NCBI RefSeq assembly: GCF_010681825.2
Contig: NZ_CP066776.1
Location: 1,240,001-1,304,000, forward strand
Reading direction: 5' to 3'
Length of the DNA stretch: 64,000 nt
Origin: Sulfuriroseicoccus oceanibius
GTDB lineage: Bacteria > Verrucomicrobiota > Verrucomicrobiia > Verrucomicrobiales > SLCJ01
The notes beneath the pieces were generated by a model, which was not told where the DNA came from, searched no databases, and worked only from the letters and a program-made list of their open reading frames with translations. Positions 1 through 64,000 of the stretch are shown here, piece by piece; the stretch's first letter is position 1; each line of letters begins with the position of its first letter. A program made the position numbers and the translations under genes.

Positions 1-1
1 G

Positions 2-442
2 GCAAACCGTATCAAGCGAGCGTATCCGCAGCTGGATGTGGTGGCAGTGGATTTGCACGCGCGGCCGCCGGGATTGGACACAGGTATCCGCTGGCTTCAG
101 GGCGATGCTCTTGATGGAAACCTTCATTTTGGCAGGGATGCGATCGTGGTTGCCAACTTGTTCCTTCATCACTTTGGAGAATCACAGTTGGAGCAACTTG
201 GGCAGCGGTTTTCGGACGTCGGAGGCTGGTTGTGCCATGAGCCGCATCGGTCCGCCGGGGCTCTGTTTTGGGGGCGCTTGTTGTTGCCTTTTGTTGGTAG
301 TGTGACGCGGCACGACATGATGGTGAGTATCCGGGCGGGGTTTGTTCCTGACGAATTGCGGAAGGTGATCGGGACGAGCGGTGATTGGTCTGAAGCGGTA
401 TCGACGTTCGGCGGGCTGCGTAGCAAGGTGGTGTGCGTATGA
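2..442 (+). CDS. SAM-dependent methyltransferase, C-terminal part (cut by window edge)
   Basis: The reading frame is open from the first bases, so the N-terminus with the SAM-binding glycine motif lies outside the window. About 146 residues are visible. They contain the acidic end of a strand (VVAVDLHARP), a WLQGDAL segment that fits the motif II region of class I methyltransferases, and a hydrophobic VVANLFLHHF segment like motif III. The stop overlaps the next start as ATGA, so it is translationally coupled to the FAD oxidoreductase and then the type III polyketide synthase. By analogy with phenolic-lipid clusters (srs-type), it probably methylates the polyketide product. The substrate is inferred from context only. 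Confidence 0.72.
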   Translation, partial: ANRIKRAYPQLDVVAVDLHARPPGLDTGIRWLQGDALDGNLHFGRDAIVVANLFLHHFGESQLEQLGQRFSDVGGWLCHEPHRSAGALFWGRLLLPFVGSVTRHDMMVSIRAGFVPDELRKVIGTSGDWSEAVSTFGGLRSKVVCV

Positions 443-1455
443 AGGATGTGCGGATCGTAGGTGGCGGCTTGGCTGGGCTTTCGCTCGGGATCGCGCTTCG
501 GGAACGAGGTGTGCCGGTGAGGGTGTTGGAAGCCGGGCGTTATCCGCAGCATCGGGTCTGCGGTGAGTTTATTTGTGGCGTGAGTGATGATGTGCTCGAT
601 TCACTCGGGGTGATCGATTTGTTGAGTGATGCGGTTGAGCACAGCCGGATGGCTTGGTGGGTGGGGGATGAGTTGGTGATGACGCGTCCAATGCCGCAAT
701 CCGCGCGGGGGATTTCCCGTTATGTTCTGGACCAAAGGCTGGCCGATCGGTTTTGCGAGTTCGGTGGTGATTTGATGGTCGGGCGGCGGGGGACCGAAGA
801 ACGGTCGGAGGGTGTGGTCTGGGCGGCGGGTAAGCGCAAGGCCGGAGGGCGCACGTGGATCGGGCTCAAAGTGCATATCGACCTTGCTTCGGTCGACGGA
901 TTGGAAATGCATGTCGGTGAGCGGGGCTATCTTGGTTTGTGCCGGGTGGCCGGAGACCGGGTCAATGCTTGTGGGCTTTTCAGGATGGATCAGGGGCTGA
1001 AAGGGCGCGGTGGGGATTTGTTATTGCGTTATTTGGAGGCCAATGGACTTGGCTCATTGGCCCGGCGCCTGGCGGAGGGGGAAATGGATGCCACCTCGTT
1101 CTCAGCCACCGCTGGATTTTCCCTGGGATCGCAGCCCTCAGGCGGTCAGGTGTGTATCGGAGACCGGCTTAATTTGATTCCCCCCTTCACAGGTAACGGC
1201 ATGAGCATGGCCCTTGAGAGCAGTGCTTTGTTGATGCCTCTGCTGGTTCGGTACTCGAAGGGCGAGCTCACCTGGGATGCCGTGGCAAGGAAGTACGCTG
1301 AGGCTGGGCGTGGGCAGTTTTCGCGTCGGATGACGACTGCGAAGGTTTTGCACCCGATGTTATTTCACCCTCTTGGAAGGGGTGTTCTGTCTCGGTTAGC
1401 CCGTGGCGGTGTGCTACCTCTTGATTATTTGTTCAACCGTTTACGCACCCCATGA
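439..1455 (+). CDS. FAD-dependent oxidoreductase of the polyketide cluster
   Basis: A 338-residue flavoprotein. The N-terminal dinucleotide-binding motif is VGGGLAG (residues 7-13), followed by an acidic residue at the end of the second strand (LEA, 30-32). A second FAD motif, CIGDRLNLIPPFTGNGM, covers residues 239-255 and resembles geranylgeranyl-reductase and hydroxylase flavoproteins. The ATG at 439 is preferred over a GTG six bases earlier because it gives the ATGA overlap with the methyltransferase; its own stop overlaps the polyketide synthase start in the same way. In comparable clusters a flavoprotein hydroxylates or oxidises the alkylresorcinol or pyrone product. The precise reaction is not shown by the sequence. 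Confidence 0.85.
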   Translation: MKDVRIVGGGLAGLSLGIALRERGVPVRVLEAGRYPQHRVCGEFICGVSDDVLDSLGVIDLLSDAVEHSRMAWWVGDELVMTRPMPQSARGISRYVLDQRLADRFCEFGGDLMVGRRGTEERSEGVVWAAGKRKAGGRTWIGLKVHIDLASVDGLEMHVGERGYLGLCRVAGDRVNACGLFRMDQGLKGRGGDLLLRYLEANGLGSLARRLAEGEMDATSFSATAGFSLGSQPSGGQVCIGDRLNLIPPFTGNGMSMALESSALLMPLLVRYSKGELTWDAVARKYAEAGRGQFSRRMTTAKVLHPMLFHPLGRGVLSRLARGGVLPLDYLFNRLRTP

Positions 1456-2477
1456 TTCTTCAAGGTATTGCCAGTTCGTTTCCGTCGGCCAGTTTTAGTC
1501 AGGGCGACTGCCTGAATGCGATGAAGAGTGCGTCGTTTTGGCCGCAATTGAACCCTCGGTCCAGAGAGGTTTTAACCAAGGTGTTGGAAGGCACCAGTGG
1601 AATTGAGAAGCGACATTTTGCGCTTGAGAGACTTGAGGATGCGTGGACCCGCGATGCGCAACAACTCAACGAAGCTTACGAGCAGCGGGCTCCCGAGTTG
1701 TCTGCAGAGGCTGTCGTGAAGGCACTGCAGAAGGCCAATGTGGATGTGGCGGATGTGGATGCGTTGTTTGTGTGTTCCTGTACGGGTTTTCTGTGTCCTG
1801 GCGTGAGCTCGCATTTGGCTGAGCGGTTGGGGCTTCGGGACGATGTCTTTTTACAGGATATGACGGGTTTTGGTTGTGGGGCCTCAGTGCCGATGTGGAG
1901 GGCGGCGTCGGGTTATATTTCCCAGAACCCGGATGCGGTGATCGTGACTGTGGCGGTCGAGGTTTGTTCGGCTGCGTTTTACGTGGAGGATGATTTCGGG
2001 GTGTTGATCAGCACGTGTTTGTTTGGCGACGGCGCGTCGGCAGCGGTCTGGTCGGGGCGGGGAAGCGGGTTGCAGGTGACGGATTTTCGATCGTTGCACC
2101 TGCCGCAGGAACGCGAGCGGATCCGCTTTACCAATGCTCAAGGGAAGCTGCGCAATCAGTTGGATCGTCGGGTGCCTGAACTTGCAGGTAGAGCGGTGGA
2201 CGCCTTGTATCAAAAGCGCGTGCGCCAGAAGCCGCGGCACTTTGTTACGCATGGCGGGGGGCGCGATGTGATTGATGCGCTCGAGTCAGTGCTGCCGGTG
2301 GGTGAGTTGTCATTGGCGCGTGAGGTGATGCGTGATTATGGCAATCTGAGCAGCCCATCGGTGATGGTGGCATTGGAGAACCTGGTGCAGCGGGAGCCTG
2401 ATGCGGACCATCTTTGGGTGTGTGGCTTTGGTGCCGGGTTCTCCGCTCACAGTTGTGAGATGACGAGGGTCGGGTGA
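1452..2477 (+). CDS. Type III polyketide synthase (chalcone-synthase-like)
   Basis: A 341-residue thiolase-fold enzyme that extends an acyl starter with malonyl-CoA and cyclises the product, giving alkylpyrones or alkylresorcinols in bacteria. The full triad is visible: Cys142 in GFGCGAS, His267 in FVTHGGG, and Asn298 in DYGNLSSPS. The C-terminal GFGAGFSAH loop corresponds to the family GFGPG motif. Length fits bacterial type III synthases (about 340-380). It is the last gene of a three-gene operon whose members overlap by 4 bp (ATGA), with tailoring enzymes (methyltransferase, flavoprotein) first. Starter and product are unknown. Confidence 0.92.
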   Translation: MILQGIASSFPSASFSQGDCLNAMKSASFWPQLNPRSREVLTKVLEGTSGIEKRHFALERLEDAWTRDAQQLNEAYEQRAPELSAEAVVKALQKANVDVADVDALFVCSCTGFLCPGVSSHLAERLGLRDDVFLQDMTGFGCGASVPMWRAASGYISQNPDAVIVTVAVEVCSAAFYVEDDFGVLISTCLFGDGASAAVWSGRGSGLQVTDFRSLHLPQERERIRFTNAQGKLRNQLDRRVPELAGRAVDALYQKRVRQKPRHFVTHGGGRDVIDALESVLPVGELSLAREVMRDYGNLSSPSVMVALENLVQREPDADHLWVCGFGAGFSAHSCEMTRVG

Positions 2478-2556
2478 TTGGCTGGTCTATGGGATCGCGC
2501 CGACTGGCACGGTGTGGTATTTCACTGAGGTTACTGCGTAGATTGCTTGATTTGAT

Positions 2557-3405
2557 ATGGAACGTTCACCCACACCACCCGTGATCCGTGTGCCGATGTT
2601 ATTGCTCGGCATTGTCATTCTTTCGTGGGGGTTCAACTCCTTGCTACTGGCGAACGAGGTGTTGATTGGGGGCTTGCCCGGTTTTTCGATTCTTGTGCTG
2701 AAGCAGTTTGGGATGGACCCGTCGGTCACGCAGTGGGCGTTGGGGATTCCTATTTTCTTTATAGGGTGGGCATTCCTAGGACGGCGGGAGATTATCAACT
2801 CATTGGGCGGGGCGCTGGTGTTGCCGTTGGTGATTTGGCTAATGCGCGATGTGTTCCCGCTGCAGGTGGGCAACCAGGTGTTGGCAGCCGTTTTTGGTGG
2901 GTTGACCTGCGGTCTTGGACTGGGGCTGATTTTTCGCGCGAACGCGACGGTCGGCGGCTTTTCGATCATCGCCCGGATTTTTTCGCGCTGGCTGGGCGTG
3001 CCGATCAGTCACTGCATGCTGGCCATTGATGGAGTGATCGTACTGGCGGCGGGATCGTTCTTTGGCGCGGAGGCTGCGATGCTGGCATTGCTCAGTGTGT
3101 TTTCATTGAGCAAGGCGATCGACATCGTGCAGACCGGTGTGGGCGGTGCGAAGTCGGTGACCATCATCACCGAGAACGAAGAGGCAATGCGCGAAATGTT
3201 GCTGCAGCGTTTGGACAGCGGAGCCACGGTGCTAAAGGCTACCGGAGCCCACAGCGGCGACGACCGTGCGTTCATCGTGAGCGTGGTGCCTCGAGCCAAG
3301 GTCGCGCGCTTGCGGCGTAATATCAAACGGGTGGATCCGGCTGCGTTTACAGTGATCACGGACGCGTCCGAGGTGCTGGGTTACGGGTTCCAGGATCATG
3401 GTTAG
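2557..3405 (+). CDS. YitT family membrane protein (DUF161 plus DUF2179)
   Basis: A 282-residue integral membrane protein. About six hydrophobic helices span residues 12-190, with the internally repeated glycine-rich loops of the YitT family (IGGLPGFSIL near 37, ATVGGFSIIAR near 130). A soluble C-terminal DUF2179 domain starts at about residue 200 (VTIITENEEAM) and includes the ATVLKATGAHSGDDR segment, a predicted ligand-binding regulatory domain. The transported substrate of this family is not established. It lies about 80 bp after the polyketide synthase on the same strand, but nothing ties it functionally to that cluster. Confidence 0.85.
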   Translation: MERSPTPPVIRVPMLLLGIVILSWGFNSLLLANEVLIGGLPGFSILVLKQFGMDPSVTQWALGIPIFFIGWAFLGRREIINSLGGALVLPLVIWLMRDVFPLQVGNQVLAAVFGGLTCGLGLGLIFRANATVGGFSIIARIFSRWLGVPISHCMLAIDGVIVLAAGSFFGAEAAMLALLSVFSLSKAIDIVQTGVGGAKSVTIITENEEAMREMLLQRLDSGATVLKATGAHSGDDRAFIVSVVPRAKVARLRRNIKRVDPAAFTVITDASEVLGYGFQDHG

Positions 3406-3542
3406 AGGTAAGGATGATCAAGCGCGTGAGGGACTAACCATTGGCAGCCGCTGGGCTCTCGCCGTAGGCGATTCTATATTCGGCTCCGGATCGGGCACGG
3501 TGTCGTGTTCTCCCAGAAGCGTCCGGAAAGTCCAGAAAACCT

Positions 3543-4598
3543 ATGGCAGCACCCATTCTCATCATTGGAGCCGGACTCAGCGGGTTGGTCGCGGCGTATC
3601 GTTTGCACCAGCAGGGGCGTGAGGTTCGGATATTGGAAGCGCGCGACCGTGCCGGCGGGCGGATCCAGACGCTGCGGGGAAAACGGGACACTCCGATGGA
3701 GCTCGGTGCCACCTGGATTCACCCGCCGCATCTGCGTTTGCGCTCGCTGGTTGATGAACTCGGGCTTGAGTTGTTTCCGCAGTACATGGCTGGGGCGGCG
3801 TTGTATCAGGCGGCGATGAACCATCCGCCGCAGACCTTCGAGATGCCGGGCGATGAGCCGTTCTTCCGCGTGGTCGGCGGGACACAGCGGATCACCGATG
3901 CGTTGCTTGAGCGTCTGCCCGAAGGGTGTGTGCACTATGGGGCTCGGGTGTCGGAGCTACGCACGGGGGCTGATGGTGATGTTGAGCTTCAGCTGAGCGG
4001 GGGCGACCACGTGCTCAAGGCATCGCAGGTAGTGGTGACCTTGCCGCCGCAGCGCTGGGCGGGGGACGTGCGCTTCTCACCGCCGCTGTCCGACGCGCTG
4101 ATAGAGGTGGCGACGGCGACTCACACGTGGATGGCGGATTCGATGAAGTGTGCGGTGGAGTACGAGCGGCCGTGGTGGCGCGAGCGTGGATTGAGTGGTG
4201 CGTTGTTCAGCCAGCAGGGGCCCTTGATCGAATTCATGGACCAGTGTGATTTTGAGAACCAAAAATTCGCGCTGTGTGGGTTCGTCAACCGCGGGCTGAT
4301 TGATGGATTGGAGCGCGAGCAGCAGATCGCGCTGATCGACGCACAACTTAAACAAGCGTTTGGTAGCGACGCGCTGGATTACGTCGGGATCGAGCTCAAA
4401 GCGTGGCAGGGTGAACTTGGAGTTAACGAGGGCTTGGTGCCGCATCAGTTCAATGGGCACCCGGAATTGCAGCGGGGGTATTGGGGCGGGAGGCTTTATT
4501 TTGCGGGGACTGAGACAGCGCACCCTCATGGTGGGTTTATGGAGGGGGCTGTGATTGCCGCCGAGCGGGTGGTCGCGGAACTGGTTTTTGATAGTTGA
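3543..4598 (+). CDS. Flavin monoamine oxidase family protein
   Basis: A 351-residue FAD-dependent amine oxidase. The Rossmann motif IIGAGLSGL is at residues 7-15, followed by ILEARDRAGGRI, the characteristic second motif of the family. ELGATWIHPP matches the substrate-domain GA.WIH element. The C-terminal FAD-binding segment FAGTETAHPHGGFMEGA is near residue 322. It probably oxidises an amine or a related hydride donor and produces H2O2 and an aldehyde or imine. It is shorter than typical monoamine oxidases (about 450) because the substrate domain is compact. The substrate cannot be deduced. Confidence 0.87.
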   Translation: MAAPILIIGAGLSGLVAAYRLHQQGREVRILEARDRAGGRIQTLRGKRDTPMELGATWIHPPHLRLRSLVDELGLELFPQYMAGAALYQAAMNHPPQTFEMPGDEPFFRVVGGTQRITDALLERLPEGCVHYGARVSELRTGADGDVELQLSGGDHVLKASQVVVTLPPQRWAGDVRFSPPLSDALIEVATATHTWMADSMKCAVEYERPWWRERGLSGALFSQQGPLIEFMDQCDFENQKFALCGFVNRGLIDGLEREQQIALIDAQLKQAFGSDALDYVGIELKAWQGELGVNEGLVPHQFNGHPELQRGYWGGRLYFAGTETAHPHGGFMEGAVIAAERVVAELVFDS

Positions 4599-4820
4599 TG
4601 TATTTATACTATTGTTAATTGGTTTCTTGTTTTTGTTGTTCTGTTTTATTGGTGTTTGCGGGTTTGTTATAGTGCCGATTTTGTGGGCTTTGGTCGAACG
4701 TTGTTCGGTATTTTTGTGGTGGAGTTATATTTTTGCGTCTTTCAAAACTGCTTGAGCGTCATGGGTATGTGGTGTTTTGTGGATCGTCCTCTATCCCCGA
4801 GAAATTGATGTTCATGTATT
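4599..4820. other. AT-rich intergenic segment upstream of the porin gene
   Basis: About 220 bp, strongly T-rich on the plus strand and much lower in GC than the flanking genes, with no credible ORF. It is the likely promoter and leader region of the porin gene. I could not fix a -35/-10 pair with confidence. Confidence 0.4.
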
Positions 4821-6170
4821 ATGAAAAGTATTGTTCCGTTGACTATTGCCGCACTCTCGTTGCCATGTATTAGCCATGCAGATCTGGAGGCGGATGCATT
4901 AAGAGAGAAGATCGATCGCTTGCAGGCCGAGTTGGCAGCTGCACAGGGTCAGTTGGCGCAGATGGAAGGGGGAGATGCGGCTCCGGTTGTTCCTGCTGCG
5001 GAGCCTGCAAAGGATGTAACCGTGGCGGATGCTCAGGAGGATGACTCGTGGCGCAGCAAGTTGGACCTTGGTGGCGGGATCGCTGTGAACTATATCCTGG
5101 GGTCTTACACCCGCGATGGTGGCCGCGGACCGGAGCGCGGCGGTAATGGTGGTAATTTCGAGTTTTCCACCTTCCGCTTGAATTTTGACTACAACGCCGA
5201 AGGAGCCGGGTTCACCGGATCTGGTGAGTACCGCTTCATGGATGGTTACCATTTCCCGCGCAAGTTCTGGTTCGGCTGGCGCGGTGCCGACGAATCGTTG
5301 CTGCGTGTGGGTCACACCCTGGTGCCATTTGGTGAGGGAGAGTGGGGTCCATCAAAGAACTGGTTCTACGACGGCTCGTACTACGTGGGCTTGGCGGACG
5401 ACGCGGACATCGGAGTCGCGTATCAGTTTGCCCGCGGGCCATGGACGATTGACCTGGGTTATTTCTTGATGGCTGAGCCGAGTGGCTTTGGTGACTCGAC
5501 CGACAGTGCGCGTTTTGGAGCGGACATCGTGGACAATGGATCGCCGTATGCGCACTATGAGGAGCGCAATCAGGTGAACCTGCGCGTGGTGCGGAAGCTG
5601 GATCTGGGCAAGGAGACGACCCTGGATCTGGGTGGATCGTTCCAAGCTGGCATGCTGATCGCCGACGATCGTTTTGCCGAGGATTCGTACCAGCTTGCCA
5701 CGGCATTGCACGCCAAGTGGAAGCGTGGGCCGTGGGAGATTGTCGGTCAGGCGACTGCCTGGGACTACGCTGCGGACTATCACAGCAGCACTGGGTTGAG
5801 CAACGATTTGATCGGTATGGGTGCCTACGATTTCGAGGACCCTGTGGCATCCCGTGCATTCTTGCCATCGGTTAGCTTTGCCTACATCGTGGAGCCGAAG
5901 AACATCGACTGGCTCGACGAGATCACCTTCTACAATGACTTCTCGGTCATGATGAAGAGTGGCTCGGATGAATTCGGCAACGCGTTGCGGAACTCTGCGA
6001 TGAACACGGTCGGTGCCTCGTTGGCGATTGGTGACTGGTTCATCTTCTGCGACTGGGTTTACTCCAACGGCAACTACGTTGTAGGTAACGACCCGGTTAC
6101 CGACTTCGGCGCGAACTTGAACCAGACCTGGCAGTCGCGTTTCAACGTGAATATCGGCTACTCGTTTTAG
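4821..6170 (+). CDS. Putative outer-membrane beta-barrel porin
   Basis: A 449-residue exported protein. A signal peptide covers about residues 1-20 (cleavage after SHA). A short coiled-coil segment (LREKIDRLQAELAAAQGQL) follows, as in porins with a periplasmic trimerisation helix. The rest alternates aromatic and glycine-rich strands (for example FRLNFDYNAEGAGF and GSGEYRFMDGYHF) and ends in Tyr-Ser-Phe, the aromatic C-terminus typical of barrels assembled by BamA. The layout is like OprO/OprP-type porins, but specificity cannot be read from the sequence. A hairpin terminator follows. Confidence 0.75.
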   Translation: MKSIVPLTIAALSLPCISHADLEADALREKIDRLQAELAAAQGQLAQMEGGDAAPVVPAAEPAKDVTVADAQEDDSWRSKLDLGGGIAVNYILGSYTRDGGRGPERGGNGGNFEFSTFRLNFDYNAEGAGFTGSGEYRFMDGYHFPRKFWFGWRGADESLLRVGHTLVPFGEGEWGPSKNWFYDGSYYVGLADDADIGVAYQFARGPWTIDLGYFLMAEPSGFGDSTDSARFGADIVDNGSPYAHYEERNQVNLRVVRKLDLGKETTLDLGGSFQAGMLIADDRFAEDSYQLATALHAKWKRGPWEIVGQATAWDYAADYHSSTGLSNDLIGMGAYDFEDPVASRAFLPSVSFAYIVEPKNIDWLDEITFYNDFSVMMKSGSDEFGNALRNSAMNTVGASLAIGDWFIFCDWVYSNGNYVVGNDPVTDFGANLNQTWQSRFNVNIGYSF

Positions 6171-6214
6171 TAGCCAGGCGTTGCCCCGAAATGAAGGGCG
6201 ACGGCTCAATGATT

Positions 6215-6252
6215 TGGCCAGCCGGTGGTACATCCCCGGCTGGCCAATTTTG
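6215..6252 (+). terminator. Rho-independent terminator after the porin gene
   Basis: A perfect 11-bp stem (TGGCCAGCCGG / CCGGCTGGCCA) with a 10-base loop is followed by ATTTTGT. It sits between convergent genes. The T-rich side faces the plus strand, so it mainly serves the porin. Confidence 0.85.
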
Positions 6253-6260
6253 TATTAGTA

Positions 6261-6905
6261 CTAGGGAAGCAGCGCCAGAATGTCGCTGAGGGTGTCAACG
6301 AAGTGCTTGGATCCTTTGACCACTGCCGGGCGTTTGGCGAAGCCGCCAAACCCGATGAAGATATCGGCGACGTCCTGGGCCTCGAGGTCTGAGACGCCGT
6401 CGCCGACCATGACGACTTTGGCGTCCGGGTTGGCTGCTTTGTAGCGCGCGATGACCTCAGGCTTGCCTCCATTGCGGGTGGTCGGTGCATCGTGGTCGAA
6501 GTCGACGTAGTTGCCATTGTCGTCGAAAATGAGTGGGACGGCCTCTACGGTGTCGATGCCGAGGTGGTGTGCCAGCGGGAGGATGGGATCGGTGAATCCA
6601 CCGGAGAGGATGATGACTTTCCACCCGTCGGTCTGTGCTGCTTTGACCGTTTCTAAGGCGGTGGCTTCAACGTCGCGGACGTAGAGTTGGCCGACGGCCG
6701 CGCAGTCGCTGCGGGTCGGGCGGATGACGTCGAGACGGCGGGCGAAGATTTCGTCGATGGCGATGGTGCCGTCCATTGCTTGGTCGGTGAGTGACTTCAC
6801 TTCGGCGAAGGTGGACTCGCCTTTATAGCGGGCGAGTTCATCGACGCCTTCGATGGCGGAAAGGGTGGAATCGCAGTCGAGGAAGAGAAGCTTGTCGTGT
6901 GTCAT
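6261..6905 (-). CDS. serB: Phosphoserine phosphatase (HAD superfamily)
   Basis: A 214-residue HAD hydrolase predicted to release serine from O-phosphoserine in the last step of serine synthesis. Motif I is LDCDST (nucleophile Asp10, acid/base Asp12), followed by the EGVDELAR substrate segment. Motif II is LSGGF (Ser101). Lys148 is in the motif III region, and motif IV is GDGVSDLEA (168-176). It is about the length of stand-alone SerB proteins without the ACT domain. Other phosphomonoesterases share this fold, so the substrate is a family-based call. It is monocistronic and convergent with the porin gene. Confidence 0.83.
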   Translation of the reverse strand: MTHDKLLFLDCDSTLSAIEGVDELARYKGESTFAEVKSLTDQAMDGTIAIDEIFARRLDVIRPTRSDCAAVGQLYVRDVEATALETVKAAQTDGWKVIILSGGFTDPILPLAHHLGIDTVEAVPLIFDDNGNYVDFDHDAPTTRNGGKPEVIARYKAANPDAKVVMVGDGVSDLEAQDVADIFIGFGGFAKRPAVVKGSKHFVDTLSDILALLP

Positions 6906-6971
6906 CGCGGTGTGGGATTCGAAGATTGTTCGTTGCTTGATGCGCTGGGATATCGTAGATCATTCGGCATT

Positions 6972-7319
6972 ATGAGCTACCAGTTTTACCAAATTCTGCA
7001 CATGGTCGGCCTGATCGTGTTTCTTCTTGGACTTGGCGGTGCGATCGCGGCGGCGAAAGATGCGTTCAAGCCGTATGCAATTCTTCATGGCGCCGGGTTG
7101 TTTGTGATGGTGGTGGCAGGCTTCGGCATGCAGGCCAAGGGTGACCTTGGGTTTCCTGTGTGGTTGATCGCGAAGCTGGTGATCTGGATGGTGTTGGGCG
7201 GCATGTTGGTGATGGCCAAGCGCGATGCGCTGCCGCGTCCGGCGATCTGGGCGGTGGTGATTGTGCTTGGCGCGGTGGCTGCTGTGCTTGGGGTCACCAA
7301 GGGTGCAGGCTTGGTGTAG
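6972..7319 (+). CDS. Small conserved membrane protein
   Basis: 115 residues, almost entirely hydrophobic, with about four transmembrane helices: 7-27, 35-52, 60-82 and 89-109. The ATG at 6972 is chosen because residues upstream of it in the same frame overlap the divergent serB start and look non-coding. The profile (His-containing first helix ILHMVGLIVFLLG, then short loops) resembles small SirB-like or DUF-type inner-membrane proteins, but I do not recognise a specific family and assign no function. A strong terminator follows immediately. Confidence 0.7.
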   Translation: MSYQFYQILHMVGLIVFLLGLGGAIAAAKDAFKPYAILHGAGLFVMVVAGFGMQAKGDLGFPVWLIAKLVIWMVLGGMLVMAKRDALPRPAIWAVVIVLGAVAAVLGVTKGAGLV

Positions 7320-7343
7320 ATTGATTTTCACTGAAAACGAAAG

Positions 7344-7380
7344 ACGGCCGCGGCTCCCTCTTGAGTCGCGGCCGTTTTTG
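7344..7380 (+). terminator. Rho-independent terminator after the small membrane protein
   Basis: A GC-rich stem (ACGGCCGCG / CGCGGCCGT) is followed by TTTTTG on the plus strand, 25 bp after the stop codon. Confidence 0.9.
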
Positions 7381-7400
7381 TTATTTGCAGGAAGTGTTCG

Positions 7401-7831
7401 CTGCGCTCGGGGTGGGGAGGATTGTCGACAGGAATGTCGACCCACCATCGGCTGGGCATTAGGGGATGGCCACGAAGAGCTCAAAAAGCCACGAGAAAAG
7501 TTGAGGACGGAGCTGATTGCGCAACCTCAGGAGTGAGGTTGGTCCATCGTCTCGCGTGGGGCGGTGGGGAAGGGGGAGGAGGACGGTATTCCTGCCGTCG
7601 GTTGGAAGGGGGAGTGCTCTTTGCGCTCGGGTGGGGAGGATTGTCGACAGGAATGTCGACCCACCAGCGGCTGGGCATTAGGGGATGGCCACGAAGAGCT
7701 CAAAAAGCCACGAGAAAAGGTGAGGACGGAGCTGATTGCGCAACCTCAAGAGTGAGGTTGGTCCATCGTCTCGCGTGGGGCGGTGGAGATGGGGGAGGAG
7801 GACGGTATTCCTGCCGTCTGTGCGGCGGGGA
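7401..7831. repeat. Two-copy tandem composite hairpin repeat, period 219 bp
   Basis: Two nearly identical units lie head to tail; the phrase beginning attgtcgacagg recurs at 7421 and 7640. Each unit carries, in order, a GTCGAC...GTCGAC element, a long conserved segment, the hairpin AACCTCA-RGAG-TGAGGTT followed by GGTCCATCG, and an inverted pair GACGG...CCGTC. ORFs called across it are different frames of the same repeat, so this 660-bp gene gap (7320-7979) appears non-coding. The module order matches the larger array near 25 kb. Confidence 0.85.
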
Positions 7832-7883
7832 GATGAGGGGGGATGCCGGAGGGGGCGGGAACTCCTCGAAGCTGAGTTGGTTT

Positions 7884-7916
7884 TCGATCCCGATCCCGAT
7901 CCCGATAGCGATAGCG
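7884..7916. repeat. Short hexanucleotide tandem repeat
   Basis: CGATCC is repeated three times, grading into CGATAG repeated twice. It lies between the composite repeat and the terminator of the DUF3472 gene. It is the kind of short repeat prone to slippage; no function is suggested. Confidence 0.7.
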
Positions 7917-7923
7917 TGGACAC

Positions 7924-7962
7924 GAAAAACGGCCGGGCTCCGGTGAGGGGCTCGGCCGTTTT
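7924..7962 (-). terminator. Terminator of the DUF3472 gene (possibly bidirectional)
   Basis: AAAACGGCCG pairs with CGGCCGTTTT around a GC-rich interior. Read on the minus strand the hairpin ends in TTTTTCG, 18 bp after the stop of the DUF3472 gene. Confidence 0.85.
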
Positions 7963-7979
7963 AGGGGAGAGAGAATGGC

Positions 7980-8852
7980 TTACTCAGCGCCTGGGAGGCC
8001 GTTGAGTTCTGGTGCTTCTGCTTTTGGTGCGTTGCGCTTCATCACGTCCCAGAGCTTGGTGGTCTTGGGCTCGGTGTCGCCACCTGTGGCGAGGAAGAAC
8101 CCGTCTTCGATTGGGCCGGCGTCGATGTTGGTGGATGGTGTGCTGTCGCCAGTGAAGCGGGCTTCGACCATTGGCACCCATTTGCCATCGGTAGATTTCA
8201 CCCAACCGTTGGTGAAGTTGGCGGTGCGGGAGATTTTGGCCGACTCGTAGTTGCGGCGAAAGTCCTCAATGAACGAGTAATAGCCGCCGAGAGGTTCGCC
8301 GTGTTCGGTACGGAACTTTGCCATCAACTGCCAGACCTTGCGCTTTGAGTCGAAGAAGTAGCCGGAGAAGGTGGTGAACTTACCTTCAGGTTTGGCGTGG
8401 ACGGCGAAGCGCACGGGTTCGTCGATTTTCCAGTCGTAGGCGAAGAAGCTCTTGCTGCCGGTGCCTTCGCCGCCGAAGCGATCCGGGCGGACGCCTTCAC
8501 CGATTTCGATCACGCCGACGCGGTCCTCTTCCGGGGTGTCATCGGCGCGGATGTGGGCGCGTGGGTCGCTTTTCGAGTCCCAGACCGAGAAGATGATGAC
8601 CTTTTTGCCGTTGTGGAGCTCTTGCATGCCGAAGTAGCCCTTGTTGAAGCCCATGGCGCAGAAGTACGTGCCTGGAGCGGACTTGGTGGCGGTGACGTCG
8701 ACCATTGCCCATTCGCCGGGAGGGGCCTGGTAGCCGAGGTGGATTGAGCGGCACTGGCGTTTGACCAGTTCTTCTGGAGAAATGGCGGAGCTGGTGACCA
8801 CGGATGCGGCCAGCGCGAGCGCGCCCAGAGCGAGAGATGCGAGTTTGATCAT
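7980..8852 (-). CDS. Secreted DUF3472 domain-containing protein
   Basis: 290 residues with an N-terminal signal peptide (about 1-23: short positive start, then a Leu/Ala-rich core ending in SSA). The body matches the DUF3472 family: a beta-rich YFCAMGFNKGYFGMQEL segment, IIFSVWDSKSD, and a large central domain with FGGEGTGSKSFFAYDW. The family is found in many secreted bacterial proteins of unknown function, sometimes in carbohydrate-related contexts. The neighbours give no pathway clue. The protein is monocistronic with its own terminator. Confidence 0.78.
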   Translation of the reverse strand: MIKLASLALGALALAASVVTSSAISPEELVKRQCRSIHLGYQAPPGEWAMVDVTATKSAPGTYFCAMGFNKGYFGMQELHNGKKVIIFSVWDSKSDPRAHIRADDTPEEDRVGVIEIGEGVRPDRFGGEGTGSKSFFAYDWKIDEPVRFAVHAKPEGKFTTFSGYFFDSKRKVWQLMAKFRTEHGEPLGGYYSFIEDFRRNYESAKISRTANFTNGWVKSTDGKWVPMVEARFTGDSTPSTNIDAGPIEDGFFLATGGDTEPKTTKLWDVMKRNAPKAEAPELNGLPGAE

Positions 8853-8965
8853 GGGTGTGTGATGATTAGCTGCAACTTGTCATCATTGCGCAGCACATTA
8901 CGTCGGTGGGAGGTGAATTTGTCCGAGTTTCTGGTCGGTGGTGATGGGGCGGTGCTGGTAGGAGA

Positions 8966-9000
8966 CGAAAAATGCCCACCGCGGGGTGCGCGGTGGGCAT
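8966..9000 (-). terminator. Rho-independent terminator after bioB
   Basis: A perfect 12-bp stem (ATGCCCACCGCG / CGCGGTGGGCAT) with a 5-base loop. Read on the minus strand it is followed by TTTTTCG. It lies 40 bp past the bioB stop. Confidence 0.92.
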
Positions 9001-9040
9001 GGAGATCGGTGGTCGGTCAGAGTTGACCGTTCAAATGGTA

Positions 9041-10087
9041 TTAGTGCGAGCAGCAGCTTTCGTTGGTCGAGCAGGCTTCCGAGCTGCTGGCGACGACGTC
9101 GGCTGGCATGTTCTCGCGGTCGGCGTCCTTTTCCGGTGGCATCAGCGAGCGGTCAGGCTTTTGCGGGGTAAGGTTGAGGTCTGCCATCAGTGCGAGGTCT
9201 TGTTCAACCTGTGGGTTCTTCGCGGTGAGGAGTTTCTCGCCGTAGAAGATCGAGTTGGCACCGGCGTAGAAGCAGAGTGTCTGGGCTTCGCGGGAAAGTT
9301 GGGTGCGGCCTGCCGAGAGGCGGACTTTGGCTTTCGGGATGGCGATGCGGGCGGTGGCGATCATGCGCACCAGGTCGAAGGTCTCGACTGGTGGAGCGCC
9401 TTCGAGCGGGGTGCCTGGCATTGGCATCAGCGAGTTGATCGGCACCGACTCGGGAGCCGGGTTGAACGACGAAAGCACCTCAAGCATGCGGAGGCGGTCG
9501 TCTGTGGTTTCACCGAGACCGAGGATGCCGCCCGAGCAGACCGACATACCGGCGTCCTGCACGTTTTTGATCGTATTGAGGCGGTCTTCGTAGGTGTGGG
9601 TGGTGACGATGTTCGGGTAGTGTTCCGGCGAGGTGTCGATGTTGTGGTTGTATGCGGTGACACCGGCATCGCGCAGGAGCTTGGCTTCTTCAGGGCCGAC
9701 TTCACCGAGGGTGACGCAGACTTCCATGCCGAGGCTGGAGACCGACTGGATGATATCGATCACCTGGTCGAAGCGTTTGGTGCCGGCGCGGACGCCTTTC
9801 CAGGCGGCGCCCATGCAGAAGCGGGTCGAGCCGTTGTTGCGTGCGGCTTCGGCGCGCTCCATGACGGCGTCTTTTTCCATCAAGCGCTCGGCGGTGACGT
9901 CGTTTTTGTAGCGCGAGCTTTGGGCGCAGTATCCGCAGTCTTCCGAGCAGCCGCCGGTTTTGATCGAGAGCAAGGTGCAGAGCTGCACTTCGTTCTTCGG
10001 CCAGTTGGCTTCGTGGACTTCGCGGGCTTGCTTGAGCAGGTCAAAGAACGGCTGCTCGTAGATGGCTTTGAGATCGTCGAATTTCAT
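9041..10087 (-). CDS. bioB: Biotin synthase
   Basis: A 348-residue radical-SAM enzyme that inserts sulfur into dethiobiotin. The SAM [4Fe-4S] cysteines are Cys47, Cys51 and Cys54 in GGCSEDCGYCAQSS. Further family markers are FCMGAAWKG, VCVTLGEV, AYNHNIDTS, SVCSGGILGLGE and the VRLSAGR segment, whose Arg binds the auxiliary [2Fe-2S] cluster in known BioB. The last 15 residues form a Ser/Cys-rich tail (two Cys then His at the end) beyond the normal fold. No other bio genes are adjacent, so biotin synthesis is split or partly salvaged here. Confidence 0.95.
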   Translation of the reverse strand: MKFDDLKAIYEQPFFDLLKQAREVHEANWPKNEVQLCTLLSIKTGGCSEDCGYCAQSSRYKNDVTAERLMEKDAVMERAEAARNNGSTRFCMGAAWKGVRAGTKRFDQVIDIIQSVSSLGMEVCVTLGEVGPEEAKLLRDAGVTAYNHNIDTSPEHYPNIVTTHTYEDRLNTIKNVQDAGMSVCSGGILGLGETTDDRLRMLEVLSSFNPAPESVPINSLMPMPGTPLEGAPPVETFDLVRMIATARIAIPKAKVRLSAGRTQLSREAQTLCFYAGANSIFYGEKLLTAKNPQVEQDLALMADLNLTPQKPDRSLMPPEKDADRENMPADVVASSSEACSTNESCCSH

Positions 10088-10193
10088 AGGTGATTGGTTA
10101 AAGCAAGATGGATCAAAGAGTGCACAGAGAGGCTTTCGGCTGTGTTTTCTTGGTTGATCGGTTTGGTTTTGGAAATGGATGAGCGGCTGCGCC

Positions 10194-10240
10194 GGATGGG
10201 GCTGGCGGCCGGACTGGAGACCGGTGGTCCGTCGCGCACT
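10194..10240. repeat. Solo copy of a hairpin module shared with the 25-kb array
   Basis: The segment ggccggactggagaccgg continuing to tggtccg closely matches the ggccggattggaaaccgg...cggtccg module found in every unit of the tandem array near 25 kb. Here it stands alone between bioB and the secreted His/Cys protein gene. No gene is seen in 10088-10307. Confidence 0.65.
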
Positions 10241-10307
10241 GCTTGTTAAAAAGATTCGCTTGGTTTCGGCTGGGGGCTCTGTGGTTGGGGACTGGGTGTG
10301 AAATCAT

Positions 10308-11084
10308 CTACTGCGCCCACTTGCCGTTGGGCGAGCTGAGGGTGGGGAGGATGCGGTTGCCGACTCCTGAGTAGTCTGTTTTACCGACGGCTCCCCACAT
10401 TTTCATGCCGGTGGCGCGGCGCCAGGCCTTGGTGAATGCTTCGGCGCTGTGGCAGCCCCAGCTTTTGGCGAAGCCTTTGCGGTGGAACGCACGCTTGTTG
10501 AGGTATGCCAGATCCGATGAGTGGATGAACTGACCGCTGGCTCCGGAGTAGAGGGAGCTGTAGTCGATGAGGAATGCGTGTTTGTTTGAGTGGCCGAAGA
10601 ACTCGAACTGAACGATGCGGTTCGAGCTGCGGTTATTGCCACGGTTGATGTAGTCTACGACTTCTTTGGCGTGGCTGAACCAGCGGATGTTGACGTTGTT
10701 TTTCTCAGCCAGGCGGTTGATCCAGTCGGTGTAGGGTTTGCCATCTGCGGCGGCGCGGAGGACGTAGCCGGGGCGGTAGACCAGCCACGTGATGGTGGAT
10801 GGTTGCACGCCTTTGTTTATGAGCTCAATCGTCCGCACGTTGGTAGCGGCGACGAAGTTAGCCCACCAGCGGTCATGGCGGTGTGCTTCGACGCGCAGAT
10901 CTTCCCACTTCCGCAACGCCGGGCCACCACAGAGGATGATGGTTTCTCCCTGCAGGCGGGCGCCGGCGGCGTCACTGGTGTCGACAGCGCGGGCTTCGGT
11001 CTGCGGGGCGGCGTATGCGTTGGTGACCGGGACGGCTGCCGCCAGAGCGGCAACCGCGGTTAGAAGCGGGAGGAATCTAGGCAT
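10308..11084 (-). CDS. Secreted protein of unknown function with possible clan-CD-like His/Cys pair
   Basis: 258 residues with a signal peptide (about 1-25). I do not recognise the family. A hydrophobic strand leads into RIVQFEFFGHSN (His165), and about 45 residues later KSWGCHSAEAF carries Cys211. A His and Cys each at the end of a strand, in that order and spacing, is the arrangement of caspase-fold (clan CD) peptidases, so a secreted cysteine-peptidase-like fold is possible but unproven. The ATG at 11084 is preferred to one three codons upstream because a normal signal peptide begins there. The start lies 30 bp after the lysA stop, so it is probably the third gene of the GT39-lysA operon. 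Confidence 0.68.
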   Translation of the reverse strand: MPRFLPLLTAVAALAAAVPVTNAYAAPQTEARAVDTSDAAGARLQGETIILCGGPALRKWEDLRVEAHRHDRWWANFVAATNVRTIELINKGVQPSTITWLVYRPGYVLRAAADGKPYTDWINRLAEKNNVNIRWFSHAKEVVDYINRGNNRSSNRIVQFEFFGHSNKHAFLIDYSSLYSGASGQFIHSSDLAYLNKRAFHRKGFAKSWGCHSAEAFTKAWRRATGMKMWGAVGKTDYSGVGNRILPTLSSPNGKWAQ

Positions 11085-11114
11085 GACGGCCACAGAATGG
11101 ACGGATGTGGGCGA

Positions 11115-12413
11115 TTATGGAAGCAGAGATTCACCTGCAATCAGATCATCGAGAGTCTGGCGCTTGCGGATGAGGTGGACTTGCTCGCCATCGACCATGA
11201 CCTCGGCCGGGAGTGGGCGCGAGTTGTAGTTCGATGCCATGGTGAACCCGTAAGCACCGGCGCTGAGTAGCGCGATGAGGTTACCTTGCTCGAGTTTTGG
11301 CAGGTCTGCGTTTTGGACGAAGAAGTCGCCGGTTTCGCAGATTGGGCCAACCACGTCGATGGTTTCCTTTTCGTCGGTGGTCGGCTCGGCGACAGGGACG
11401 ATGTCGTGATGGCCTTCGTAGAGGGCCGGGCGGATGAGGTCGCCCATGCCGGAGTCGACGATTTGGAAGGTTTTGGCGTCGCCTTTCTTGGTGTAGAGCA
11501 CCTTGGTGACGAGAGCGCCGGCGTTGCCCGCGATGAGTCGGCCGGGTTCGAGCAGGATGCGCAGGCCGAGGTTTTTGAGTTCAGGCAGGATGGCTGCAGC
11601 GTAGCGGTCGATGGTCAATGGGCTGGCGCTAGGCGAGTCATTGGTCCACCAGTCCGGGTGGCCGGATGGGAGGGTTTCGTGGTAGACGATGCCGACGCCG
11701 CCACCGATCGAGAAGAACTCGATGCCGTAGGTTTCCTTGAGCTTGGCGGCGAGCGGGGCGACTTTCTTCACCGCTTCGATGAATGGATCGACCGAGGTGA
11801 GCTGCGAGCCGATGTGCATCTGCAAACCATGGAGCTTCACATTTGGCAGGCGCTCCGCGGCGTCTGCGTAGGCGGCTTCGATGCGGCTGAAGTCGATGCC
11901 AAACTTATTCTCCGACTTGCCGGTGGAGATGTACTTGTGGGTCTTGGCGTCGACGTTTGGGTTCACGCGCAGAGCGACTGGCGCGACTTTGCCCATATCA
12001 CCGGCGACCTGGTTGATGGTTTCGAGCTCGGCGAGGCTCTCGACATTGATCGAGTAGATGTCGTTTTCCAAGGCGTAGCGCAGTTCGTCGACGGTCTTGC
12101 CGACGCCGGCGAATGTGCAGCGGCGTGGGTCGCCGCCGGCCTTGATGACGCGGAAAAGCTCACCCGCTGAGACGATGTCGAAGCCACTGCCGAGCTTGGC
12201 CAATGTGTTGATCACTGCCAAGTTTGAGTTGGCTTTGACCGCGTAGCAGACCATGTGGTCGACCGGAGCCATGGCCTGGTCGAGGCGGGTGTAGTGGTCG
12301 CTGAGTGTGGCTTTGCTGTAGACGTAGGTCGGGGTGCCGAACTGCTTGGCGATCGAGGCGATGTCAACGCCCTCGCAGTGAAGGCTGCCGTTTTCGTAGT
12401 CGAAAGAGTGCAT
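11115..12413 (-). CDS. lysA: Diaminopimelate decarboxylase
   Basis: A 432-residue PLP enzyme of the alanine-racemase fold that converts meso-diaminopimelate to lysine. The PLP lysine is Lys60 in CYAVKANSN. Other family elements are HGLQMHIGSQL, the phosphate-binding FFSIGGGVG, LEPGRLIAGNAG, and the C-terminal active-site segments GPICETGDFF and GAYGFTMASNYNSRP. Length is normal. It lies between a GT39-type glycosyltransferase gene (33 bp gap) and a secreted protein gene (30 bp gap) on the same strand, which suggests one transcript without an obvious pathway link. Confidence 0.95.
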   Translation of the reverse strand: MHSFDYENGSLHCEGVDIASIAKQFGTPTYVYSKATLSDHYTRLDQAMAPVDHMVCYAVKANSNLAVINTLAKLGSGFDIVSAGELFRVIKAGGDPRRCTFAGVGKTVDELRYALENDIYSINVESLAELETINQVAGDMGKVAPVALRVNPNVDAKTHKYISTGKSENKFGIDFSRIEAAYADAAERLPNVKLHGLQMHIGSQLTSVDPFIEAVKKVAPLAAKLKETYGIEFFSIGGGVGIVYHETLPSGHPDWWTNDSPSASPLTIDRYAAAILPELKNLGLRILLEPGRLIAGNAGALVTKVLYTKKGDAKTFQIVDSGMGDLIRPALYEGHHDIVPVAEPTTDEKETIDVVGPICETGDFFVQNADLPKLEQGNLIALLSAGAYGFTMASNYNSRPLPAEVMVDGEQVHLIRKRQTLDDLIAGESLLP

Positions 12414-12446
12414 GATTGGATGTGTATGGTTCGCGGAAAACGTCGG

Positions 12447-14363
12447 TCATTCGCCGACATATTTCATCAGGAAAAATGTGTGTCGTGGGTCGTTCGAGAC
12501 GAAGCGTTGGACGAGGGTGAAGTAAGCCGGATTATCGAGCAGATCAAATCCGTCCGGGATGACGACACGGTTGAAACTTTGGTTGCCGTAGCAGATGAAG
12601 AGCGGACGACCGGTTTCGCGGGATTTGGCGATCAGCTGTTCGATTTCATCGCGGGAGCTGATACCTCGAACATCAGGATCGACCATTTCTTCCATGACTT
12701 CTCCGGCGAGTCCATAGGTGGCTGCGAGCGGAGCCACGCCGGAGTCGGTTTCGATCTGGTCCAGCTTGGAGCTGATTTGCGGCAGGGGTTCGTGGACGTG
12801 TTGGAACAGGTTGCTGATCTGGGGGGAGGCGAGCAGGGCGAAGAACAGCACACCGGTGGCAGCACCGAGGATGCGGCGTCCGGCGGATGGTCGCGTGGTC
12901 CAGAAGACGCCCATGCCAAGTGCAAGCGGCAACGGCAGGTAGGCGACAAAGCGCGGGTAGAAGAACATGTCGGCCGCAGCGCTGAGGCCGACGACCAATG
13001 CGGCGCTAACGATCAATCCTAAAGCCAGCCAACCTGCGGTGCGGGTGGCTGGCTTTTTCAGCATCACCCCGATACCTGCGAGGGTGAACAACGCGGAAAG
13101 CGAGGCCCAGACCCAGCCGATGGTTGGGTTGGTGTAGCGGGATTTGAACGTGGTGATCGGGAGGTCGCCACTTACGACAGGAACGTCGAATGGGATGCCG
13201 ATGAGCCAGTTGGACGCGGTGTCGGAGAGGGTTGCCTCGCCGACGCGGAGGTAGTCGGACTCCGAAGGGGGCTTGAGGTCGGTGTATTGTTTGAGTTGGA
13301 TCAGGTTTGGCCCCATGACCTGGAGGAAGAGGCAGGCAGCGACTCCGCTGGTGAGGATGATTTTGGAGAACAGAGGCCAAAGAGGTGTGTGGTCGCGACG
13401 TTTGGCGGCAATTCCTTGGCCGATGACGACAGCCAGCATCGGTAGGATGAGCAGGGCGTTCTGCACCGAGAGCCACATCAGGTAGCTTTGGGCAAAGCCG
13501 AAGAGAGCCCACCATCGCCACTTGCCGGAGCGCACGATGCCGGTGACGGCGTGCAGTGCGACGAGGATGAAGCACATGGTGAGGCCGTAGGAGCGGGCGT
13601 CGACCGACCAGCGGATGGCCCACGGGTGGATGGCGAGGAAGATGGCGGCGAGCAGACCGGCGAGTGGTAGGTTCCAACGCACCAGCAGCCAGCCGATGAG
13701 GAAGATGGATGCGAGCGCGGCCAGGAACGATGGCAGGCGCAGGAAGAATGGGGAGAGCTGCGAGCGGTCGGCGCCGGTGATGGCTTGCCATGCGCTGTGG
13801 GTCAGGCGCGATGGCACCGAGAAGGCGACGTGGTTGGTCGGCTTGCGGTAGTAGAATGCGGTCTCCTCCCACTTGGCGGGGCGGAATTTGGCTTCACCGA
13901 AGAGCGGATCCTTTTTGTCAAAGCGGTGGTAGCCGTTGACTCGTTGGGCGTTGTGGAGCTCGTCGTGCCAAAGTCCGCCGGTGGCGGTTTGGTAGCGGAG
14001 CGCACCGCCGAGAGCGACGACCAGAGCGAGCGCGATCCAGATCCAACGCGGGGTTGTTTTGGTGGATGCGGTGGCGGGTGCTGTGCCTCGGCGATGCCAC
14101 AGCGGGAGAGTGAGCGCGAGGAGGGCGCAGATGCCGGCGTTGATCCAGGCGAAGAGATGAGTCCCCCAGCGGGCGTAGTCACGGGTTTTTGCCCATTCGC
14201 CGGCGTTCCATTTCTCCTGAATGGCTGTGAGGGATTTGGCCGGATCCTCAGGCACGCCTTGGAGCCAGAGGAAAAACACAGTCAACGCACCGAGCACGCA
14301 CCAAAGCCAGAAGCGCTCGGACTTTTGGAGTGTTCGGAATCGGTTGATGAGCTCGGTGGTCAT
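12447..14363 (-). CDS. Multi-pass glycosyltransferase family 39-type protein
   Basis: A 638-residue membrane protein with about eleven or twelve hydrophobic helices. After the first helix (about 18-35) and a second pair near 70-120, a periplasmic loop contains GGLWHDELHNA, in which Asp134-Glu135 match the catalytic acidic pair of ArnT/PMT-like (GT-C) glycosyltransferases. A C-terminal soluble domain starts at about residue 500. Such enzymes move sugars from polyprenyl-phosphate donors to lipid or protein acceptors at the outer face of the inner membrane. The acceptor is unknown. It is the first gene of an apparent operon with lysA. Confidence 0.78.
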   Translation of the reverse strand: MTTELINRFRTLQKSERFWLWCVLGALTVFFLWLQGVPEDPAKSLTAIQEKWNAGEWAKTRDYARWGTHLFAWINAGICALLALTLPLWHRRGTAPATASTKTTPRWIWIALALVVALGGALRYQTATGGLWHDELHNAQRVNGYHRFDKKDPLFGEAKFRPAKWEETAFYYRKPTNHVAFSVPSRLTHSAWQAITGADRSQLSPFFLRLPSFLAALASIFLIGWLLVRWNLPLAGLLAAIFLAIHPWAIRWSVDARSYGLTMCFILVALHAVTGIVRSGKWRWWALFGFAQSYLMWLSVQNALLILPMLAVVIGQGIAAKRRDHTPLWPLFSKIILTSGVAACLFLQVMGPNLIQLKQYTDLKPPSESDYLRVGEATLSDTASNWLIGIPFDVPVVSGDLPITTFKSRYTNPTIGWVWASLSALFTLAGIGVMLKKPATRTAGWLALGLIVSAALVVGLSAAADMFFYPRFVAYLPLPLALGMGVFWTTRPSAGRRILGAATGVLFFALLASPQISNLFQHVHEPLPQISSKLDQIETDSGVAPLAATYGLAGEVMEEMVDPDVRGISSRDEIEQLIAKSRETGRPLFICYGNQSFNRVVIPDGFDLLDNPAYFTLVQRFVSNDPRHTFFLMKYVGE

Positions 14364-14511
14364 AGGTGGTGGGCCTTTAGATTGACGATATCCCTAATCG
14401 CAAGCGTTGTGAGTTGCTTGTTGCCGTGGCGCCGTATTCCGACCGGCCATCGGGCGAGTTTTTTTTCCTTGGCGGTGTTTCACGCTCGGCCGATTGGCTT
14501 TTTTCGGATCA

Positions 14512-14576
14512 CCCAAGGTGACGTCGCCTGAGGCTCCTTTCACCTTGGGCTGGTTTGCGTATCCCCTTCGGGGAAG
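14512..14576. repeat. Dispersed hairpin repeat, copy 1
   Basis: CCCAAGGTGA pairs with TCACCTTGGG a short distance on, with GCCTGAGGC between them, and a second small hairpin (CCCCTTCGGGG) follows. The same arrangement and nearly the same sequence recurs near 19.7 kb. It lies in the 285-bp gap 14364-14648, in which I see no gene. Confidence 0.8.
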
Positions 14577-14648
14577 TTAGGAGCAAGCGCGTTAGCGAAG
14601 AGTCATGTTAATCATGTGAATCCTGTCTAAAAAGCAGATGAGGGAGCG

Positions 14649-15332
14649 CTACTCCTTTTCGCCGAACTTCCAGGAGAGGGTCTTCACAACGAGCTCGTTG
14701 CCTTCGATGGTGAGGGCGGTGATCTGTTGCAGCATAGGCTTGTTTTCCACTGGCAGGGTGAAGCGTTCGGTCACGTTGTAAACCGAGAAGTGCTCTTGGA
14801 ACCAGTCGGGGATTTCGCGGTCGCCGTCGACGCGGAGGGCTTTGACGCGGAAGATCGGGTAGCCTTTCGGGGTTTCCGGGACCACGTCGATTTCGCCGTT
14901 CATGTAGCGTTGGCCGCTTTCCCATGGGAGGCGGTTGATGGGGTAGGCGATGCGGGCGGTGATTTTGCCGTCTCCGATGGAGAGAACTTTGAGTTGGCCT
15001 TTGAGTTCCTCGAGTGTTTTGCGCGTGGCGATGAGGTGGTTCAAGTCCGCGGCGGTGACGCGCAGTTCGTAGGCGGTGCCTTCGTGGACGGCCTGGCTGA
15101 AGCTGCCGATGCGTTCTTCGAAGGCGGAGTCGTCGGCGAGGCGGTCGATGGAGATGGCTGTCGGCTCAGGATCGGTGAAGGCATCGATCTGGTTGCTGCG
15201 TTCCACACCTTGCCAGATGGCGTAGACGATCAATGCGACAAAGAAGACGGCGGCACAGGCGACGATGAGGCAGCTCGGGACGATGCTGTGCCGTGGTTCG
15301 TTCGATGGTTGGGTGGTCGGTTGGTTGGCCAT
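14649..15332 (-). CDS. Membrane-anchored protein of unknown function
   Basis: 227 residues. A single transmembrane helix at about 20-42 is preceded by a Thr/Pro/Gln-rich cytoplasmic start, and the rest is an extracytoplasmic domain. The visible elements (ELRVTAADLNHLIAT, IPDWFQEHFSVYNV) do not let me name a family. The start at MANQP is chosen because the longer frame runs antisense through mnmA. A start six codons earlier (15350) is also possible. It is divergent from mnmA and monocistronic. Confidence 0.65.
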   Translation of the reverse strand: MANQPTTQPSNEPRHSIVPSCLIVACAAVFFVALIVYAIWQGVERSNQIDAFTDPEPTAISIDRLADDSAFEERIGSFSQAVHEGTAYELRVTAADLNHLIATRKTLEELKGQLKVLSIGDGKITARIAYPINRLPWESGQRYMNGEIDVVPETPKGYPIFRVKALRVDGDREIPDWFQEHFSVYNVTERFTLPVENKPMLQQITALTIEGNELVVKTLSWKFGEKE

Positions 15333-15446
15333 GGTAATGTGTTTACGCATAGCGAGATTCGAGCCGCTGTCACCTGTGGATTCGATGAGGGGAATGCGGA
15401 CATCGAGCGCCAGTTGATTGGATGAGCGGAACGAGTACAGTGGCGC

Positions 15447-16541
15447 ATGGCTAGAATTCTCGTTGGATTGTCCGGAGGCGTGGACAGCGCGGTCGCCGCA
15501 GCATTGCTGCAGCGGCAGGGCCACGATGTGGTCGGGGCGTACATGAAGAACTGGATCAACGAAGAGAACATCGTCGGCAATTGCCCGTGGATGGAAGACA
15601 TCGAGGATGCCCGCGCCGTGGCGGAGAAACTCGGGATCGAGTTCCGCGTGGTGAACTTGATGAAGGACTACCGCGACCGGGTGGTGAAGTATTTGCTCAG
15701 CGGCTACGAGTCGGGAGTGACTCCGAACCCGGATGTGATGTGCAACCGCGAGATGAAGTTTGGTGTGTTCCTTGATTATGCGTTGGAGCACGGCTTCGAA
15801 GCGGTGGCGACCGGGCATTACTGCCGCCGCCGGGAGAACGCGGATGGGACGTTTGACCTGCTGCGCGGAGTCGATGGCAACAAAGACCAAAGCTACTTTT
15901 TGGCGCTGGTGAACCAGTATCAGCTGGAGCATGCGCGCTTCCCAGTGGGCGAGCTGACCAAGCCCGAGGTGCGTGAGCTGGCGCAGGAGCTCGATTTGCC
16001 AAACGCAACCAAGAAGGACAGCCAGGGGATTTGCTTCATCGGCGAGATCAAGATGAGCGACTTCCTGAAGAATTTCGTGCCGGATAGTCCGGGCAACATT
16101 GTGACTGTCGACGGCAAAGTGGTCGGGAGGCACGAGGGCTTGCACTTGTACACACTCGGCCAACGCAAGGGTCACGGAGTCGCGTCGCCGCGTCATGGGG
16201 TGGCGTATGTGGTTGTTGCCAAGAACCCGGAGCGCAATGAGCTGGTGGTCGGCTACGACGAGCCGGAGACGCCAGGGCTTTACACCAAGTCGTGCACGTT
16301 GATGGAGCTGAGCTTCCCGAATGGGGAGCTCAGCGGAGAGGTGCGTGTGTTGGCGCAGCCTCGGTACCGCACCAGCGCCGAGCCGGCGACCTTGGTGATC
16401 TCAGAGGACGGGAAGTCAGCCGAGTTGGTCTTTGACGACCCCCAGCGCGCGCTCACGCCGGGCCAGATCTGCGCTATCTATGACTTGGAGGATCAGGCAC
16501 TCGTGGTGGGGGCTGTGTTTGCTGAGATCCATCCAGAGTAG
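15447..16541 (+). CDS. mnmA: tRNA-specific 2-thiouridylase MnmA
   Basis: A 364-residue ATP-pyrophosphatase that thiolates U34 of Lys, Glu and Gln tRNAs. The PP-loop is LSGGVDS (residues 8-14). The catalytic cysteines are Cys99 in NPDVMCNREMKF and Cys196 in SQGICFIGE. The tRNA-contacting elements GHYCRR and NKDQSYFLALV are present, and the C-terminal barrel includes LYTLGQRKG. Length and domain order are standard. Both cysteines are kept, so it should be active as a two-cysteine persulfide relay enzyme. Confidence 0.96.
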   Translation: MARILVGLSGGVDSAVAAALLQRQGHDVVGAYMKNWINEENIVGNCPWMEDIEDARAVAEKLGIEFRVVNLMKDYRDRVVKYLLSGYESGVTPNPDVMCNREMKFGVFLDYALEHGFEAVATGHYCRRRENADGTFDLLRGVDGNKDQSYFLALVNQYQLEHARFPVGELTKPEVRELAQELDLPNATKKDSQGICFIGEIKMSDFLKNFVPDSPGNIVTVDGKVVGRHEGLHLYTLGQRKGHGVASPRHGVAYVVVAKNPERNELVVGYDEPETPGLYTKSCTLMELSFPNGELSGEVRVLAQPRYRTSAEPATLVISEDGKSAELVFDDPQRALTPGQICAIYDLEDQALVVGAVFAEIHPE

Positions 16542-16551
16542 GGGAGGACAT

Positions 16552-16583
16552 AAAAATAGGACCTATGGGTCGCATAGGTCCTA
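16552..16583 (-). terminator. Terminator of the DUF2721 gene, ATAGG/CCTAT type
   Basis: A perfect 11-bp stem (TAGGACCTATG / CATAGGTCCTA). Read on the minus strand it is followed by TTTTTAT. The core resembles the terminator after hisF. Confidence 0.82.
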
Positions 16584-16612
16584 ACGGGTGGTGGCTATCG
16601 TTTATTGGTTGT

Positions 16613-17014
16613 CTATTGGTCGTCCTGGCGGTCCATTTCGTTGAGCAGGATGGCGAGTGCCCCGCCTGAGATGAAGACTTCCAGAGCCAGGCAGGTGAGT
16701 GAAATGCCCATGAGGAAGAGTGCGAGGCCGAAGGTGATCCAGCCGGCCAAGTTGAAGCCTAGCATTACGGTGACCATTGAGATCACGCAGCAGAGCAGGC
16801 TGAGCGCGCCATAGAGCTGCATTGAGCGGATCAGTTTCATGCGGCGGCGCAGGTTTTCGATCTGTGCGCGGAGCATGGGTTCGCCGTTCCTCAGCCAGTC
16901 ATCGTGCAGCTTGCGGATGAGCGCTGCCAGATGGAGGAAGCGGTTGGTGAACGAGAGGAAGAGCAAGCTCACCGCGGGGAACAACAAAGCAGGTGTGGAA
17001 ATTTCCAGAATCAC
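16613..17014 (-). CDS. DUF2721 family membrane protein
   Basis: 133 residues with a hydrophobic N-terminus (5-28), a basic cytoplasmic stretch (about 38-65, including MLRAQIENLRRRMKLIRS) and two further helices at about 68-90 and 93-118. The pattern matches DUF2721: an N-terminal helix, a polar segment with NR...RI-type residues, then two helices and a short acidic tail. Function of the family is unknown. It is convergent with mnmA and lies 74 bp downstream of the sugar dehydrogenase gene on the same strand. Confidence 0.78.
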   Translation of the reverse strand: MILEISTPALLFPAVSLLFLSFTNRFLHLAALIRKLHDDWLRNGEPMLRAQIENLRRRMKLIRSMQLYGALSLLCCVISMVTVMLGFNLAGWITFGLALFLMGISLTCLALEVFISGGALAILLNEMDRQDDQ

Positions 17015-17088
17015 GCGGCTACGATACGCTGGGATGGGTCGATGTCACGGTGGGGAATCGGCACAAACGCAGGTGGCGCGGAGCTTAC

Positions 17089-18231
17089 TCATTCCGCAAC
17101 GATCTCGTGGACGGCACCGGTTGCGTGGTCGGTGAAGAACAAGCGGCCGGTGTTGTCGCTACCGAAGGACGAGATCATTTTGACCCTTGGTTCGGCCGAC
17201 TTGAGAGCTTCGTTATGGATTTGGAAGTCGGTGGCTTTTTGGCCCTTTGCCACAAACGACCAAAGACGGGGGAACTGGTAGTCGGCGAAGAAATAGCGGC
17301 CGTTGAGTTTTTGGTCTGGTCCGCGGTAGACTTCGCCACCGGTGACGGAGAAGCCGCCGGTCTCGCTGCGGTTGTGTGGGTATTCGTAGATGGGATCCAT
17401 CGCTCCTTCTAGCGGGCCGCCGACACCGCGTTTTGGTGTGGCGATGGTGCCTTCGCGCAGGCGCCAGCCGAAGTTGGCACCGCGGCCTTTGCCGGCTGGG
17501 ACGAAATTGATCTCTTCGAGTTTGTTTTGGCCGACGTCACCGATGTAGAGGTCCTTGGTTTCGCGGTCCCAGCTGCAGCGCCATGGGTTGCGCAGGCCGG
17601 TCATCCAGATGGTGTCGCCGAATGGGTTGTCGGCGGGGATGGAGTAGGATTTCGGGTGGCTGACGTCGATGCGTAGCATTTTCCCGAGTTGGGAGCCCAT
17701 GTCCTGGGCGCGGTTTTTCGGGTCGTTGGCCGATCCGCCGTCGCCCATGCCGACGTAGAGCATGCCGTCCGGGCCGAATCCGACGAACCCACCATTGTGG
17801 TTGCCGAAGTCCTGATTGACCCGCATGAGGACTTCGGCCGACTCGATGTCGCCGAGGTAGCGGTTGTCGTCCTTGGTTGTGAATCGGATGATCTCCGTGT
17901 TGCCGCGGTTGTTGGTGAGGTTGATGTAGAAGCGGCCGCTGGTTTGGAAATCCGGAGCGAACGCCAGCCCGAGTAGACCTCGTTCGTTGGCGCTGATCTT
18001 GGTCATCGATGTGAGATCGAGGAATGGCTGCTCGCGTCGCTTGCCGGTGGCTTTGTCGAAGATGTGGATCATGCCAGCCTGCTCGAGCACCCACAGGTGG
18101 TCGTTTTCGCCCTCTGGGCATCCGACCCACAGCGGTTTATCAAACCCTTGGGCGATTGGTTCGATTTTGACTCCGGCGTGGGCTGCTGCGACGGAGGCTG
18201 CTGCGAGTAAAACAAGTGCGAGCTTTTTCAT
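17089..18231 (-). CDS. PQQ-dependent sugar dehydrogenase-like secreted protein
   Basis: 380 residues with a signal peptide (1-19, ending AHA). It forms a six-bladed propeller of the soluble glucose/aldose dehydrogenase (GSDH) family: blade elements NERGLLGLAFAPDF, NHNGGFVGFGPDGMLYVGMGDGG, GLRNPWRCSWDRETKDLYIGDVGQ and GGEVYRGP are all diagnostic. These enzymes oxidise aldoses in the periplasm with pyrroloquinoline quinone. No pqq genes lie in the window, so the cofactor may be imported or made elsewhere. Some relatives act on other substrates. The upstream MOSC gene is 78 bp away. Confidence 0.85.
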   Translation of the reverse strand: MKKLALVLLAAASVAAAHAGVKIEPIAQGFDKPLWVGCPEGENDHLWVLEQAGMIHIFDKATGKRREQPFLDLTSMTKISANERGLLGLAFAPDFQTSGRFYINLTNNRGNTEIIRFTTKDDNRYLGDIESAEVLMRVNQDFGNHNGGFVGFGPDGMLYVGMGDGGSANDPKNRAQDMGSQLGKMLRIDVSHPKSYSIPADNPFGDTIWMTGLRNPWRCSWDRETKDLYIGDVGQNKLEEINFVPAGKGRGANFGWRLREGTIATPKRGVGGPLEGAMDPIYEYPHNRSETGGFSVTGGEVYRGPDQKLNGRYFFADYQFPRLWSFVAKGQKATDFQIHNEALKSAEPRVKMISSFGSDNTGRLFFTDHATGAVHEIVAE

Positions 18232-18309
18232 GGGGTTGGTTTGTTTGGGTCGCTTGTTACGGAGGAGTTGGCGCGGATGTTTCGCGAATGGTTTGGCCTG
18301 CGGCGGGGA

Positions 18310-18792
18310 TTAGACGAGTTCGAGTTCGAATTTGCCGGTAGTGAGCGTTCCTCCCGCGGTGATCCGTGCGCGCAATCCGCCGCGTCCTTTGAGGAATGCT
18401 TCCGTTCCCGGGGCGCATGCCTGGTCCATCCAGTAACATGGCGAACACTCCGAGCTGCCGGTGAACTCGAGCTCGCCGATGCGAAAGCGTTGGCCGATCA
18501 GCGAATTGAGGTCCCCACCTGAGACAACTACATTGCGGCGGAAGGCGGAAGGGGCCAGTTCGCCGCGCACGATTTCGTCGCGCACTTGTTGGTAGACCGC
18601 GTGGTCAAAGAATGTGATTTGCCCCTTGTAGTCGGGTTTGTAGTCGAAGAAGCGATCTCCGACGATGCCGCTGCCGGCGACGAGATCGATGGCATCGCAC
18701 TCGATGACCGGGTGCTCGCCGGCGGGTTTGCCGTGGTGGCCGTAGAAGTTGTGGTCCGGCGAGATGTAGAGGTGGTGGACGATGATCTGCAT
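18310..18792 (-). CDS. MOSC domain-containing protein
   Basis: 160 residues, a stand-alone MOSC domain. Members bind sulfur carriers or molybdenum cofactor through a conserved cysteine. Visible elements are VAGSGIVGDRFFDY, ITFFDHAVYQQV, AFRRNVVVSGGDLNSLIGQRF, and the ECSPCYWMDQA segment with two cysteines in the conserved position. The start at MQIIVHH is chosen because the upstream in-frame residues lack homology-like character. It probably belongs to sulfur/molybdenum metabolism or detoxification of N-hydroxylated compounds. The substrate is unknown. Confidence 0.83.
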   Translation of the reverse strand: MQIIVHHLYISPDHNFYGHHGKPAGEHPVIECDAIDLVAGSGIVGDRFFDYKPDYKGQITFFDHAVYQQVRDEIVRGELAPSAFRRNVVVSGGDLNSLIGQRFRIGELEFTGSSECSPCYWMDQACAPGTEAFLKGRGGLRARITAGGTLTTGKFELELV

Positions 18793-18900
18793 CGGCAGGC
18801 AGTAAAACATAGATCGCCAACGGGAATCCATCGCTATCGGCGGGCGGGGTGATCGGAAAATCTTCTTGAGCAAACCTGCCGATCACGCAAAGTGCGCGCG

Positions 18901-19578
18901 ATGTCTGGAGAATCGATCGAAGTGCGGCCGGGGGATAGGGCTGGGTATGTGATGAGCCTGGAGGGCGAGTATTTGAAGATTCCCGAGGGCTGGGCGTTGC
19001 TGCCTCCGGGTGATGCGGCGTTGAGTCGTCGGATTAAGAAGGACGGGCCGAGTTGGACGGTGAAGAAGCCGAAAGGGCGCAAGATGTTCTCGCAGGGGAT
19101 TTTGGCACCGGCGCATCGGATTGAAGCGTTGCGAGCGGAGGTGGAGGCGGAGCGTGAGGATCCATCGTACCAGCGCAAGCTGGATGCGGGGCGGCGTCGG
19201 CGTGAAAAGGAACAGGCGGAGTATTCGGAAGAGTTTGCTGCGGCGGTTTATGCGTTTTTGGATTTCGACCAGCGCTACGATGTGGTGGCCAAGTATTTGG
19301 CGAACCTGGTGACGGAGCACGCCGTGCCGGTGGGGAGTGGTACAGTGGCGCGGACGAAGCGCATCCCGGTGGAGAAGCGTGCCGAGGCGGCGGTGATTGC
19401 TTGGATGCGGCACCAGACTACGGCGTACGATCACATGAAGATTCCGCGTGAGAAGGGAGCACGGCGCGAGGTGCGGCGAATGCTTGCCCAGCGGTCGCGA
19501 GCGGTGTTGGAGAATTACCGGAGGGGCGAGGATATCAATCCGAAGACCTGCCCGTTGTGGAATGCATTGGGGGATTGA
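18901..19578 (+). CDS. DUF2293 domain-containing protein
   Basis: About 225 residues, highly charged and cytoplasmic. The C-terminal third matches DUF2293: AVIAWMRHQTTAYDHM, then a basic stretch ending in RRMLAQRSRAVLENYRRG. The N-terminal half has an SLEGEYLKIPEGW element and a lysine-rich region (about 40-60). The function of DUF2293 is unknown; the basic helix could bind nucleic acid. A GTG start three codons upstream is also possible. It is divergent from the MOSC gene and precedes recF by about 320 bp. Confidence 0.78.
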   Translation: MSGESIEVRPGDRAGYVMSLEGEYLKIPEGWALLPPGDAALSRRIKKDGPSWTVKKPKGRKMFSQGILAPAHRIEALRAEVEAEREDPSYQRKLDAGRRRREKEQAEYSEEFAAAVYAFLDFDQRYDVVAKYLANLVTEHAVPVGSGTVARTKRIPVEKRAEAAVIAWMRHQTTAYDHMKIPREKGARREVRRMLAQRSRAVLENYRRGEDINPKTCPLWNALGD

Positions 19579-19902
19579 GGTGTGGATTGACGGAGGGTTT
19601 CCGAGCGACCGTCGGGAGTCTGTAGTGGCTTGGCGGGGCTGTGGGCTCGGTCGGCTTGGTGCGGTGTATTTTTCCCAAGGTGAAGTCGCCTGAGGCTCCT
19701 TTCACCGTTGGGCTGGTTTGCGCTTCCCTGTCGGGGAAGGGGTGCGGGCGGCGATGGTGCGTGGGGAGTAAAAGATTCGTGGTGTGGAGGAAGCTTGTGT
19801 CCCCCTCTGCCGTTGACTGGCATGCACTTCATTGTATGGGCGGTGCGATGTGGCGGTGGATTCGTGCTTGATCCGTTGGGGGCATCGTCGCATGAGTGAC
19901 GC
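19579..19902. other. Gene-free gap holding a dispersed hairpin repeat
   Basis: This 324-bp gap before recF has no credible ORF. Its only recognisable structure is the CCCAAGGTGA hairpin repeat described separately. The recF promoter must lie within or after it. Confidence 0.5.
19674..19738. repeat. Dispersed hairpin repeat, copy 2
   Basis: Near-identical to the element at 14.5 kb and in the same orientation: CCCAAGGTGA, GTCGCCTGAGGCTCC, TTCACCGTTGGG, CTGGTTTGCG, then a second hairpin TTCCC...GGGGAA. Differences in the second arm (an extra G) show independent drift. Confidence 0.8.
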
Positions 19903-20973
19903 ATGTCGCTGTCCCGTCTCCGTCTTTTTCAGTTCCGTTGCTTTGGCAATGTTGAGCTGGCGGTGGACGATGCGGCGCCGGTGGTCGGTTTTGTGGGCGA
20001 GAATGCGGCGGGCAAGACGTCGATTTTGGAAGCGGTTTGTGTGTTGTTGCGGCTGCAATCGCCGCGTGCCCAGGCGATGGGTGACCTCGTGCGCTTCGGG
20101 GATGACAAGGCGGCGGTTGAGGGTGAGTTGGATGGCACGACGTTGCGTTGGGTGCAGTCGGCGTCCGGGCGGCGGTTGTCAGTGGACGGCGAACGAGCTG
20201 GGAAAGCTGCGAACTATTTGGCGCACAGCGGGCTGGTGGTCTGGATGGGGAACGATGACATTTTGCTGGTGCGGGCAGGCGGCGATGGACGGCGGCGATT
20301 TTTGGACTTTGTCGGGAGTCAGATGTTTCCCGAGTACCGGGGGAGTCTGCGTGCTTACGAGCGTGCGCTGAGGTCGCGCAATTTCTTGCTCAAGAAGCCC
20401 GACGTGACCGAGGCTCAGTTGGCTGCCTATGCGGCGGTGCTGGCTGAGCATGGCGACCGCTTGAGCGGGTGGCGCGAGCAGATGGTGGCGCAGCTGTCAC
20501 CGGTGGCTGCTGAGGCACATCGCGAGATCAGCGGTCGCGACGAGTCGTTTGAGATGGTTTATCAACCGAGCGCGGAGCCAGGCGGGCTGGCGGCAGCGAT
20601 TGCGAACTCACGAGGCGACGAGCGGCGGCGCAAGTCGACCGTGGTCGGCCCGCACCGTGATGATCTGGCACTGCAGCTCAATGGGATGCCGTTGGCGCAG
20701 TTCGGCTCCGAGGGGCAACAACGCACCGCCGTGCTGGCGATGAAAATTGCCCAGGCACGGGTGTTGCATCAGGTGCGTGGTCGGGCTCCGATGATCCTGG
20801 TGGACGATGTGTTTGGCGAGCTCGATACATCGCGCAGGCAGCAGTTGATGGCGGGGCTGCCAAAGGAGAGCAAGATCTGGCTGACGACGACGACGCTCGA
20901 TTGGGCGGATGACGCGTTGCTCGAGCGGATGACGCGCTTCGAGGTGACGAGCGGCACGTTGCAGCGGATGTGA
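19903..20973 (+). CDS. recF: DNA replication and repair protein RecF
   Basis: A 356-residue SMC-like ATPase that helps load RecA at gapped DNA with RecO and RecR. Walker A is GENAAGKTSI (33-42). RecF-specific elements are GGDGRRRFLDF, VVGPHRDDL, the signature GSEGQQRTAVLAMK and Walker B ILVDDVFGELD. The C-terminal TTTTLDW segment is also typical. In many bacteria recF sits between dnaN and gyrB; here it is alone, with a DUF2293 gene before it and a lipoprotein gene convergent after it. Confidence 0.93.
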   Translation: MSLSRLRLFQFRCFGNVELAVDDAAPVVGFVGENAAGKTSILEAVCVLLRLQSPRAQAMGDLVRFGDDKAAVEGELDGTTLRWVQSASGRRLSVDGERAGKAANYLAHSGLVVWMGNDDILLVRAGGDGRRRFLDFVGSQMFPEYRGSLRAYERALRSRNFLLKKPDVTEAQLAAYAAVLAEHGDRLSGWREQMVAQLSPVAAEAHREISGRDESFEMVYQPSAEPGGLAAAIANSRGDERRRKSTVVGPHRDDLALQLNGMPLAQFGSEGQQRTAVLAMKIAQARVLHQVRGRAPMILVDDVFGELDTSRRQQLMAGLPKESKIWLTTTTLDWADDALLERMTRFEVTSGTLQRM

Positions 20974-20992
20974 GCGTGGCGCAGTTCGCAGG

Positions 20993-21643
20993 CTATGGCT
21001 GGGGTGTCAGCTCGGTGATGGTGCGCACGGGGAACGACGACTGGTTGCGGGTGACGTAGTCATGGCGCCACTTGAGGGTGACAGTGTCGCCCTCGCTGAG
21101 ATCGTTGATGGTTTTGAGGATGGCCTTGTCGATCTTGGCGTTGCCGTGGTTGTCCATCACGAGGATCTGGAAGGTTTCGGCTTGCGGGTCACCGTACTGG
21201 CCAGGCTTTTGGTAGTCGTTGTAGCGGATGATGTCGAAGATGGCGAGCGAGCCGGAGTGGCCGCAGTTGTCGGGGCAGAGGGCGGTGCGCCCCATGCAGC
21301 GGTGGGGTTTGAGCTCGCGGAATGTGGCTATGGTGTCGTGGGACGAGAGGAGCCGTGTTTCGCCCTCGGCGGGAACGGCAGCACTCGCGGTGTCGGTCGT
21401 GTCGGCGCTAGGCTCTGTGGAATCCACGGTCGCGTCGGGTGTTGCGTCGGTCTCAGGTTCATCCGGGGCGGGAGCAGGGGGGGCTGTGGGCTGGGGTGCC
21501 TCGGTTTCTTCAGCAGGAGTTGCGAGGTCGGTGGGCTCTTCAGTTGGAGCTTCGGGAGCCGCTGGCTTGTTTGGGGCGTCCGAGCAGGCGCAGAAACAAA
21601 GAAGGGCGGTGGCAGTGGCGAGCGAGGTGGCGAGGGTTTTCAT
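20993..21643 (-). CDS. Putative lipoprotein with a Pro/Glu/Ala/Thr-rich linker
   Basis: 216 residues. The N-terminus has a short lipoprotein signal with LCFCAC before Ser, so the lipidated cysteine is probably near residue 20. Residues 25-95 are a low-complexity linker of Pro, Glu, Ala, Thr and Asp, suitable for spanning the periplasm. A compact C-terminal domain follows with three cysteines in HRCMGRTALCPDNCGHSG and a beta-rich end (EGDTVTLKWRHDYVT). I do not recognise the family. It is convergent with recF. Confidence 0.68.
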   Translation of the reverse strand: MKTLATSLATATALLCFCACSDAPNKPAAPEAPTEEPTDLATPAEETEAPQPTAPPAPAPDEPETDATPDATVDSTEPSADTTDTASAAVPAEGETRLLSSHDTIATFRELKPHRCMGRTALCPDNCGHSGSLAIFDIIRYNDYQKPGQYGDPQAETFQILVMDNHGNAKIDKAILKTINDLSEGDTVTLKWRHDYVTRNQSSFPVRTITELTPQP

Positions 21644-21756
21644 AGACGAGCGATCAGGTTCTCATGGGGTACGTCTTGAGCGCTCTGGAGGACACCACTT
21701 GTTCGCCAGATCAGCGGCTTGCGTTGGCGGGAGCTGTGGTGAATGTTCCCGATCCT

Positions 21757-22974
21757 ATGTCCAAGCCATCTGATGTTACACGGGCGGATTTCGACCGCTA
21801 CTTTGTCCCGACCTACGCACCGACCGAGTTCATTCCAGCTCGAGGCGAGGGTGCCCGCGTGTGGGATACCGCGGACAAGGAGTACATCGACTTGGCTGGC
21901 GGGATCGCGGTGACGAGTGTCGGCCACTGTCATCCAGCGGTGGTGAAAGCGCTGACTGACCAGGCATCGACGTTGTGGCATGTGTCCAACTTGCACATGA
22001 CCGAGCCGGCGTTGCGATTGGCGAAGAAACTTGTCGATGCGACCTTTGCCGACCGGGTGTTTTTCTGCAACTCGGGAGCCGAGGCCAACGAGGGTGCGCT
22101 CAAGATGGCGCGGCGTCGTGCGGTGAATGTGCATGGAGAAGGCAAGGACGAGATCATTGCATTCACCAACTCATTCCACGGACGGACGTTCTTCACCGTG
22201 ACTACTGGTGGCCAGCCGAAGTACTCCGAGGGTTTTGGTCCGCGTCCTGGTGCGGTCACGCATTTGCCTTTCAACGACATCGACGCGCTGAAAGCTGCGG
22301 TGAGTGACAAGACCTGCGCGATCGTGGTCGAGCCGCTGCAAGGCGAGGGCGGAGTGAACCCAGCGACGCCTGAGTTCCTCAAAGCCGCGCGTGAGTTGTG
22401 CGATCAGTTCGATGCGTTGTTGGTTTTCGATGAAGTGCAGACTGGCAACGGCCGTACCGGATCGCTTTTCGCCTACGAGCAGACCGGAGTGGTGCCTGAT
22501 ATTTTGTCGACCGCCAAAGGGATGGGCAATGGCTTCCCGATCGGTGCCGTGTTGGCCAAAGAAGAGCCGGCTTCGCACATGACGCCGGGCACGCACGGCA
22601 CGACCTATGGCGGCAACCCATTGGCGTGCGCGGTGGCCGAGGCTGTGTTTGACATCATCAGCAGCGAAGACGTGCTGGCAGGAGTGAAAGAACGTGGCGA
22701 GATCCTGAAGACCGCGTTGGAAAACATCAACCGCGAGTGCCTGTGCTTCCGCGAAGTGCGGGGGCAAGGGTTGCTTATCGGCTGTGAGCTCAGCGCTGAG
22801 TTCGAGGGCAAGGCGGGTGCATTGGTTGGATTGCTGGCCAAGCACGGCGTGCTGGCGTTGGTCGCCGGACCGAACACATTGCGACTGGCTCCGCCGCTGA
22901 CAATTAGTGGTGAAGAGCTTGCCGAGGGCATCAATCGGACATCGCGGGCGGTTGCCAATTTCGTTTCGGCATAG
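21757..22974 (+). CDS. argD: Acetylornithine aminotransferase (class III, ArgD-like)
   Basis: A 405-residue fold-type I PLP aminotransferase converting N-acetylglutamate semialdehyde to N-acetylornithine in arginine synthesis. The visible set is NSGAEANEGALKMAR, SFHGRTFFTVT, VVEPLQGEGGV, LLVFDEVQTGNGRTG, the PLP lysine in STAKGMGNGFPIGAV, and GTHGTTYGGNPLACA. The MSKPSD start is chosen over a longer frame because homology begins there. It precedes the fumarase gene by 60 bp, so the two may be cotranscribed. Substrate distinction from succinylornithine or gamma-aminobutyrate aminotransferases rests on overall similarity. Confidence 0.9.
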   Translation: MSKPSDVTRADFDRYFVPTYAPTEFIPARGEGARVWDTADKEYIDLAGGIAVTSVGHCHPAVVKALTDQASTLWHVSNLHMTEPALRLAKKLVDATFADRVFFCNSGAEANEGALKMARRRAVNVHGEGKDEIIAFTNSFHGRTFFTVTTGGQPKYSEGFGPRPGAVTHLPFNDIDALKAAVSDKTCAIVVEPLQGEGGVNPATPEFLKAARELCDQFDALLVFDEVQTGNGRTGSLFAYEQTGVVPDILSTAKGMGNGFPIGAVLAKEEPASHMTPGTHGTTYGGNPLACAVAEAVFDIISSEDVLAGVKERGEILKTALENINRECLCFREVRGQGLLIGCELSAEFEGKAGALVGLLAKHGVLALVAGPNTLRLAPPLTISGEELAEGINRTSRAVANFVSA

Positions 22975-23006
22975 TTTCGCCCGGCGGGGCGGATTTGCGT
23001 TGATCG

Positions 23007-23038
23007 CCATGGGAGAATGCCTAGTTTTTCTCCCATGG
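23007..23038 (+). promoter_or_regulatory. Perfect inverted repeat enclosing the fumarase start codon
   Basis: CCATGGGAGAA and TTCTCCCATGG form an 11-bp perfect stem with a 10-base loop. The right arm contains the chosen fumarase ATG (23035), and the left arm holds a purine-rich GGGAG. In mRNA this hairpin would bury the initiation site, which suggests translational control. It could also contribute to argD transcript ending, but no T-run follows the right arm. Confidence 0.6.
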
Positions 23039-24666
23039 CTGACAAACCCTTTCATTACCAAGCTCCGTTTCCTCTCGGTCCGGACAAGACCGAGTACGAA
23101 TGCATCTCGACTGATTATGTCTCGACCATCGACTGCTGTGGTCGCGAGATGTTGAAAGTTGAGCCGGAGGCACTGACGCTTCTGGCCAACGCCGCATCGA
23201 AGGCAATTTCGTTCACTCTGCGTCCGTCGCACCTCAAGCAGGTCGCCGCCATCCTCGACGATGAAGAGGCGACCGATAACGACCGCATGGTGGCTCTCAA
23301 TTTGCTGCGCAATGCCGAGATCGCCGCACGCGGTATCCTCCCTGCCTGCCAAGACACCGGCACCGCAATCGTGATGGGCAAAAAAGGCCAGTCTGTGTGG
23401 ACCGGAGCCGACGATGCTGAGTTTCTCTCGAAAGGGATCTACAAGACCTACACCGAGGAGAACCTGCGCTACTCGCAGACCGTGCCGTTGACCATGTTCG
23501 AAGAGACGAACTCGCGCACGAACCTGCCGGCCCAGATCGATCTCTACGCGACCAATAGCGACGAGTATTCTTTCCTGTTCGTGAACAAGGGCGGTGGATC
23601 CGCTAACAAGACATTCCTCTATCAAGAGACCAAGGCGCTGCTCAATCCGAAGCGCCTGCGTGAGTTTGCGATTGAGAAGTTCCGTACACTGGGCACGTCG
23701 GCCTGCCCGCCTTACCACATTGCGTTGGTGATCGGTGGCACGTCCGCCGAGACCACGATGAAGACCGTGAAGTTGGCATCGACCCGTTACTACGATGAAC
23801 TGCCAACCGAGGGCAACGAGCACGGTCAGGCATTCCGCGACGTGGAGATGGAGAAAGAGTTGCTGCAGGCGGCGCGCGAGATCGGAATTGGTGCGCAGTT
23901 TGGCGGCAAGTACTTCGCGTTGGATATTCGGGTGATCCGATTGCCGCGTCACGGTGCTTCTTGTCCGGTGGGTCTTGGCGTTTCGTGCTCGGCCGACCGT
24001 CAGGCGAAGGCGAAGATCACCAAAGACGGGATCTTCCTGGAGAAGCTGGAGAAGAACCCAGGCCAGTACATCCCTGAGAAGTACAAGGATTGGAAGTTCA
24101 AGGGCGTTAAGATTGACCTCAACGAGGGCATGGCGAAGACGCTCGAGACCTTGAGTAAGTACCCGGTGACCACTCCGGTGGCGCTGAATGGCACGATCAT
24201 CGTGGCGCGTGACATTGCCCACGCCAAGCTGCGTGAGGTGTTGCAGGAGACCGGTGAGCTGCCGCAATACATCAAGGACTATCCGGTTTACTATGCCGGT
24301 CCTGCCAAGACACCGGAAGGTCTGCCGTCGGGATCGTTCGGGCCGACGACAGCCGGCCGTATGGACGGATACGTTGATGAGTTCCAGGCTGCTGGTGGAT
24401 CGATGGTGATGCTCGCCAAGGGCAACCGCTCCCAGCAGGTGACCGACGCGTGTAAGAAGCACGGTGGGTTCTATCTTGGGTCGATCGGTGGCCCGGCTGC
24501 GTTGCTCGCCCAGAACCACATCAAGAGTGTGGAAGTGGTGGAGTGGCCGGAGCTCGGCATGGAAGCTGTGTGGAAGATCGAAGTCGAGGACTTCCCTGCG
24601 TTCATCCTGGTGGATGACAAGGGCAACGACTTCTTCGAGCAGATCAACCAGTGCCCAATTTGTTGA
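23035..24666 (+). CDS. fumA: Fumarate hydratase, class I (iron-sulfur)
   Basis: A 543-residue class I fumarase interconverting fumarate and malate. The cluster cysteines are in [22 protein letters not shown] and [10 protein letters not shown]. Other class I markers are [50 protein letters not shown] and KNRSQQ-type [11 protein letters not shown]. The start at [14 protein letters not shown] is chosen because it lines up with the start of enterobacterial FumA/FumB as I remember them; the ATG 18 bases upstream is too close to the purine-rich GGGAG. The protein is single-chain, not the split alpha/beta form. Overall likeness to enterobacterial FumA is striking. Confidence 0.95.
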
Positions 24667-24692
24667 TTGGAGCTGACGTTTAGTTTGTCAGG

Positions 24693-24731
24693 GCCGCCGC
24701 GTTGGATTTGATCCGGCGCGGCGGCTTTTTT
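24693..24731 (+). terminator. Rho-independent terminator after fumA
   Basis: A 9-bp GC stem (GCCGCCGCG / CGCGGCGGC) is followed by TTTTTT, 27 bp past the stop codon. Confidence 0.93.
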
Positions 24732-24834
24732 GTGGATGGGGGGAGACGGAGCGTGCCCGCTGAGCTCCCTTGTGAGCGTTTTTGGACAGGATTGACATGA
24801 TTGACGGGATTTTTGAATGGGAGGGAGGCATGGA

Positions 24835-25905
24835 GGTTCGACGTCCTCGTCGACAATAGGGCGGAGAGGGTGAGCGGAGTCTCGCGTTCAACCTCAAGAG
24901 TGAGGTTGCTCCATCGACGCTCGTATGGCGATGCGGAGCGCTGGAGGAACGGCAGTCTTGCCGTCTGTGAGGTTGGTGATGGGCAGTGGTCGCTACGCTC
25001 CGTGGGGATGGTGGCTGGATTGGAAACCGGCGGTCCGAGGGGCGTTGCGTGATGCGGAGGGTGCATGGAGGTTCGACGTCCTCGTCGACAATAGGGAGAG
25101 GGTGATCGGAGTCTCGCGTTCAACCTCAAGAGTGAGGTTGCTCCATCGACGCTCGTATGGCGGTGCGGAGTGCTGTTGGGACGGCAGTCTTGCCGTCTGT
25201 GAGGTTGGTGATGGGCAGTGGTCGCTACGCTCCGTGGGGATGGAGGGCGGATTGGAAAGCGGCGGTCCGAGGGGCGTTGCGTGATGCGGAGGGTGCATGG
25301 AGGTTCGACGTCCTCGTCGACAATAGGGCGGGGAGGGGGGCGGAGTCTCGCGTTCAACCTCAAGAGTGAGGTTGCTCCATCGACGCTCGTATGATGATGC
25401 GGAGCGCTGGAGGAACGGCAGTCTTGCCGTCTGTGAGGTTGGTGATGGGCAGTGGTCGCTATGCTCCGTGGGGATTGGTGGCCGGATTGGAAACCGGCGG
25501 TCCGAGGGGCGTTGCGTGATGCGGCGGGGGCGTGGAGGTTCGACGTCCTCGTCGACAATAGGGAGGAGAGGGGGAGCGGAGTCTCGCGTTCAACCTCAAG
25601 AGTGAGGTTGCTCCATCGACGCTCGTATGATGATGAGGAGCGCTGGTGGGACGGCAGTCTTGCCGTCTGTGAGGTTGGTGATGGGCAGTGGTCGCTACGC
25701 TCCGTGGGGATGGAGGCCGGATTGGAAACCGGCGGTCCGAGGGGCGTTGCGTGATGCGGAGGGTGCATGGAGGTTCGACGTCCTCGTCGACAATAGGGAG
25801 GGGGGGGAGCGGAGTCTTGCGTTCAACCTCAAGAGTGAGGTTGCTCCATCGACGCTCGTATGGCGATGCGGAGCGCTGGAGGGACGGCAGTCTTGCCGTC
25901 TGGGC
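24835..25905. repeat. Tandem array of about 4.6 hairpin-rich units of 235 bp
   Basis: Unit starts, taken at ggttcgacgtcctcgtcgac, fall at 24835, 25070, 25302, 25537 and 25772 (spacings 235, 232, 235, 235). Each unit contains four short inverted repeats: TCGAC-GTCCTC-GTCGA, AACCTCA-AGAG-TGAGGTT followed by GCTCCATCG, ACGGCA-GTCT-TGCCGT, and a CCGG...CCGG element near cggtccgagg. Spacing is not a multiple of three, so apparent long ORFs change frame at every unit and are not genes. The array occupies most of the gap 24667-26058; nothing else coding is seen there. Confidence 0.92.
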
Positions 25906-25989
25906 GGCTACGTCGGAGGGGCGGGGCATCCAAGCCAGAAGCGAATCCGCCACGGTCCTCACTGAAAACTAGAAAACTAGCATACTCCC

Positions 25990-26033
25990 AAAAACAAAGC
26001 CGCCCGCGCCATCGGGTGATGACGCGGGCGGCT
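25990..26033 (-). terminator. Rho-independent terminator after pyk
   Basis: An 11-bp stem (AGCCGCCCGCG / CGCGGGCGGCT). Read on the minus strand it is followed by TTGTTTTTGGG, 26 bp past the pyk stop. Confidence 0.9.
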
Positions 26034-26058
26034 GGTGAGCTTTCTCTGTGACGAGCGC

Positions 26059-27492
26059 TTACGCTTCGTAGAGGCGGATCGAGTCGGTGACGTACTCCTC
26101 TTGGAGGATGTCGGAAACGATCACCAGAGGCTCGCCGGCTTTCACGAGGCCCTTGGCCTTGAGGTAGGTGATGGCGTGGCGGATGAGGTCCTTCGCGTTG
26201 CTAGGGAACTCGATGTTGAATGCTTTCACGCCGCGCGAGAGAGCGAGGCTACGGCAGACCTGGTCGTCTTCCGAGAATGCGTAGATCGGCGCCTTGTGAG
26301 GGCGGAACGAGGACAGGTGCTGGGCCATCACACCGCGGCGGGTGAAGACGATGAGGCTGCTGTTGTCGATGTCGTTGGCCATGGCGACCGCAGACTTGCA
26401 GGTGAGTTGCTTGGTGCTGCCGGTTGGGCGGACGAACTCCTCGAACCCTGCGCCACCGGAGCGCTCGATTCGGCGGGAGATGCGGTCGAGCACCTCGAGG
26501 CACTTGAGTGGGTAGCGTCCGACCGAGCTTTCACCCGAGAGCATCACGGCGTCGGCCTGTTCGAAGACGGCGTTTGCGACGTCGGTGACTTCTGCGCGGG
26601 TTGGGCTTGGGTTTTCGATCATGCTCTCGAGCATGTGGGTGGCGACGATGACGCGCTTACCAGCTGCGTGGCACTTTTTGACGATGCTTCGCTGGATGAT
26701 TGGGAGCTCTTCGTAATCGACTTCGATACCGAGGTCACCACGGGCCACCATGACGGCGTCGGTTTCTTCGATGATGGCATTGATGTTACGGACGGCTTCC
26801 TGGTCTTCGATTTTGGCGACGATGCGTGGGGACGAGCTGCGCTCGGCCATGAATGCGCGCACTTCGCGGACGTGTTCCGCGCCGCGGACGAACGAGATCG
26901 CGATGAAGTCGAGGTTGAGGGTGGCTGCGAGGGTGGCGTCGTCGCGGTCCTTGTCGGTCATGGCAGGCAGGTTGAGCACGGTGCCTGGCAGGTTGATGTG
27001 ACGGCGCGAGGTGATTTCACCCTGGGTGAGAACTTCGCAGATGATGTTGGTCTCGGTCTTCGAGAGGATCTTGAAGAGGAGCATGCCGTTGTCGACGACG
27101 ATGGTGCTGCCTGCTTCCACGTCCTTTGGCAGGTCGTCGTAGTTGACTGTGGTGCTCTTCTCGAGTGTTGGTGCTGCGTCCTTGGTGCGGATCTCAATTT
27201 GATCACCAACGGCGAGCTGGATTGGCTCTGCGAGGTCACCGGTGCGGATGGATGGGCCCTGAAGGTCCATCAGGATCGCAGGGTGGAGATTCTTCTTGGA
27301 GGCCACGTTGCGGATGCGCTCAACGACGGTGCGGACCCATTCGTGACGGCCGTGGCTCATGTTGAGGCGGAAAACGTTGGCACCTGCGTCGAGCAGCTTA
27401 CCGAGCATTTCCTCGGAATCAGTAGCAGGTCCGAGAGTGACGGTGAATTTCGTCTTCTTCGGGATGATGGTGGTTGTCGATGGTTCGGTCAT
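26059..27492 (-). CDS. pyk: Pyruvate kinase
   Basis: A 477-residue enzyme making pyruvate and ATP from phosphoenolpyruvate. The (beta/alpha)8 barrel is interrupted by the B domain. Visible active-site elements are VFRLNMSHG (Arg, Asn and Ser ligands), LMDLQGPSIRTG, IAISFVRG, IVAKIEDQEA (catalytic Lys and metal-binding Glu), VMVARGDLGIEV, VATHMLESM and ADAVMLSGESSVGRYP. The usual Thr after the first-domain Asp (DTKGPEIR in E. coli) is replaced by Leu (DLQGPSIR). The C-terminal allosteric-type domain is present. The start lies 25 bp after the glgX stop, so glycogen debranching and lower glycolysis are probably co-expressed. Confidence 0.94.
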   Translation of the reverse strand: MTEPSTTTIIPKKTKFTVTLGPATDSEEMLGKLLDAGANVFRLNMSHGRHEWVRTVVERIRNVASKKNLHPAILMDLQGPSIRTGDLAEPIQLAVGDQIEIRTKDAAPTLEKSTTVNYDDLPKDVEAGSTIVVDNGMLLFKILSKTETNIICEVLTQGEITSRRHINLPGTVLNLPAMTDKDRDDATLAATLNLDFIAISFVRGAEHVREVRAFMAERSSSPRIVAKIEDQEAVRNINAIIEETDAVMVARGDLGIEVDYEELPIIQRSIVKKCHAAGKRVIVATHMLESMIENPSPTRAEVTDVANAVFEQADAVMLSGESSVGRYPLKCLEVLDRISRRIERSGGAGFEEFVRPTGSTKQLTCKSAVAMANDIDNSSLIVFTRRGVMAQHLSSFRPHKAPIYAFSEDDQVCRSLALSRGVKAFNIEFPSNAKDLIRHAITYLKAKGLVKAGEPLVIVSDILQEEYVTDSIRLYEA

Positions 27493-27517
27493 GGTGTGAT
27501 CTTGATCTGATCAGTGG

Positions 27518-29767
27518 TTAGTGTTTTGGAGACGAGCTTGTGTCGTCCGCATCGCTCGGCGGGGACTGGGCTTCGTGTTCCGATCCCGCGGTAAGTTTGA
27601 ATACCGCGAGTGAGTAAGGGGGCATTGAGAATGGGTCACCGGAGTTGAGTTCCGGGTTTTTCGATGAGTCCACGAATCCGTGGTGATCGGCCGTATGGAC
27701 GATTGTCTCCCAGCGGACGCCACGGCTGCCGGGCAGGCGGAACGATTGGAACTCGGATCCGGCGTGGGCCAGCACGAGGAAGCATTTGTCCTGACGGCTG
27801 ATGCGCCAGTCGCGTTTCTGGCTGTGGGCGGTGCCGGAAAGCAGCATGCCCATCGAGCGCAGCGAGCCGTCGTGCCAGTCGTGTGCGTTCATGGCGGTGC
27901 CTTCAGGGCGCAGCCAGATCACGTCGCGTGCGGACGTTCCGCGCAGTGAGTTGCCGTGGAGGAAGCGGCTCTTCGAGAAAATGTGGTGGTTCTTGCGCAG
28001 TTCGATGATCTTGCGCGTGAAGTTGAGGAGGTCACGGCCGTCCTCGTCGAGCTCCCAGTTCAGCCATGAGATTTCATTATCCTGGCAGTAGGCATTGTTG
28101 TTGCCCTTCTGGGTGCGGCCGAACTCATCGCCAGCGAGGAGGAATGGAACGCCCTGGGAAAGGAAGAGCGTGGCAAGGAAGTTGCGCGATTGGCGGCGGC
28201 GCAGTTTGCGGATTTCCTCATCCTGCGTCGGGCCTTCTTCACCGTGGTTCCATGAAATATTGTGGCCTTCGCCGTCGCGGTTGCCCTCGTTGTTGGCCAG
28301 ATTGTGCTTGTCGTTGTACGACACCAAGTCGCGCAAGGTGAAGCCGTCGTGGCAGGTGACGAAGTTGATGCTGTGCAGTGGCTGCACGAATGATCCGTAG
28401 ACGTCTTCGGATCCGGTGAGGCGCGATGCCAGGTTAGGCAGGCTGCCGGCGTCGCCCTTCCAGAACGAGCGGACGTGGTCGCGGTATTTGCCGTTGAGTT
28501 CGGAGAAGGGCTCGGGGAAATTACCGACTTGGTAGCCTCCGTATCCGGTGTCCCACGGTTCGGCGATAAGCTTTACTTTGGAAAGCACCGGGTCTTGCTG
28601 GATGGCGCGGAAGAATGCGCCATTGCGGGCGAATCCATCGGACTCGCGGCCCAGCGTGGCGGCCAGGTCGAAGCGGAAGCCATCGACGTGCATTTCCGTC
28701 ACCCAGTAGCGCAGGGAATCGAGCACCATCTGGAGCACCTTCGGGTGGCGCAGGTCGACGGTGTTGCCGGTTCCGGTCATGTCCGAGTAGAATTCCGGGT
28801 GGCCGCGTTCGAGGCGGTAGTAGCAGTGGTTGTCCAGTCCGCGGAATGAGAGGGTCGGCCCGAGGTGGTTGCCTTCGCAGGTGTGGTTGTAGACCACGTC
28901 GAGGATGACCTCGATGCCGTCGCGGTGGAGAGCTTTGACCATCCCTTTGAACTCACGGATGGCGCCGTCGCCGGTCTGGTCCGCGGCGTACTCCAAGTGC
29001 GGCGCAAAATAGCCCAGCGTCTGGTAGCCCCAGTAGTTGGTCAGTCCACGCGAGACGAGGAATTCGTCGTCGAGGTGGTAGTGGACCGGCATCAGCTGAA
29101 CGGTGGTGACACCGAGCTCGCGCAGGTGGGCCCGAGCTTCGTCCGAGGCCAGGCCAGCGTACGTGCCGCGCAGGTGATCGGGGATCTGCGGGTGCAGCTT
29201 GGTGAACCCTTTGACGTGGGCCTCGTAGATGATGGTGTCGTTGTACGGGATCTGAGGGGCTTCGTCGCCTTCCCAGTTGAAGTCGTTGTCGATCACCATG
29301 CATCGCGGCATAAAGCGCGCGGTGTCTGTGGTCTCGATGGAATCATCGGCGCGGCTGCCGCTGAGTTCCGGGCGTCCCTTCAGAGTGCCGGTGATGAGCT
29401 TCGCGTATGGATCGACCAGCAGCTTGTGCGGGTTGAAACGGAAGCCGTGCTCTGGTTCGTAGCGGCCGTGGGCGCGGAAGGCATAGAGGGCTCCGGGTTT
29501 GAGGCCGGGGACAAAAACGTGCCAGACTCCCTGGGTGCGGCGTGGGCATCGTACACGGGCGATCTCCCGTTTCGGGTTCTCCGGATCAAACAGACAGACG
29601 TCCATCGCGGTGGAGTTTTCCGAGAAAATCGCAAAGTTCACCCCGTCCTCACACGGCGTGGCGCCGATTGGGAACGGTTTTCCTGCCACTGCGGTGACTG
29701 GCGGATCAGGTGATGTGTACTTTGAGCTCAAACTTGCGCAAGTTGGCGACTTTAAGCTCCAGATCAA
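27518..29767 (-). CDS. glgX: Glycogen debranching enzyme GlgX
   Basis: A GH13 isoamylase-type enzyme of up to 749 residues that removes alpha-1,6 branches from limit dextrins. An N-terminal CBM48 domain begins at GKPFPIGATPCEDGVNFAIFSE. Catalytic-barrel motifs are VILDVVYNHT, the nucleophile in DGFRFDLAATLG, the acid/base Glu in KLIAEPWDTG, and the transition-state Asp in FVTCHDGFTL. The first codon in this frame is TTG; conserved sequence begins about 28 residues later, so a GTG at 29689 is a serious alternative start. It is first in an operon with pyk. Confidence 0.93.
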   Translation of the reverse strand: MIWSLKSPTCASLSSKYTSPDPPVTAVAGKPFPIGATPCEDGVNFAIFSENSTAMDVCLFDPENPKREIARVRCPRRTQGVWHVFVPGLKPGALYAFRAHGRYEPEHGFRFNPHKLLVDPYAKLITGTLKGRPELSGSRADDSIETTDTARFMPRCMVIDNDFNWEGDEAPQIPYNDTIIYEAHVKGFTKLHPQIPDHLRGTYAGLASDEARAHLRELGVTTVQLMPVHYHLDDEFLVSRGLTNYWGYQTLGYFAPHLEYAADQTGDGAIREFKGMVKALHRDGIEVILDVVYNHTCEGNHLGPTLSFRGLDNHCYYRLERGHPEFYSDMTGTGNTVDLRHPKVLQMVLDSLRYWVTEMHVDGFRFDLAATLGRESDGFARNGAFFRAIQQDPVLSKVKLIAEPWDTGYGGYQVGNFPEPFSELNGKYRDHVRSFWKGDAGSLPNLASRLTGSEDVYGSFVQPLHSINFVTCHDGFTLRDLVSYNDKHNLANNEGNRDGEGHNISWNHGEEGPTQDEEIRKLRRRQSRNFLATLFLSQGVPFLLAGDEFGRTQKGNNNAYCQDNEISWLNWELDEDGRDLLNFTRKIIELRKNHHIFSKSRFLHGNSLRGTSARDVIWLRPEGTAMNAHDWHDGSLRSMGMLLSGTAHSQKRDWRISRQDKCFLVLAHAGSEFQSFRLPGSRGVRWETIVHTADHHGFVDSSKNPELNSGDPFSMPPYSLAVFKLTAGSEHEAQSPPSDADDTSSSPKH

Positions 29768-29914
29768 GTGATTCTACGCGCGACTTGCGCGTGTGCCGCT
29801 GGGAATGGAGCACAAGTATCAGGGGATATGGCAGACTGAGTTGCGGGCGGGATTAATTCGTGGGGGGGATGTTTCCGTTGCACGGAGAGCATTGACTGCG
29901 ACGGTGACGATGTC

Positions 29915-30796
29915 ATGGAAGCCAACCGCGTCGATCATCTTTTACTTCATTTCTTTGTCATCGTGGTCGGGTTGACTGCGATTCTGGGCAAGCTGATCGA
30001 GTTGCCGGCGGATCAGTTGGTGGCGTGGCGGACGTTGGCCGCGGCCGTAGTAATGGGCTTGGTCTTTTATCGGGTACGTTTCTTCCGCCAGCCGCGGAAG
30101 GTGATTCTGAGTTATTTGGGAGCCGGCGGAGTGCTCGGATTACACTGGCTTGCGTTGTACGGGGCGATCAAGGTTTCCAATGTGACGGTTGCGGTGGCCG
30201 GGCTTTCTTCGGCGGCATTGTTCACAGCGTTGGTCGAGCCGGTGATTACCGGAAGGCGTCACAGCAAGTTGGAGGTGGCGATTGGCGGCGTGGTGATGAT
30301 CGGGCTCGGGTTGATTGTCGGGTTTGCGTCCGAGTTTGGGCTTGGATTGGTGCTCGGGGTGACGTCCGCGTTGTTGGCCGCGATTTTCCCATCGATGAAC
30401 AAGCGCTTTGTCGATCAGGGCGGGAACCCATTGGTGATTACCTTCCATGAAATGGTAGGTGCATTCGTGGTCTGTGCCGCTGTGGTGTTGGGGAGGGGCG
30501 AGCCGGTGCACATGCCGACGGCGAGTGATTGGTTGTGGCTCGGGGTGTTGGTGGTGCTGTGTACGGTCTTCGCGTTTTGGATGCACACGTGGTTATTGCG
30601 TCGGATGAGTGCGTACACGGCGGCGCTGGCTTTGAGCTTCGAGCCGGTTTACGCGATGGTGTTGGCTGCTTTGTTTTTTGGTGAGCACAAGATGTTCTCG
30701 CCGTGGTTCTATCTGGGAGTGGTGATCATCGTGCTGGCCAACTGGTGTTATCCTGTGGCGCGCAAGCGGCAGGCGATGAGGCAGTCGGCCGAGTGA
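29915..30796 (+). CDS. EamA family (DMT superfamily) transporter
   Basis: A 293-residue inner-membrane protein with ten predicted helices in two five-helix repeats. Repeat boundaries show in LVAWRTLAAAVVMGL (first) and VITFHEMVGAFVVC (second), the usual positions of the EamA arginine and its counterpart. The end of each repeat carries SAALFTALVEPVI and ALSFEPVYAMVLAALFFGE, the conserved family motif. It exports or exchanges small metabolites; the substrate cannot be inferred. It is divergent from glgX. Confidence 0.87.
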   Translation: MEANRVDHLLLHFFVIVVGLTAILGKLIELPADQLVAWRTLAAAVVMGLVFYRVRFFRQPRKVILSYLGAGGVLGLHWLALYGAIKVSNVTVAVAGLSSAALFTALVEPVITGRRHSKLEVAIGGVVMIGLGLIVGFASEFGLGLVLGVTSALLAAIFPSMNKRFVDQGGNPLVITFHEMVGAFVVCAAVVLGRGEPVHMPTASDWLWLGVLVVLCTVFAFWMHTWLLRRMSAYTAALALSFEPVYAMVLAALFFGEHKMFSPWFYLGVVIIVLANWCYPVARKRQAMRQSAE

Positions 30797-31015
30797 GTGG
30801 GGTGGGGGATTCTCCGGTAGTTGGGTGCATACCGGCGCGCGGCTGGGACGTAATGCTGGACGTGTCACGACGGGTGTGTCTCCACGCGATGATTGCTTCA
30901 CGATGAAGTTGCTGATGGGTGGTTAGCAGAGGATGCTCTGGCATACTCATGCAGGTTGTAACATCAAGCAGGTGCTTGGTGGATCGGGCTGCGCTTACTC
31001 TCTCTCAATTTCACG
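30797..31015. other. Intergenic region before the RimK-like gene
   Basis: About 220 bp with no ORF or clear hairpin terminator. It presumably holds the promoter of the ligase-deacylase operon. No specific motif is recognised. Confidence 0.35.
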
Positions 31016-32233
31016 ATGAACTTAACGATTCTCTCCAGAGCACCGAAATGCTACTCCACCCGACGATTGGTCGAGGCAGCGAAGATCCGCGGGCATAAAG
31101 TGCGGATTCAAGACCCACTGCGCTTCGCCATTGATATGGAGGAGGGGGAGCCGGATCTTTACTACCGCGGGAAGGCAATTCATGTCCCGGACGCGATTCT
31201 TCCGCGGATTGGAACGTCGATCACCCGTTATGGCACCACGGTGGTTCGGCAGTTCGAACAAATGGATGTCTACACGCCGAACACGGCAAATGGCATCAGT
31301 AACTCGCGTGACAAGTTGCGCAGCTTGCAGATCCTGTCGCGTCACGACATCGGGATCCCGCGCACCGCCTACGTTAGCGACAAGAACGACGTGTCGGATG
31401 CGATTGAGCGGGTCGGGGGGACGCCGGTGATCATCAAATTGATCGAAGGAACACAGGGCGTTGGGGTGATTTTGGCGGACAAGCCGGAGATTGCCAAAGC
31501 GATCATCGAGACCTTGCACAGTGCCAACCAGAATGTGTTGATTCAGAAGTTTGTGGCGGAGAGCAAAGGCAAGGATGTGCGGGCGTTTGTGATCAACGAC
31601 CGCGTGGTCGGGGCGATCCGGCGTACCGCGCAGGGTCAGGAATTCCGGAGCAATGTGCACCGTGGTGGTGTGGCGACGGCGATTGAGCTCGACCCGGCCT
31701 ACGCTGAGGCGGCGGTGCGGGCGGCGCAGATCATGGGGTTGAAGGTGTGCGGGGTGGATATGCTCGAGGGCAAGAGCGGACCGCAGATCATGGAGATCAA
31801 TTCTTCTCCCGGGCTCGAGGGGATTGAGGGAGCCACGGGCTTGGACATTGCGGGGGAGGTAATCGATTTTATCTCGGATCAGGCGAACATGCCGGAGATC
31901 GATTTGAGACAACGTCTGACCGTCAGCCGTGGGTACGGGGTGACGGACATCAGCATTCCACCGGGGAGTGTCTTTGTCGGGCAGACTATCGAACAGACCG
32001 GGCTGCGTGACAGCGACGTCGTGGTGTTGACCTTGAAGCGCGCGGATTCGGTGATTTCGAACCCGAAGTCCTCCCGAGTGCTGGAAGCGAATGATACTCT
32101 GCTTTGTTACGGCAGGGTGGAGAATATGAAGTCCATGATTCCTCACCGGCCCAAGCGCAGGCGCAAGCTCAAGGCATTGCCTGCGACACCTGTGACGGAG
32201 GGCACAACCCTAGACCAGAACCACAGCTCATGA
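31016..32233 (+). CDS. RimK-type ATP-grasp ligase fused to a TrkA-C (RCK_C) domain
   Basis: 405 residues in two parts. Residues 1-290 are a RimK-family ATP-grasp enzyme: pre-ATP-grasp domain, TPNTANGISNSRDKLRSLQ (89-105), TPVIIKLIEGTQGVGV (136-151), FVAESKGKDVRAF (179-191), SNVHRGGVA and the Mg-binding IMEINSSPG (258-266). RimK adds glutamates to the C-terminus of ribosomal protein S6 and relatives make other poly-alpha-glutamate or amino-acid conjugates. Residues 301-375 resemble a TrkA-C domain (DISIPPGSVFVGQTIEQTGLR, then LEANDTLLCYG), absent from E. coli RimK. A lysine/arginine-rich tail follows. The stop overlaps the deacylase start (ATGA). Confidence 0.85.
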   Translation: MNLTILSRAPKCYSTRRLVEAAKIRGHKVRIQDPLRFAIDMEEGEPDLYYRGKAIHVPDAILPRIGTSITRYGTTVVRQFEQMDVYTPNTANGISNSRDKLRSLQILSRHDIGIPRTAYVSDKNDVSDAIERVGGTPVIIKLIEGTQGVGVILADKPEIAKAIIETLHSANQNVLIQKFVAESKGKDVRAFVINDRVVGAIRRTAQGQEFRSNVHRGGVATAIELDPAYAEAAVRAAQIMGLKVCGVDMLEGKSGPQIMEINSSPGLEGIEGATGLDIAGEVIDFISDQANMPEIDLRQRLTVSRGYGVTDISIPPGSVFVGQTIEQTGLRDSDVVVLTLKRADSVISNPKSSRVLEANDTLLCYGRVENMKSMIPHRPKRRRKLKALPATPVTEGTTLDQNHSS

Positions 32234-33351
32234 GCCCGTCACCGCGAAAGAAGAAGCGCTCCATTGGAAAATGGGGTGGAAAGAAAGTTCATCCAGGCGA
32301 ACGCAAGCGCATCCGTCTGAAGGCGGGTGAGAGCTTCACCGGGGTGGGTGTGCATCTGCCATTGATGGTGTGGCGTGGCTACGAGGATGGGCCGGTGTTG
32401 GGGATCACTGCAGCGGTGCATGGAGACGAGATCAATGGTACCGGAGTGATTCGGAAGCTGATTGAGGAGCCTCCATTCGTTTTGAAGCGAGGGTCGCTGG
32501 TGTTGGTCCCCGTAGTCAATGTGATGGGCTTTGAACGGCACAGCCGCTATACGCCGGACCGTCGGGATTTGAACCGCTCCTTCCCTGGTAGCAAGAAGGG
32601 GAGTCTGACCGGACGCCTGGCGCATTTGGTGATGAAAGAGGTGATCTCTCGTTGCGATTACATGGTGGACCTGCACACGGCCGCAGTGCGGCGGACGAAC
32701 TTTCCGAATGTGCGTGCGGACATGGATGACCCCGGGTGTGAGTTGTTGGCGAATGCCTTTGGTGCGGAAGTGATTGTGCACAACGCGGGACCTGATGGGT
32801 CGTTGCGGCGTGAGGCGTGCAAGGCGGGGTGCCCGACGATCATTTTGGAAGCGGGGGAGACTTTGAAGGTTGAGCCATCGGTCCAGGATCTGACGATGCG
32901 CGGGCTGACCCACATTTTGTCCGAGTTGGAAATGATCGATGTCGATGAGGATGATCGTCAGGAAACCGCTCCGCATCAGATGATCGTGCAGGGTACAAGT
33001 TGGGTGCGAGCCGGGTGCGGTGGCTTTTTGAAGTTCCACGTGGCTCCCGGAGATACGGTGAAAGCGGGTGCTGCGGTGGCGACCAACACAGGGCTGCTCG
33101 GTGAGGAGAATGAAGTGGTCGTGAGCCCGCACGACGGCATCGTGCTCGGAATGACGACAATGCCAGCGGTGTCGCCCGGGGATCCGATCATCCATGTGGC
33201 GAAGCCTGATACCAGCAAGCAGTTCAGGTCGCTGGAGAAGAGCGTCGATACGATGGATGACGAGGCGTTGGAGAGCCAGCTGCGCACGCACTTGGCGACG
33301 AATATTACCGTCGAAGATCCGGTCGAGCCGGACGATGAGGACGAGGCCTAG
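32230..33351 (+). CDS. Succinylglutamate desuccinylase/aspartoacylase family (M14-type) zinc hydrolase
   Basis: A 373-residue metallohydrolase of the AstE/AspA group. Zinc ligands are His64 and Glu67 in VHGDEINGTG and His149 in VDLHTAA. The substrate-binding DRRDLNRSFPGS (110-121) is typical. Glu at TIILEAGE is the likely catalytic base. A C-terminal biotinyl-like beta domain includes VVSPHDGIVLGM. The N-terminus is very basic (first 30 residues) and the C-terminus acidic. The gene is translationally coupled to the RimK-TrkA-C ligase gene, which suggests it removes or trims what the ligase adds. That is inference. Confidence 0.85.
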   Translation: MSPSPRKKKRSIGKWGGKKVHPGERKRIRLKAGESFTGVGVHLPLMVWRGYEDGPVLGITAAVHGDEINGTGVIRKLIEEPPFVLKRGSLVLVPVVNVMGFERHSRYTPDRRDLNRSFPGSKKGSLTGRLAHLVMKEVISRCDYMVDLHTAAVRRTNFPNVRADMDDPGCELLANAFGAEVIVHNAGPDGSLRREACKAGCPTIILEAGETLKVEPSVQDLTMRGLTHILSELEMIDVDEDDRQETAPHQMIVQGTSWVRAGCGGFLKFHVAPGDTVKAGAAVATNTGLLGEENEVVVSPHDGIVLGMTTMPAVSPGDPIIHVAKPDTSKQFRSLEKSVDTMDDEALESQLRTHLATNITVEDPVEPDDEDEA

Positions 33352-33401
33352 CTGGAAGGGGGATCTTTCCTGGGCTTGCCGGAGCTGGTTGAGAGTGTGC
33401 A

Positions 33402-33443
33402 CAAAAAAGGCGGCAGTCGCGTGGTGCGACTGCCGCCTCTTTA
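33402..33443. terminator. Bidirectional terminator between the M14 gene and gltB
   Basis: A perfect 13-bp stem (AGGCGGCAGTCGC / GCGACTGCCGCCT) with a 5-base loop. It is followed by TTTTTT on the minus strand and CTTTATT on the plus strand, as expected between convergent genes. Confidence 0.93.
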
Positions 33444-33467
33444 TTGATCCGTTGAGTGTCCGGCGAA

Positions 33468-36400
33468 TTACTTCGCGGCGCCGACAGGCTCGCCAGCGGA
33501 CTCGTGTTGTTCCTCGGCTTCCTCCGCAGCAGCGGTGGTCTTTGGAATCACGCGAACCATCTGCTTGAGCGAGGTTTCCCAGTCATCGAGCAGGCGCTTG
33601 GCTTTCGGGCTGCCGGTGGCGTTGAAGTGATCTTCAACGAGGCCGCGGAGTTTGTCGGCGAACTTGATGCGGTCGACTGGCTGGACCACGATCATTTCCC
33701 GGTTCACGCGGTCGCGGAAGTGACCGTCCTCATCGTAGATGTAGGCTTCACCGCCGGACATACCAGCGCCGAAGTTGGTGCCGGTGGTGCCGAGGATGAC
33801 GGTCAGACCGTTGGTCATGTACTCACATCCGTGGTCGCCACAACCTTCGACGATGCCGGTGCTGCCGGAGTTACGGACGCAGAAGCGTTCGCCGGCGCGG
33901 CCGTTTGCGTAGAGAGCGCCACCGGTAGCTCCGTAGAGGCAGGTGTTGCCGACGATCGAGTTGTCTTCAGGGATGAACCCGCGCTCATCCGCAGGGCGGA
34001 TGACGATGCTGCCGGCGGTCATGCCCTTACCGACGTAGTCGTTTGCCTCACCGGTGAGGTGGAGGTCGATACCGCCTGCCAGGAATGTGCCGAACGACTG
34101 ACCCGCCGAGCCTTTGAAGTTGATCTTGATGGTGCCGTCTTCGAGACCGGTGTCGCCGTAGCGCACGGCGACTTCGCCCGAGAGCTTGGTGCCGAGGTTA
34201 CGGTTGGTGCTGATGACGTCGTAGCTGAGTTCGACTTTCTCGCGGTTATCCAGAGCGGCTTTTGCGTCGACGATGATCTTGTCGTCGAGTGATGGCTCGT
34301 GGATGCCGAGGTTTGGCTTGCCGTTCCAGATGCGGGAAGCGTCCTTGTCTGCTGTGTCCTTGAGGATAGCGGAAAGGTCGACGCTGTTGGCCTTGGCGTT
34401 GTCCTTGACTTCGCGCTGTTGGAGGAACTGCGGACGGCCGATGAGGTCGTCGAGCTTACGCACGCCGAGCTGAGCCATGATGGTGCGGACTTCCTCTGCC
34501 ACAGCGTTGAAGAAGTTGACCACTTTCTCCGGAGTGCCGCGGAACTTCGAGCGGAACTTAGGATCGGTGGTGGCAACACCCACAGGGCAGTCGTTGAGGT
34601 GGCAACGGCGGACGTAAACACAACCCATTGCGATCAGGGCGATGGTGCCGAAGTTGAACTCTTCCGCACCGAGGATCGCCGCTTTCACGATGTCGTGACC
34701 ATTGCGCATGCCGCCGTCGGTACGGAGGGTGATGCGGTCACGCAGACCGTTGAGCAAGAGCGTCTGGTTGGTCTCAGAAAGGCCCATTTCCCATGGCAGA
34801 CCTGCGTGCTTGATCGAGGTCAGTGGCGAGGCGGCGGTTCCGCCGTCGGCGCCCGAGACCAGGATGATGTCGGCGTTGGCCTTGGCCACACCGGCAGCGA
34901 TGGTGCCGACACCGGTTCCAGCCACGAGCTTCACGGTGATGCGGGCGCGTGGGTTCACTTCCTTGAGGTCGTGGATCAGCTGAGCCAAGTCCTCAATCGA
35001 GTAGATGTCGTGGTGCGGTGGAGGCGAGATCAACTGCACACCCGGCTGGGTGCGGCGCAGTTTGGCGACGATGCCGTTGACCTTGTGGGCTGGCAACTGA
35101 CCACCCTCACCAGGCTTGGCGCCCTGAGCCATCTTGATTTCGATTTCCTCGGCGCTCGAGAGGTAGTGGGCTGTGACACCGAAACGGCCGGATGCGACCT
35201 GCTTGATCTTCGAGTTTGCCCATTCGCCGTTTTCGTATGGAGTGAAGCGGGAGACTTCCTCGCCGCCTTCACCGGAGTCCGACTTACCGCCGATCATGTT
35301 CATGGCGATGGCGAGCACTTCGTGAGCTTCCGGCGAGAGAGCGCCGAGCGACATGGCCGCGGTGGTGAAGCGCTTGCGGATGTTTTCGATAGGCTCCACT
35401 TCCTCGAGTGGCACTGGGCCGGAGGCTGCTGGCACGTATTCGAGCAAGTCCTTGATCGCGGTCGGACGGGTTTCGAGAGTCGCTTTCACGTACTCTTCGT
35501 ATTCGTCTTCCTTGCCGCTTTCGACGAAGCTGTGGAAGCTCTTGACGACGGTCGGGGTGACGACGTGCTTTTCTCCGCCGCGCTGGTAGCGGTTGACGCC
35601 GTGGTCCTGAAGCGGAAGTGGTGCGCCGCCTGCAGGCTCCGACGTGCCGTATGCTTCCGAGTGACGGGTGAGCGATTCGGCTGCGATCTGCTCAAAGCCG
35701 ACACCGCCGATTTTCGAGTGGGTGCCGGTGAAGCACTTGTCGATGACCTCGGAGGCCACGCCGACTGCTTCGAAGATCTGTGCGCCCTGGTATGAGTTGA
35801 GAACGCTGATGCCCATCTTGGACATGATCTTGAGCACGCCTTTTTCGAGAGCGTAGCGGTAGTTGGTGAGTGCCTTGTCAAGCTCGACTCCGCTGACCTT
35901 GTGGGCGTCCGCGTTGGCGACCATGTCACGCACGGTGGCGTAGCCAAGGTATGGGCAAACTGCGGTGCCACCGTAACCGATGACGCAGGCGAGCTGGTGC
36001 GAGTCACGCACTTCGGCTGTCTCCAGAACCAACGATCCGCGCATGCGCTTGCCGACGCGGTTGAGGTGGTGGTGAACAGCACCGGTAGCCATCATGGCTG
36101 GGATTGCCACGCGCTCAGGGCTGGTGGCGACGTCGGTGAGGATCAGGATTTCCTGACCCGCATCAACAGCGGCTTCCGCCTCGGCGCAAACGCGGTCGAT
36201 TGCTTTTTCCAATCCGGCTGCGCCTTCTTTGATGTCCCAGGTGATGTCGATGTCGGCGTGTTTGAAGCCGTGGCCGTCCATCTCGCGGATCTGGGCGAGC
36301 TCGTGGTCGAAGAGAATTGCCGACTCCAGGTTGAGGATGCGGGCGTGTTCCGGGGTCTCGCCGAGCAGGTTGCGCTCAGAGCCCAAGCCTGCAGCGAGGG

Positions 36401-38057
36401 TCATCACCGCGCGCTCACGGATCGGGTCGATCGGTGGGTTGGTGACCTGTGCGAAGAGCTGCTTGAAGTAGGTCGAGAGGTTGCGTGGGAAAAGGCTCAG
36501 CACCGAAAGCGCGGTGTCGTCACCCATCGAGTAAACCGCTTCCTGACCACCGTTGATCATCGCGCGGAAGGCCATTTGGAGCTCTTCCTTGGTGACTCCG
36601 TTGGCAACTTGGAACTGGCTCAACTTGAGCGCATCGAAGTGCTGGATCGGATCAGCCTGAGGCTCGCTTGGGACGAACTCGGTGAGGTCCACGCGGTGGT
36701 TGTTGACCCACTTGTGGTATGGCGCGCGGCGGGCGAGTTCTTCCTTGATTTCGTTGTCGAAGCGGAGCTCACCGGTGGTGGTGTCGGCGGAGATCATCTG
36801 GCCAGGTCCGAGGCGACCTTTTTGGACGATCTTGGCGTCGTCCATTGGGATGGTGCCGATTTCCGAGCCGATGTAGAGGAGTCCGTCTTCGTCGAGGGCG
36901 AAGCGGGATGGGCGCAGGCCGTTACGGTCGAGCGATGCGCAGACCTTGACGCCGTCGGTGTAGACGAGTCCGGCCGGGCCGTCCCATGGCTCGCAGAACG
37001 AGCGGTGGTACTGGTAGAACGCTCGCAGTTCCTCGGAGATCTCGCGTTGGTTGCGGAAGGCAGGTGGCACGAGCATGCACATGGCGTGCTCAAGTGAACG
37101 GCCGGAGAGTACGAGAAGTTCGAGAGCGTGGTCGAGCGATGCGGAGTCCGACTCGCCTTCCTGGATCAGGTCTTTGACGATTTCGACGTCGTCGCCCCAG
37201 ATTTCCGACTCGTAGAACTCTTCACGCGACTTCATCCAGTTGCGGTTTCCGCGCACGGTGTTGATCTCACCGTTGTGGCACATCATGCGGAACGGCTGAC
37301 CAAGAGGCCAAGCAGGGAAGGTGTTGGTGGAGAAGCGCTGGTGGTAGAGAGCAATAGCGGTCTCGAACTCAGGGTTGCTGAGGTCGGAGTAGAACGCACG
37401 CAAGGCGGCTGGCATCGCCAGAGCTTTGTAGCCGATGAGGCGGTGCGAGAGCGTTGGGATGTAGACCCCCGAGATCTGCTCCGCTTTGATCTCCTTCTCG
37501 ATCAGGCGGCGGCAGAGGTAGAGCTGGCGCTCGTAGTCGTCTGCGCTGAGCCCTTCAGGCCGCTCAAATAGAAGGTGGAAAATATCAGGGCGCGACTGCT
37601 GGGCGATTTTGCCGAGCTCGTCTGGGTTCACAGGAACGTCACGCCAGCCGAGGATCTTGATGCCACGCTTGATGATGGTGGCTTCGGCGATGGTCTTTAC
37701 TTTGGCTGCTGCCTCGCTGTTGTCGCGTGGGACAAAGAAGACACCGACGCCGAGGTCTTCGTCTTTGACGGAGGTGTGGCCGAGGTCTGCGGCAGCCTTT
37801 TGGAGGATCTTGTATGGAAGCTGCGAGAGAATTCCCGAGCCGTCACCGGTTTTCATGTCGGCATCCACCGCGCCGCGGTGGGTCATGTTGCAGACGGAGG
37901 TGATGGCGTGCTGGAGGACCTGGTGGCTGCGTTCGCCCTTGATGTGGGCGATGGCACCCATGCCGCAGGCGTCGCCTTCGTTGTCGGCACGGTGCATCGA
38001 TCCTGCGGCAGCCGCAGGGATGGTCAGGAATTCGTTCGGTTGATTTTTTACTTCCAT
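33468..38057 (-). CDS. gltB: Glutamate synthase large subunit
   Basis: A 1529-residue enzyme that transfers glutamine amide nitrogen to 2-oxoglutarate. Cys31 in DACGMGAIAHIKG is the N-terminal nucleophile after removal of a 30-residue propeptide. The class II amidotransferase domain holds FSTNTFPAWPLGQPFRM and HNGEINTVRGNRNWM. The central and FMN synthase domains contain GEGGEEVSRF, PPPHHDIYSIEDLAQLI and GADGGTAASPLTSIKHAG. The [3Fe-4S] cysteines are in CVYVRRCHLNDCPVG. The C-terminal GXGXG-type beta-helix has GMSGGEAYIYD. The ATG at 38057 gives the normal propeptide; one 22 codons upstream is unlikely. No gltD is adjacent. The companion subunit may be elsewhere, or the enzyme may be ferredoxin-dependent. 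Confidence 0.95.
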   Translation of the reverse strand: MEVKNQPNEFLTIPAAAAGSMHRADNEGDACGMGAIAHIKGERSHQVLQHAITSVCNMTHRGAVDADMKTGDGSGILSQLPYKILQKAAADLGHTSVKDEDLGVGVFFVPRDNSEAAAKVKTIAEATIIKRGIKILGWRDVPVNPDELGKIAQQSRPDIFHLLFERPEGLSADDYERQLYLCRRLIEKEIKAEQISGVYIPTLSHRLIGYKALAMPAALRAFYSDLSNPEFETAIALYHQRFSTNTFPAWPLGQPFRMMCHNGEINTVRGNRNWMKSREEFYESEIWGDDVEIVKDLIQEGESDSASLDHALELLVLSGRSLEHAMCMLVPPAFRNQREISEELRAFYQYHRSFCEPWDGPAGLVYTDGVKVCASLDRNGLRPSRFALDEDGLLYIGSEIGTIPMDDAKIVQKGRLGPGQMISADTTTGELRFDNEIKEELARRAPYHKWVNNHRVDLTEFVPSEPQADPIQHFDALKLSQFQVANGVTKEELQMAFRAMINGGQEAVYSMGDDTALSVLSLFPRNLSTYFKQLFAQVTNPPIDPIRERAVMTLAAGLGSERNLLGETPEHARILNLESAILFDHELAQIREMDGHGFKHADIDITWDIKEGAAGLEKAIDRVCAEAEAAVDAGQEILILTDVATSPERVAIPAMMATGAVHHHLNRVGKRMRGSLVLETAEVRDSHQLACVIGYGGTAVCPYLGYATVRDMVANADAHKVSGVELDKALTNYRYALEKGVLKIMSKMGISVLNSYQGAQIFEAVGVASEVIDKCFTGTHSKIGGVGFEQIAAESLTRHSEAYGTSEPAGGAPLPLQDHGVNRYQRGGEKHVVTPTVVKSFHSFVESGKEDEYEEYVKATLETRPTAIKDLLEYVPAASGPVPLEEVEPIENIRKRFTTAAMSLGALSPEAHEVLAIAMNMIGGKSDSGEGGEEVSRFTPYENGEWANSKIKQVASGRFGVTAHYLSSAEEIEIKMAQGAKPGEGGQLPAHKVNGIVAKLRRTQPGVQLISPPPHHDIYSIEDLAQLIHDLKEVNPRARITVKLVAGTGVGTIAAGVAKANADIILVSGADGGTAASPLTSIKHAGLPWEMGLSETNQTLLLNGLRDRITLRTDGGMRNGHDIVKAAILGAEEFNFGTIALIAMGCVYVRRCHLNDCPVGVATTDPKFRSKFRGTPEKVVNFFNAVAEEVRTIMAQLGVRKLDDLIGRPQFLQQREVKDNAKANSVDLSAILKDTADKDASRIWNGKPNLGIHEPSLDDKIIVDAKAALDNREKVELSYDVISTNRNLGTKLSGEVAVRYGDTGLEDGTIKINFKGSAGQSFGTFLAGGIDLHLTGEANDYVGKGMTAGSIVIRPADERGFIPEDNSIVGNTCLYGATGGALYANGRAGERFCVRNSGSTGIVEGCGDHGCEYMTNGLTVILGTTGTNFGAGMSGGEAYIYDEDGHFRDRVNREMIVVQPVDRIKFADKLRGLVEDHFNATGSPKAKRLLDDWETSLKQMVRVIPKTTAAAEEAEEQHESAGEPVGAAK

Positions 38058-38324
38058 GATCAAATCAAATGTGATGGTCCGGTGGAGTACCGGCTTTCCG
38101 CTGTGAGGACGTGGTGTCGCCATGTTCTCACTGATAGTCTCCGTGGGTACGGAGGCTCGAGCTGGGAAACTTAGATGGGATTGTGGCGTCTGTCCAATTT
38201 CTCGCGAAATTGGCTTGTGAGCCCCCTGTCATAAGGGTTTGTAGGCGATCCGATCAAGGATCTCCTGAGTGGGGACGGTTAATTACGAAGCGAACTGTCA
38301 GGTCGTTCAAAAAGTCTTGGCAAC
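38058..38324. other. Divergent promoter region of gltB and the TonB receptor gene
   Basis: A 267-bp region between divergent genes. On the gltB side there are two small GC hairpins (CTCCGT...ACGGAG near 38149 and CCGGT...ACCGG near 38080), but I could not match them to a known riboswitch. No cobalamin-type box is visible near the receptor gene. Confidence 0.4.
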
Positions 38325-40538
38325 ATGTTTGATACTTGGTTTTTAGTGCGCCTTATGTGTGTGAGATCCCCTAAACCTGCGAAGGTCCTGGCTGCGTTGG
38401 TCCCCGCCTTGTGCCTTTTGAATGGACTGGCCGCCGAACAGCCGGAGGTGACCAGTGCTCCGGTGCCACCTGCTGTGACGGTAGAAGATCTGGCGGCCAC
38501 TGAAGGCGCGCTCGACCCGCTGGTGGTGACCGCGACCCGCGAAAGCCGGAACCTGAGCGAGCTGCCGAACTCGGTGGAGGTGCTCGGGGTGAAGCAACTC
38601 AAGGAACGGCAGACGCGAACCTTCCCCGAGGCATTCTTTGAGACCCCTGGCGTGCTGATGCAGAAGACCGCTCACGGTCAGGGCAGTCCTTATATCCGCG
38701 GGTTTACCGGCTATCAGACATTGGCGTTGATCGATGGGATTCGTTTGAACAACTCGACCTTCCGCAGCGGCCCGAACCAGTATTGGAACACAATTGACCC
38801 ACTCAGTCTGAGCTCGATCGAGATCGTGAAGGGTCAAGGTTCGGTGCTTTATGGGTCGGATGCGATTGGCGGGACGGTCAATGCGCTCACCATTCGTCCG
38901 GAGTATGCGGAGGATGGAACGACACAAAGCTTTGGTCGGATCCTCGGGCGTTATGCCTCTGCTGAGCGCAGTGTCGTCGGGCGCGTGGAGGGTGGTGTCA
39001 GCCGTGGTGGTGACTTTGGCGTGGTGGCAGGCGTAAGTGTGAAGGAGTTCGGCGACCTCGAGGTGGCTGGGCTTGGGCGTCAGGAGAAGACCGGCTACAG
39101 CGAGATCGACGGCGATGTGAAGTTGGAGAAATTCCTCGCATCCGGTGCCCGGCTGACATTCGCCCACCAGCAGGTGCATCAGGACAATGCTTGGCGCACT
39201 CATAAGACGGTGCGCGGCGAGTCATGGCGAGGGACGAGCGTCGGCGATGAGTTGTCCCGCATCCTCGATCAAGACCGCTATCTTACCTACGTTCAGGCTG
39301 AGGGTTCGGTGGATGGAAGCTGGGCGGATGGTTATTTGCTCTCGCTGAGCCACCAGCGCCACGAGGAGTTCCAGGATCGGGTGCGTTCCGACGGGCGTCG
39401 TGACGAGCAAGGCTTCACAGTCGACACCATGGGGGTGTTTGGGCAGTTCAACAAAGAAGGCACAGCCATTGGCGATCTGGCTTACGGTGCGAGTTACTAC
39501 CTCGATTGGATCGACTCGTTCCGTAAGGACTTCAATGCGGACGGCAGCTTCAAGGGCAATGCCGTGCAGGGGCCGGTCGGTGACAATTCGAAGTATCACT
39601 TGGCGGGGGCGTATGTGCAGACGCATCTGGAGCCAGCCGAGCGGTTGGATGTCTGGATTGGTGGTCGTGTGAGTTACGCCCAGGCAGACATCGGGCGGGT
39701 GGCGGACCCGAACACAGGCGACCCGATTGGGTTCAGCAAAGATTGGTGGGATGTCTCTGGGAGTGTGCGCTTTGCCTATGCTCTGGATGGCGAGGAGACC
39801 TGGCGCCTGTATGGTGGTGTCTCGCAAGGGTTCCGCGCTCCGAGCCTGGCGGATTTGAGTCAGTTTGCCAGTGCGCGTACCGATGAGATCGCAACGCCGT
39901 CGCTGGGGCTGGATCCGGAGAAGTTCGTCTCGACCGAGTTGGGAGTTCGCCACTCGGGTGAGCGCTTCAATGGTGGATTGGTGTACTACTACACGTTCAT
40001 GGACGACCTGATCACAGGTCAGCGTACCGGGCGCGTGGTGGATGGATTCAATGAAGTGACCAAGCAGAATGCCCGCGACGGCTTTGTGCATGGGGTGGAG
40101 TTGAGTTCGCGCTACCAGCTGTGCGATGCGTTTTCGGTCTTCGGCTGGGTGGCATGGCAGGAAGGTGAGACCGAGGATGCGGCGGTGGCCGGTCAGCCGA
40201 TCACCAGCCAAACGATCACGCGGATGCTGCCGTTGAGCGGCCAGCTCGGCGTGCGTTGGGATAGTCCCGAGCGTCGGATTTGGGTGGAGCTTCTGGGACA
40301 AGGTGCCGACAAGCAGGACCGCTTGAGTTTCGGTGACCAAAAAGATACCCAGCGCATCCCACCGGGGGGAACTCCTGGCTACGTGCTTGGAACCGTCCGC
40401 GGCGGCTGGCATGTGACCGAGAATGTCACGCTAGTGGCTGCGGTGGAAAACTTCACCGACGAAGAATACCGCGTGCACGGATCCGGAGTGAACGGTGCCG
40501 GGCGTAACTTCGTGGTATCCGGAGAGTGGCGCTTCTAA
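38325..40538 (+). CDS. TonB-dependent outer-membrane receptor
   Basis: 737 residues. A signal peptide ends at about residue 37 (LLNGLAA), and a TonB box-like LDPLVVTATR is near residue 63. The plug domain has SVEVLGVKQLKERQTRTF and the conserved SPYIRGFTGYQTLALIDGIRLNN, SLSSIEIVKGQGSVLYGSDAIGG. A 22-strand barrel follows, with FRAPSLADLSQF and the terminal VENFTDEEYRVHGSG, and it ends in Trp-Arg-Phe. It imports a chelate, sugar or vitamin with TonB-ExbBD; the ligand is not deducible, although the plug sequence is closest in style to haem/BtuB-type receptors. An internal ATG at 38355 is an alternative start. Confidence 0.9.
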   Translation: MFDTWFLVRLMCVRSPKPAKVLAALVPALCLLNGLAAEQPEVTSAPVPPAVTVEDLAATEGALDPLVVTATRESRNLSELPNSVEVLGVKQLKERQTRTFPEAFFETPGVLMQKTAHGQGSPYIRGFTGYQTLALIDGIRLNNSTFRSGPNQYWNTIDPLSLSSIEIVKGQGSVLYGSDAIGGTVNALTIRPEYAEDGTTQSFGRILGRYASAERSVVGRVEGGVSRGGDFGVVAGVSVKEFGDLEVAGLGRQEKTGYSEIDGDVKLEKFLASGARLTFAHQQVHQDNAWRTHKTVRGESWRGTSVGDELSRILDQDRYLTYVQAEGSVDGSWADGYLLSLSHQRHEEFQDRVRSDGRRDEQGFTVDTMGVFGQFNKEGTAIGDLAYGASYYLDWIDSFRKDFNADGSFKGNAVQGPVGDNSKYHLAGAYVQTHLEPAERLDVWIGGRVSYAQADIGRVADPNTGDPIGFSKDWWDVSGSVRFAYALDGEETWRLYGGVSQGFRAPSLADLSQFASARTDEIATPSLGLDPEKFVSTELGVRHSGERFNGGLVYYYTFMDDLITGQRTGRVVDGFNEVTKQNARDGFVHGVELSSRYQLCDAFSVFGWVAWQEGETEDAAVAGQPITSQTITRMLPLSGQLGVRWDSPERRIWVELLGQGADKQDRLSFGDQKDTQRIPPGGTPGYVLGTVRGGWHVTENVTLVAAVENFTDEEYRVHGSGVNGAGRNFVVSGEWRF

Positions 40539-40572
40539 GAGTGCTCTCTCATTAATCTGTTCTGCTGGAGAT

Positions 40573-41034
40573 GTGAAATTCTCATACTTATTGATTTTAA
40601 TGGTTGTGTTATCGCCCTCCTTTCTTCTCGCTGAAGAAAAAGCGGCAGATGCATACAAAAAGATGTGGGTTCACATTGCGAATTCTGATCTTGAGAAAGC
40701 TTATGCTTATATAGTCCCATTCGCCGACAAGAGGCATAATGAGCTTGTCAAAATGCAATTAAAAGAAGATTTGGCCAAGGCTGCCAAAGGTGATTTAAGA
40801 GTAGAAGTTATAACCTCGAAACAAGGCAAGCAATGGGCCGTGGTTATAGTGAGGTACAATAACCAAGTTCACACAGTCATCATGGCTTTACATGATTCAA
40901 CGTGGAAGGTCCTGATGGAAGAAGGCATGCCTAAAGAGGGTTTGAAGAATCATTCAAGAGAAGAATTGGAAGAGCTAAAGCAATGGTGGAGAGATAACCA
41001 AGATGCCTACAGCGCGAAGAAAGACATTAAGTGA
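40573..41034 (+). CDS. Small AT-rich secreted protein of unknown function
   Basis: 153 residues starting at a GTG preceded by GGAG, a better start than the ATG that overlaps the TonB receptor gene. The N-terminus is a signal peptide (VKFSYLLILMVVLSPSFLLA). The mature part has a helix-rich ADAYKKMWVHIANSDLEKAY, a beta segment (LRVEVITSKQGKQWAVVIVRY), and an acidic/basic helical tail. The domain resembles small periplasmic DUF4878/NTF2-like folds but I cannot assign it. Base composition is far more AT-rich than every neighbour, suggesting acquisition by transfer. Confidence 0.68.
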   Translation: MKFSYLLILMVVLSPSFLLAEEKAADAYKKMWVHIANSDLEKAYAYIVPFADKRHNELVKMQLKEDLAKAAKGDLRVEVITSKQGKQWAVVIVRYNNQVHTVIMALHDSTWKVLMEEGMPKEGLKNHSREELEELKQWWRDNQDAYSAKKDIK

Positions 41035-41171
41035 AAAGATACAGGACAAGCTGCAGTACCCGACCACCTGACCTCACTGATGTTGGATCTTCAATGACTA
41101 CTACTACCTTTAACCCACGATCAACACTAGGCTGCCATCAGGCGACTCGTGTGCGATGAAGATCATCATCA

Positions 41172-41207
41172 GCGGGCTCCCGGCAGGATTCGGGAGCCCG
41201 CTTTTTT
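41172..41207 (+). terminator. Strong rho-independent terminator
   Basis: An 11-bp stem (GCGGGCTCCCG / CGGGAGCCCGC) is followed by TTTTTT. It ends the transcript of the AT-rich secreted protein gene about 140 bp after its stop; nothing coding is seen in between. Confidence 0.93.
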
Positions 41208-41277
41208 GGTGAATTATTGCTTCATTCGGTGCGGGCATTGGCTAGTCTCTGCACACAAATCGACGGAGGCGGAAACG

Positions 41278-42306
41278 ATGAAGATACTGACACGAAAGGC
41301 GGTGCTGCGGTGGGCTCGACTGCTGGTCTGGGGGACGGTGGCCTACGGCGTGGCGCTCTTTTTTGCCGATCGTTGGTGGGGGCTGGAGTTGCTCAGCAAC
41401 CTGCGGGTATTGGCTTCGGGTGGTGCGCTGATCGGGGCGTTGATGTCGTTGGTTGTGTTTGCTCCCATGCGGGCCATCTCCGGTGTGCTGGTGGCGACAT
41501 GGATGGCATGGCCTGTGCTCGATTACTACGGGCTTGGCTCGCTTGAGGCACTATCTGGTGAGGAGCGTGGGGCGGTGAACGAGGGGGTGCCCGGGTTTTC
41601 GGTGGTGAGTTTCAATCTCGGGCCGGACAATGCGCCGATGGATGGTTGGGTGGAGCGGATGGTCCGTTTGCCCAAGGAGGATCTGCCTGACTGTGTGTTT
41701 TTGATGGAGGTAAGGCCGGCAACCTATCGCGAGCACTTCAATGCATTGCGCCGGGTGTTTCCGTACCAAGTGGCGGACCCTCGGTCGGACAACTTCGGGG
41801 TGTGGCTGATGAGCCGGTGGCCTATTGCCGAAGATCGTACGCGCTCCAAACAAATGCTGAAATTGGTCGAAGACGTGCCGCTGGTGGATGTGGATCTCAA
41901 GCACAAGCAGCTCGGTGAGATCCGGGTGATGGGCGTGCATCCGGTGCCGCCGATGAACGAGCAGATGTCCGGGATGCGGGCGGATTACTTTCGCGCGATG
42001 ATGAAGTTGGCTCCGGCAGAGGCTGAAGAGGTGCCGCTCGTGGTGGCGGGGGATTTCAACTGTGCCCCATGGTCGTACTGGTTTGACGACCTCTGTGCTG
42101 GGATGGGCGTGCGCAACGCGGCCTACGGGCACGGGCTGGAACTGACGTGGAAACCGTACATAGACGTTCCGTTTCTGGGGATGCCGATCGACCACATTCT
42201 GATCTCCGATCATTGGCATGTGGATGCCTTCTCAGTCGGTGATGCTGCGGGATCCGATCACCGGCCGTTGCGAGCCGTGCTCCAGTTGCGTGAAGTTGCG
42301 GACTAA
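41278..42306 (+). CDS. Membrane-anchored endonuclease/exonuclease/phosphatase family protein (YafD-like)
   Basis: 342 residues. Three N-terminal transmembrane helices (about 12-30, 41-58, 62-82) anchor an extracytoplasmic EEP domain that starts near residue 100 with FSVVSFNLG. Catalytic markers are FLMEVRP (metal-binding Glu), VVAGDFNCAPWS, MPIDHILISD and the C-terminal GSDHRPLRA. The layout matches E. coli YafD and related predicted phosphodiesterases. The start is supported by an upstream GGAGGCGG. The substrate is unknown. Confidence 0.83.
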   Translation: MKILTRKAVLRWARLLVWGTVAYGVALFFADRWWGLELLSNLRVLASGGALIGALMSLVVFAPMRAISGVLVATWMAWPVLDYYGLGSLEALSGEERGAVNEGVPGFSVVSFNLGPDNAPMDGWVERMVRLPKEDLPDCVFLMEVRPATYREHFNALRRVFPYQVADPRSDNFGVWLMSRWPIAEDRTRSKQMLKLVEDVPLVDVDLKHKQLGEIRVMGVHPVPPMNEQMSGMRADYFRAMMKLAPAEAEEVPLVVAGDFNCAPWSYWFDDLCAGMGVRNAAYGHGLELTWKPYIDVPFLGMPIDHILISDHWHVDAFSVGDAAGSDHRPLRAVLQLREVAD

Positions 42307-42330
42307 AACTGCAGGGCGAGTGTTATCAGA

Positions 42331-42383
42331 GAAAAATCCGACGGAGCATGCCGCGGGATACGTTGCGCGGAGCTCGTCGGATT
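42331..42383 (-). terminator. Terminator of the C39-like protein gene
   Basis: A long imperfect hairpin with outer arms ATCCGACGGAGC and GCTCGTCGGAT. On the minus strand it ends in TTTTTCTC, 25 bp past the stop codon. Confidence 0.75.
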
Positions 42384-42408
42384 CTCTAAAGCTAATGGCT
42401 TTGTGGGA

Positions 42409-43866
42409 TTAGTAACTGATCACGTAAGCACCGATTTGGTGGGAGGTCACGGCGCGTGCCAGGTCCAGGTGAACCCATCGCAGTTCGTAGCGTGGGCCCC
42501 ACGAATCACTCACTGCTACTTCGTTGGTCTTTTCGTTGTAGCCGATGATGAGGCAGATGTGGTGGTTGTCCTGAACATTCATCAGCGAAGGAGCGACTTG
42601 CTCTGCTTCGTTGGCGATCTCGGTGGCCCAGGCGGTGAAGTCGGTGACTTTTTCGCGCTTCGGGGTGCGGCTGTTGGCGATCTTGTTGTACGGATCGAGG
42701 CTGCGCATCATCCACATGACGGGTACGCCTTTGTCGATGTACTTTTGGATGTCGCGGATTTTGAACTTTTGGTCGAAGCCTTTGACGATCTTGAGTGAGC
42801 GGGCCTTGCTGCGAATGATGCGCTCGGCTTCATCTGCTAGCAGCATGGTGTTGGTGCCGCCGTTGGGGCTCGTCGCCACAGTAGCCAGGAGGTACATGTC
42901 GGCAGGGACGTGCATGTAGCGCATGGCGCGCTCGAAGGTGGCTGGTGCGCAATACCCCTTTGGTCCCTGGTCGACCATCGGGATGTTGGTGATGAGGACG
43001 TCGCCATTGTCTTCGCGCTTTACGTTCTCGGCGAGCATGGCGCGGAGGTCCGAGTCTTTGACGAAGTCGGTTTTGCCCTCGGCGTCCGCGATCTCGGTGC
43101 GGGTGATGAGCAGGCTGCAGTATTCGTCATCGGCGACCGAGAGCAGGAATGCCATGCCGTTCCAGTCCCACCGATCAACGTAGCGGCGGTCGCTTTTCTC
43201 GCCAAAGCGCTGGCGGGCAGGTTCTCCGAAGAGCTTGGTCAATGCGGAGGTGATGCGATTGGCATCTCGCTCCATGGCTTCTTCGAGTGATCCCGCAGGC
43301 TTCTCGCCGCCGGTGTTGTTGAAGTGATCTTCGCCACGGCCGACGGTGCTGCCGAAGTCGCCCTTGTTGGCGAAGACGATGGAGATCAGATCGGTGTTGC
43401 CCTTTTCGTTGCCGTAGAGAGTGGCCGAGTACGGGCGGGCGCCGAGGAAGCGGTAATCGGCGCGAGGGTAGGCTCGGAAGCTGCTGGAGTCATCGGTTTT
43501 CGACTCGCGTGGCCAGCGCAGTCGGCGGGCGACGTCTTCCGCTGGGTCGTTCCAGATGGCATTGCCATCGGAGATGAACGTGTGGCCGATCGCCTCGTTG
43601 ATGGAGTCGGTGATCTTTTGGGCACCGGCGGCGCGCTCTTTCCACCAGGTGTCGATGGTTGCGCGTGACTCTGTGGTCAGGGTGTCGACCGGCAGAGTGT
43701 ATGAGCGGCCGTTTTGGGATTCGAACGTGACCTTGCCCTCGGCGAGTTTGACCAGTTTGACCGAAAGCGACTTGCCGGTTTTTTCCTGAGTGATCGTGTG
43801 CCAGGTGGTGTTGGCGACAGCGGAGCTCAGGGTGAGGGCGATCAGGGCGGGTAGAATTCGGCGCAT
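42409..43866 (-). CDS. Secreted SHD1-domain protein with C39-like papain-fold domain
   Basis: 485 residues with a signal peptide (about 1-19). Residues 20-75 resemble an SHD1 domain common in Verrucomicrobia and Planctomycetes (TWHTITQEKTGKSL, FESQNGRSYTLPVDTL). Residues 290-485 look like a C39-type peptidase: oxyanion Gln300 and Cys306 in MVDQGPKGYCAPAT, His436 in DNHHICLIIGY, and Asp454 in SDSWG. The middle (85-285) is unassigned. No N-terminal leader-peptide processing partner or ABC transporter lies nearby, so it is probably a stand-alone exported protease or amidase rather than a bacteriocin exporter domain. Confidence 0.8.
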   Translation of the reverse strand: MRRILPALIALTLSSAVANTTWHTITQEKTGKSLSVKLVKLAEGKVTFESQNGRSYTLPVDTLTTESRATIDTWWKERAAGAQKITDSINEAIGHTFISDGNAIWNDPAEDVARRLRWPRESKTDDSSSFRAYPRADYRFLGARPYSATLYGNEKGNTDLISIVFANKGDFGSTVGRGEDHFNNTGGEKPAGSLEEAMERDANRITSALTKLFGEPARQRFGEKSDRRYVDRWDWNGMAFLLSVADDEYCSLLITRTEIADAEGKTDFVKDSDLRAMLAENVKREDNGDVLITNIPMVDQGPKGYCAPATFERAMRYMHVPADMYLLATVATSPNGGTNTMLLADEAERIIRSKARSLKIVKGFDQKFKIRDIQKYIDKGVPVMWMMRSLDPYNKIANSRTPKREKVTDFTAWATEIANEAEQVAPSLMNVQDNHHICLIIGYNEKTNEVAVSDSWGPRYELRWVHLDLARAVTSHQIGAYVISY

Positions 43867-43952
43867 ATCTGTGAGCGGGCGGGTTTGGGGGTATATTGAG
43901 GACGTTTATGAAGCGCCGGGTCTTGGCGAAATCGTCGTTGCGGTAACGAAAA

Positions 43953-44579
43953 TCACGGGTCGATCAGGCGCATTGCGGTCATGCGGGCAAAGAGAGCCAA
44001 TGTGTTGGCGTCGATGATCACGTTGTCGGCGATCATTTGGCGGATTTCTTCGAGGCTGAATGCGCGGGCTTCGTGAATGCACTCGGACTCCTCGCCGAGC
44101 CCGCCTTCGACGGTGTCGTCCTTGACCACGTTGCGGGCCAGGAAGAGGTAAGCGTGTTCGTCGGTGAAGCCTTGTGACGAGAAATAGAAGCCACAGGGGA
44201 TCAGTTCGCCGGATTCGGAGTCGATGTGATGGTGGGTTTCTTCGTGCAGTTCCCGATGTGCGGTTTCAATGATCACCGCGGGCGAGTCCTTGTTTTCGGT
44301 GTCGTCGATCTGGCCGGCGGGGAACTCCCACAGTGTGCGTTGGATGGGAAGCCGCTCCTGACGCACCATGAGGAATTTTCCGTCGCTGGTCTGAGGGGCA
44401 ACAATTACCGCATTTTTGCGTCGGGCGACCGTCCAGATGATGTCCTCATCGGGTCTGCCGGGGGTGCGGTAGTGGATGTTTTCCAACTGGATGTACTGGC
44501 CGTTGTAGAGTGATTCTGTTTTGCGGCGGATCCATCCGGGGGCGCAGTCGTCGATGGCGAAGGTGGGGAAGGATTTCAT
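43953..44579 (-). CDS. NUDIX hydrolase, probably ADP-ribose pyrophosphatase type
   Basis: 208 residues. The NUDIX box has the core AHRELHEETHHHI (107-119), with the Gly of the canonical motif supplied by EFPAGQIDD (85-93). Preceding VARRKNAVIVAPQ and LMVRQERLPIQRTLWEFPAG match ADP-ribose/sugar-nucleotide pyrophosphatases. The final Gly of the box (EEXGU) is replaced by His. It hydrolyses a nucleoside diphosphate linked to another moiety. Its start overlaps the end of the HTH-like gene (ATGA). Confidence 0.85.
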   Translation of the reverse strand: MKSFPTFAIDDCAPGWIRRKTESLYNGQYIQLENIHYRTPGRPDEDIIWTVARRKNAVIVAPQTSDGKFLMVRQERLPIQRTLWEFPAGQIDDTENKDSPAVIIETAHRELHEETHHHIDSESGELIPCGFYFSSQGFTDEHAYLFLARNVVKDDTVEGGLGEESECIHEARAFSLEEIRQMIADNVIIDANTLALFARMTAMRLIDP

Positions 44580-45070
44580 GAGGTCGCAGGAGAGGACTGG
44601 GAGCGGGCGTTGGCGCGGCGGATCGGGTCGAAATCGCCTTCCTCACAACAAGTGACGAATTCTTCGGCGAAGGATTTGAGCTCGTTCCACGCGTGGCGGA
44701 TGGTTTCCGCTTCTTCTTCCGTGATTGCGTTGTCGTCGGCCGCTTGGGAGATTGAGGTCAGCAGTGTGGCGAACTGGCTCACCATCTCATTGGTGGCGGG
44801 CATCACATGCTCTGGTGGTTCGGCGCTGCGATCCGGGTTGCGCACGAAGTAGCCGCCGGCGTGGTGGCACAGCCACTGGATAATGCCGGTGTCTCCGGTG
44901 CTGTCGTACATGGTGGCGATTCGGTCGAGCGGGTTGCGGCTGCCGCTGCCGAGTGCGTCCTGGGGCTGGGCCCACTTATAAATTAGGGAGAGTGAGATGC
45001 CGAGGTCGGCAGCAACTTGTTTCGGGCTGGACTGCTTCAGTGCCCCTTGGATCGCCTCGTGGGATTTCAT
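44576..45070 (-). CDS. Small HTH-type (phage CII-like) protein
   Basis: 164 residues. Residues 1-33 form a helix-turn-helix (HEAIQGALKQSSPKQVAADLGISLSLIYKWAQ) of the type in phage CII/CP76 regulators. The remainder includes DRIATMYDSTGD and an alpha-helical region (NEMVSQFATLLTSISQAADD). The start at MKSHEA is chosen because the in-frame upstream part runs into the helicase terminator. Gene coupling to a NUDIX hydrolase is stable in appearance (ATGA overlap), and no other phage genes are near, so it is a domesticated regulator rather than part of a prophage. Confidence 0.7.
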   Translation of the reverse strand: MKSHEAIQGALKQSSPKQVAADLGISLSLIYKWAQPQDALGSGSRNPLDRIATMYDSTGDTGIIQWLCHHAGGYFVRNPDRSAEPPEHVMPATNEMVSQFATLLTSISQAADDNAITEEEAETIRHAWNELKSFAEEFVTCCEEGDFDPIRRANARSQSSPATS

Positions 45071-45111
45071 AGGCGGGAACATACACAGCTTGCTATCTGC
45101 TGGGCAAGTGG

Positions 45112-45154
45112 ACAAATCGCCCCGTGGATCCAAGATTGGTTCCACGGGGCGATT
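45112..45154 (-). terminator. Terminator of the DEAD-box helicase gene
   Basis: A 14-bp stem (AATCGCCCCGTGGA / TCCACGGGGCGATT) with a 12-base loop. On the minus strand it ends in TTTGTCC, 31 bp after the helicase stop. Confidence 0.85.
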
Positions 45155-45185
45155 GTGCGTTTTTCAAGGTGATGGCGAGCCGCTA

Positions 45186-46490
45186 TTAGGCAGCTCCGCT
45201 GGTTGCGGGCTGGGCATTGCGTGAGCCGTTGCCGAGCGGTCTGCGGCCGCCGCGGCGTCTGCGGTTCGGGCGTCCATTGCCAGAATTGCCGCGTCCACCA
45301 CCGGAGTTGGATTTGTTGGTCGGTGCCGGGCCTTTCGGTGGGTCGATAGCGTAGGCGTGATCGCTGTGGACCGGGATGGTCTTCTTGATCAGTCGTTCGA
45401 CCTTGATGAGGTTTTCATGCTCGGCAGGTTCGCACAGAGAGAACGCGAGGCCGTCTGCTCCGGCGCGCGCGGTGCGGCCAATGCGGTGGACGTAGGCTTC
45501 GGAGTCCACCGGCATGTCGTAGTTGATCACGAGGGTCACGCCTTTGACGTCGATGCCGCGGGCGGCGATGTCTGTGGCGACCAGAACGCGGATCTTGCCG
45601 GACTTGAACTGAGAAAGTGCGCGCTCCCGGGCACCCTGGGATTTGTTGCCGTGGATGGCTGCGGACTCGACGCCCTTCTTGGTCAGGCGCTCGGCGATTC
45701 TATTGGCTCCGTGTTTGGTGCGTGAGAAAACGAGAGCGAGGCCCTCTGGGTTTTCGTCCAGAATGTCGAGCAGCAGTGGGATCTTGTTCTCACGTTGGAC
45801 GTGGCAGATGCGCTGGTCGATGCGCTCGGCAGTGGAGGAAACGGGTGTGACCTCGACTTTTTCGGGGTTGTGCAAAAGTGTGTCCGCAATCTTGATGATG
45901 GCATCAGGCATGGTTGCTGAGAAGAGCAACGACTGACGGCGTGGGGGGAGGTGCTGGATGACCTTCTTCACATCGTGGATGAAGCCCATGTCGAGCATGC
46001 GGTCGGCTTCGTCGAGGACGAAGATTTCCACGGAATCGAAGAAGACTTTGCCTTGTTGTGCGAGGTCGAGGAGGCGGCCCGGTGTGGCGACAAGGATGTC
46101 GGTGCCCTTGCTCAGGCGGTTGATTTGCGGGTTGATCCCGACGCCTCCGAAGACGACCTGGGAGGTCAGTGGGAGGTTGCTGCCGTATGCCTCGAAGTTG
46201 TCCATGATCTGGGCAGCCAGCTCGCGGGTCGGGGTAAGGATCAGAGCGCGTGGGCGGCGTGGCGTGCGGCGCGATTTCGACTCGGTGAGGAGTTGGAGAA
46301 TCGGAAGTGCGAATGCCGCGGTCTTGCCAGTGCCGGTTTGGGCGCAGCCGATGAGGTCCCTGCCGTCGAGTATGTGCGGGATGGCACGCGCTTGGATCGG
46401 CGACGGGTGGGTGTAGTTTTTTGCTTTCAGGGCCTCTTGGATCGGGGCGCTGAGCTTGAGCTCCGAAAAGCTGATATCAGATGATTGCAT
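45186..46490 (-). CDS. DEAD-box RNA helicase (RhlE-like)
   Basis: 434 residues. Motifs in order are the Q motif (PSPIQARAI), motif I AQTGTGKT (50-57), Ia LTPTREL, Ib TPGRL, motif II DEAD (160-163), III LLFSATMP, IV LVFSRTKHGAN, V VATDIAARGIDV and VI HRIGRTAR. The C-terminal tail is Gly/Arg/Asn-rich (GGGRGNSGNGRPNRRRRGGRR), as in RhlE-type helicases that act on ribosomes or RNA decay. The ATG at 46490 is used because the longer frame runs through a tandem repeat upstream. A 78-bp hairpin repeat lies in its 5' region. Confidence 0.92.
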   Translation of the reverse strand: MQSSDISFSELKLSAPIQEALKAKNYTHPSPIQARAIPHILDGRDLIGCAQTGTGKTAAFALPILQLLTESKSRRTPRRPRALILTPTRELAAQIMDNFEAYGSNLPLTSQVVFGGVGINPQINRLSKGTDILVATPGRLLDLAQQGKVFFDSVEIFVLDEADRMLDMGFIHDVKKVIQHLPPRRQSLLFSATMPDAIIKIADTLLHNPEKVEVTPVSSTAERIDQRICHVQRENKIPLLLDILDENPEGLALVFSRTKHGANRIAERLTKKGVESAAIHGNKSQGARERALSQFKSGKIRVLVATDIAARGIDVKGVTLVINYDMPVDSEAYVHRIGRTARAGADGLAFSLCEPAEHENLIKVERLIKKTIPVHSDHAYAIDPPKGPAPTNKSNSGGGRGNSGNGRPNRRRRGGRRPLGNGSRNAQPATSGAA

Positions 46491-46934
46491 AGATAGGGTT
46501 GTGGGGGGCGCCGAGGATACAACTCCACTGTGAGTGGTGCGTTTCATCGATCGCCTGGGTGTCGATGATTTTGAGTGAACTGAACGTTCTCTCATCGAAA
46601 AGACCCGTTAAGTGGCGGCGCGTTCTAGCGTCCGCGGTATCGATGATTTTGAGTGAACCGAACGTTCTCTCATCGAAAAAGACCCGTTAAGCAGCGGAGC
46701 TTCCTTCGCGTCCGCTTGTGTCCGGCACGGTTGGTGCGGGACGGCTGTAGCATGGCTCACATTTCCGCAATAGCAAGTGAGATGACGTCTGGGGATGCGC
46801 CGGTTGGTCACAAATGGCCAATCCTTGAGCTGCTGCGGAGTTGCTTGACCCCCTGAGAGTTCTGCGAATGGAACTTGATTTTCAGCCTAATTCAAGGCAC
46901 AAACTAGTGCGCCTTCTCGTCGGCCGTCTTTGTC
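46491..46934. other. Gene-free gap between the helicase gene and nodB-like gene
   Basis: A 444-bp region between divergent genes. Apart from a two-copy 78-bp hairpin repeat (listed separately) it has no credible ORF. It must contain the promoters of both flanking genes. Confidence 0.5.
46561..46700 (-). repeat. Two-copy tandem hairpin repeat (period 78 bp) upstream of the helicase gene
   Basis: The phrase tcgatgattttgagtgaac recurs at 46562 and 46640. Each copy is a hairpin with outer arms TCGATGA and TCATCGA and inner arms GAAC and GTTC, followed by the conserved GACCCGTTAAG. On the minus strand each copy begins with ATG and could encode a short MRERSVHSKSS peptide; in one copy it closes after 21 codons. 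It lies where the helicase leader would be, so regulation is possible. Confidence 0.78.
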
Positions 46935-47759
46935 ATGAGTTACTCACGTTTCCGAATCCTTTTTTCCGCAACGCTCGCCTTCATGTTGGTGTTTGCGGGG
47001 GTGTCCTGCAGTTCTCAGAAGAAGGGGGATGATCAGGGGCCGGGGGCAGTAATCAGTCAAAACAATGGCGGCGCTGCCGGCGGTGGAACGATGATGCCAA
47101 ACTACCCGAAAGGGAGTAATCCGAATGTTTCGCTGACGTCGACCGGAGGGGGACGGGGCATCAGCTACAGTCGGGTGAACACACCCGCTCCGTACATTGC
47201 CATGACCTTCGATGATGGTCCGCACCCGCGCCTGACGCCCCGTTTGCTTGATATTCTGCGGGAGCGCAACATCCGGGCGACTTTCTATGTGGTGGGGCGC
47301 AATGCCAAGCTCTACCCGCATTTGATCCAGCGGATGGTGGCCGAGGGGCATGAGGTCGGCAACCACACGTGGAACCATCCGAACTTGACGAAGCTCTCGG
47401 ACGCTGCGGTTCACAAGGAATTGCGCACCACCGAGGATGCGATCGTGGCTGCTTGTGGTGTGCGCCCGCGCACGATGCGCCCGCCGTACGGTGCGCTGCG
47501 CCAGAGTCAGCGTGCGATGATCAAGAGCCAATACGACTACCCGACGATTTTGTGGGATGTGGACCCACAGGACTGGCGTCGTCCGGGCCCTGCGGTGGTC
47601 GCCAACCGGATCGTTTCCAAGACTCGCAATGGATCGATCGTGCTGGCCCACGATATTCATTCCAGCACGATCGATGCGATGCCCGCGGCTCTCGATGGAT
47701 TGCTTTCCAAAGGGTATACTTTCGTTACCGTTTCCCAGTTGCTGACTCAAGAGCCTTAG
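46935..47759 (+). CDS. Polysaccharide deacetylase (NodB homology) lipoprotein
   Basis: 274 residues. A lipoprotein signal ends at FAGVSC (Cys25), followed by a Gly/Asn-rich linker (about 30-80). The catalytic NodB domain has motif 1 TFDDGPH (catalytic base Asp93, metal Asp94), motif 2 HTWNHP (His144, His148), motif 3 RPPYGA (Arg182), motif 4 DVDPQDW and motif 5 VLAHDIH (His239). All metal and catalytic residues are kept. It should remove acetyl groups from N-acetylglucosamine polymers, peptidoglycan or a similar glycan in the periplasm. Confidence 0.92.
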   Translation: MSYSRFRILFSATLAFMLVFAGVSCSSQKKGDDQGPGAVISQNNGGAAGGGTMMPNYPKGSNPNVSLTSTGGGRGISYSRVNTPAPYIAMTFDDGPHPRLTPRLLDILRERNIRATFYVVGRNAKLYPHLIQRMVAEGHEVGNHTWNHPNLTKLSDAAVHKELRTTEDAIVAACGVRPRTMRPPYGALRQSQRAMIKSQYDYPTILWDVDPQDWRRPGPAVVANRIVSKTRNGSIVLAHDIHSSTIDAMPAALDGLLSKGYTFVTVSQLLTQEP

Positions 47760-47936
47760 CGCTGGATCGCGGGTTGGTGGACAATGGGTTGAGCTGGGGG
47801 CGACGGCGGCGAATTGGGATCCTTTGTTGATTCGCTGCTTGACTACAGGCCGTCAGCGGGTGAAATGCGATCCGTAATCCGGTGGGGCAATGCGTGCTCT
47901 CCGGTTGATTTTTCACTTCCTCCGTCACCAGTTGTC

Positions 47937-48857
47937 ATGCCCGAATCACCGTCTGCTCCGCCCGCATCCAAGAGTAAAGCGGCGGTATTTCGAGACCGTC
48001 TGCTGAGCACGGTGATCTTGTGGGGGCTGGTTGCCGGAACGTTTATCTGGGGACACCCGACCGGCTACTTCGTGGTGGTTGGCGCGCTGGCAGTTTTGGG
48101 CTGCGTGGAGTACTTCCGGATGGCGAAGTCGGCAGGGATGCTGGTATTCGGCAAGTTCGGGATTGCCTTGTCGGTGCTCTATTCCATCGGGATCTGGTGG
48201 GTGTTGCGCAGCGGTGGGGATGGTCACGACGCCGTGGGTTGGCTGGATGGCGGTTTGACCTTTGCTGCCATCATTGGCGCATTTTGCCTAATGTTGCTGC
48301 GCAAGGAAAAGGGCAACGACGCCTTGCAGCCGGTGCTCTACACCGTTTTCGGAATCTTCTATCCTGCGGTGCTCTTCCACTTTGTCACCCGCATCCTTTT
48401 CTACGAGTATGGCGACACCGAAGTGGAGCTGCCGGTGACGCCAGGTGCGTGGTACGCACTGTGGTTGGTGGCTGTGACCAAGTTCACGGACATGGGCGCG
48501 TATCTCGTGGGGTCGTGCATTGGAAAGAACAAGCTGATTCCAAGTGTCAGCCCGGGCAAGACGTGGGAAGGGTTCTACGGTGCGCTGGTGATTGCTCAGA
48601 TTGCCGGGGTTGGAATGTATTTGCTGATGCCTCAGCAATTGGCTGCACTCGGTGGTCTCGGCAGTGTGATTTTGATTGGCTTGGTGATCTCCCTGCTTTC
48701 GGTGGTAGGGGATTTGGCGGAGTCTGTTATTAAGCGCAGTCTGACGATCAAGGATTCGGGTCAGGCATTGCCGGGGATTGGAGGTGTGCTCGACTTGATC
48801 GACAGCATTTGCTTCACTGCACCTGCCCTTTATTTGTATTTGAGCTTCCTTGCCTGA
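47937..48857 (+). CDS. cdsA: Phosphatidate cytidylyltransferase
   Basis: A 306-residue membrane enzyme making CDP-diacylglycerol for phospholipid synthesis. About eight helices are visible. The C-terminal family signature is SVVGDLAESVIKRSLTIKDS, then LPGIGGVLDLIDS. The usual PGHGG-x-x-DR-x-D appears as PGIGG-x-x-DL-x-D, as I recall from chlamydiae and other PVC bacteria. The start at MPESPS is chosen because upstream residues lack membrane or conserved character. It precedes dxr by 39 bp, a common pairing for phospholipid and isoprenoid precursor synthesis. Confidence 0.9.
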   Translation: MPESPSAPPASKSKAAVFRDRLLSTVILWGLVAGTFIWGHPTGYFVVVGALAVLGCVEYFRMAKSAGMLVFGKFGIALSVLYSIGIWWVLRSGGDGHDAVGWLDGGLTFAAIIGAFCLMLLRKEKGNDALQPVLYTVFGIFYPAVLFHFVTRILFYEYGDTEVELPVTPGAWYALWLVAVTKFTDMGAYLVGSCIGKNKLIPSVSPGKTWEGFYGALVIAQIAGVGMYLLMPQQLAALGGLGSVILIGLVISLLSVVGDLAESVIKRSLTIKDSGQALPGIGGVLDLIDSICFTAPALYLYLSFLA

Positions 48858-48896
48858 TTTCGGCCTGGAGAAGAGGAGAGAATTTGAGTCATCGGA

Positions 48897-50063
48897 ATGT
48901 CTGACCAGCGGAAAATTGTCGTATTGGGGTCGACTGGGTCGATCGGTTGCAGTGCACTGAAAGTGGCGCGGGATATCCCGGAGCGGGTCCAGATTGTGGG
49001 CATGGCTGCGGGTGTGCGCGATGAGGTGTTGGCCGACCAGATCAAAGAGACTGGCGTCAAGTATGCGGCGATGAGCGACCCAGCGGCGGCGCAGCGTCTG
49101 CGTGAGCGCGTGGGCAGCGACTGTGAGGTTGGTGAGGGTGAGGCTGGGTTGATTGATCTAGCCACGCTTGATGAGGCTGACATGGTGCTGGTGGCGATTG
49201 TGGGAGTGGCTGGCTTGCGGCCGGCGCTCGCAGCAATCGAAGCGGGGAAGGACTTGGCGATTGCCAGTAAAGAGATTCTCGTGATGGCCGGTGAGGTGGT
49301 GATGGAGGCGGCGCGCCGCAAGGGTGTGCGGATCCTGCCGGTGGACAGCGAGCACAATGCGATTTTCCAGTGTCTGGAGGGTGTGCCTTCCGATCATGTC
49401 TCGCGTCTGATCCTGACGGCATCGGGCGGACCATTTCGCACGGCATCCGTGGGGGCGATCAAGAAGGCGAAGCCAAAGGACGCGCTCAAGCATCCGACCT
49501 GGGATATGGGGCGCAAGATTTCGATCGATTCCGCGACTTTGTTCAACAAAGGCCTGGAGATGATCGAAGCGCGTTGGCTCTTCGACGTGCCGATGGACCG
49601 GGTCGATGTGATCGTGCACCCGCAGAGCATTGTCCATTCGATGATCGAGACGGTGGACGGGTCTGTGTTGGCACAGTTGAGCCACTCTGACATGTGTTTT
49701 CCGATCCAGTATGCAGTGACGTACCCGGACCGCGTGCCGAACTCATTGCGCCCGCTGAACTTTAGTGAACTGGCGAAGCTGGAGTTCGAAGCGCCGCGAG
49801 AAGATGTCTTCCCTGCGCTGAAATTGGCCCGTGCCGCGGGTACTTCGGGCGGTACCATGCCGTCGGTGATGAACGCAGCCAACGAGGTGGCCGTTGACGC
49901 ATTCCTCGAGGGGAAGATTGGATTTCCTGCAATTTGGGAGCTGGTGGCGTCTGTGATGGAAGCTCATAGTAATCAAGGGGATACCTCTCTGGATGCGGTG
50001 GTTGAGGCGGATCAATGGGCGCGCCATGCGGCACATGCCGCGGTGTTTGACCGGGTGAAGTGA
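48897..50063 (+). CDS. dxr: 1-deoxy-D-xylulose 5-phosphate reductoisomerase
   Basis: A 388-residue NADPH enzyme for the committed step of the MEP isoprenoid pathway. The NADPH motif is VLGSTGSIG (residues 9-17). The catalytic loop elements are ASKEILVMAG, PVDSEHNAIFQ (metal-binding Asp and Glu), ILTASGGPFR, HPTWDMGRKISIDSATLFNKGLE and DVIVHPQSIVHSMIE. The C-terminal NAANEVAVDAFL is also typical. The organism therefore uses the MEP route. It is second in an operon with cdsA. Confidence 0.96.
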   Translation: MSDQRKIVVLGSTGSIGCSALKVARDIPERVQIVGMAAGVRDEVLADQIKETGVKYAAMSDPAAAQRLRERVGSDCEVGEGEAGLIDLATLDEADMVLVAIVGVAGLRPALAAIEAGKDLAIASKEILVMAGEVVMEAARRKGVRILPVDSEHNAIFQCLEGVPSDHVSRLILTASGGPFRTASVGAIKKAKPKDALKHPTWDMGRKISIDSATLFNKGLEMIEARWLFDVPMDRVDVIVHPQSIVHSMIETVDGSVLAQLSHSDMCFPIQYAVTYPDRVPNSLRPLNFSELAKLEFEAPREDVFPALKLARAAGTSGGTMPSVMNAANEVAVDAFLEGKIGFPAIWELVASVMEAHSNQGDTSLDAVVEADQWARHAAHAAVFDRVK

Positions 50064-50281
50064 GCTCGTATTCGGGCGATATGGGCTTGTGCGTTGATTT
50101 CGAGGAGGCGAGGTGGGTGAACTTTTTTGTAATCCCTAGTTGCGGTCACTTTTTTGTGTGGTAGTGATTTCCTCCCGATTTTGCGCGGGTTTTGGCTTGT
50201 TTTTCAACTGACTCAGTGCCAAGCGCTTCGCAAGTCTGAACAATCACCGCAACAACGCGGGAACTTTAACCTATTGAACCG
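50064..50281 (+). promoter_or_regulatory. T-rich leader region of the ribosomal protein operon
   Basis: About 220 bp between dxr and rpmJ with several T-runs on the plus strand and no ORF. It probably contains the operon promoter and perhaps an autoregulatory leader. I could not identify a specific r-protein binding fold or a sure -35/-10. Confidence 0.35.
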
Positions 50282-50395
50282 ATGAAAGTCCGACCTTCAG
50301 TAAAACGCCTTTGCGAATCCTGCCGCGTGATCCGCCGGGAGGGTGTGGTGCGCATTATCTGCTCAAACCCACGCCACAAGCAGCGCCAGGGCTAA
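50282..50395 (+). CDS. rpmJ: Large ribosomal subunit protein bL36
   Basis: 37 residues. Sequence begins [14 protein letters not shown] and ends NPRHKQRQG. The zinc-binding set Cys11, Cys14, Cys27 and His32 is complete, so this is the zinc-containing (C+) form. It is first in the operon with rpsM, rpsK and rpsD; infA or secY, its usual upstream neighbours, are absent. Confidence 0.95.
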
Positions 50396-50458
50396 GCGGT
50401 CAACTTTTTCGCCCACCGTACGCGGTGAGCAATCCCTAGACTTCAACCATCCCACGAT

Positions 50459-50827
50459 ATGCCAAGGCTACTCGGAATCGACATCCCAAACGAAAAGCGC
50501 ATTGAGGCAGCACTCCCGTACGTGTACGGAATCGGCCGCCCAACCGCATCACGCATCCTTCGCGAAGCAAATATCGACCCAGATATCCGCGCAGGTGAAC
50601 TCACCGACGACCAGCTTTCCGCTATCGTTCAGGTGATCAGTGCCAACAACCTGGTCATCGAAGGTGACCTCCGCCGTGACATTCAGAGCAACCTGAAGCG
50701 TCTCCAGCAGATCCAGTCGGTTCGCGGTCTCCGCCACCGCAAGGGTCTTCCTGTCCGCGGACAGCGCACCAAGACCAACGCACGTACCCGTAAGGGCAAG
50801 CGTCGTACCGTGGGTGCATCGAAGTAA
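50459..50827 (+). CDS. rpsM: Small ribosomal subunit protein uS13
   Basis: 122 residues. The N-terminal MPRLLGIDIPNEKRIEAAL, central GIGRPTASRIL helix-hairpin-helix and the basic C-terminal tail (RGLPVRGQRT-type KGLPVRGQRTKTNARTRKGK) are standard. It sits in the head of the 30S subunit and contacts P-site tRNA. Codon use is strongly biased to C-ending codons, unlike most neighbours, as expected of a highly expressed gene. Confidence 0.97.
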   Translation: MPRLLGIDIPNEKRIEAALPYVYGIGRPTASRILREANIDPDIRAGELTDDQLSAIVQVISANNLVIEGDLRRDIQSNLKRLQQIQSVRGLRHRKGLPVRGQRTKTNARTRKGKRRTVGASK

Positions 50828-50902
50828 TTTGAAATCTATTCGGGCTGCCGGAGAACTCACCGAACACGTCGGTGGTGTAGGCGCCCAACAACCAAGCTGA
50901 AT

Positions 50903-51463
50903 ATGGCTGAAAACGAAGAAAAGAACGAAGAAGTCGCCGCTACCCCGGCTGCCGAGGCAGCTCCAGTAGAGGAGAAGAAAGAAGAGACCGCTGCTCCAGC
51001 TGCTGCTGAGCAGGCCGCCCCTAAGAAAGATGACCGCAAGCGCGACATCTTTGCAGAGCTCGACGGTGAGCAGCCTGAAGAGAAGAAGAAAGTCTTCAAG
51101 GCCAAGGGCAGCAAGAACATCTCCACCGGCATCGTCCACGTTCTCGCCACCTTCAACAACACCAAGGTGACCATCACCGACCGCGGCGGCAACGTCATCG
51201 GCTGGTCTTCCGCTGGTAAGCTTGGATTCAAAGGTTCCCGTAAGAGCACCGCATACGCAGCCCAGCTCGTGTGTCAGGATGCTTGCCGTCAGGCGATGGG
51301 TCACGGTCTTCGCGAAGCTGAAGTTCGCGTCAAGGGCCCTGGTTCCGGTCGTGAGTCCGCGGTTCGTGCTGTGCAGGCAATCGGTATCGACATCTCCTTG
51401 ATCAAGGATGTCACCCCGATCCCACACAACGGATGCCGTCCGCCAAAAGCACGTCGCGTCTAA
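50903..51463 (+). CDS. rpsK: Small ribosomal subunit protein uS11 with long N-terminal extension
   Basis: 186 residues, about 55-60 longer than usual. Residues 67-186 are canonical uS11 ([71 protein letters not shown]). Residues 1-66 are an Ala/Glu/Lys/Pro-rich low-complexity extension, probably disordered. It lies on the 30S platform near mRNA and S18/S21. The extension is in frame, without rare codons, and the start ATG is the only plausible one. Confidence 0.95.
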
Positions 51464-51537
51464 TTCACCCATCCTAATGGCGGGCCGCAGCTCTGGATGA
51501 GCACCCGCCGCTATCAACCACTTACCGAATCAGAATC

Positions 51538-52149
51538 ATGGCACGTTACACCGGACCAACTGACAAAATCAGCCGCCGTTTCGGCGTTGCTCTCTTCGGC
51601 GCAAGCAAGACGCTTGAGCGCAAGCCGTTCCCTCCGGGGCAGCACGGTGCGAAGAACACCCGTAAGAAGAAGTCGGACTACGCGCTGATGCTTGAAGAAA
51701 AGCAGAAGCTCCGTATGCAGTACGGCATGCTTGAGAAGCCATTCCGCAAGCTTTTCGCGGAAGCAGTCCGCCGCCGCGGCGTGACTGGTGAGATCCTTCT
51801 CCAGCTCCTCGAACTCCGCCTCGACAACGTCGTTTACCGCATGGGCTTGGCCAACACCCGCCGTGGTGCCCGCCAGTTCGTCGGACACGGTCACGTTCTC
51901 GTCAACGGCGTCCGCACCAACATCGCATCGTACTCCTGCAAGCCAGGTGACAAGATCTCGGTGCGCGATGCAGCAGGCTCGAAGCAGCTCGCTCTCCGCA
52001 ACATCGAGAAGACTCAGTACGCTACCGCCCCTGACTGGGTGAGCTTCGACCAAGAGACCCTCGCAGGCTCGGTCAACCGCGTCCCTGAGCGCAGCGAGAT
52101 CGACCCACAGGTCAACGAGCAGCTCGTCGTGGAACTCTACTCCCGATAA
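51538..52149 (+). CDS. rpsD: Small ribosomal subunit protein uS4
   Basis: 203 residues. It has the MARYTGPTDKISRR start, FPPGQHG, RMQYGMLEKPFRK and the S4 RNA-binding domain RLDNVVYRMGLANTRRGARQFVGHGHVLVNG. The N-terminal zinc cysteines of C+ forms are missing, so this is a C- variant. It nucleates 30S assembly. A strong terminator follows directly; rpoA and rplQ, usually next, are absent. Confidence 0.97.
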   Translation: MARYTGPTDKISRRFGVALFGASKTLERKPFPPGQHGAKNTRKKKSDYALMLEEKQKLRMQYGMLEKPFRKLFAEAVRRRGVTGEILLQLLELRLDNVVYRMGLANTRRGARQFVGHGHVLVNGVRTNIASYSCKPGDKISVRDAAGSKQLALRNIEKTQYATAPDWVSFDQETLAGSVNRVPERSEIDPQVNEQLVVELYSR

Positions 52150-52171
52150 GCCGATCGAACGCTTTACAAAA

Positions 52172-52205
52172 AACCGCCACTGGTTCTCCGGTGGCGGTTT
52201 TTTTG
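52172..52205 (+). terminator. Strong terminator after rpsD
   Basis: AACCGCCAC pairs with GTGGCGGTT, followed by TTTTTTT. It closes the ribosomal operon 22 bp past the stop. Confidence 0.95.
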
Positions 52206-52264
52206 TGGCTGGCGGTTATAGGTGCTGGGGCGCTGATGTGGTTCTACCAGTGCGCTCCGGGCAC

Positions 52265-52294
52265 AAAAATAGGCCCTATAAGACTTATAGGACC
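52265..52294 (-). terminator. Terminator of hisF, ATAGG/CCTAT type
   Basis: An AGG-CCTATA / TATAGG-CCT inverted repeat. On the minus strand it ends in ATTTTTGTG, 30 bp after the hisF stop. The core matches the terminator after the DUF2721 gene. Confidence 0.75.
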
Positions 52295-52324
52295 TTTGGG
52301 AGGGAAGGGGGCTGTGTGGGCCTT

Positions 52325-53101
52325 TTACTTCTCTTCCACCGGTACAATCCGTACCGGAACGCCGCGCTCCTTGAGGCCTTCTTTTACTTCACCGACGGTG
52401 GTCTCTCCGAAGTGGAAGATGGATGCGGCGAGGACGGCGTCGGCGCTGCCCTGGTCGAGCACGTCGATCATGTGGTCGACGTTGCCGGCGCCGCCGGAGG
52501 CGATGACGGGAATGTTCACTGCGCGGCTGAGGGTGCCGGTCAGTTCCAAGTCGTAGCCGTCTTTGGTGCCGTCGGCGTCCATGCTGGTGAGCAGGATTTC
52601 ACCGGCGCCGCGGGATTCGACTTCTTTGGCCCACTCGATCGCGTCGAGCTCGGTTGGGGTGCGGCCACCATGGGTGTAAACCGTCCAGCCTCCCTGGTCG
52701 TTCTTCTTGGCATCGATGGCCACCACGATGCATTGACGGCCGAAGGCTTTCGACCCGCGGTTGATCAAATCTGGATCGGCGACGGCCGAGCTGTTGATGC
52801 TCACTTTGTCGGCACCGGAGGTGAGCATGCGGCGCATGTCTTCGACCGAGCGGATGCCACCACCGACGGTGACGGGCATGAAGCAATGCTCGGCAGTGCG
52901 GCGGACGACATCGACCATAGTGTCGCGTCCGTCGGATGAGGCGGTGATATCGAGAAACACCAACTCGTCAGCTCCCTGGCGGTTGTACTCAATGGCACAT
53001 TCCACGGGGTCGCCGGCGTCGCGCAGACCGACGAAGTTGGTTCCTTTGACCACGCGACCATCGGTCACGTCGAGGCATGGGATCACGCGTTTTGTGAGCA
53101 T
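52325..53101 (-). CDS. hisF: Imidazole glycerol phosphate synthase cyclase subunit
   Basis: A 258-residue (beta/alpha)8 enzyme that, with HisH, forms imidazole glycerol phosphate and AICAR. N-terminal [16 protein letters not shown] carries the catalytic Asp near residue 11; the second catalytic Asp is in [16 protein letters not shown]. Phosphate-binding loops are VGGGIRS and ASGGAGN. The [11 protein letters not shown] start is chosen because the longer frame lacks homology upstream. No other his genes are near. It is divergent from the Xer recombinase gene. Confidence 0.95.
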
Positions 53102-53273
53102 GCGGTAATAGGGCGCGGATCGAGTGTAATTGCAAGATTGAAGCAGCGGGTAGCAAGTACGGGGTAGGAAGGGGGAACTGCGCCGTGGCGAGGTTGCACA
53201 TCTGTGACGATCCGCGCTCATCTGTGGCCGATTCTGCTTTGTCTCATTCACTGATTCCACGTACGGTGGCGGC

Positions 53274-54200
53274 GTGGCGGATTCGGACGACAAGCAAGCA
53301 CCTGAGGCATCAGCGGAAGACGAACTGGTGGATGCCTTTCTTGAGTTTATGCGGGTGGAGAAGTCGGCGTCGAAGCATACCCTAGACGGCTATGCACGGG
53401 CGTTGCGCGTGTTCCGTGAGTGGGATCCAAAGTTCAGTGAATGGGGTGCGTGTTCGACCACGACGTTTCGGAAGTATCTTTTTGAGATGATGAAGCTGGG
53501 GCGGTCGCGAGCGACGGTGCGCCAGCATTTTGCGGCTCTGCGGTCGTTCTACAAATGGCTACGTGACCGGCGGGGGATGAAGGAGAATCCATTGGCGGAT
53601 GTCCAGTTGCCTAAGCCTGAAAGGAAGCTGCCGGTGGTATTGACGGCAAAGCATCTGGATGAGTTGCTCGAGCTGCCGCTTAAATCGGCCGACGAAAAGG
53701 TGAAGCCGTCGTGGCTGCCGCTGCGGGATGCTGCGGTACTTGAGTTGTTTTACGGCACGGGGATTCGATTGCAGGAGTTGGTGGATCTCAATGTGGAGGA
53801 TGTGGACGTGTACTCGGAGACGATGCGTGTGATGGGGAAGGGGGCGAAGGAAAGGATGGTGCCCGTTGGCGGAATGGCGGTGAAGGCGCTGCAGAAATAC
53901 CAGTCGGCCGCCGGGGTGCGGAATGGGCCGTTGATCATCAGCAAACAAAGGAAGCGGATCTCCAGGCGGGCGGTGAGTAACCTGCTCGACAAGTATTTGA
54001 AGATGTCGTCGATCCCACTGCGGGTGACGCCCCACAAGTTGCGGCATAGCTTTGCGACGCATTTGCTGGATGCCGGGGCGGACCTACGGGCGGTGCAGGA
54101 GTTGCTTGGGCATGCGGATTTGTCGACGACTCAGATTTACACGCATGTGTCGTTTGAGCGGCTTAAGGACGCGTATGATGATGCGCACCCGCGGGCGTGA
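53274..54200 (+). CDS. Tyrosine recombinase of the XerC/XerD family
   Basis: 308 residues, starting at GTG. An N-terminal SAM-like core-binding domain covers about 15-105 ([22 protein letters not shown]). The catalytic set is complete: Arg165 in [10 protein letters not shown], Lys189 in MGKGAKER, His254 and Arg257 in [13 protein letters not shown], His280 in LLGHADL and Tyr289 in TQIYTH. Length and lack of mobile-element neighbours favour the chromosome-dimer-resolving XerC or XerD; sequence alone does not tell which. Phage integrase is less likely. Confidence 0.92.
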
Positions 54201-54256
54201 TTCTGCGGTGCCAGCACCTTTTCAGCGTGTGGGAAAAAAAGTACGTGCTGTGTGGT

Positions 54257-54276
54257 CACAGGGCTGGAGGCCTGTG
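54257..54276. repeat. Short palindromic element in the post-xer gap
   Basis: CACAGG, a GCTGGAGG loop, then CCTGTG. A run of ten T follows at 54316-54325, so it may help end the xer transcript, although the distance is long for a classical terminator. The rest of 54201-54417 shows no gene. Confidence 0.45.
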
Positions 54277-54417
54277 CTTTGGTCCGAGCTCCTTTCAGGC
54301 GCGGGAGATGGGAGATTTTTTTTTTGAAGAGAGTGAATGAAGAATCGAGGGCTCGCGTCGGAGGGATCGGCCACCGGATCCGGTGGATGAAAAATTGAAC
54401 CCATAACGACTGAAGCT

Positions 54418-54771
54418 ATGAAACCATTTGTTGCTCTTCTCGCTGTTGCCGCCGGTATGGTGGCGTTCGCTCCCATGACCGCTGAGGCAGGGAAGAAGGA
54501 CCGTCATTCACGGCACCATCACAAGCACCACAATCATCACTATTCACACGACTGTGGTCACTGTGGGCACAAGGTGCGTAAAGTCCGTCAGTTGGTGGGC
54601 TACGATTGCGGCGGCTGCCCGATCTACCGCTGGGTGGTGGTGAGCCACCGCTGCAAGCCTGCTCATCATCAACGATATCGTCATCACGACTGGAACCGTC
54701 GCTATGACGGCTGCCGATCGGGGTATTACCGTAATCGCGATAACCGCGCCTACTTCAGTTTTTCGTGGTAG
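54418..54771 (+). CDS. Small secreted His/Arg-rich protein
   Basis: 117 residues with a signal peptide (1-24, ending AEA). The first mature part is extremely histidine-rich (two clusters between residues 30 and 50), followed by Cys pairs (DCGHCGHK, DCGGCP) and a Tyr/Arg/His-rich tail. The composition suggests metal binding or a cationic envelope protein, but no family is recognised. A strong terminator follows. The metal ATPase gene is convergent next door, a suggestive but not functional link. Confidence 0.7.
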   Translation: MKPFVALLAVAAGMVAFAPMTAEAGKKDRHSRHHHKHHNHHYSHDCGHCGHKVRKVRQLVGYDCGGCPIYRWVVVSHRCKPAHHQRYRHHDWNRRYDGCRSGYYRNRDNRAYFSFSW

Positions 54772-54791
54772 GCAGAGCCCTCAAACCATTT

Positions 54792-54827
54792 CCGCCCGTT
54801 CTCGCAATGAGGACGGGCGGTTTTTTT
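54792..54827 (+). terminator. Terminator after the His-rich protein gene
   Basis: CCGCCCGT and ACGGGCGG pair (with CTC/GAG extending the stem), followed by TTTTTTT, 20 bp past the stop. Confidence 0.93.
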
Positions 54828-54939
54828 GTGTTTAGCTTGCCGATGTTCAGCTGGATGTTGGCGGTGCGCATGCGTTGATACCTGGATAGCACATGGATGT
54901 TACTTTCGGGAAAGCGTGCAGTGCTCGGTTAGGCAGTTT

Positions 54940-57189
54940 CTAAGACTTTGATAAGAGGAGGCGCAGGCTGTTGAGGCAGACTAGCGCGGTGCTGCCTTCG
55001 TGGGCGAAGACGCCGATGCTGAGGGGGAGGTCTCCGCCCATCGCGACGAGGAACATGAGCAGCACGGTGCCCAGGCTGATGATGAGGTTTTGGCGAATGA
55101 TGCGGCGGGCCTTGCGGCTAAGGTCAAGTGCTTCGACGAACCCTTCAATGCGGTCGTTCATGAGTACGACTTCGCTTTGCTCCAGCGCGGCGTCGCTGGC
55201 GCGTCCGCCCATGGCGACCGAGACATAGGCAGCCGCGAGGCTTGGGGCGTCGTTCACGCCGTCGCCAACCATGGCGACTTTTTTACCATCGGCGCCGAGT
55301 TGGCGGATGGCGTCGACTTTTTCGTCTGGCATTAGTCCGGCTCGGATGAAGTCCGGGTTGAGGTCGAGCTCCTGAGCGACTTTGGCGGCGGCTTCCGGAC
55401 GGTCGCCGGTGAGCATGATTGGTGTGATGCCGGATTGTTTGAGATGGTCGAGCACTGCACCTGCGCCGTGGCGGACCTGGTCCTGGAGGAGGAAGCGTCC
55501 GGCGGAATGCGGCGTGATGATCCAGACTTCCGAGAAGCCGGTTGGGGGCTCGGGCACATTGTCCAAAAGGTCGGAGAGTGGTCCGTCGGCGAGCAATGTG
55601 CGGCGGCCGATGAGGACGTCGCCGTCGTCGGTGGTGCCGCGCAGGCCCATGCCGGTGAGGGACTGGAAGCGCTCGATGGATGCGGGTTCGATGCCGCGGG
55701 ATTCGATGAATTTGACCAAGGCGTGAGCCACTGGGTGGGTGGAGTTTTTCTCCAGTCCGTGGGCGAGCGAGAGCAGGGATTCCTCGGCGGATGCGGGGAA
55801 GGCTTCGACGTGGTGAACCTGCAGGTCGCCGGTGGTGAGCGTTCCGGTTTTGTCCATCGCCACGACGTTGATCTGAGCCAGCTTTTCCACTGCCGCACCA
55901 CCGCGGAATAAGATCCCGTGGCGGGCACCCCACGCGATAGCCGCGAGAATGGCGGATGGGATGGACAAGACAAGCGCACACGGGCTGATCACGACCAGCA
56001 GCGCCATCGCGCGGTAGAACGCAGAGTAGCTCTCGGGGGAGGATTCGAATGGCGAGAGCCCGAAGCCCAGCCACCAGATGAAGAACATGACGGTGGTGAG
56101 GGAAAGCGCGAGCCAGGTGTAGCCGCTGCCGAATTTATCGGTGAAGTTTTGGGCAGGTGCCTTTTGTTCCTGGGCGTTTTGGATCAGGCGGATGATCTGC
56201 TGCAGCGAGCTTTCGTCGGCACGCTTGGTGACTTCGGCACGGGTGACGCCCCACAAGTTGAGCGTGCCGCTGAACACAGGGTCGCCGATGTTCTTTTGCA
56301 CGGGGATGGCTTCGCCGGTCAGAGTGGACTCGTCCGCTGCGGTTTCTCCGCGGGTGATGGTGGCATCAAGAGGGAAGGTGTCGCCCGGGCGGATCAGTAA
56401 AGTGTCTCCCGGTTCGATGTGACTGACGGCCCGGATGTGTTCGGTGCCATCTGGATCGATGACCGTGGCAACTTTTGGAGCCGCTTTGAATAGCGCGTTG
56501 ATCTCACGTTTCGTGCGATAGAAGGCAAAGTGCTCGAGCGCGCCGGAGAACGAGAAAAGAAAGAGCAGCAGCGCTCCTTCGCCCCACGCTCCGACCAGCG
56601 AGGCACCAAGAGCAACGGCGAGCATCAGAAAGTGGATATCGATTTTGCCTCGCTTGAGAAGGCCGAAGGTGTCGATAGCGGCGTCCCATCCGCCGGCGAT
56701 CATGGCGACACTGTAACAGACGATGGGGATCCACGATGGAATGCCTGCAACCATCGAAAGCCCGAAGCCGATGAGCCCGAAGACTCCGCACACCGCGGCG
56801 AACCAGGCCATTTCGCGCCATTCGTCGGCGGACTCCTCGGATTGGTCTGGCTCGGGCCATGGGATTTCGCGCCACGTCCAGAGCTTTGGAGATGTGGGGC
56901 AGGTGGGTTTGCTCAGGCGGGTGCCGTTGCCCGTGGACTCGGACTCGAGGATTCCGTCGCTGGTGAGGGTGAGTGATTCCAGAGCTCCGAAGCGTTGTTG
57001 GATCTCGTTGAGTTGGGCGCCGAGTCGGTCGCGGAGTTCTGCTTCGTTGATGGGGCCGAGGGTGGCGACTCGCAGACGGTGGTCTCCTGGGGAGATTTCG
57101 ATCGCCTCCAGTGCCGGGTCGTCACGCAGGATGGACGAGAGTTCGTCTGCGCCCGATGATGGGCGCTGGGTATCGGGTTGGTCGCTCAT
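54940..57189 (-). CDS. P1B-type heavy-metal-translocating ATPase
   Basis: 749 residues. The membrane metal site is SPC (402-404) in ISPCALVLSIPSA. The phosphorylation motif is DKTGTLTTGD (from 446), the actuator loop TLTGEAIPV, the HP dipeptide 485-486 (NSTHPVAHAL) and the hinge GDGVNDAPSLAAA (642-654). The last helix has HEGSTALVCLNSLR (730-743), pointing to the P1B-4 (Co/Zn/Fe) or P1B-2 group. No CxxC metal-binding domain is present; the first 125 residues are soluble and unlike an HMA domain in key residues. The MSDQPD start avoids an unlikely Pro-rich leader. Confidence 0.92.
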   Translation of the reverse strand: MSDQPDTQRPSSGADELSSILRDDPALEAIEISPGDHRLRVATLGPINEAELRDRLGAQLNEIQQRFGALESLTLTSDGILESESTGNGTRLSKPTCPTSPKLWTWREIPWPEPDQSEESADEWREMAWFAAVCGVFGLIGFGLSMVAGIPSWIPIVCYSVAMIAGGWDAAIDTFGLLKRGKIDIHFLMLAVALGASLVGAWGEGALLLFLFSFSGALEHFAFYRTKREINALFKAAPKVATVIDPDGTEHIRAVSHIEPGDTLLIRPGDTFPLDATITRGETAADESTLTGEAIPVQKNIGDPVFSGTLNLWGVTRAEVTKRADESSLQQIIRLIQNAQEQKAPAQNFTDKFGSGYTWLALSLTTVMFFIWWLGFGLSPFESSPESYSAFYRAMALLVVISPCALVLSIPSAILAAIAWGARHGILFRGGAAVEKLAQINVVAMDKTGTLTTGDLQVHHVEAFPASAEESLLSLAHGLEKNSTHPVAHALVKFIESRGIEPASIERFQSLTGMGLRGTTDDGDVLIGRRTLLADGPLSDLLDNVPEPPTGFSEVWIITPHSAGRFLLQDQVRHGAGAVLDHLKQSGITPIMLTGDRPEAAAKVAQELDLNPDFIRAGLMPDEKVDAIRQLGADGKKVAMVGDGVNDAPSLAAAYVSVAMGGRASDAALEQSEVVLMNDRIEGFVEALDLSRKARRIIRQNLIISLGTVLLMFLVAMGGDLPLSIGVFAHEGSTALVCLNSLRLLLSKS

Positions 57190-57391
57190 GAGCAGGTCTC
57201 CATCATGGCGGGTACGCGGGGGGCTTGGCGAGGGCAATGAAGGATTCGTATTTGGCGGATTTTGAAGAAATCGAGAGTGTTGCGATTCAGGTGCGCGGAA
57301 AATTGGCACGCGGGTTGCTTAACTCGTTGGGGACTCGGCAGTGAGACTTCGCTCCAGCCGCTCGTTTGCCCAACCTAATCAACCAAGACCG

Positions 57392-58975
57392 ATGAAACAC
57401 CGATTCTTCCGACTTCTAACGATTGCCATCATTGGTAGCGTGGTCGCAGCAACCGGCGGATTCCTCTCTGGCGCGCACGCCGCCACAGTGGACGAACTGA
57501 AAACCACTCTGACCCAGGCCCAGGCGTACGCCGATGCCAAAGCGGAAGCCGAGGCCGCAGAGAAGGCTGGCGACGAGAACGTGGTGATGCCTGACTGGGC
57601 TGACTACGTCGCCGCCGAGCCGGATGCTTTGTGGTCGGACATTCAAGAGCTCGTCGGCAGCGACGAGACCGGCGACGCCGCCAAAGAAGCGATCAGCGCA
57701 GCGTCTGATGATGCCCAGAAGGCGATCTATGACAATGTGTGGGCGGCTTCATCCGGATTCACAGGGTTCATCGTGAACAACCTGTGGATCTTGGTTTCGG
57801 CAGCTTTGGTGTTCCTGATGCACCTCGGGTTTGCGAGCTTGGAGTCAGGCCTTTGCCAGCGCAAAAACACGGTGAACGTGTTGTTCAAGAACTGTTGGAT
57901 CATCAGCATCGGCGTGCTGACCTACTTCGTGTGGGGCTTCAACGCGCACTACCCAGGTGGCTGGGTGATCGACGGCTGGCTCGCTTTTGGATCTCCTGCC
58001 AACGGGTCCGACATTCTGTTGAGCAACACCAACCTCTACAACCCGGCATACGTCTACTGGACCGATTTCATCTTCCAGGCCATGTTTGCTGCGACCGCCG
58101 CGACCATCGTGTCCGGTGCTGTGGCAGAGCGTATCAAGCTGGGTGCGTTCATGATTTATGCGGTGATTCTGGTGATGATCGGTTACCCGCTTGCCGGTGC
58201 CTGGCACTGGGGTGGCGGCATCCTCAATAGCTGGGGATTTGCTGACTTCGCGGGATCGACCGTGGTGCACGCCTTCGGGGGCTTTGCTGCTCTTGCAGCG
58301 GTGCTCGTGCTTGGTCCGCGTAAGGGCAAGTACACCAAGAATGGAACCAAGCCGATCCTGGGTCACAGCCTTCCATTGGCTACCATCGGTGTGTTTCTTC
58401 TCTTCCTCGGATGGTTCGGCTTCAACGGCGGATCGGTGCTCAGTGCCGAGCCTTCAACTGTTGCGCACGTCTTTGTGACCACCACCCTCGCGGCCATCGG
58501 TGGCGCGATTACTTCGATCTTCACCTCGTGGATCGTGATCAAGAAACCTGACCTCTCGATGTCTTTGAACGGCTTCCTTGCAGGTCTCGTCGGCATCACC
58601 GCAGGTGCGGACATCCTGTCGTCGTGGCAGGCGCTGGTCGTCGGTGCTCTTGCCGGTATCATTGTGGTATTCTCCATCCTGATTCTCGACAAACTCAAGA
58701 TCGACGATCCCGTGGGTGCGATTTCGGTCCACGGTGTCTGCGGGATTTTCGGAACCCTGGCCTGTGTGCTCGGTGGTGCTGATTTCCTCGTGCAGCTCGG
58801 CGGAACCTTGCTCGTCTGCGCCTTCGGATTTGTCTTCTCGTTTGTCACCTTCTTCATCCTCAAGAAGACCATCGGCATTCGCGTGCCGGAGGAAATGGAG
58901 ATGGAAGGCCTGGACGTCGAAGAACACGGCGCTCCTGCTTACGGCGACCTGATGGTCAACCCACAGCCGAACTAA
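57392..58975 (+). CDS. Ammonium transporter (Amt/AMT1-like)
   Basis: 527 residues, longer than E. coli AmtB. A signal peptide (1-30) is followed by about 90 mainly acidic and Ala-rich extracytoplasmic residues before the first transporter helix (about 125-145). The 11-helix core has the GFASLESGLCQRKNTVNV segment of AMT1-like members, FQAMFAATAATIVSGAVAER, and the twin pore histidines in STVVHAFGG and ISVHGVCG. It moves ammonium into the cell. No glnK gene is next to it. It is divergent from the metal ATPase gene. Confidence 0.93.
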   Translation: MKHRFFRLLTIAIIGSVVAATGGFLSGAHAATVDELKTTLTQAQAYADAKAEAEAAEKAGDENVVMPDWADYVAAEPDALWSDIQELVGSDETGDAAKEAISAASDDAQKAIYDNVWAASSGFTGFIVNNLWILVSAALVFLMHLGFASLESGLCQRKNTVNVLFKNCWIISIGVLTYFVWGFNAHYPGGWVIDGWLAFGSPANGSDILLSNTNLYNPAYVYWTDFIFQAMFAATAATIVSGAVAERIKLGAFMIYAVILVMIGYPLAGAWHWGGGILNSWGFADFAGSTVVHAFGGFAALAAVLVLGPRKGKYTKNGTKPILGHSLPLATIGVFLLFLGWFGFNGGSVLSAEPSTVAHVFVTTTLAAIGGAITSIFTSWIVIKKPDLSMSLNGFLAGLVGITAGADILSSWQALVVGALAGIIVVFSILILDKLKIDDPVGAISVHGVCGIFGTLACVLGGADFLVQLGGTLLVCAFGFVFSFVTFFILKKTIGIRVPEEMEMEGLDVEEHGAPAYGDLMVNPQPN

Positions 58976-59039
58976 TCATCGCAATCGCGAACATCGCTCT
59001 CCTCCCAGAACACGGGTGTCTCGGGGAGCTGGGTAAAGG

Positions 59040-59072
59040 CACCCGGTCGGATTTTTCCGGCCGGGTGTTTTT
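59040..59072 (+). terminator. Terminator after the ammonium transporter gene
   Basis: CACCCGG and CCGGGTG (with an inner CGG/CCG) are followed by TTTTT. Confidence 0.88.
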
Positions 59073-59090
59073 GCGTAAAGTGTTAGGGTG

Positions 59091-59150
59091 TTAGGTTTTA
59101 TGTTTTAGGAAAGCCTCGTGTCTGCCGGGGCTGGATCCTAAAACCTAATC
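59091..59150. repeat. AT-rich inverted repeat at the 3' end of xseA
   Basis: GTTTTAGGA (59102-59110) pairs perfectly with TCCTAAAAC (59136-59144) around a GC-rich core. Further TTAGGTTTTA and ACCTAATC/AAAACGTAAAAC phrases extend it. It lies 25 bp from the xseA stop and may serve as its terminator, with T-rich sequence on either strand. Confidence 0.6.
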
Positions 59151-59168
59151 ACTTAAAACGTAAAACGC

Positions 59169-60521
59169 TCACGACTCGACCTTCGACCTGACTGAGCCCT
59201 TTGCGAACTTGGTAGTGAGTTCGTCGCCGGGGGAGAGGGTGTCTGCATCGCGGATGATGCGGCCGGTGGAGTCGGTGGTGAGTGAGTAGCCGCGGGCGAG
59301 GACGACGTCGGGGCTGATGGCGTGGAGGAGGGATTGGCGGTGGCCTAGCGCGTCGGTGAGTTTTTCGAGGCGATGGGTGGTGAGTTCCACCATCCGGCGT
59401 TGGAGTTGGTCGAGACGATCGTTGGTGGATGCCAGTTGAGCCGATGGCGTGAGTCGTGCGAGTTTTTCCTGGAGGCGGTGGAGGCGGTCGTCGCGGGACT
59501 CGAGAGTGTCCTCAGCCAAATCGGTGAGGTCGTCGAGCGCTGAGTCGAGTTGCTGTTGGCGTTCGCGGATGGCGAAGCGTGGCATGTTGAACAACTCGGC
59601 CCCCGAGCGGCTTTGCAACTGGTAGTCGAGCATGGTTACGCGCTGGTCCATGCTACGTTTTGCTCTATGGGCGAGACCGTCGAGCGTTGCGGCGAGTTCG
59701 GCGCGGTCTGGGGTTAGCACTTCGGCGGCGGCACTTGGGGTGGGGGCGCGCAGGTCGGCGGCGAAGTCTGCGATGGTGAAATCAATTTCGTGGCCGACGC
59801 CGCTGACGACGGGCAGATCCGATGCGGCGATAGCGCGCGCGACGACTTCTTCGTTGAAGCACCAGAGGTCTTCGAGGCTTCCGCCACCGCGCGCAACGAC
59901 GAGGACGTCGAGTTTGTCTGAGGTGGTGTGTTGGTTCCAGTGGTTGAGCTTGTGAATGGCGTCGGCAATTTCGTGCTCGGCACCTGAGCCTTGCACACGC
60001 ACAGGGAAGATGGTGATCCGGAGCCATGGAGCACGTCGCTCCCAGACGTGGAGCATGTCGCGTAACGCGGCTGCCGAGGCCGAGGTGACCACGCCGATGC
60101 GGGTTGGGAATTTAGGCAGTGGTTTCTTGCGTGCCTGGTCGAACAATCCCTCGGCAGCGAGCTTACGCTTGAGTTCGTCAAACTTGGCCTGGAGGTCGCC
60201 AACACCCGCGGGGCGTACCTCGCGCACGATCATCTGGTAGTTGCCGCGTGCTTCGTAGACCGAGATTTCGCCAAACAACAAAACCTTGCGCCCGTCTTCC
60301 GGCAGGTGCGTCTGGCGCATTGCATTGCCTTTGAAAAGGACGCACGACAACTGCGCGCCGCTGTCCTTGAGCGTGAAGTATTGGTGGCCCGAGCGCTGGA
60401 CCCGCAGGTTGCTGACCTCGCCCTCGATCCAGGCTTCTCCGATCTCAAGTTCGATCAGTTCGCGGATCTTGCGCGTCAGTTGGGTGACGGAGAGGACGGA
60501 TTCAGGAGCGGGAGCGGGCAT
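59169..60521 (-). CDS. xseA: Exodeoxyribonuclease VII large subunit
   Basis: 450 residues. An N-terminal OB fold (about 10-105: SVTQLTRKIRELIE, WIEGEVSNLRVQRSGHQYFTLKD) is followed by the catalytic domain with PKFPTRIGVVTSASAAALRDML, VVARGGGSLEDLWCFNEE and VVSGVGHEIDFTIADFAADLRAPTPSAAAE, all signatures of XseA. A long coiled-coil tail (about 275-400) mediates binding of XseB. No xseB is adjacent. It degrades single-stranded DNA in repair. Confidence 0.96.
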   Translation of the reverse strand: MPAPAPESVLSVTQLTRKIRELIELEIGEAWIEGEVSNLRVQRSGHQYFTLKDSGAQLSCVLFKGNAMRQTHLPEDGRKVLLFGEISVYEARGNYQMIVREVRPAGVGDLQAKFDELKRKLAAEGLFDQARKKPLPKFPTRIGVVTSASAAALRDMLHVWERRAPWLRITIFPVRVQGSGAEHEIADAIHKLNHWNQHTTSDKLDVLVVARGGGSLEDLWCFNEEVVARAIAASDLPVVSGVGHEIDFTIADFAADLRAPTPSAAAEVLTPDRAELAATLDGLAHRAKRSMDQRVTMLDYQLQSRSGAELFNMPRFAIRERQQQLDSALDDLTDLAEDTLESRDDRLHRLQEKLARLTPSAQLASTNDRLDQLQRRMVELTTHRLEKLTDALGHRQSLLHAISPDVVLARGYSLTTDSTGRIIRDADTLSPGDELTTKFAKGSVRSKVES

Positions 60522-60586
60522 GGTAGCGGATTGTAGCCGGAGAGTTGCAGATTACCAAATGGTGAGGTGGTGTGAAGTGTTGGTCG

Positions 60587-61645
60587 TTATCCTGCGGATG
60601 GAATGAACAGAACCTTGCCCCCACGTCGGTCCTGCTTGGCGTTAGTGAAAGCTTGCTCGTAGGCGCTGAGGGGGAAGGTCTGGCTGACCGTGGTGCGCAG
60701 CGAGCCGTCGGTCATCCACTGAGCGAGCGATGCGTAGTCGGTCTCCAAGCGGGCGCGTTTCTGGGCGGCGATCCATTTGGTGACCCAGAACCCTTCGAGC
60801 CGCAGTTGTTTGAAGATGAGCATGCCGTTGGGCACTTTGATGGCGCGGCGGCTCATGGCTCCGTAGGTTACCATCGTGCCGCGATTGGCGAGGCAATCCA
60901 TCATGCGCAGAGCGGAGTCTCCGCCGACGGCATTGAGGCCGAGTTTTGGCGCGTTGCCTGCGGTGATTTCCATCAACTCGTCCTTGGTATTCTTCGAGTC
61001 GACAATCACGGCGTCGGCGCCGAGGGAGGTCAATGGTTGCTGCAAGCCTTCGCGGCGGACGACATTGACTGTGCGCAGACCTAGTTTTTTTGCGATCTGG
61101 ATGACGCATTCGCCGACGGATGAGTTGGCCGCGTTCTGCATCACCCAGTCGCCTGGGTTGAGGTCGGCGAAGTCACTGAGCATGCGCAGGGCGGTCATTG
61201 GGTTCACTTTCAAAAGGGCTCCCTGTTCAGGCGTCAGGTTGGTAGGAACCTTGAGCACATCTTCGGGTGTCACATCGAGGATGTCGGCCCAGCAGCCGCA
61301 GCGGCGAATGAAAATCACCTGGCTTCCGATGGCCGGTACTGGGGCTTCGGGAGTTGGTAGGGTGTCCGGGGCGTGGGCGATTACGGTGGCGATTCCTTCC
61401 ATGCCGAGCCGAGCGGGGAGTTCCGGACGGTCGCCATATTGTCCTTCGAGGTAGTTGATGTCCGCGGGATTGATGGCGCTGGCCAGCACTTTGACCCGGA
61501 GATGTCCGGGAGGTGGGGTTGTTGGTAGGTCGTTGCGGACGAGATCAAGCCCAGTGGGAGCTGGGGTGAGTTCAGTAGCAATCAGGCGGGACTGGATCAT
61601 GAGATCAGGCTGCTCCAGATCGGGATTCCTGACAAGTGCGAGCAT
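60587..61645 (-). CDS. Zinc-independent MDR family reductase (enoyl-thioester reductase-like)
   Basis: 352 residues. The sequence resembles mitochondrial-type trans-2-enoyl-thioester reductases: INPADINYLEGQYG, NPMTALRMLSDFADLNPGDWV, NAANSSVGECVIQIAKKLG, NVVRREG and GTMVTYGAMSRRAIKVP, then GFWVTKW. Such enzymes reduce enoyl-ACP or enoyl-CoA with NADPH. A general quinone-oxidoreductase-type role is the alternative. The start at 61645 is favoured by AGGGAG at normal distance; an ATG 15 codons later is weaker. It lies 65 bp upstream of xseA on the same strand. Confidence 0.83.
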   Translation of the reverse strand: MLALVRNPDLEQPDLMIQSRLIATELTPAPTGLDLVRNDLPTTPPPGHLRVKVLASAINPADINYLEGQYGDRPELPARLGMEGIATVIAHAPDTLPTPEAPVPAIGSQVIFIRRCGCWADILDVTPEDVLKVPTNLTPEQGALLKVNPMTALRMLSDFADLNPGDWVMQNAANSSVGECVIQIAKKLGLRTVNVVRREGLQQPLTSLGADAVIVDSKNTKDELMEITAGNAPKLGLNAVGGDSALRMMDCLANRGTMVTYGAMSRRAIKVPNGMLIFKQLRLEGFWVTKWIAAQKRARLETDYASLAQWMTDGSLRTTVSQTFPLSAYEQAFTNAKQDRRGGKVLFIPSAG

Positions 61646-61763
61646 CAGTTGCTGCTCCCTAAGCTTGAGTTGATTAGGTTCGGTTAATCATCGTTTAAAA
61701 AGTGATTAAAAAGATTGATGCATCCGGCGTGTCTGCTATTAGTTTTCTTCATGAATTAAAAAG

Positions 61764-62378
61764 ATGGTGATTATGAAAACTTCAACACGTGCCAAAAATG
61801 TCGATCCCGAAGAACTCCAAAAGCGGAAAGAAGAGGAGGCGTTGATCCTCGGAGTGGCGGATGGAGATCTGCAAAAGTTTGCTGAGTTACACCAGCGGTT
61901 CTCAGGTCTGGTCTACGCGACGGTGTACAAAGTACTTAACGACGTGCAGGACACAGAGGATGTGGCGCAGGAAGTTTTCTCGATGATCTGGAACAAAGCG
62001 GATCAGTACCGTGTGGACAAAGGGAAGCCGCTGACCTGGATCACCACGATGGCGCGCAACCGCGCAATCGACCGTCTTCGAGCCAAGCAACGCCGCGCTC
62101 GCTTGACCGAGAGTTTCAAGGAGCAGGAGGAAGGGCACGAGTCACGTCGCCGCGAAGATTCGCTGCGATTGGTGGAGTGGGGTGATCGCAACCGCACCGT
62201 CCGCAGTGCGGTGATGGAGTTGTCCGAACCCCAGCGTGAGGCGATCCAGATGGTGTATTTTTCAGGGCTCACCCAAGCTGAGGCCGCTGATCAGTTGGGC
62301 GAACCACTGGGCACTGTAAAAGCTAGAATCCGCCGTGGGATCCTGCGCTTGAGGAAAGTGATGCCACTGCGCCTGTGA
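61764..62378 (+). CDS. ECF-type sigma-70 family RNA polymerase sigma factor
   Basis: 204 residues with sigma regions 2 and 4 only. Region 2 covers about 35-105: ALILGVADGDLQKFAELHQR, DTEDVAQEVFSMIW, KPLTWITTMARNRAIDRLR. Region 4 is about 145-200: MELSEPQREAIQMVYFSGLTQ, EAADQLGEPLGTVKARIRRGILRLR. Resemblance to SigK-like ECF factors is good. No anti-sigma factor gene is adjacent, unusual for this class. A second ATG three codons on is an alternative start. Confidence 0.92.
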   Translation: MVIMKTSTRAKNVDPEELQKRKEEEALILGVADGDLQKFAELHQRFSGLVYATVYKVLNDVQDTEDVAQEVFSMIWNKADQYRVDKGKPLTWITTMARNRAIDRLRAKQRRARLTESFKEQEEGHESRRREDSLRLVEWGDRNRTVRSAVMELSEPQREAIQMVYFSGLTQAEAADQLGEPLGTVKARIRRGILRLRKVMPLRL

Positions 62379-62408
62379 GCGTTGAGTCATTCTCCGGAAT
62401 ACCATCTG

Positions 62409-62434
62409 AGCACCCCGAGTGGGGTGCTTTTTTT
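62409..62434 (+). terminator. Terminator after the sigma factor gene
   Basis: A perfect 8-bp stem AGCACCCC / GGGGTGCT with a GAGT loop, followed by TTTTTT, 30 bp past the stop. Confidence 0.95.
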
Positions 62435-62484
62435 GTGGCTGGATTTGGCTCGATTGGTGGGGTGATGTTGTTAATGATCTCGTG

Positions 62485-63309
62485 ATGAGTTCGCTGCCTC
62501 CGCGTCCGTTGATTTCCGCGAGTGTCTTGGTGTTTGCTGTTTCGCTGATGCTGATGATGTTTCCCTTTGTGACGCGGTTGTTGGGGGATGGCGGTGACGT
62601 GTTTGGGGTGATTCCTGTGGGAGCTCTTGGGCTGCATGCAGTGCTGGCGGTGTGGAATGGATCGGATAAGGCGCGCAAGCGGTGCCTGTGGAGCTTGGGA
62701 GCGGGAATTGCGGCGGCTGTGTTATTCGCGGTGTTGTTCTCGATCGATGTGGGATCGGTGGATGGCTTGGCGGCTCATGACTTCCGGGTGGTGGTCGGTG
62801 CGCTTGCCGCTGCTGTGGTGAGTGATGTTTGGTTGTTGCTGTGGGTGGTGCAGAAGAAGCATGCGCGTTGGTTCGAGCGGGCTGCGCCAAATACGCATCT
62901 TGAGGGTGAGGTGCGGCGGGTAATCCGAGTTTTTCCGTTGGTAGCGGTGGTTTTCGGAGGGCTTTTGTGGTGGCGTGCTGCGGCGCGCGACGATGCGTTG
63001 TTTGATTTGAATGTGGAAGTCGTGGCGGTGGATGGGCTGACAGGGAAGGTGATCGACAATCCCAAGTTGTGGAGTCGGGCGTGGAGTGGTGGTGTGGAGT
63101 GGGGTCCTGCATCCTTGCCGAAGTATTGGTTCGAGGATGGTGATGGTGGGATTTGGGTTCGAGGCGTGTCGGACCGTCCGCTGGAGTTCGCGGTTTCTGC
63201 TGAGGGATATGTTTCGGAGACTGTGACCCTGAGTCCGGACAGTGGGCAACGACTGGAGGTGCGGCTACCGGTGCGGTTACCAGTTCAGCTGCGGATGAAG
63301 GCGGAGTAG
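62485..63309 (+). CDS. Membrane protein with a C-terminal beta domain, unknown function
   Basis: 274 residues. Four hydrophobic segments are visible (about 9-32, 36-54, 66-86, 95-118) plus a fifth near 150-168, followed by an extracytoplasmic domain with beta-sandwich character (LNVEVVAVDGLTGKVIDNP, FAVSAEGYVSETVTL) like a carboxypeptidase-regulatory domain. The tail has paired VRLPVRLPVQLR strands. I do not recognise a family. The start at MSSLPP is chosen over an upstream ATG inside the sigma gene terminator. Confidence 0.65.
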   Translation: MSSLPPRPLISASVLVFAVSLMLMMFPFVTRLLGDGGDVFGVIPVGALGLHAVLAVWNGSDKARKRCLWSLGAGIAAAVLFAVLFSIDVGSVDGLAAHDFRVVVGALAAAVVSDVWLLLWVVQKKHARWFERAAPNTHLEGEVRRVIRVFPLVAVVFGGLLWWRAAARDDALFDLNVEVVAVDGLTGKVIDNPKLWSRAWSGGVEWGPASLPKYWFEDGDGGIWVRGVSDRPLEFAVSAEGYVSETVTLSPDSGQRLEVRLPVRLPVQLRMKAE

Positions 63310-63326
63310 GGGGCGGCTGGGGGGGA

Positions 63327-63365
63327 AAGAAAAACGCTCCGCAACGACGGGCGTTGGGGAGCGTT
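63327..63365 (-). terminator. Terminator after the conserved small protein gene
   Basis: AACGCTCC pairs with GGAGCGTT, with an inner CAACG/CGTTG. On the minus strand it ends in TTTTTCTTTCC, 26 bp past the stop of the neighbouring gene. Confidence 0.85.
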
Positions 63366-63390
63366 TGCTAGAGAAGGATGTGGTGGGAAG

Positions 63391-63720
63391 TTAATCTTCC
63401 TCGGTGATCGGGTATCCGCAGCAGTCGTGGACGATGGCGTGGAAGTCGATGTGGAACCACTTCTTGAAGGTGTCGAACGAGCGGTTCTTCGGCCAGCCGG
63501 CGGGATCGGTGTGCCAGTCGTAGAGTTCGGCTTCGAAGATCACTTCGAACCCTTCCGAGAGGACGTCCATGGCATCCTTGTTGGATTCAAACTCGGGGAT
63601 GAGGTAGACGGTGCGGTCTTCGTTGATGACGTCTTCAGAGATTTTCGGGCCATCGAGCGAGTGAACCCAATCGATGAATGGTTTTTTCGGGCGAACGATG
63701 ACGCTGCTGCGGTTGATCAT
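63391..63720 (-). CDS. Conserved small cytoplasmic protein of unknown function
   Basis: 109 residues beginning MINRSSVIVRPKKPFIDWVHSLD. It has an acidic middle (EFESNKDAMDVLSEGFEVIFEAEL), an aromatic WHTDPAGWPKNRSFDTFKKWF segment and a C-terminal DCCGYPITEED. I recall this as a widespread uncharacterised family (RSAVI-RPK-PF-DW start), but assign no function. The start at MINRSS is favoured by conserved sequence beginning there. It is 50 bp downstream of an alpha-L-glutamate-ligase-like gene on the same strand. Confidence 0.75.
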   Translation of the reverse strand: MINRSSVIVRPKKPFIDWVHSLDGPKISEDVINEDRTVYLIPEFESNKDAMDVLSEGFEVIFEAELYDWHTDPAGWPKNRSFDTFKKWFHIDFHAIVHDCCGYPITEED

Positions 63721-63770
63721 AGGGCGAGTTTTAGCAGGGCTGGAGCGGGCCCGCAAGCAAGCGGGTGTGA

Positions 63771-64000
63771 TTAAGCGAAGCGTTGTTGGGCGAAGGCGAC
63801 GCGGGACTCCGCGGTCGAGAGGATGCGGTCCTTGCGGCTGATGGATTCGATGGCTTCTAGGCGGTCGAGCAGGCCGGCATTGTTGGCGACTTGGATGGCT
63901 AGGCCTGGGCGAGCGTTGAGTTCGAGGATGAGTGGCCCCAGGTTTTTATCGAGCACGATATCCGCGCCGAGGTATCCGAGTTCGGTCATTTCGTAGCATT
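63771..64000 (-). CDS. Alpha-L-glutamate ligase-like ATP-grasp protein, C-terminal fragment (cut by window edge)
   Basis: The frame is open to the right edge, so only about 76 C-terminal residues are seen. They hold the ATP-grasp metal-binding element LGYLGADIVLD and LGPLILELNARPGLAIQVAN, and a helix DRLEAIESISRKDRI. This matches the sugar-transfer-associated ATP-grasp family annotated as alpha-L-glutamate ligase-like. These proteins are often partnered with transglutaminase-like and RimB-type genes, which may lie beyond the edge. Confidence 0.8.
   Translation of the reverse strand, partial: CYEMTELGYLGADIVLDKNLGPLILELNARPGLAIQVANNAGLLDRLEAIESISRKDRILSTAESRVAFAQQRFA

Follow-up and report, generated by a model that had tools for sequence, protein, structure and literature searches.

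The tandem array between the fumarate hydratase (fumA) and pyruvate kinase (pyk) genes is very probably a hybrid BIME. Its module contains at least three REPs of two RAYT-linked types (H1 being one and H2/H3 the other), and 4.6 copies of this module follow one another head to tail in the convergent gap.

Structure of the array

We analyzed a window of 64 kb (positions 1240001-1304000 of an assembly that consists of a single contig of 3.5 Mb); array coordinates refer to the window. TRF identified a tandem array at 24820-25902, with a period of 232, 4.6 copies, and 93% match. An earlier note on this DNA described five units with spacings of 235, 232, 235, and 235 bp, and those spacings are exact. 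The units start at 24830, 25065, 25297, 25532, and 25767; four of them are 232-235 bp long, and the fifth is a partial unit of 136 bp that ends after H3. The units had also been described as highly similar, and their pairwise identity is indeed 92-96%. There is support for the note's view that the long ORFs spanning the array are artefacts: the spacing is not a multiple of three, and there is no coding score there.

The differences between units are scattered substitutions and short indels. Together with the single-contig assembly, this speaks against a collapse or duplication introduced by the assembly, and we consider the five-fold array to be confirmed as real. The hairpin segments are less variable than the spacers (differences fall in 4 of 90 hairpin columns and in 23 of 146 spacer columns; Fisher P = 0.01).

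The features of the array and its neighborhood are:

7402-7818: second array in the window with the same REP family, 1.9 copies of 219 bp
23017-24666, plus strand: fumarate hydratase gene (fumA), left neighbor, convergent
24690-24731, plus strand: intrinsic terminator of fumA (stem of -32.6 kcal/mol, then T6)
24820-25902: whole tandem array (putative hybrid BIME), with units at 24830-25064, 25065-25296, 25297-25531, and 25532-25766, and the partial fifth unit at 25767-25902
24831-24854, plus strand: H1 REP of unit 1, TGGAG-G-TTCGACG-TCCT-CGTCGAC
25066-25089, 25298-25321, 25533-25556, and 25768-25791, plus strand: other copies of H1
24889-24913, minus strand: H2 REP of unit 1, on the minus strand TGGAG-C-AACCTCA-CTCT-TGAGGTT-G
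25121-25145, 25355-25379, 25591-25615, and 25824-25848, minus strand: other copies of H2
24942-24965, plus strand: H3 REP of unit 1, TGGAG-G-AACGGCA-GTCT-TGCCGTC
25174-25197 (unit 2, foot changed to TGTTG), 25408-25431, 25644-25667, and 25877-25900, plus strand: other copies of H3
25017-25036, plus strand: H4, an imperfect hairpin around GCCGGATTGGAAACCGGC, with copies at 25249-25268, 25484-25503, and 25719-25738; missing from unit 5
25998-26033, minus strand: intrinsic terminator of pyk
26059-27492, minus strand: pyruvate kinase gene (pyk), right neighbor, convergent

Four hairpins per unit had been proposed. H1, H2, and H3 are robust and are found in all five units (z = -2.6, -4.6, and -2.1 for DNA folding relative to shuffled sequences). 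H4 is weaker (z = -1.9), is present in just four units, and is possibly a decayed REP. H1, H2 (read on the minus strand), and H3 have the same geometry: TGGAG, one base, a 7-bp stem, and a 4-nt loop that is mostly pyrimidine. The feet of H2 and H3 point inwards and are 28-31 bp apart. This alternation of H1 (plus), H2 (minus), and H3 (plus), in a module that is repeated head to tail, is the arrangement of a BIME. (The smaller array at 7402-7818 has two copies, with the stems GTCGACA and AACCTCA.)

The array lies in the convergent gap between the terminators of fumA and pyk. The note had raised the possibility of a structured noncoding RNA array, in which transcripts of the repeats would function through their hairpins. 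Compensated stems (see below) would fit this idea, as would the lower variability of the hairpin segments. But a search of Rfam gave no match in the array (the only hit was a sub-threshold chance hit inside pyk), there are intrinsic terminators on both sides, and we found no sigma-70-type promoter. Also, hairpins are found on either strand, they are DNA elements whose tag is of a transposase type, transposase genes are flanked by these same hairpins, and the REP arrays elsewhere in the genome have REP-type hairpins in common but different units. We consider an RNA array to be highly improbable.

We searched one congener for the same locus. The fumA/pyk neighborhood is identical in gene order, and the gap lacks any such hairpin; it holds a metallophosphatase-like ORF (assigned by eye). 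So, either the array arose after the species split or it was lost in the congener. A search of a plasmid collection with one unit gave no match.

The array might instead be a set of protein-binding sites with a host function (for gyrase, IHF, or nucleoid proteins, of the BIME-2 kind) that is kept by selection. E. coli BIMEs provide a precedent (PMC2817692), and the preference for convergent gaps, where positive supercoils meet, would suit such a role, but the same gap in the congener does without the array. We think this explanation is unlikely. It does not exclude a hybrid BIME, and the note's broader suggestion of a protein-binding array would be compatible with one (the protein could be a RAYT or, from the likeness to E. 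coli BIMEs, possibly gyrase or IHF).

The REP family across the genome

The hairpins of the array belong to a dispersed family. Among 550 hairpins in 308 kb, collected with no tag assumed, ATGGA and TGGAG were the most over-represented leading motifs. TGG preceded the exact 6-7-4-7 hairpin geometry at a rate of 94.5 per 10,000, versus a mean of 5.5, or about 17-fold the mean triplet rate. (These regions were selected for Y1 genes or for likeness to the window's array, so the densities are biased and the rate should not be read as a genome-wide mean.) Six regions picked irrespective of repeats contained 1 copy in 114 kb.

The stems are compensated. When sites were picked by foot and loop only, 68 of 77 had all seven Watson-Crick pairs, and scrambled feet yielded 0 or 1 sites. 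(This selection replaces a covariation count on the model alignment, which was partly circular because its rows were chosen for pairing.) The stem variants include AACCTCA, AACGACA, TACGGCA, TACCACA, GACGGCA, GTCGACA, TTCGACG, and GACGGTG, and both sides of the stem co-vary. Either palindrome-correcting repair or selection for a substrate that can fold could explain this.

The note had proposed looking for other copies in the genome, and a covariance-model search, in which every scored candidate was a match, found at least 150 REP copies genome-wide. Genome-wide there are 69 occurrences of the H3 core, ACGGCA-N4-TGCCGT, and 0 of the control. Nearly all of the sampled copies (221 of 225) are outside genes: convergent gaps hold 104 of them, co-directional gaps 91, and divergent gaps 24. 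For this count, genes were called by a home-made coding score that was trained on long ORFs, and copies in the same array were counted separately. The commonest arrangement of neighboring REPs is a pair with feet inwards, 20-30 bp apart. The sampled stretches contain 17 arrays with a period of at least 100 (two of them in the window); 15 of these carry REPs, and their units are 129-397 bp.

These elements have the features of REPs: they are short palindromes, one end of which carries a conserved, unpaired foot, there are over 100 dispersed copies, they are extragenic, and they flank a RAYT gene in the same genome. The foot reads TGGAG, TGGAC, or TGGTG, and is not the foot of the CGTC superfamily. 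Nor is it that of the GT[AG]G superfamily, as only 4 of the 126 GGAG hairpins that flank RAYTs have GT[AG]G. (Elsewhere, some copies of the H3 type have TGGTGG, which contains GTGG.)

A MITE (a non-autonomous transposon) or a satellite unrelated to RAYTs, with hairpins that arose by chance, would also be tandem, lineage-specific, and missing at the congener's locus. However, the REPs recur across the genome without the rest of the unit, and they lie at the borders of RAYT genes. This makes a MITE or satellite exceedingly improbable.

RAYT genes in this genome

The note reported no transposase gene in the window, and our Y1 transposase search of all 64 kb likewise gave no hit; such genes are present elsewhere in the genome. 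Two of them are:

3235196-3235798: RAYT1, with a match to Y1_Tnp; flanked on both sides by REPs of the H1 and GACGGTG types (TGGAGGTTCGACGTCCCCGTCGAC and TGGAGTGACGGTGTCCCCACCGTC)
539523-540122 (13524-14126 of stretch L129): RAYT2, found with RAYT1 as the query and missed by the Pfam search

The H1 hairpin that flanks RAYT1 has the loop TCCC. RAYT2 lies directly after a 3.6-copy array (129-bp unit) of REPs that have a TGGA(C/G) foot and a CTCC loop, and one more copy is downstream; these REPs are of the H2 type, with other stems. The H3 type itself has no RAYT next to it. That the hairpins are REP elements that flank RAYT genes in the same genome fits the note's other suggestion, a mobilized hairpin family.

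RAYT1's best relative of solved structure is E. coli TnpAREP (PDB 4ER8). RAYT1 has the residues expected of a RAYT/TnpAREP: NHVH (with both HUH histidines), IWQ (W94 and Q95), R104, and the tyrosine (Y115). RAYT2 is 48% identical to RAYT1, and its HUH motif is NHVR, with arginine in place of the second histidine. This is the only such case among 62 aligned sequences, and RAYT2 may be inactive. The nearest relatives of this genome's RAYT are from Akkermansiaceae and Verrucomicrobiaceae.

We also made further observations on Y1 genes in this genome. A further one (L009, at 3492522-3492863) is flanked by CCCACGGC-N3-GCCGTGGG hairpins, some with a GTAG or ATAG foot, and appears to be a classical GTAG REPtron. 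L011 and L013 (3231613 and 3235262) are two distinct Y1 genes about 3.6 kb apart, with distinct flanking hairpins. L014 and L015 (59252 and 2943874) are long ORFs, of 428 and 411 amino acids, with weak matches to Y1_Tnp; a GACGGCA-type hairpin is near L014.

RAYT homologs in other species

The association between RAYTs and GGAG hairpins extends to other species. First, among 31 homologs, nearly all from Verrucomicrobiota, most RAYT genes have GGAG-footed hairpins within about 100 bp, and some of these are in short tandem runs. Second, at 29 further RAYT loci (which may have taxa in common with the first set), GGAG is the top tetranucleotide before hairpins, with 72 in 17.4 kb near the genes versus 13 in 46.4 kb far from them (25 of 29 loci). 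By a stricter count, 43 of the 60 loci in both sets have at least one GGAG hairpin. The consensus foot is AAGGAG, with TTCC, TCT, TTC, or CTCC as the loop. The exact TGG geometry gave few hits near these RAYTs, because the foot there is mostly AAGGAG; it was the any-foot repeat of the search that gave the signal.

Third, in 113 genomes of the order we counted 1887 occurrences of the pattern GGAGNNNNNNCANTCYTG, versus 204 of its reversal, and the highest counts per genome are 217, 134, 124 (in the genome studied here), and 107. Genomes of the order with a relative of RAYT1 carry more GGAG-hairpin cores (P = 7e-6, uncorrected for genome size or kinship).

A much tighter tandem form is present in an Akkermansiaceae MAG (L044, about 4001-4597), in which seven GGAG hairpins with a spacing of 38 bp precede a RAYT gene and four with a spacing of 26 bp follow it.

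A proposed mechanism

Published work has shown that TnpAREP cleaves REPs near the foot when they are single-stranded and that cleavage can be guided by the foot (PMC8266576, PMC6006769). In our proposal, each REP is a hairpin of 24 nt, and its GGAG-type foot (TGGAG in this array) would let a cognate Y1 HUH transposase (RAYT/TnpAREP) recognize it in single-stranded DNA. The RAYT would cleave and rejoin near the foot, and so disperse REPs into intergenic gaps. Under the TnpAREP model, RAYT1 would be the processor of H1. RAYT2, with its altered HUH motif, may or may not process H2 and H3. Cleavage, RAYT-driven mobilization, and the strand used are all inferred from published work on TnpAREP.

The module would then have been multiplied in the fumA/pyk gap, most likely through slippage during replication or through unequal recombination. 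REP ends show no excess of array ends (9 of 30 are within 15 bp, where 28% are expected) and so give no direct sign that a RAYT made the arrays; we therefore prefer recombination or slippage as the amplifier, with moderate confidence. We had also considered that RAYT cleavage might set the borders of arrays, which the same comparison does not support.

GGAG, the foot, is the exact reverse complement of the loop CTCC. It is conceivable, but quite doubtful, that this is a GGAG-footed RAYT/REP class of Verrucomicrobiota with a changed guide, in which GGAG pairs with the CTCC loop in the folded REP, and that the H2-type family is served in trans. If so, pairing of foot and loop would be a mode of recognition as yet undescribed among GTAG REPs, and the family of the H2 type would have expanded even though its linked RAYT lost an HUH histidine.

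Comparison with known REP systems

REP clusters are known in other bacteria; the apparent novelty in Verrucomicrobiota is an (AA/AT)GGAG tag, which is outside of GTAG, GTGG, CGTC, and CnGA, the feet described in the papers cited here. The GGAG foot is not mentioned by Di Nocera et al. 2013 (PMC3733652) or Quentin et al. 2018 (PMC6006769) and is not among the feet of Nunvar et al. 2010 (PMC2817692), and our search of openly licensed papers found none that joins RAYT, REP, and GGAG. The REP/RAYT system thereby gains a class of foot that detection rules based on GT[AG]G would miss. Cores of GGAG hairpins exceed 100 copies in several genomes of the order. One small genome also offers many tandem BIMEs, two RAYTs of the same clade (one intact and one with a changed HUH motif), and, in the apparent GTAG-type REPtron, an internal comparison for the specificity of guide sequences.

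The GTAG and CGTC superfamilies (PMC3733652) resemble the family described here in that they are palindromes of 20-40 bp, mostly extragenic, with a fixed foot at one end. They are also associated with RAYTs, form dimers with feet inside, and include singletons or dimers that are tandemly repeated with flanking DNA. GTGG elements of another member of the Verrucomicrobia, Opitutus terrae, belong to these superfamilies. Here, in contrast, the foot is GGAG preceded by AA or AT, and the tetraloops are CTCC, TTCC, TCCC, and CTCT. Some REPs from Xanthomonas and Pseudomonas read GTAGGAG or GTGGGAG before the stem (PMC2817692), so loss of the GT from such a layout may have left the GGAG foot behind.

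As for the transposases, TnpAREP subclasses 2.2-2.8 and class 3 (PMC6006769), as well as 4ER8, also have HUH and tyrosine along with W94, Q95, and R104. As in subclasses 2.5 and 2.7, E100 is replaced by D and, in RAYT1, H101 by R. Foot plus stem is 12-13 nt here and 10-13 nt in subclass 2.5. Those classes have GT[AG]G or CnGA feet, unlike the GGAG foot here.

The hybrid BIMEs of Stenotrophomonas maltophilia (PMC2817692) differ from this array in having GTAG or GTGG as the foot rather than GGAG and in belonging to a different phylum. Like the array, they are built from head-to-tail modules in which one BIME combines the REPs of two RAYTs, their stems have complementary changes, and one RAYT gene adjoins a BIME.
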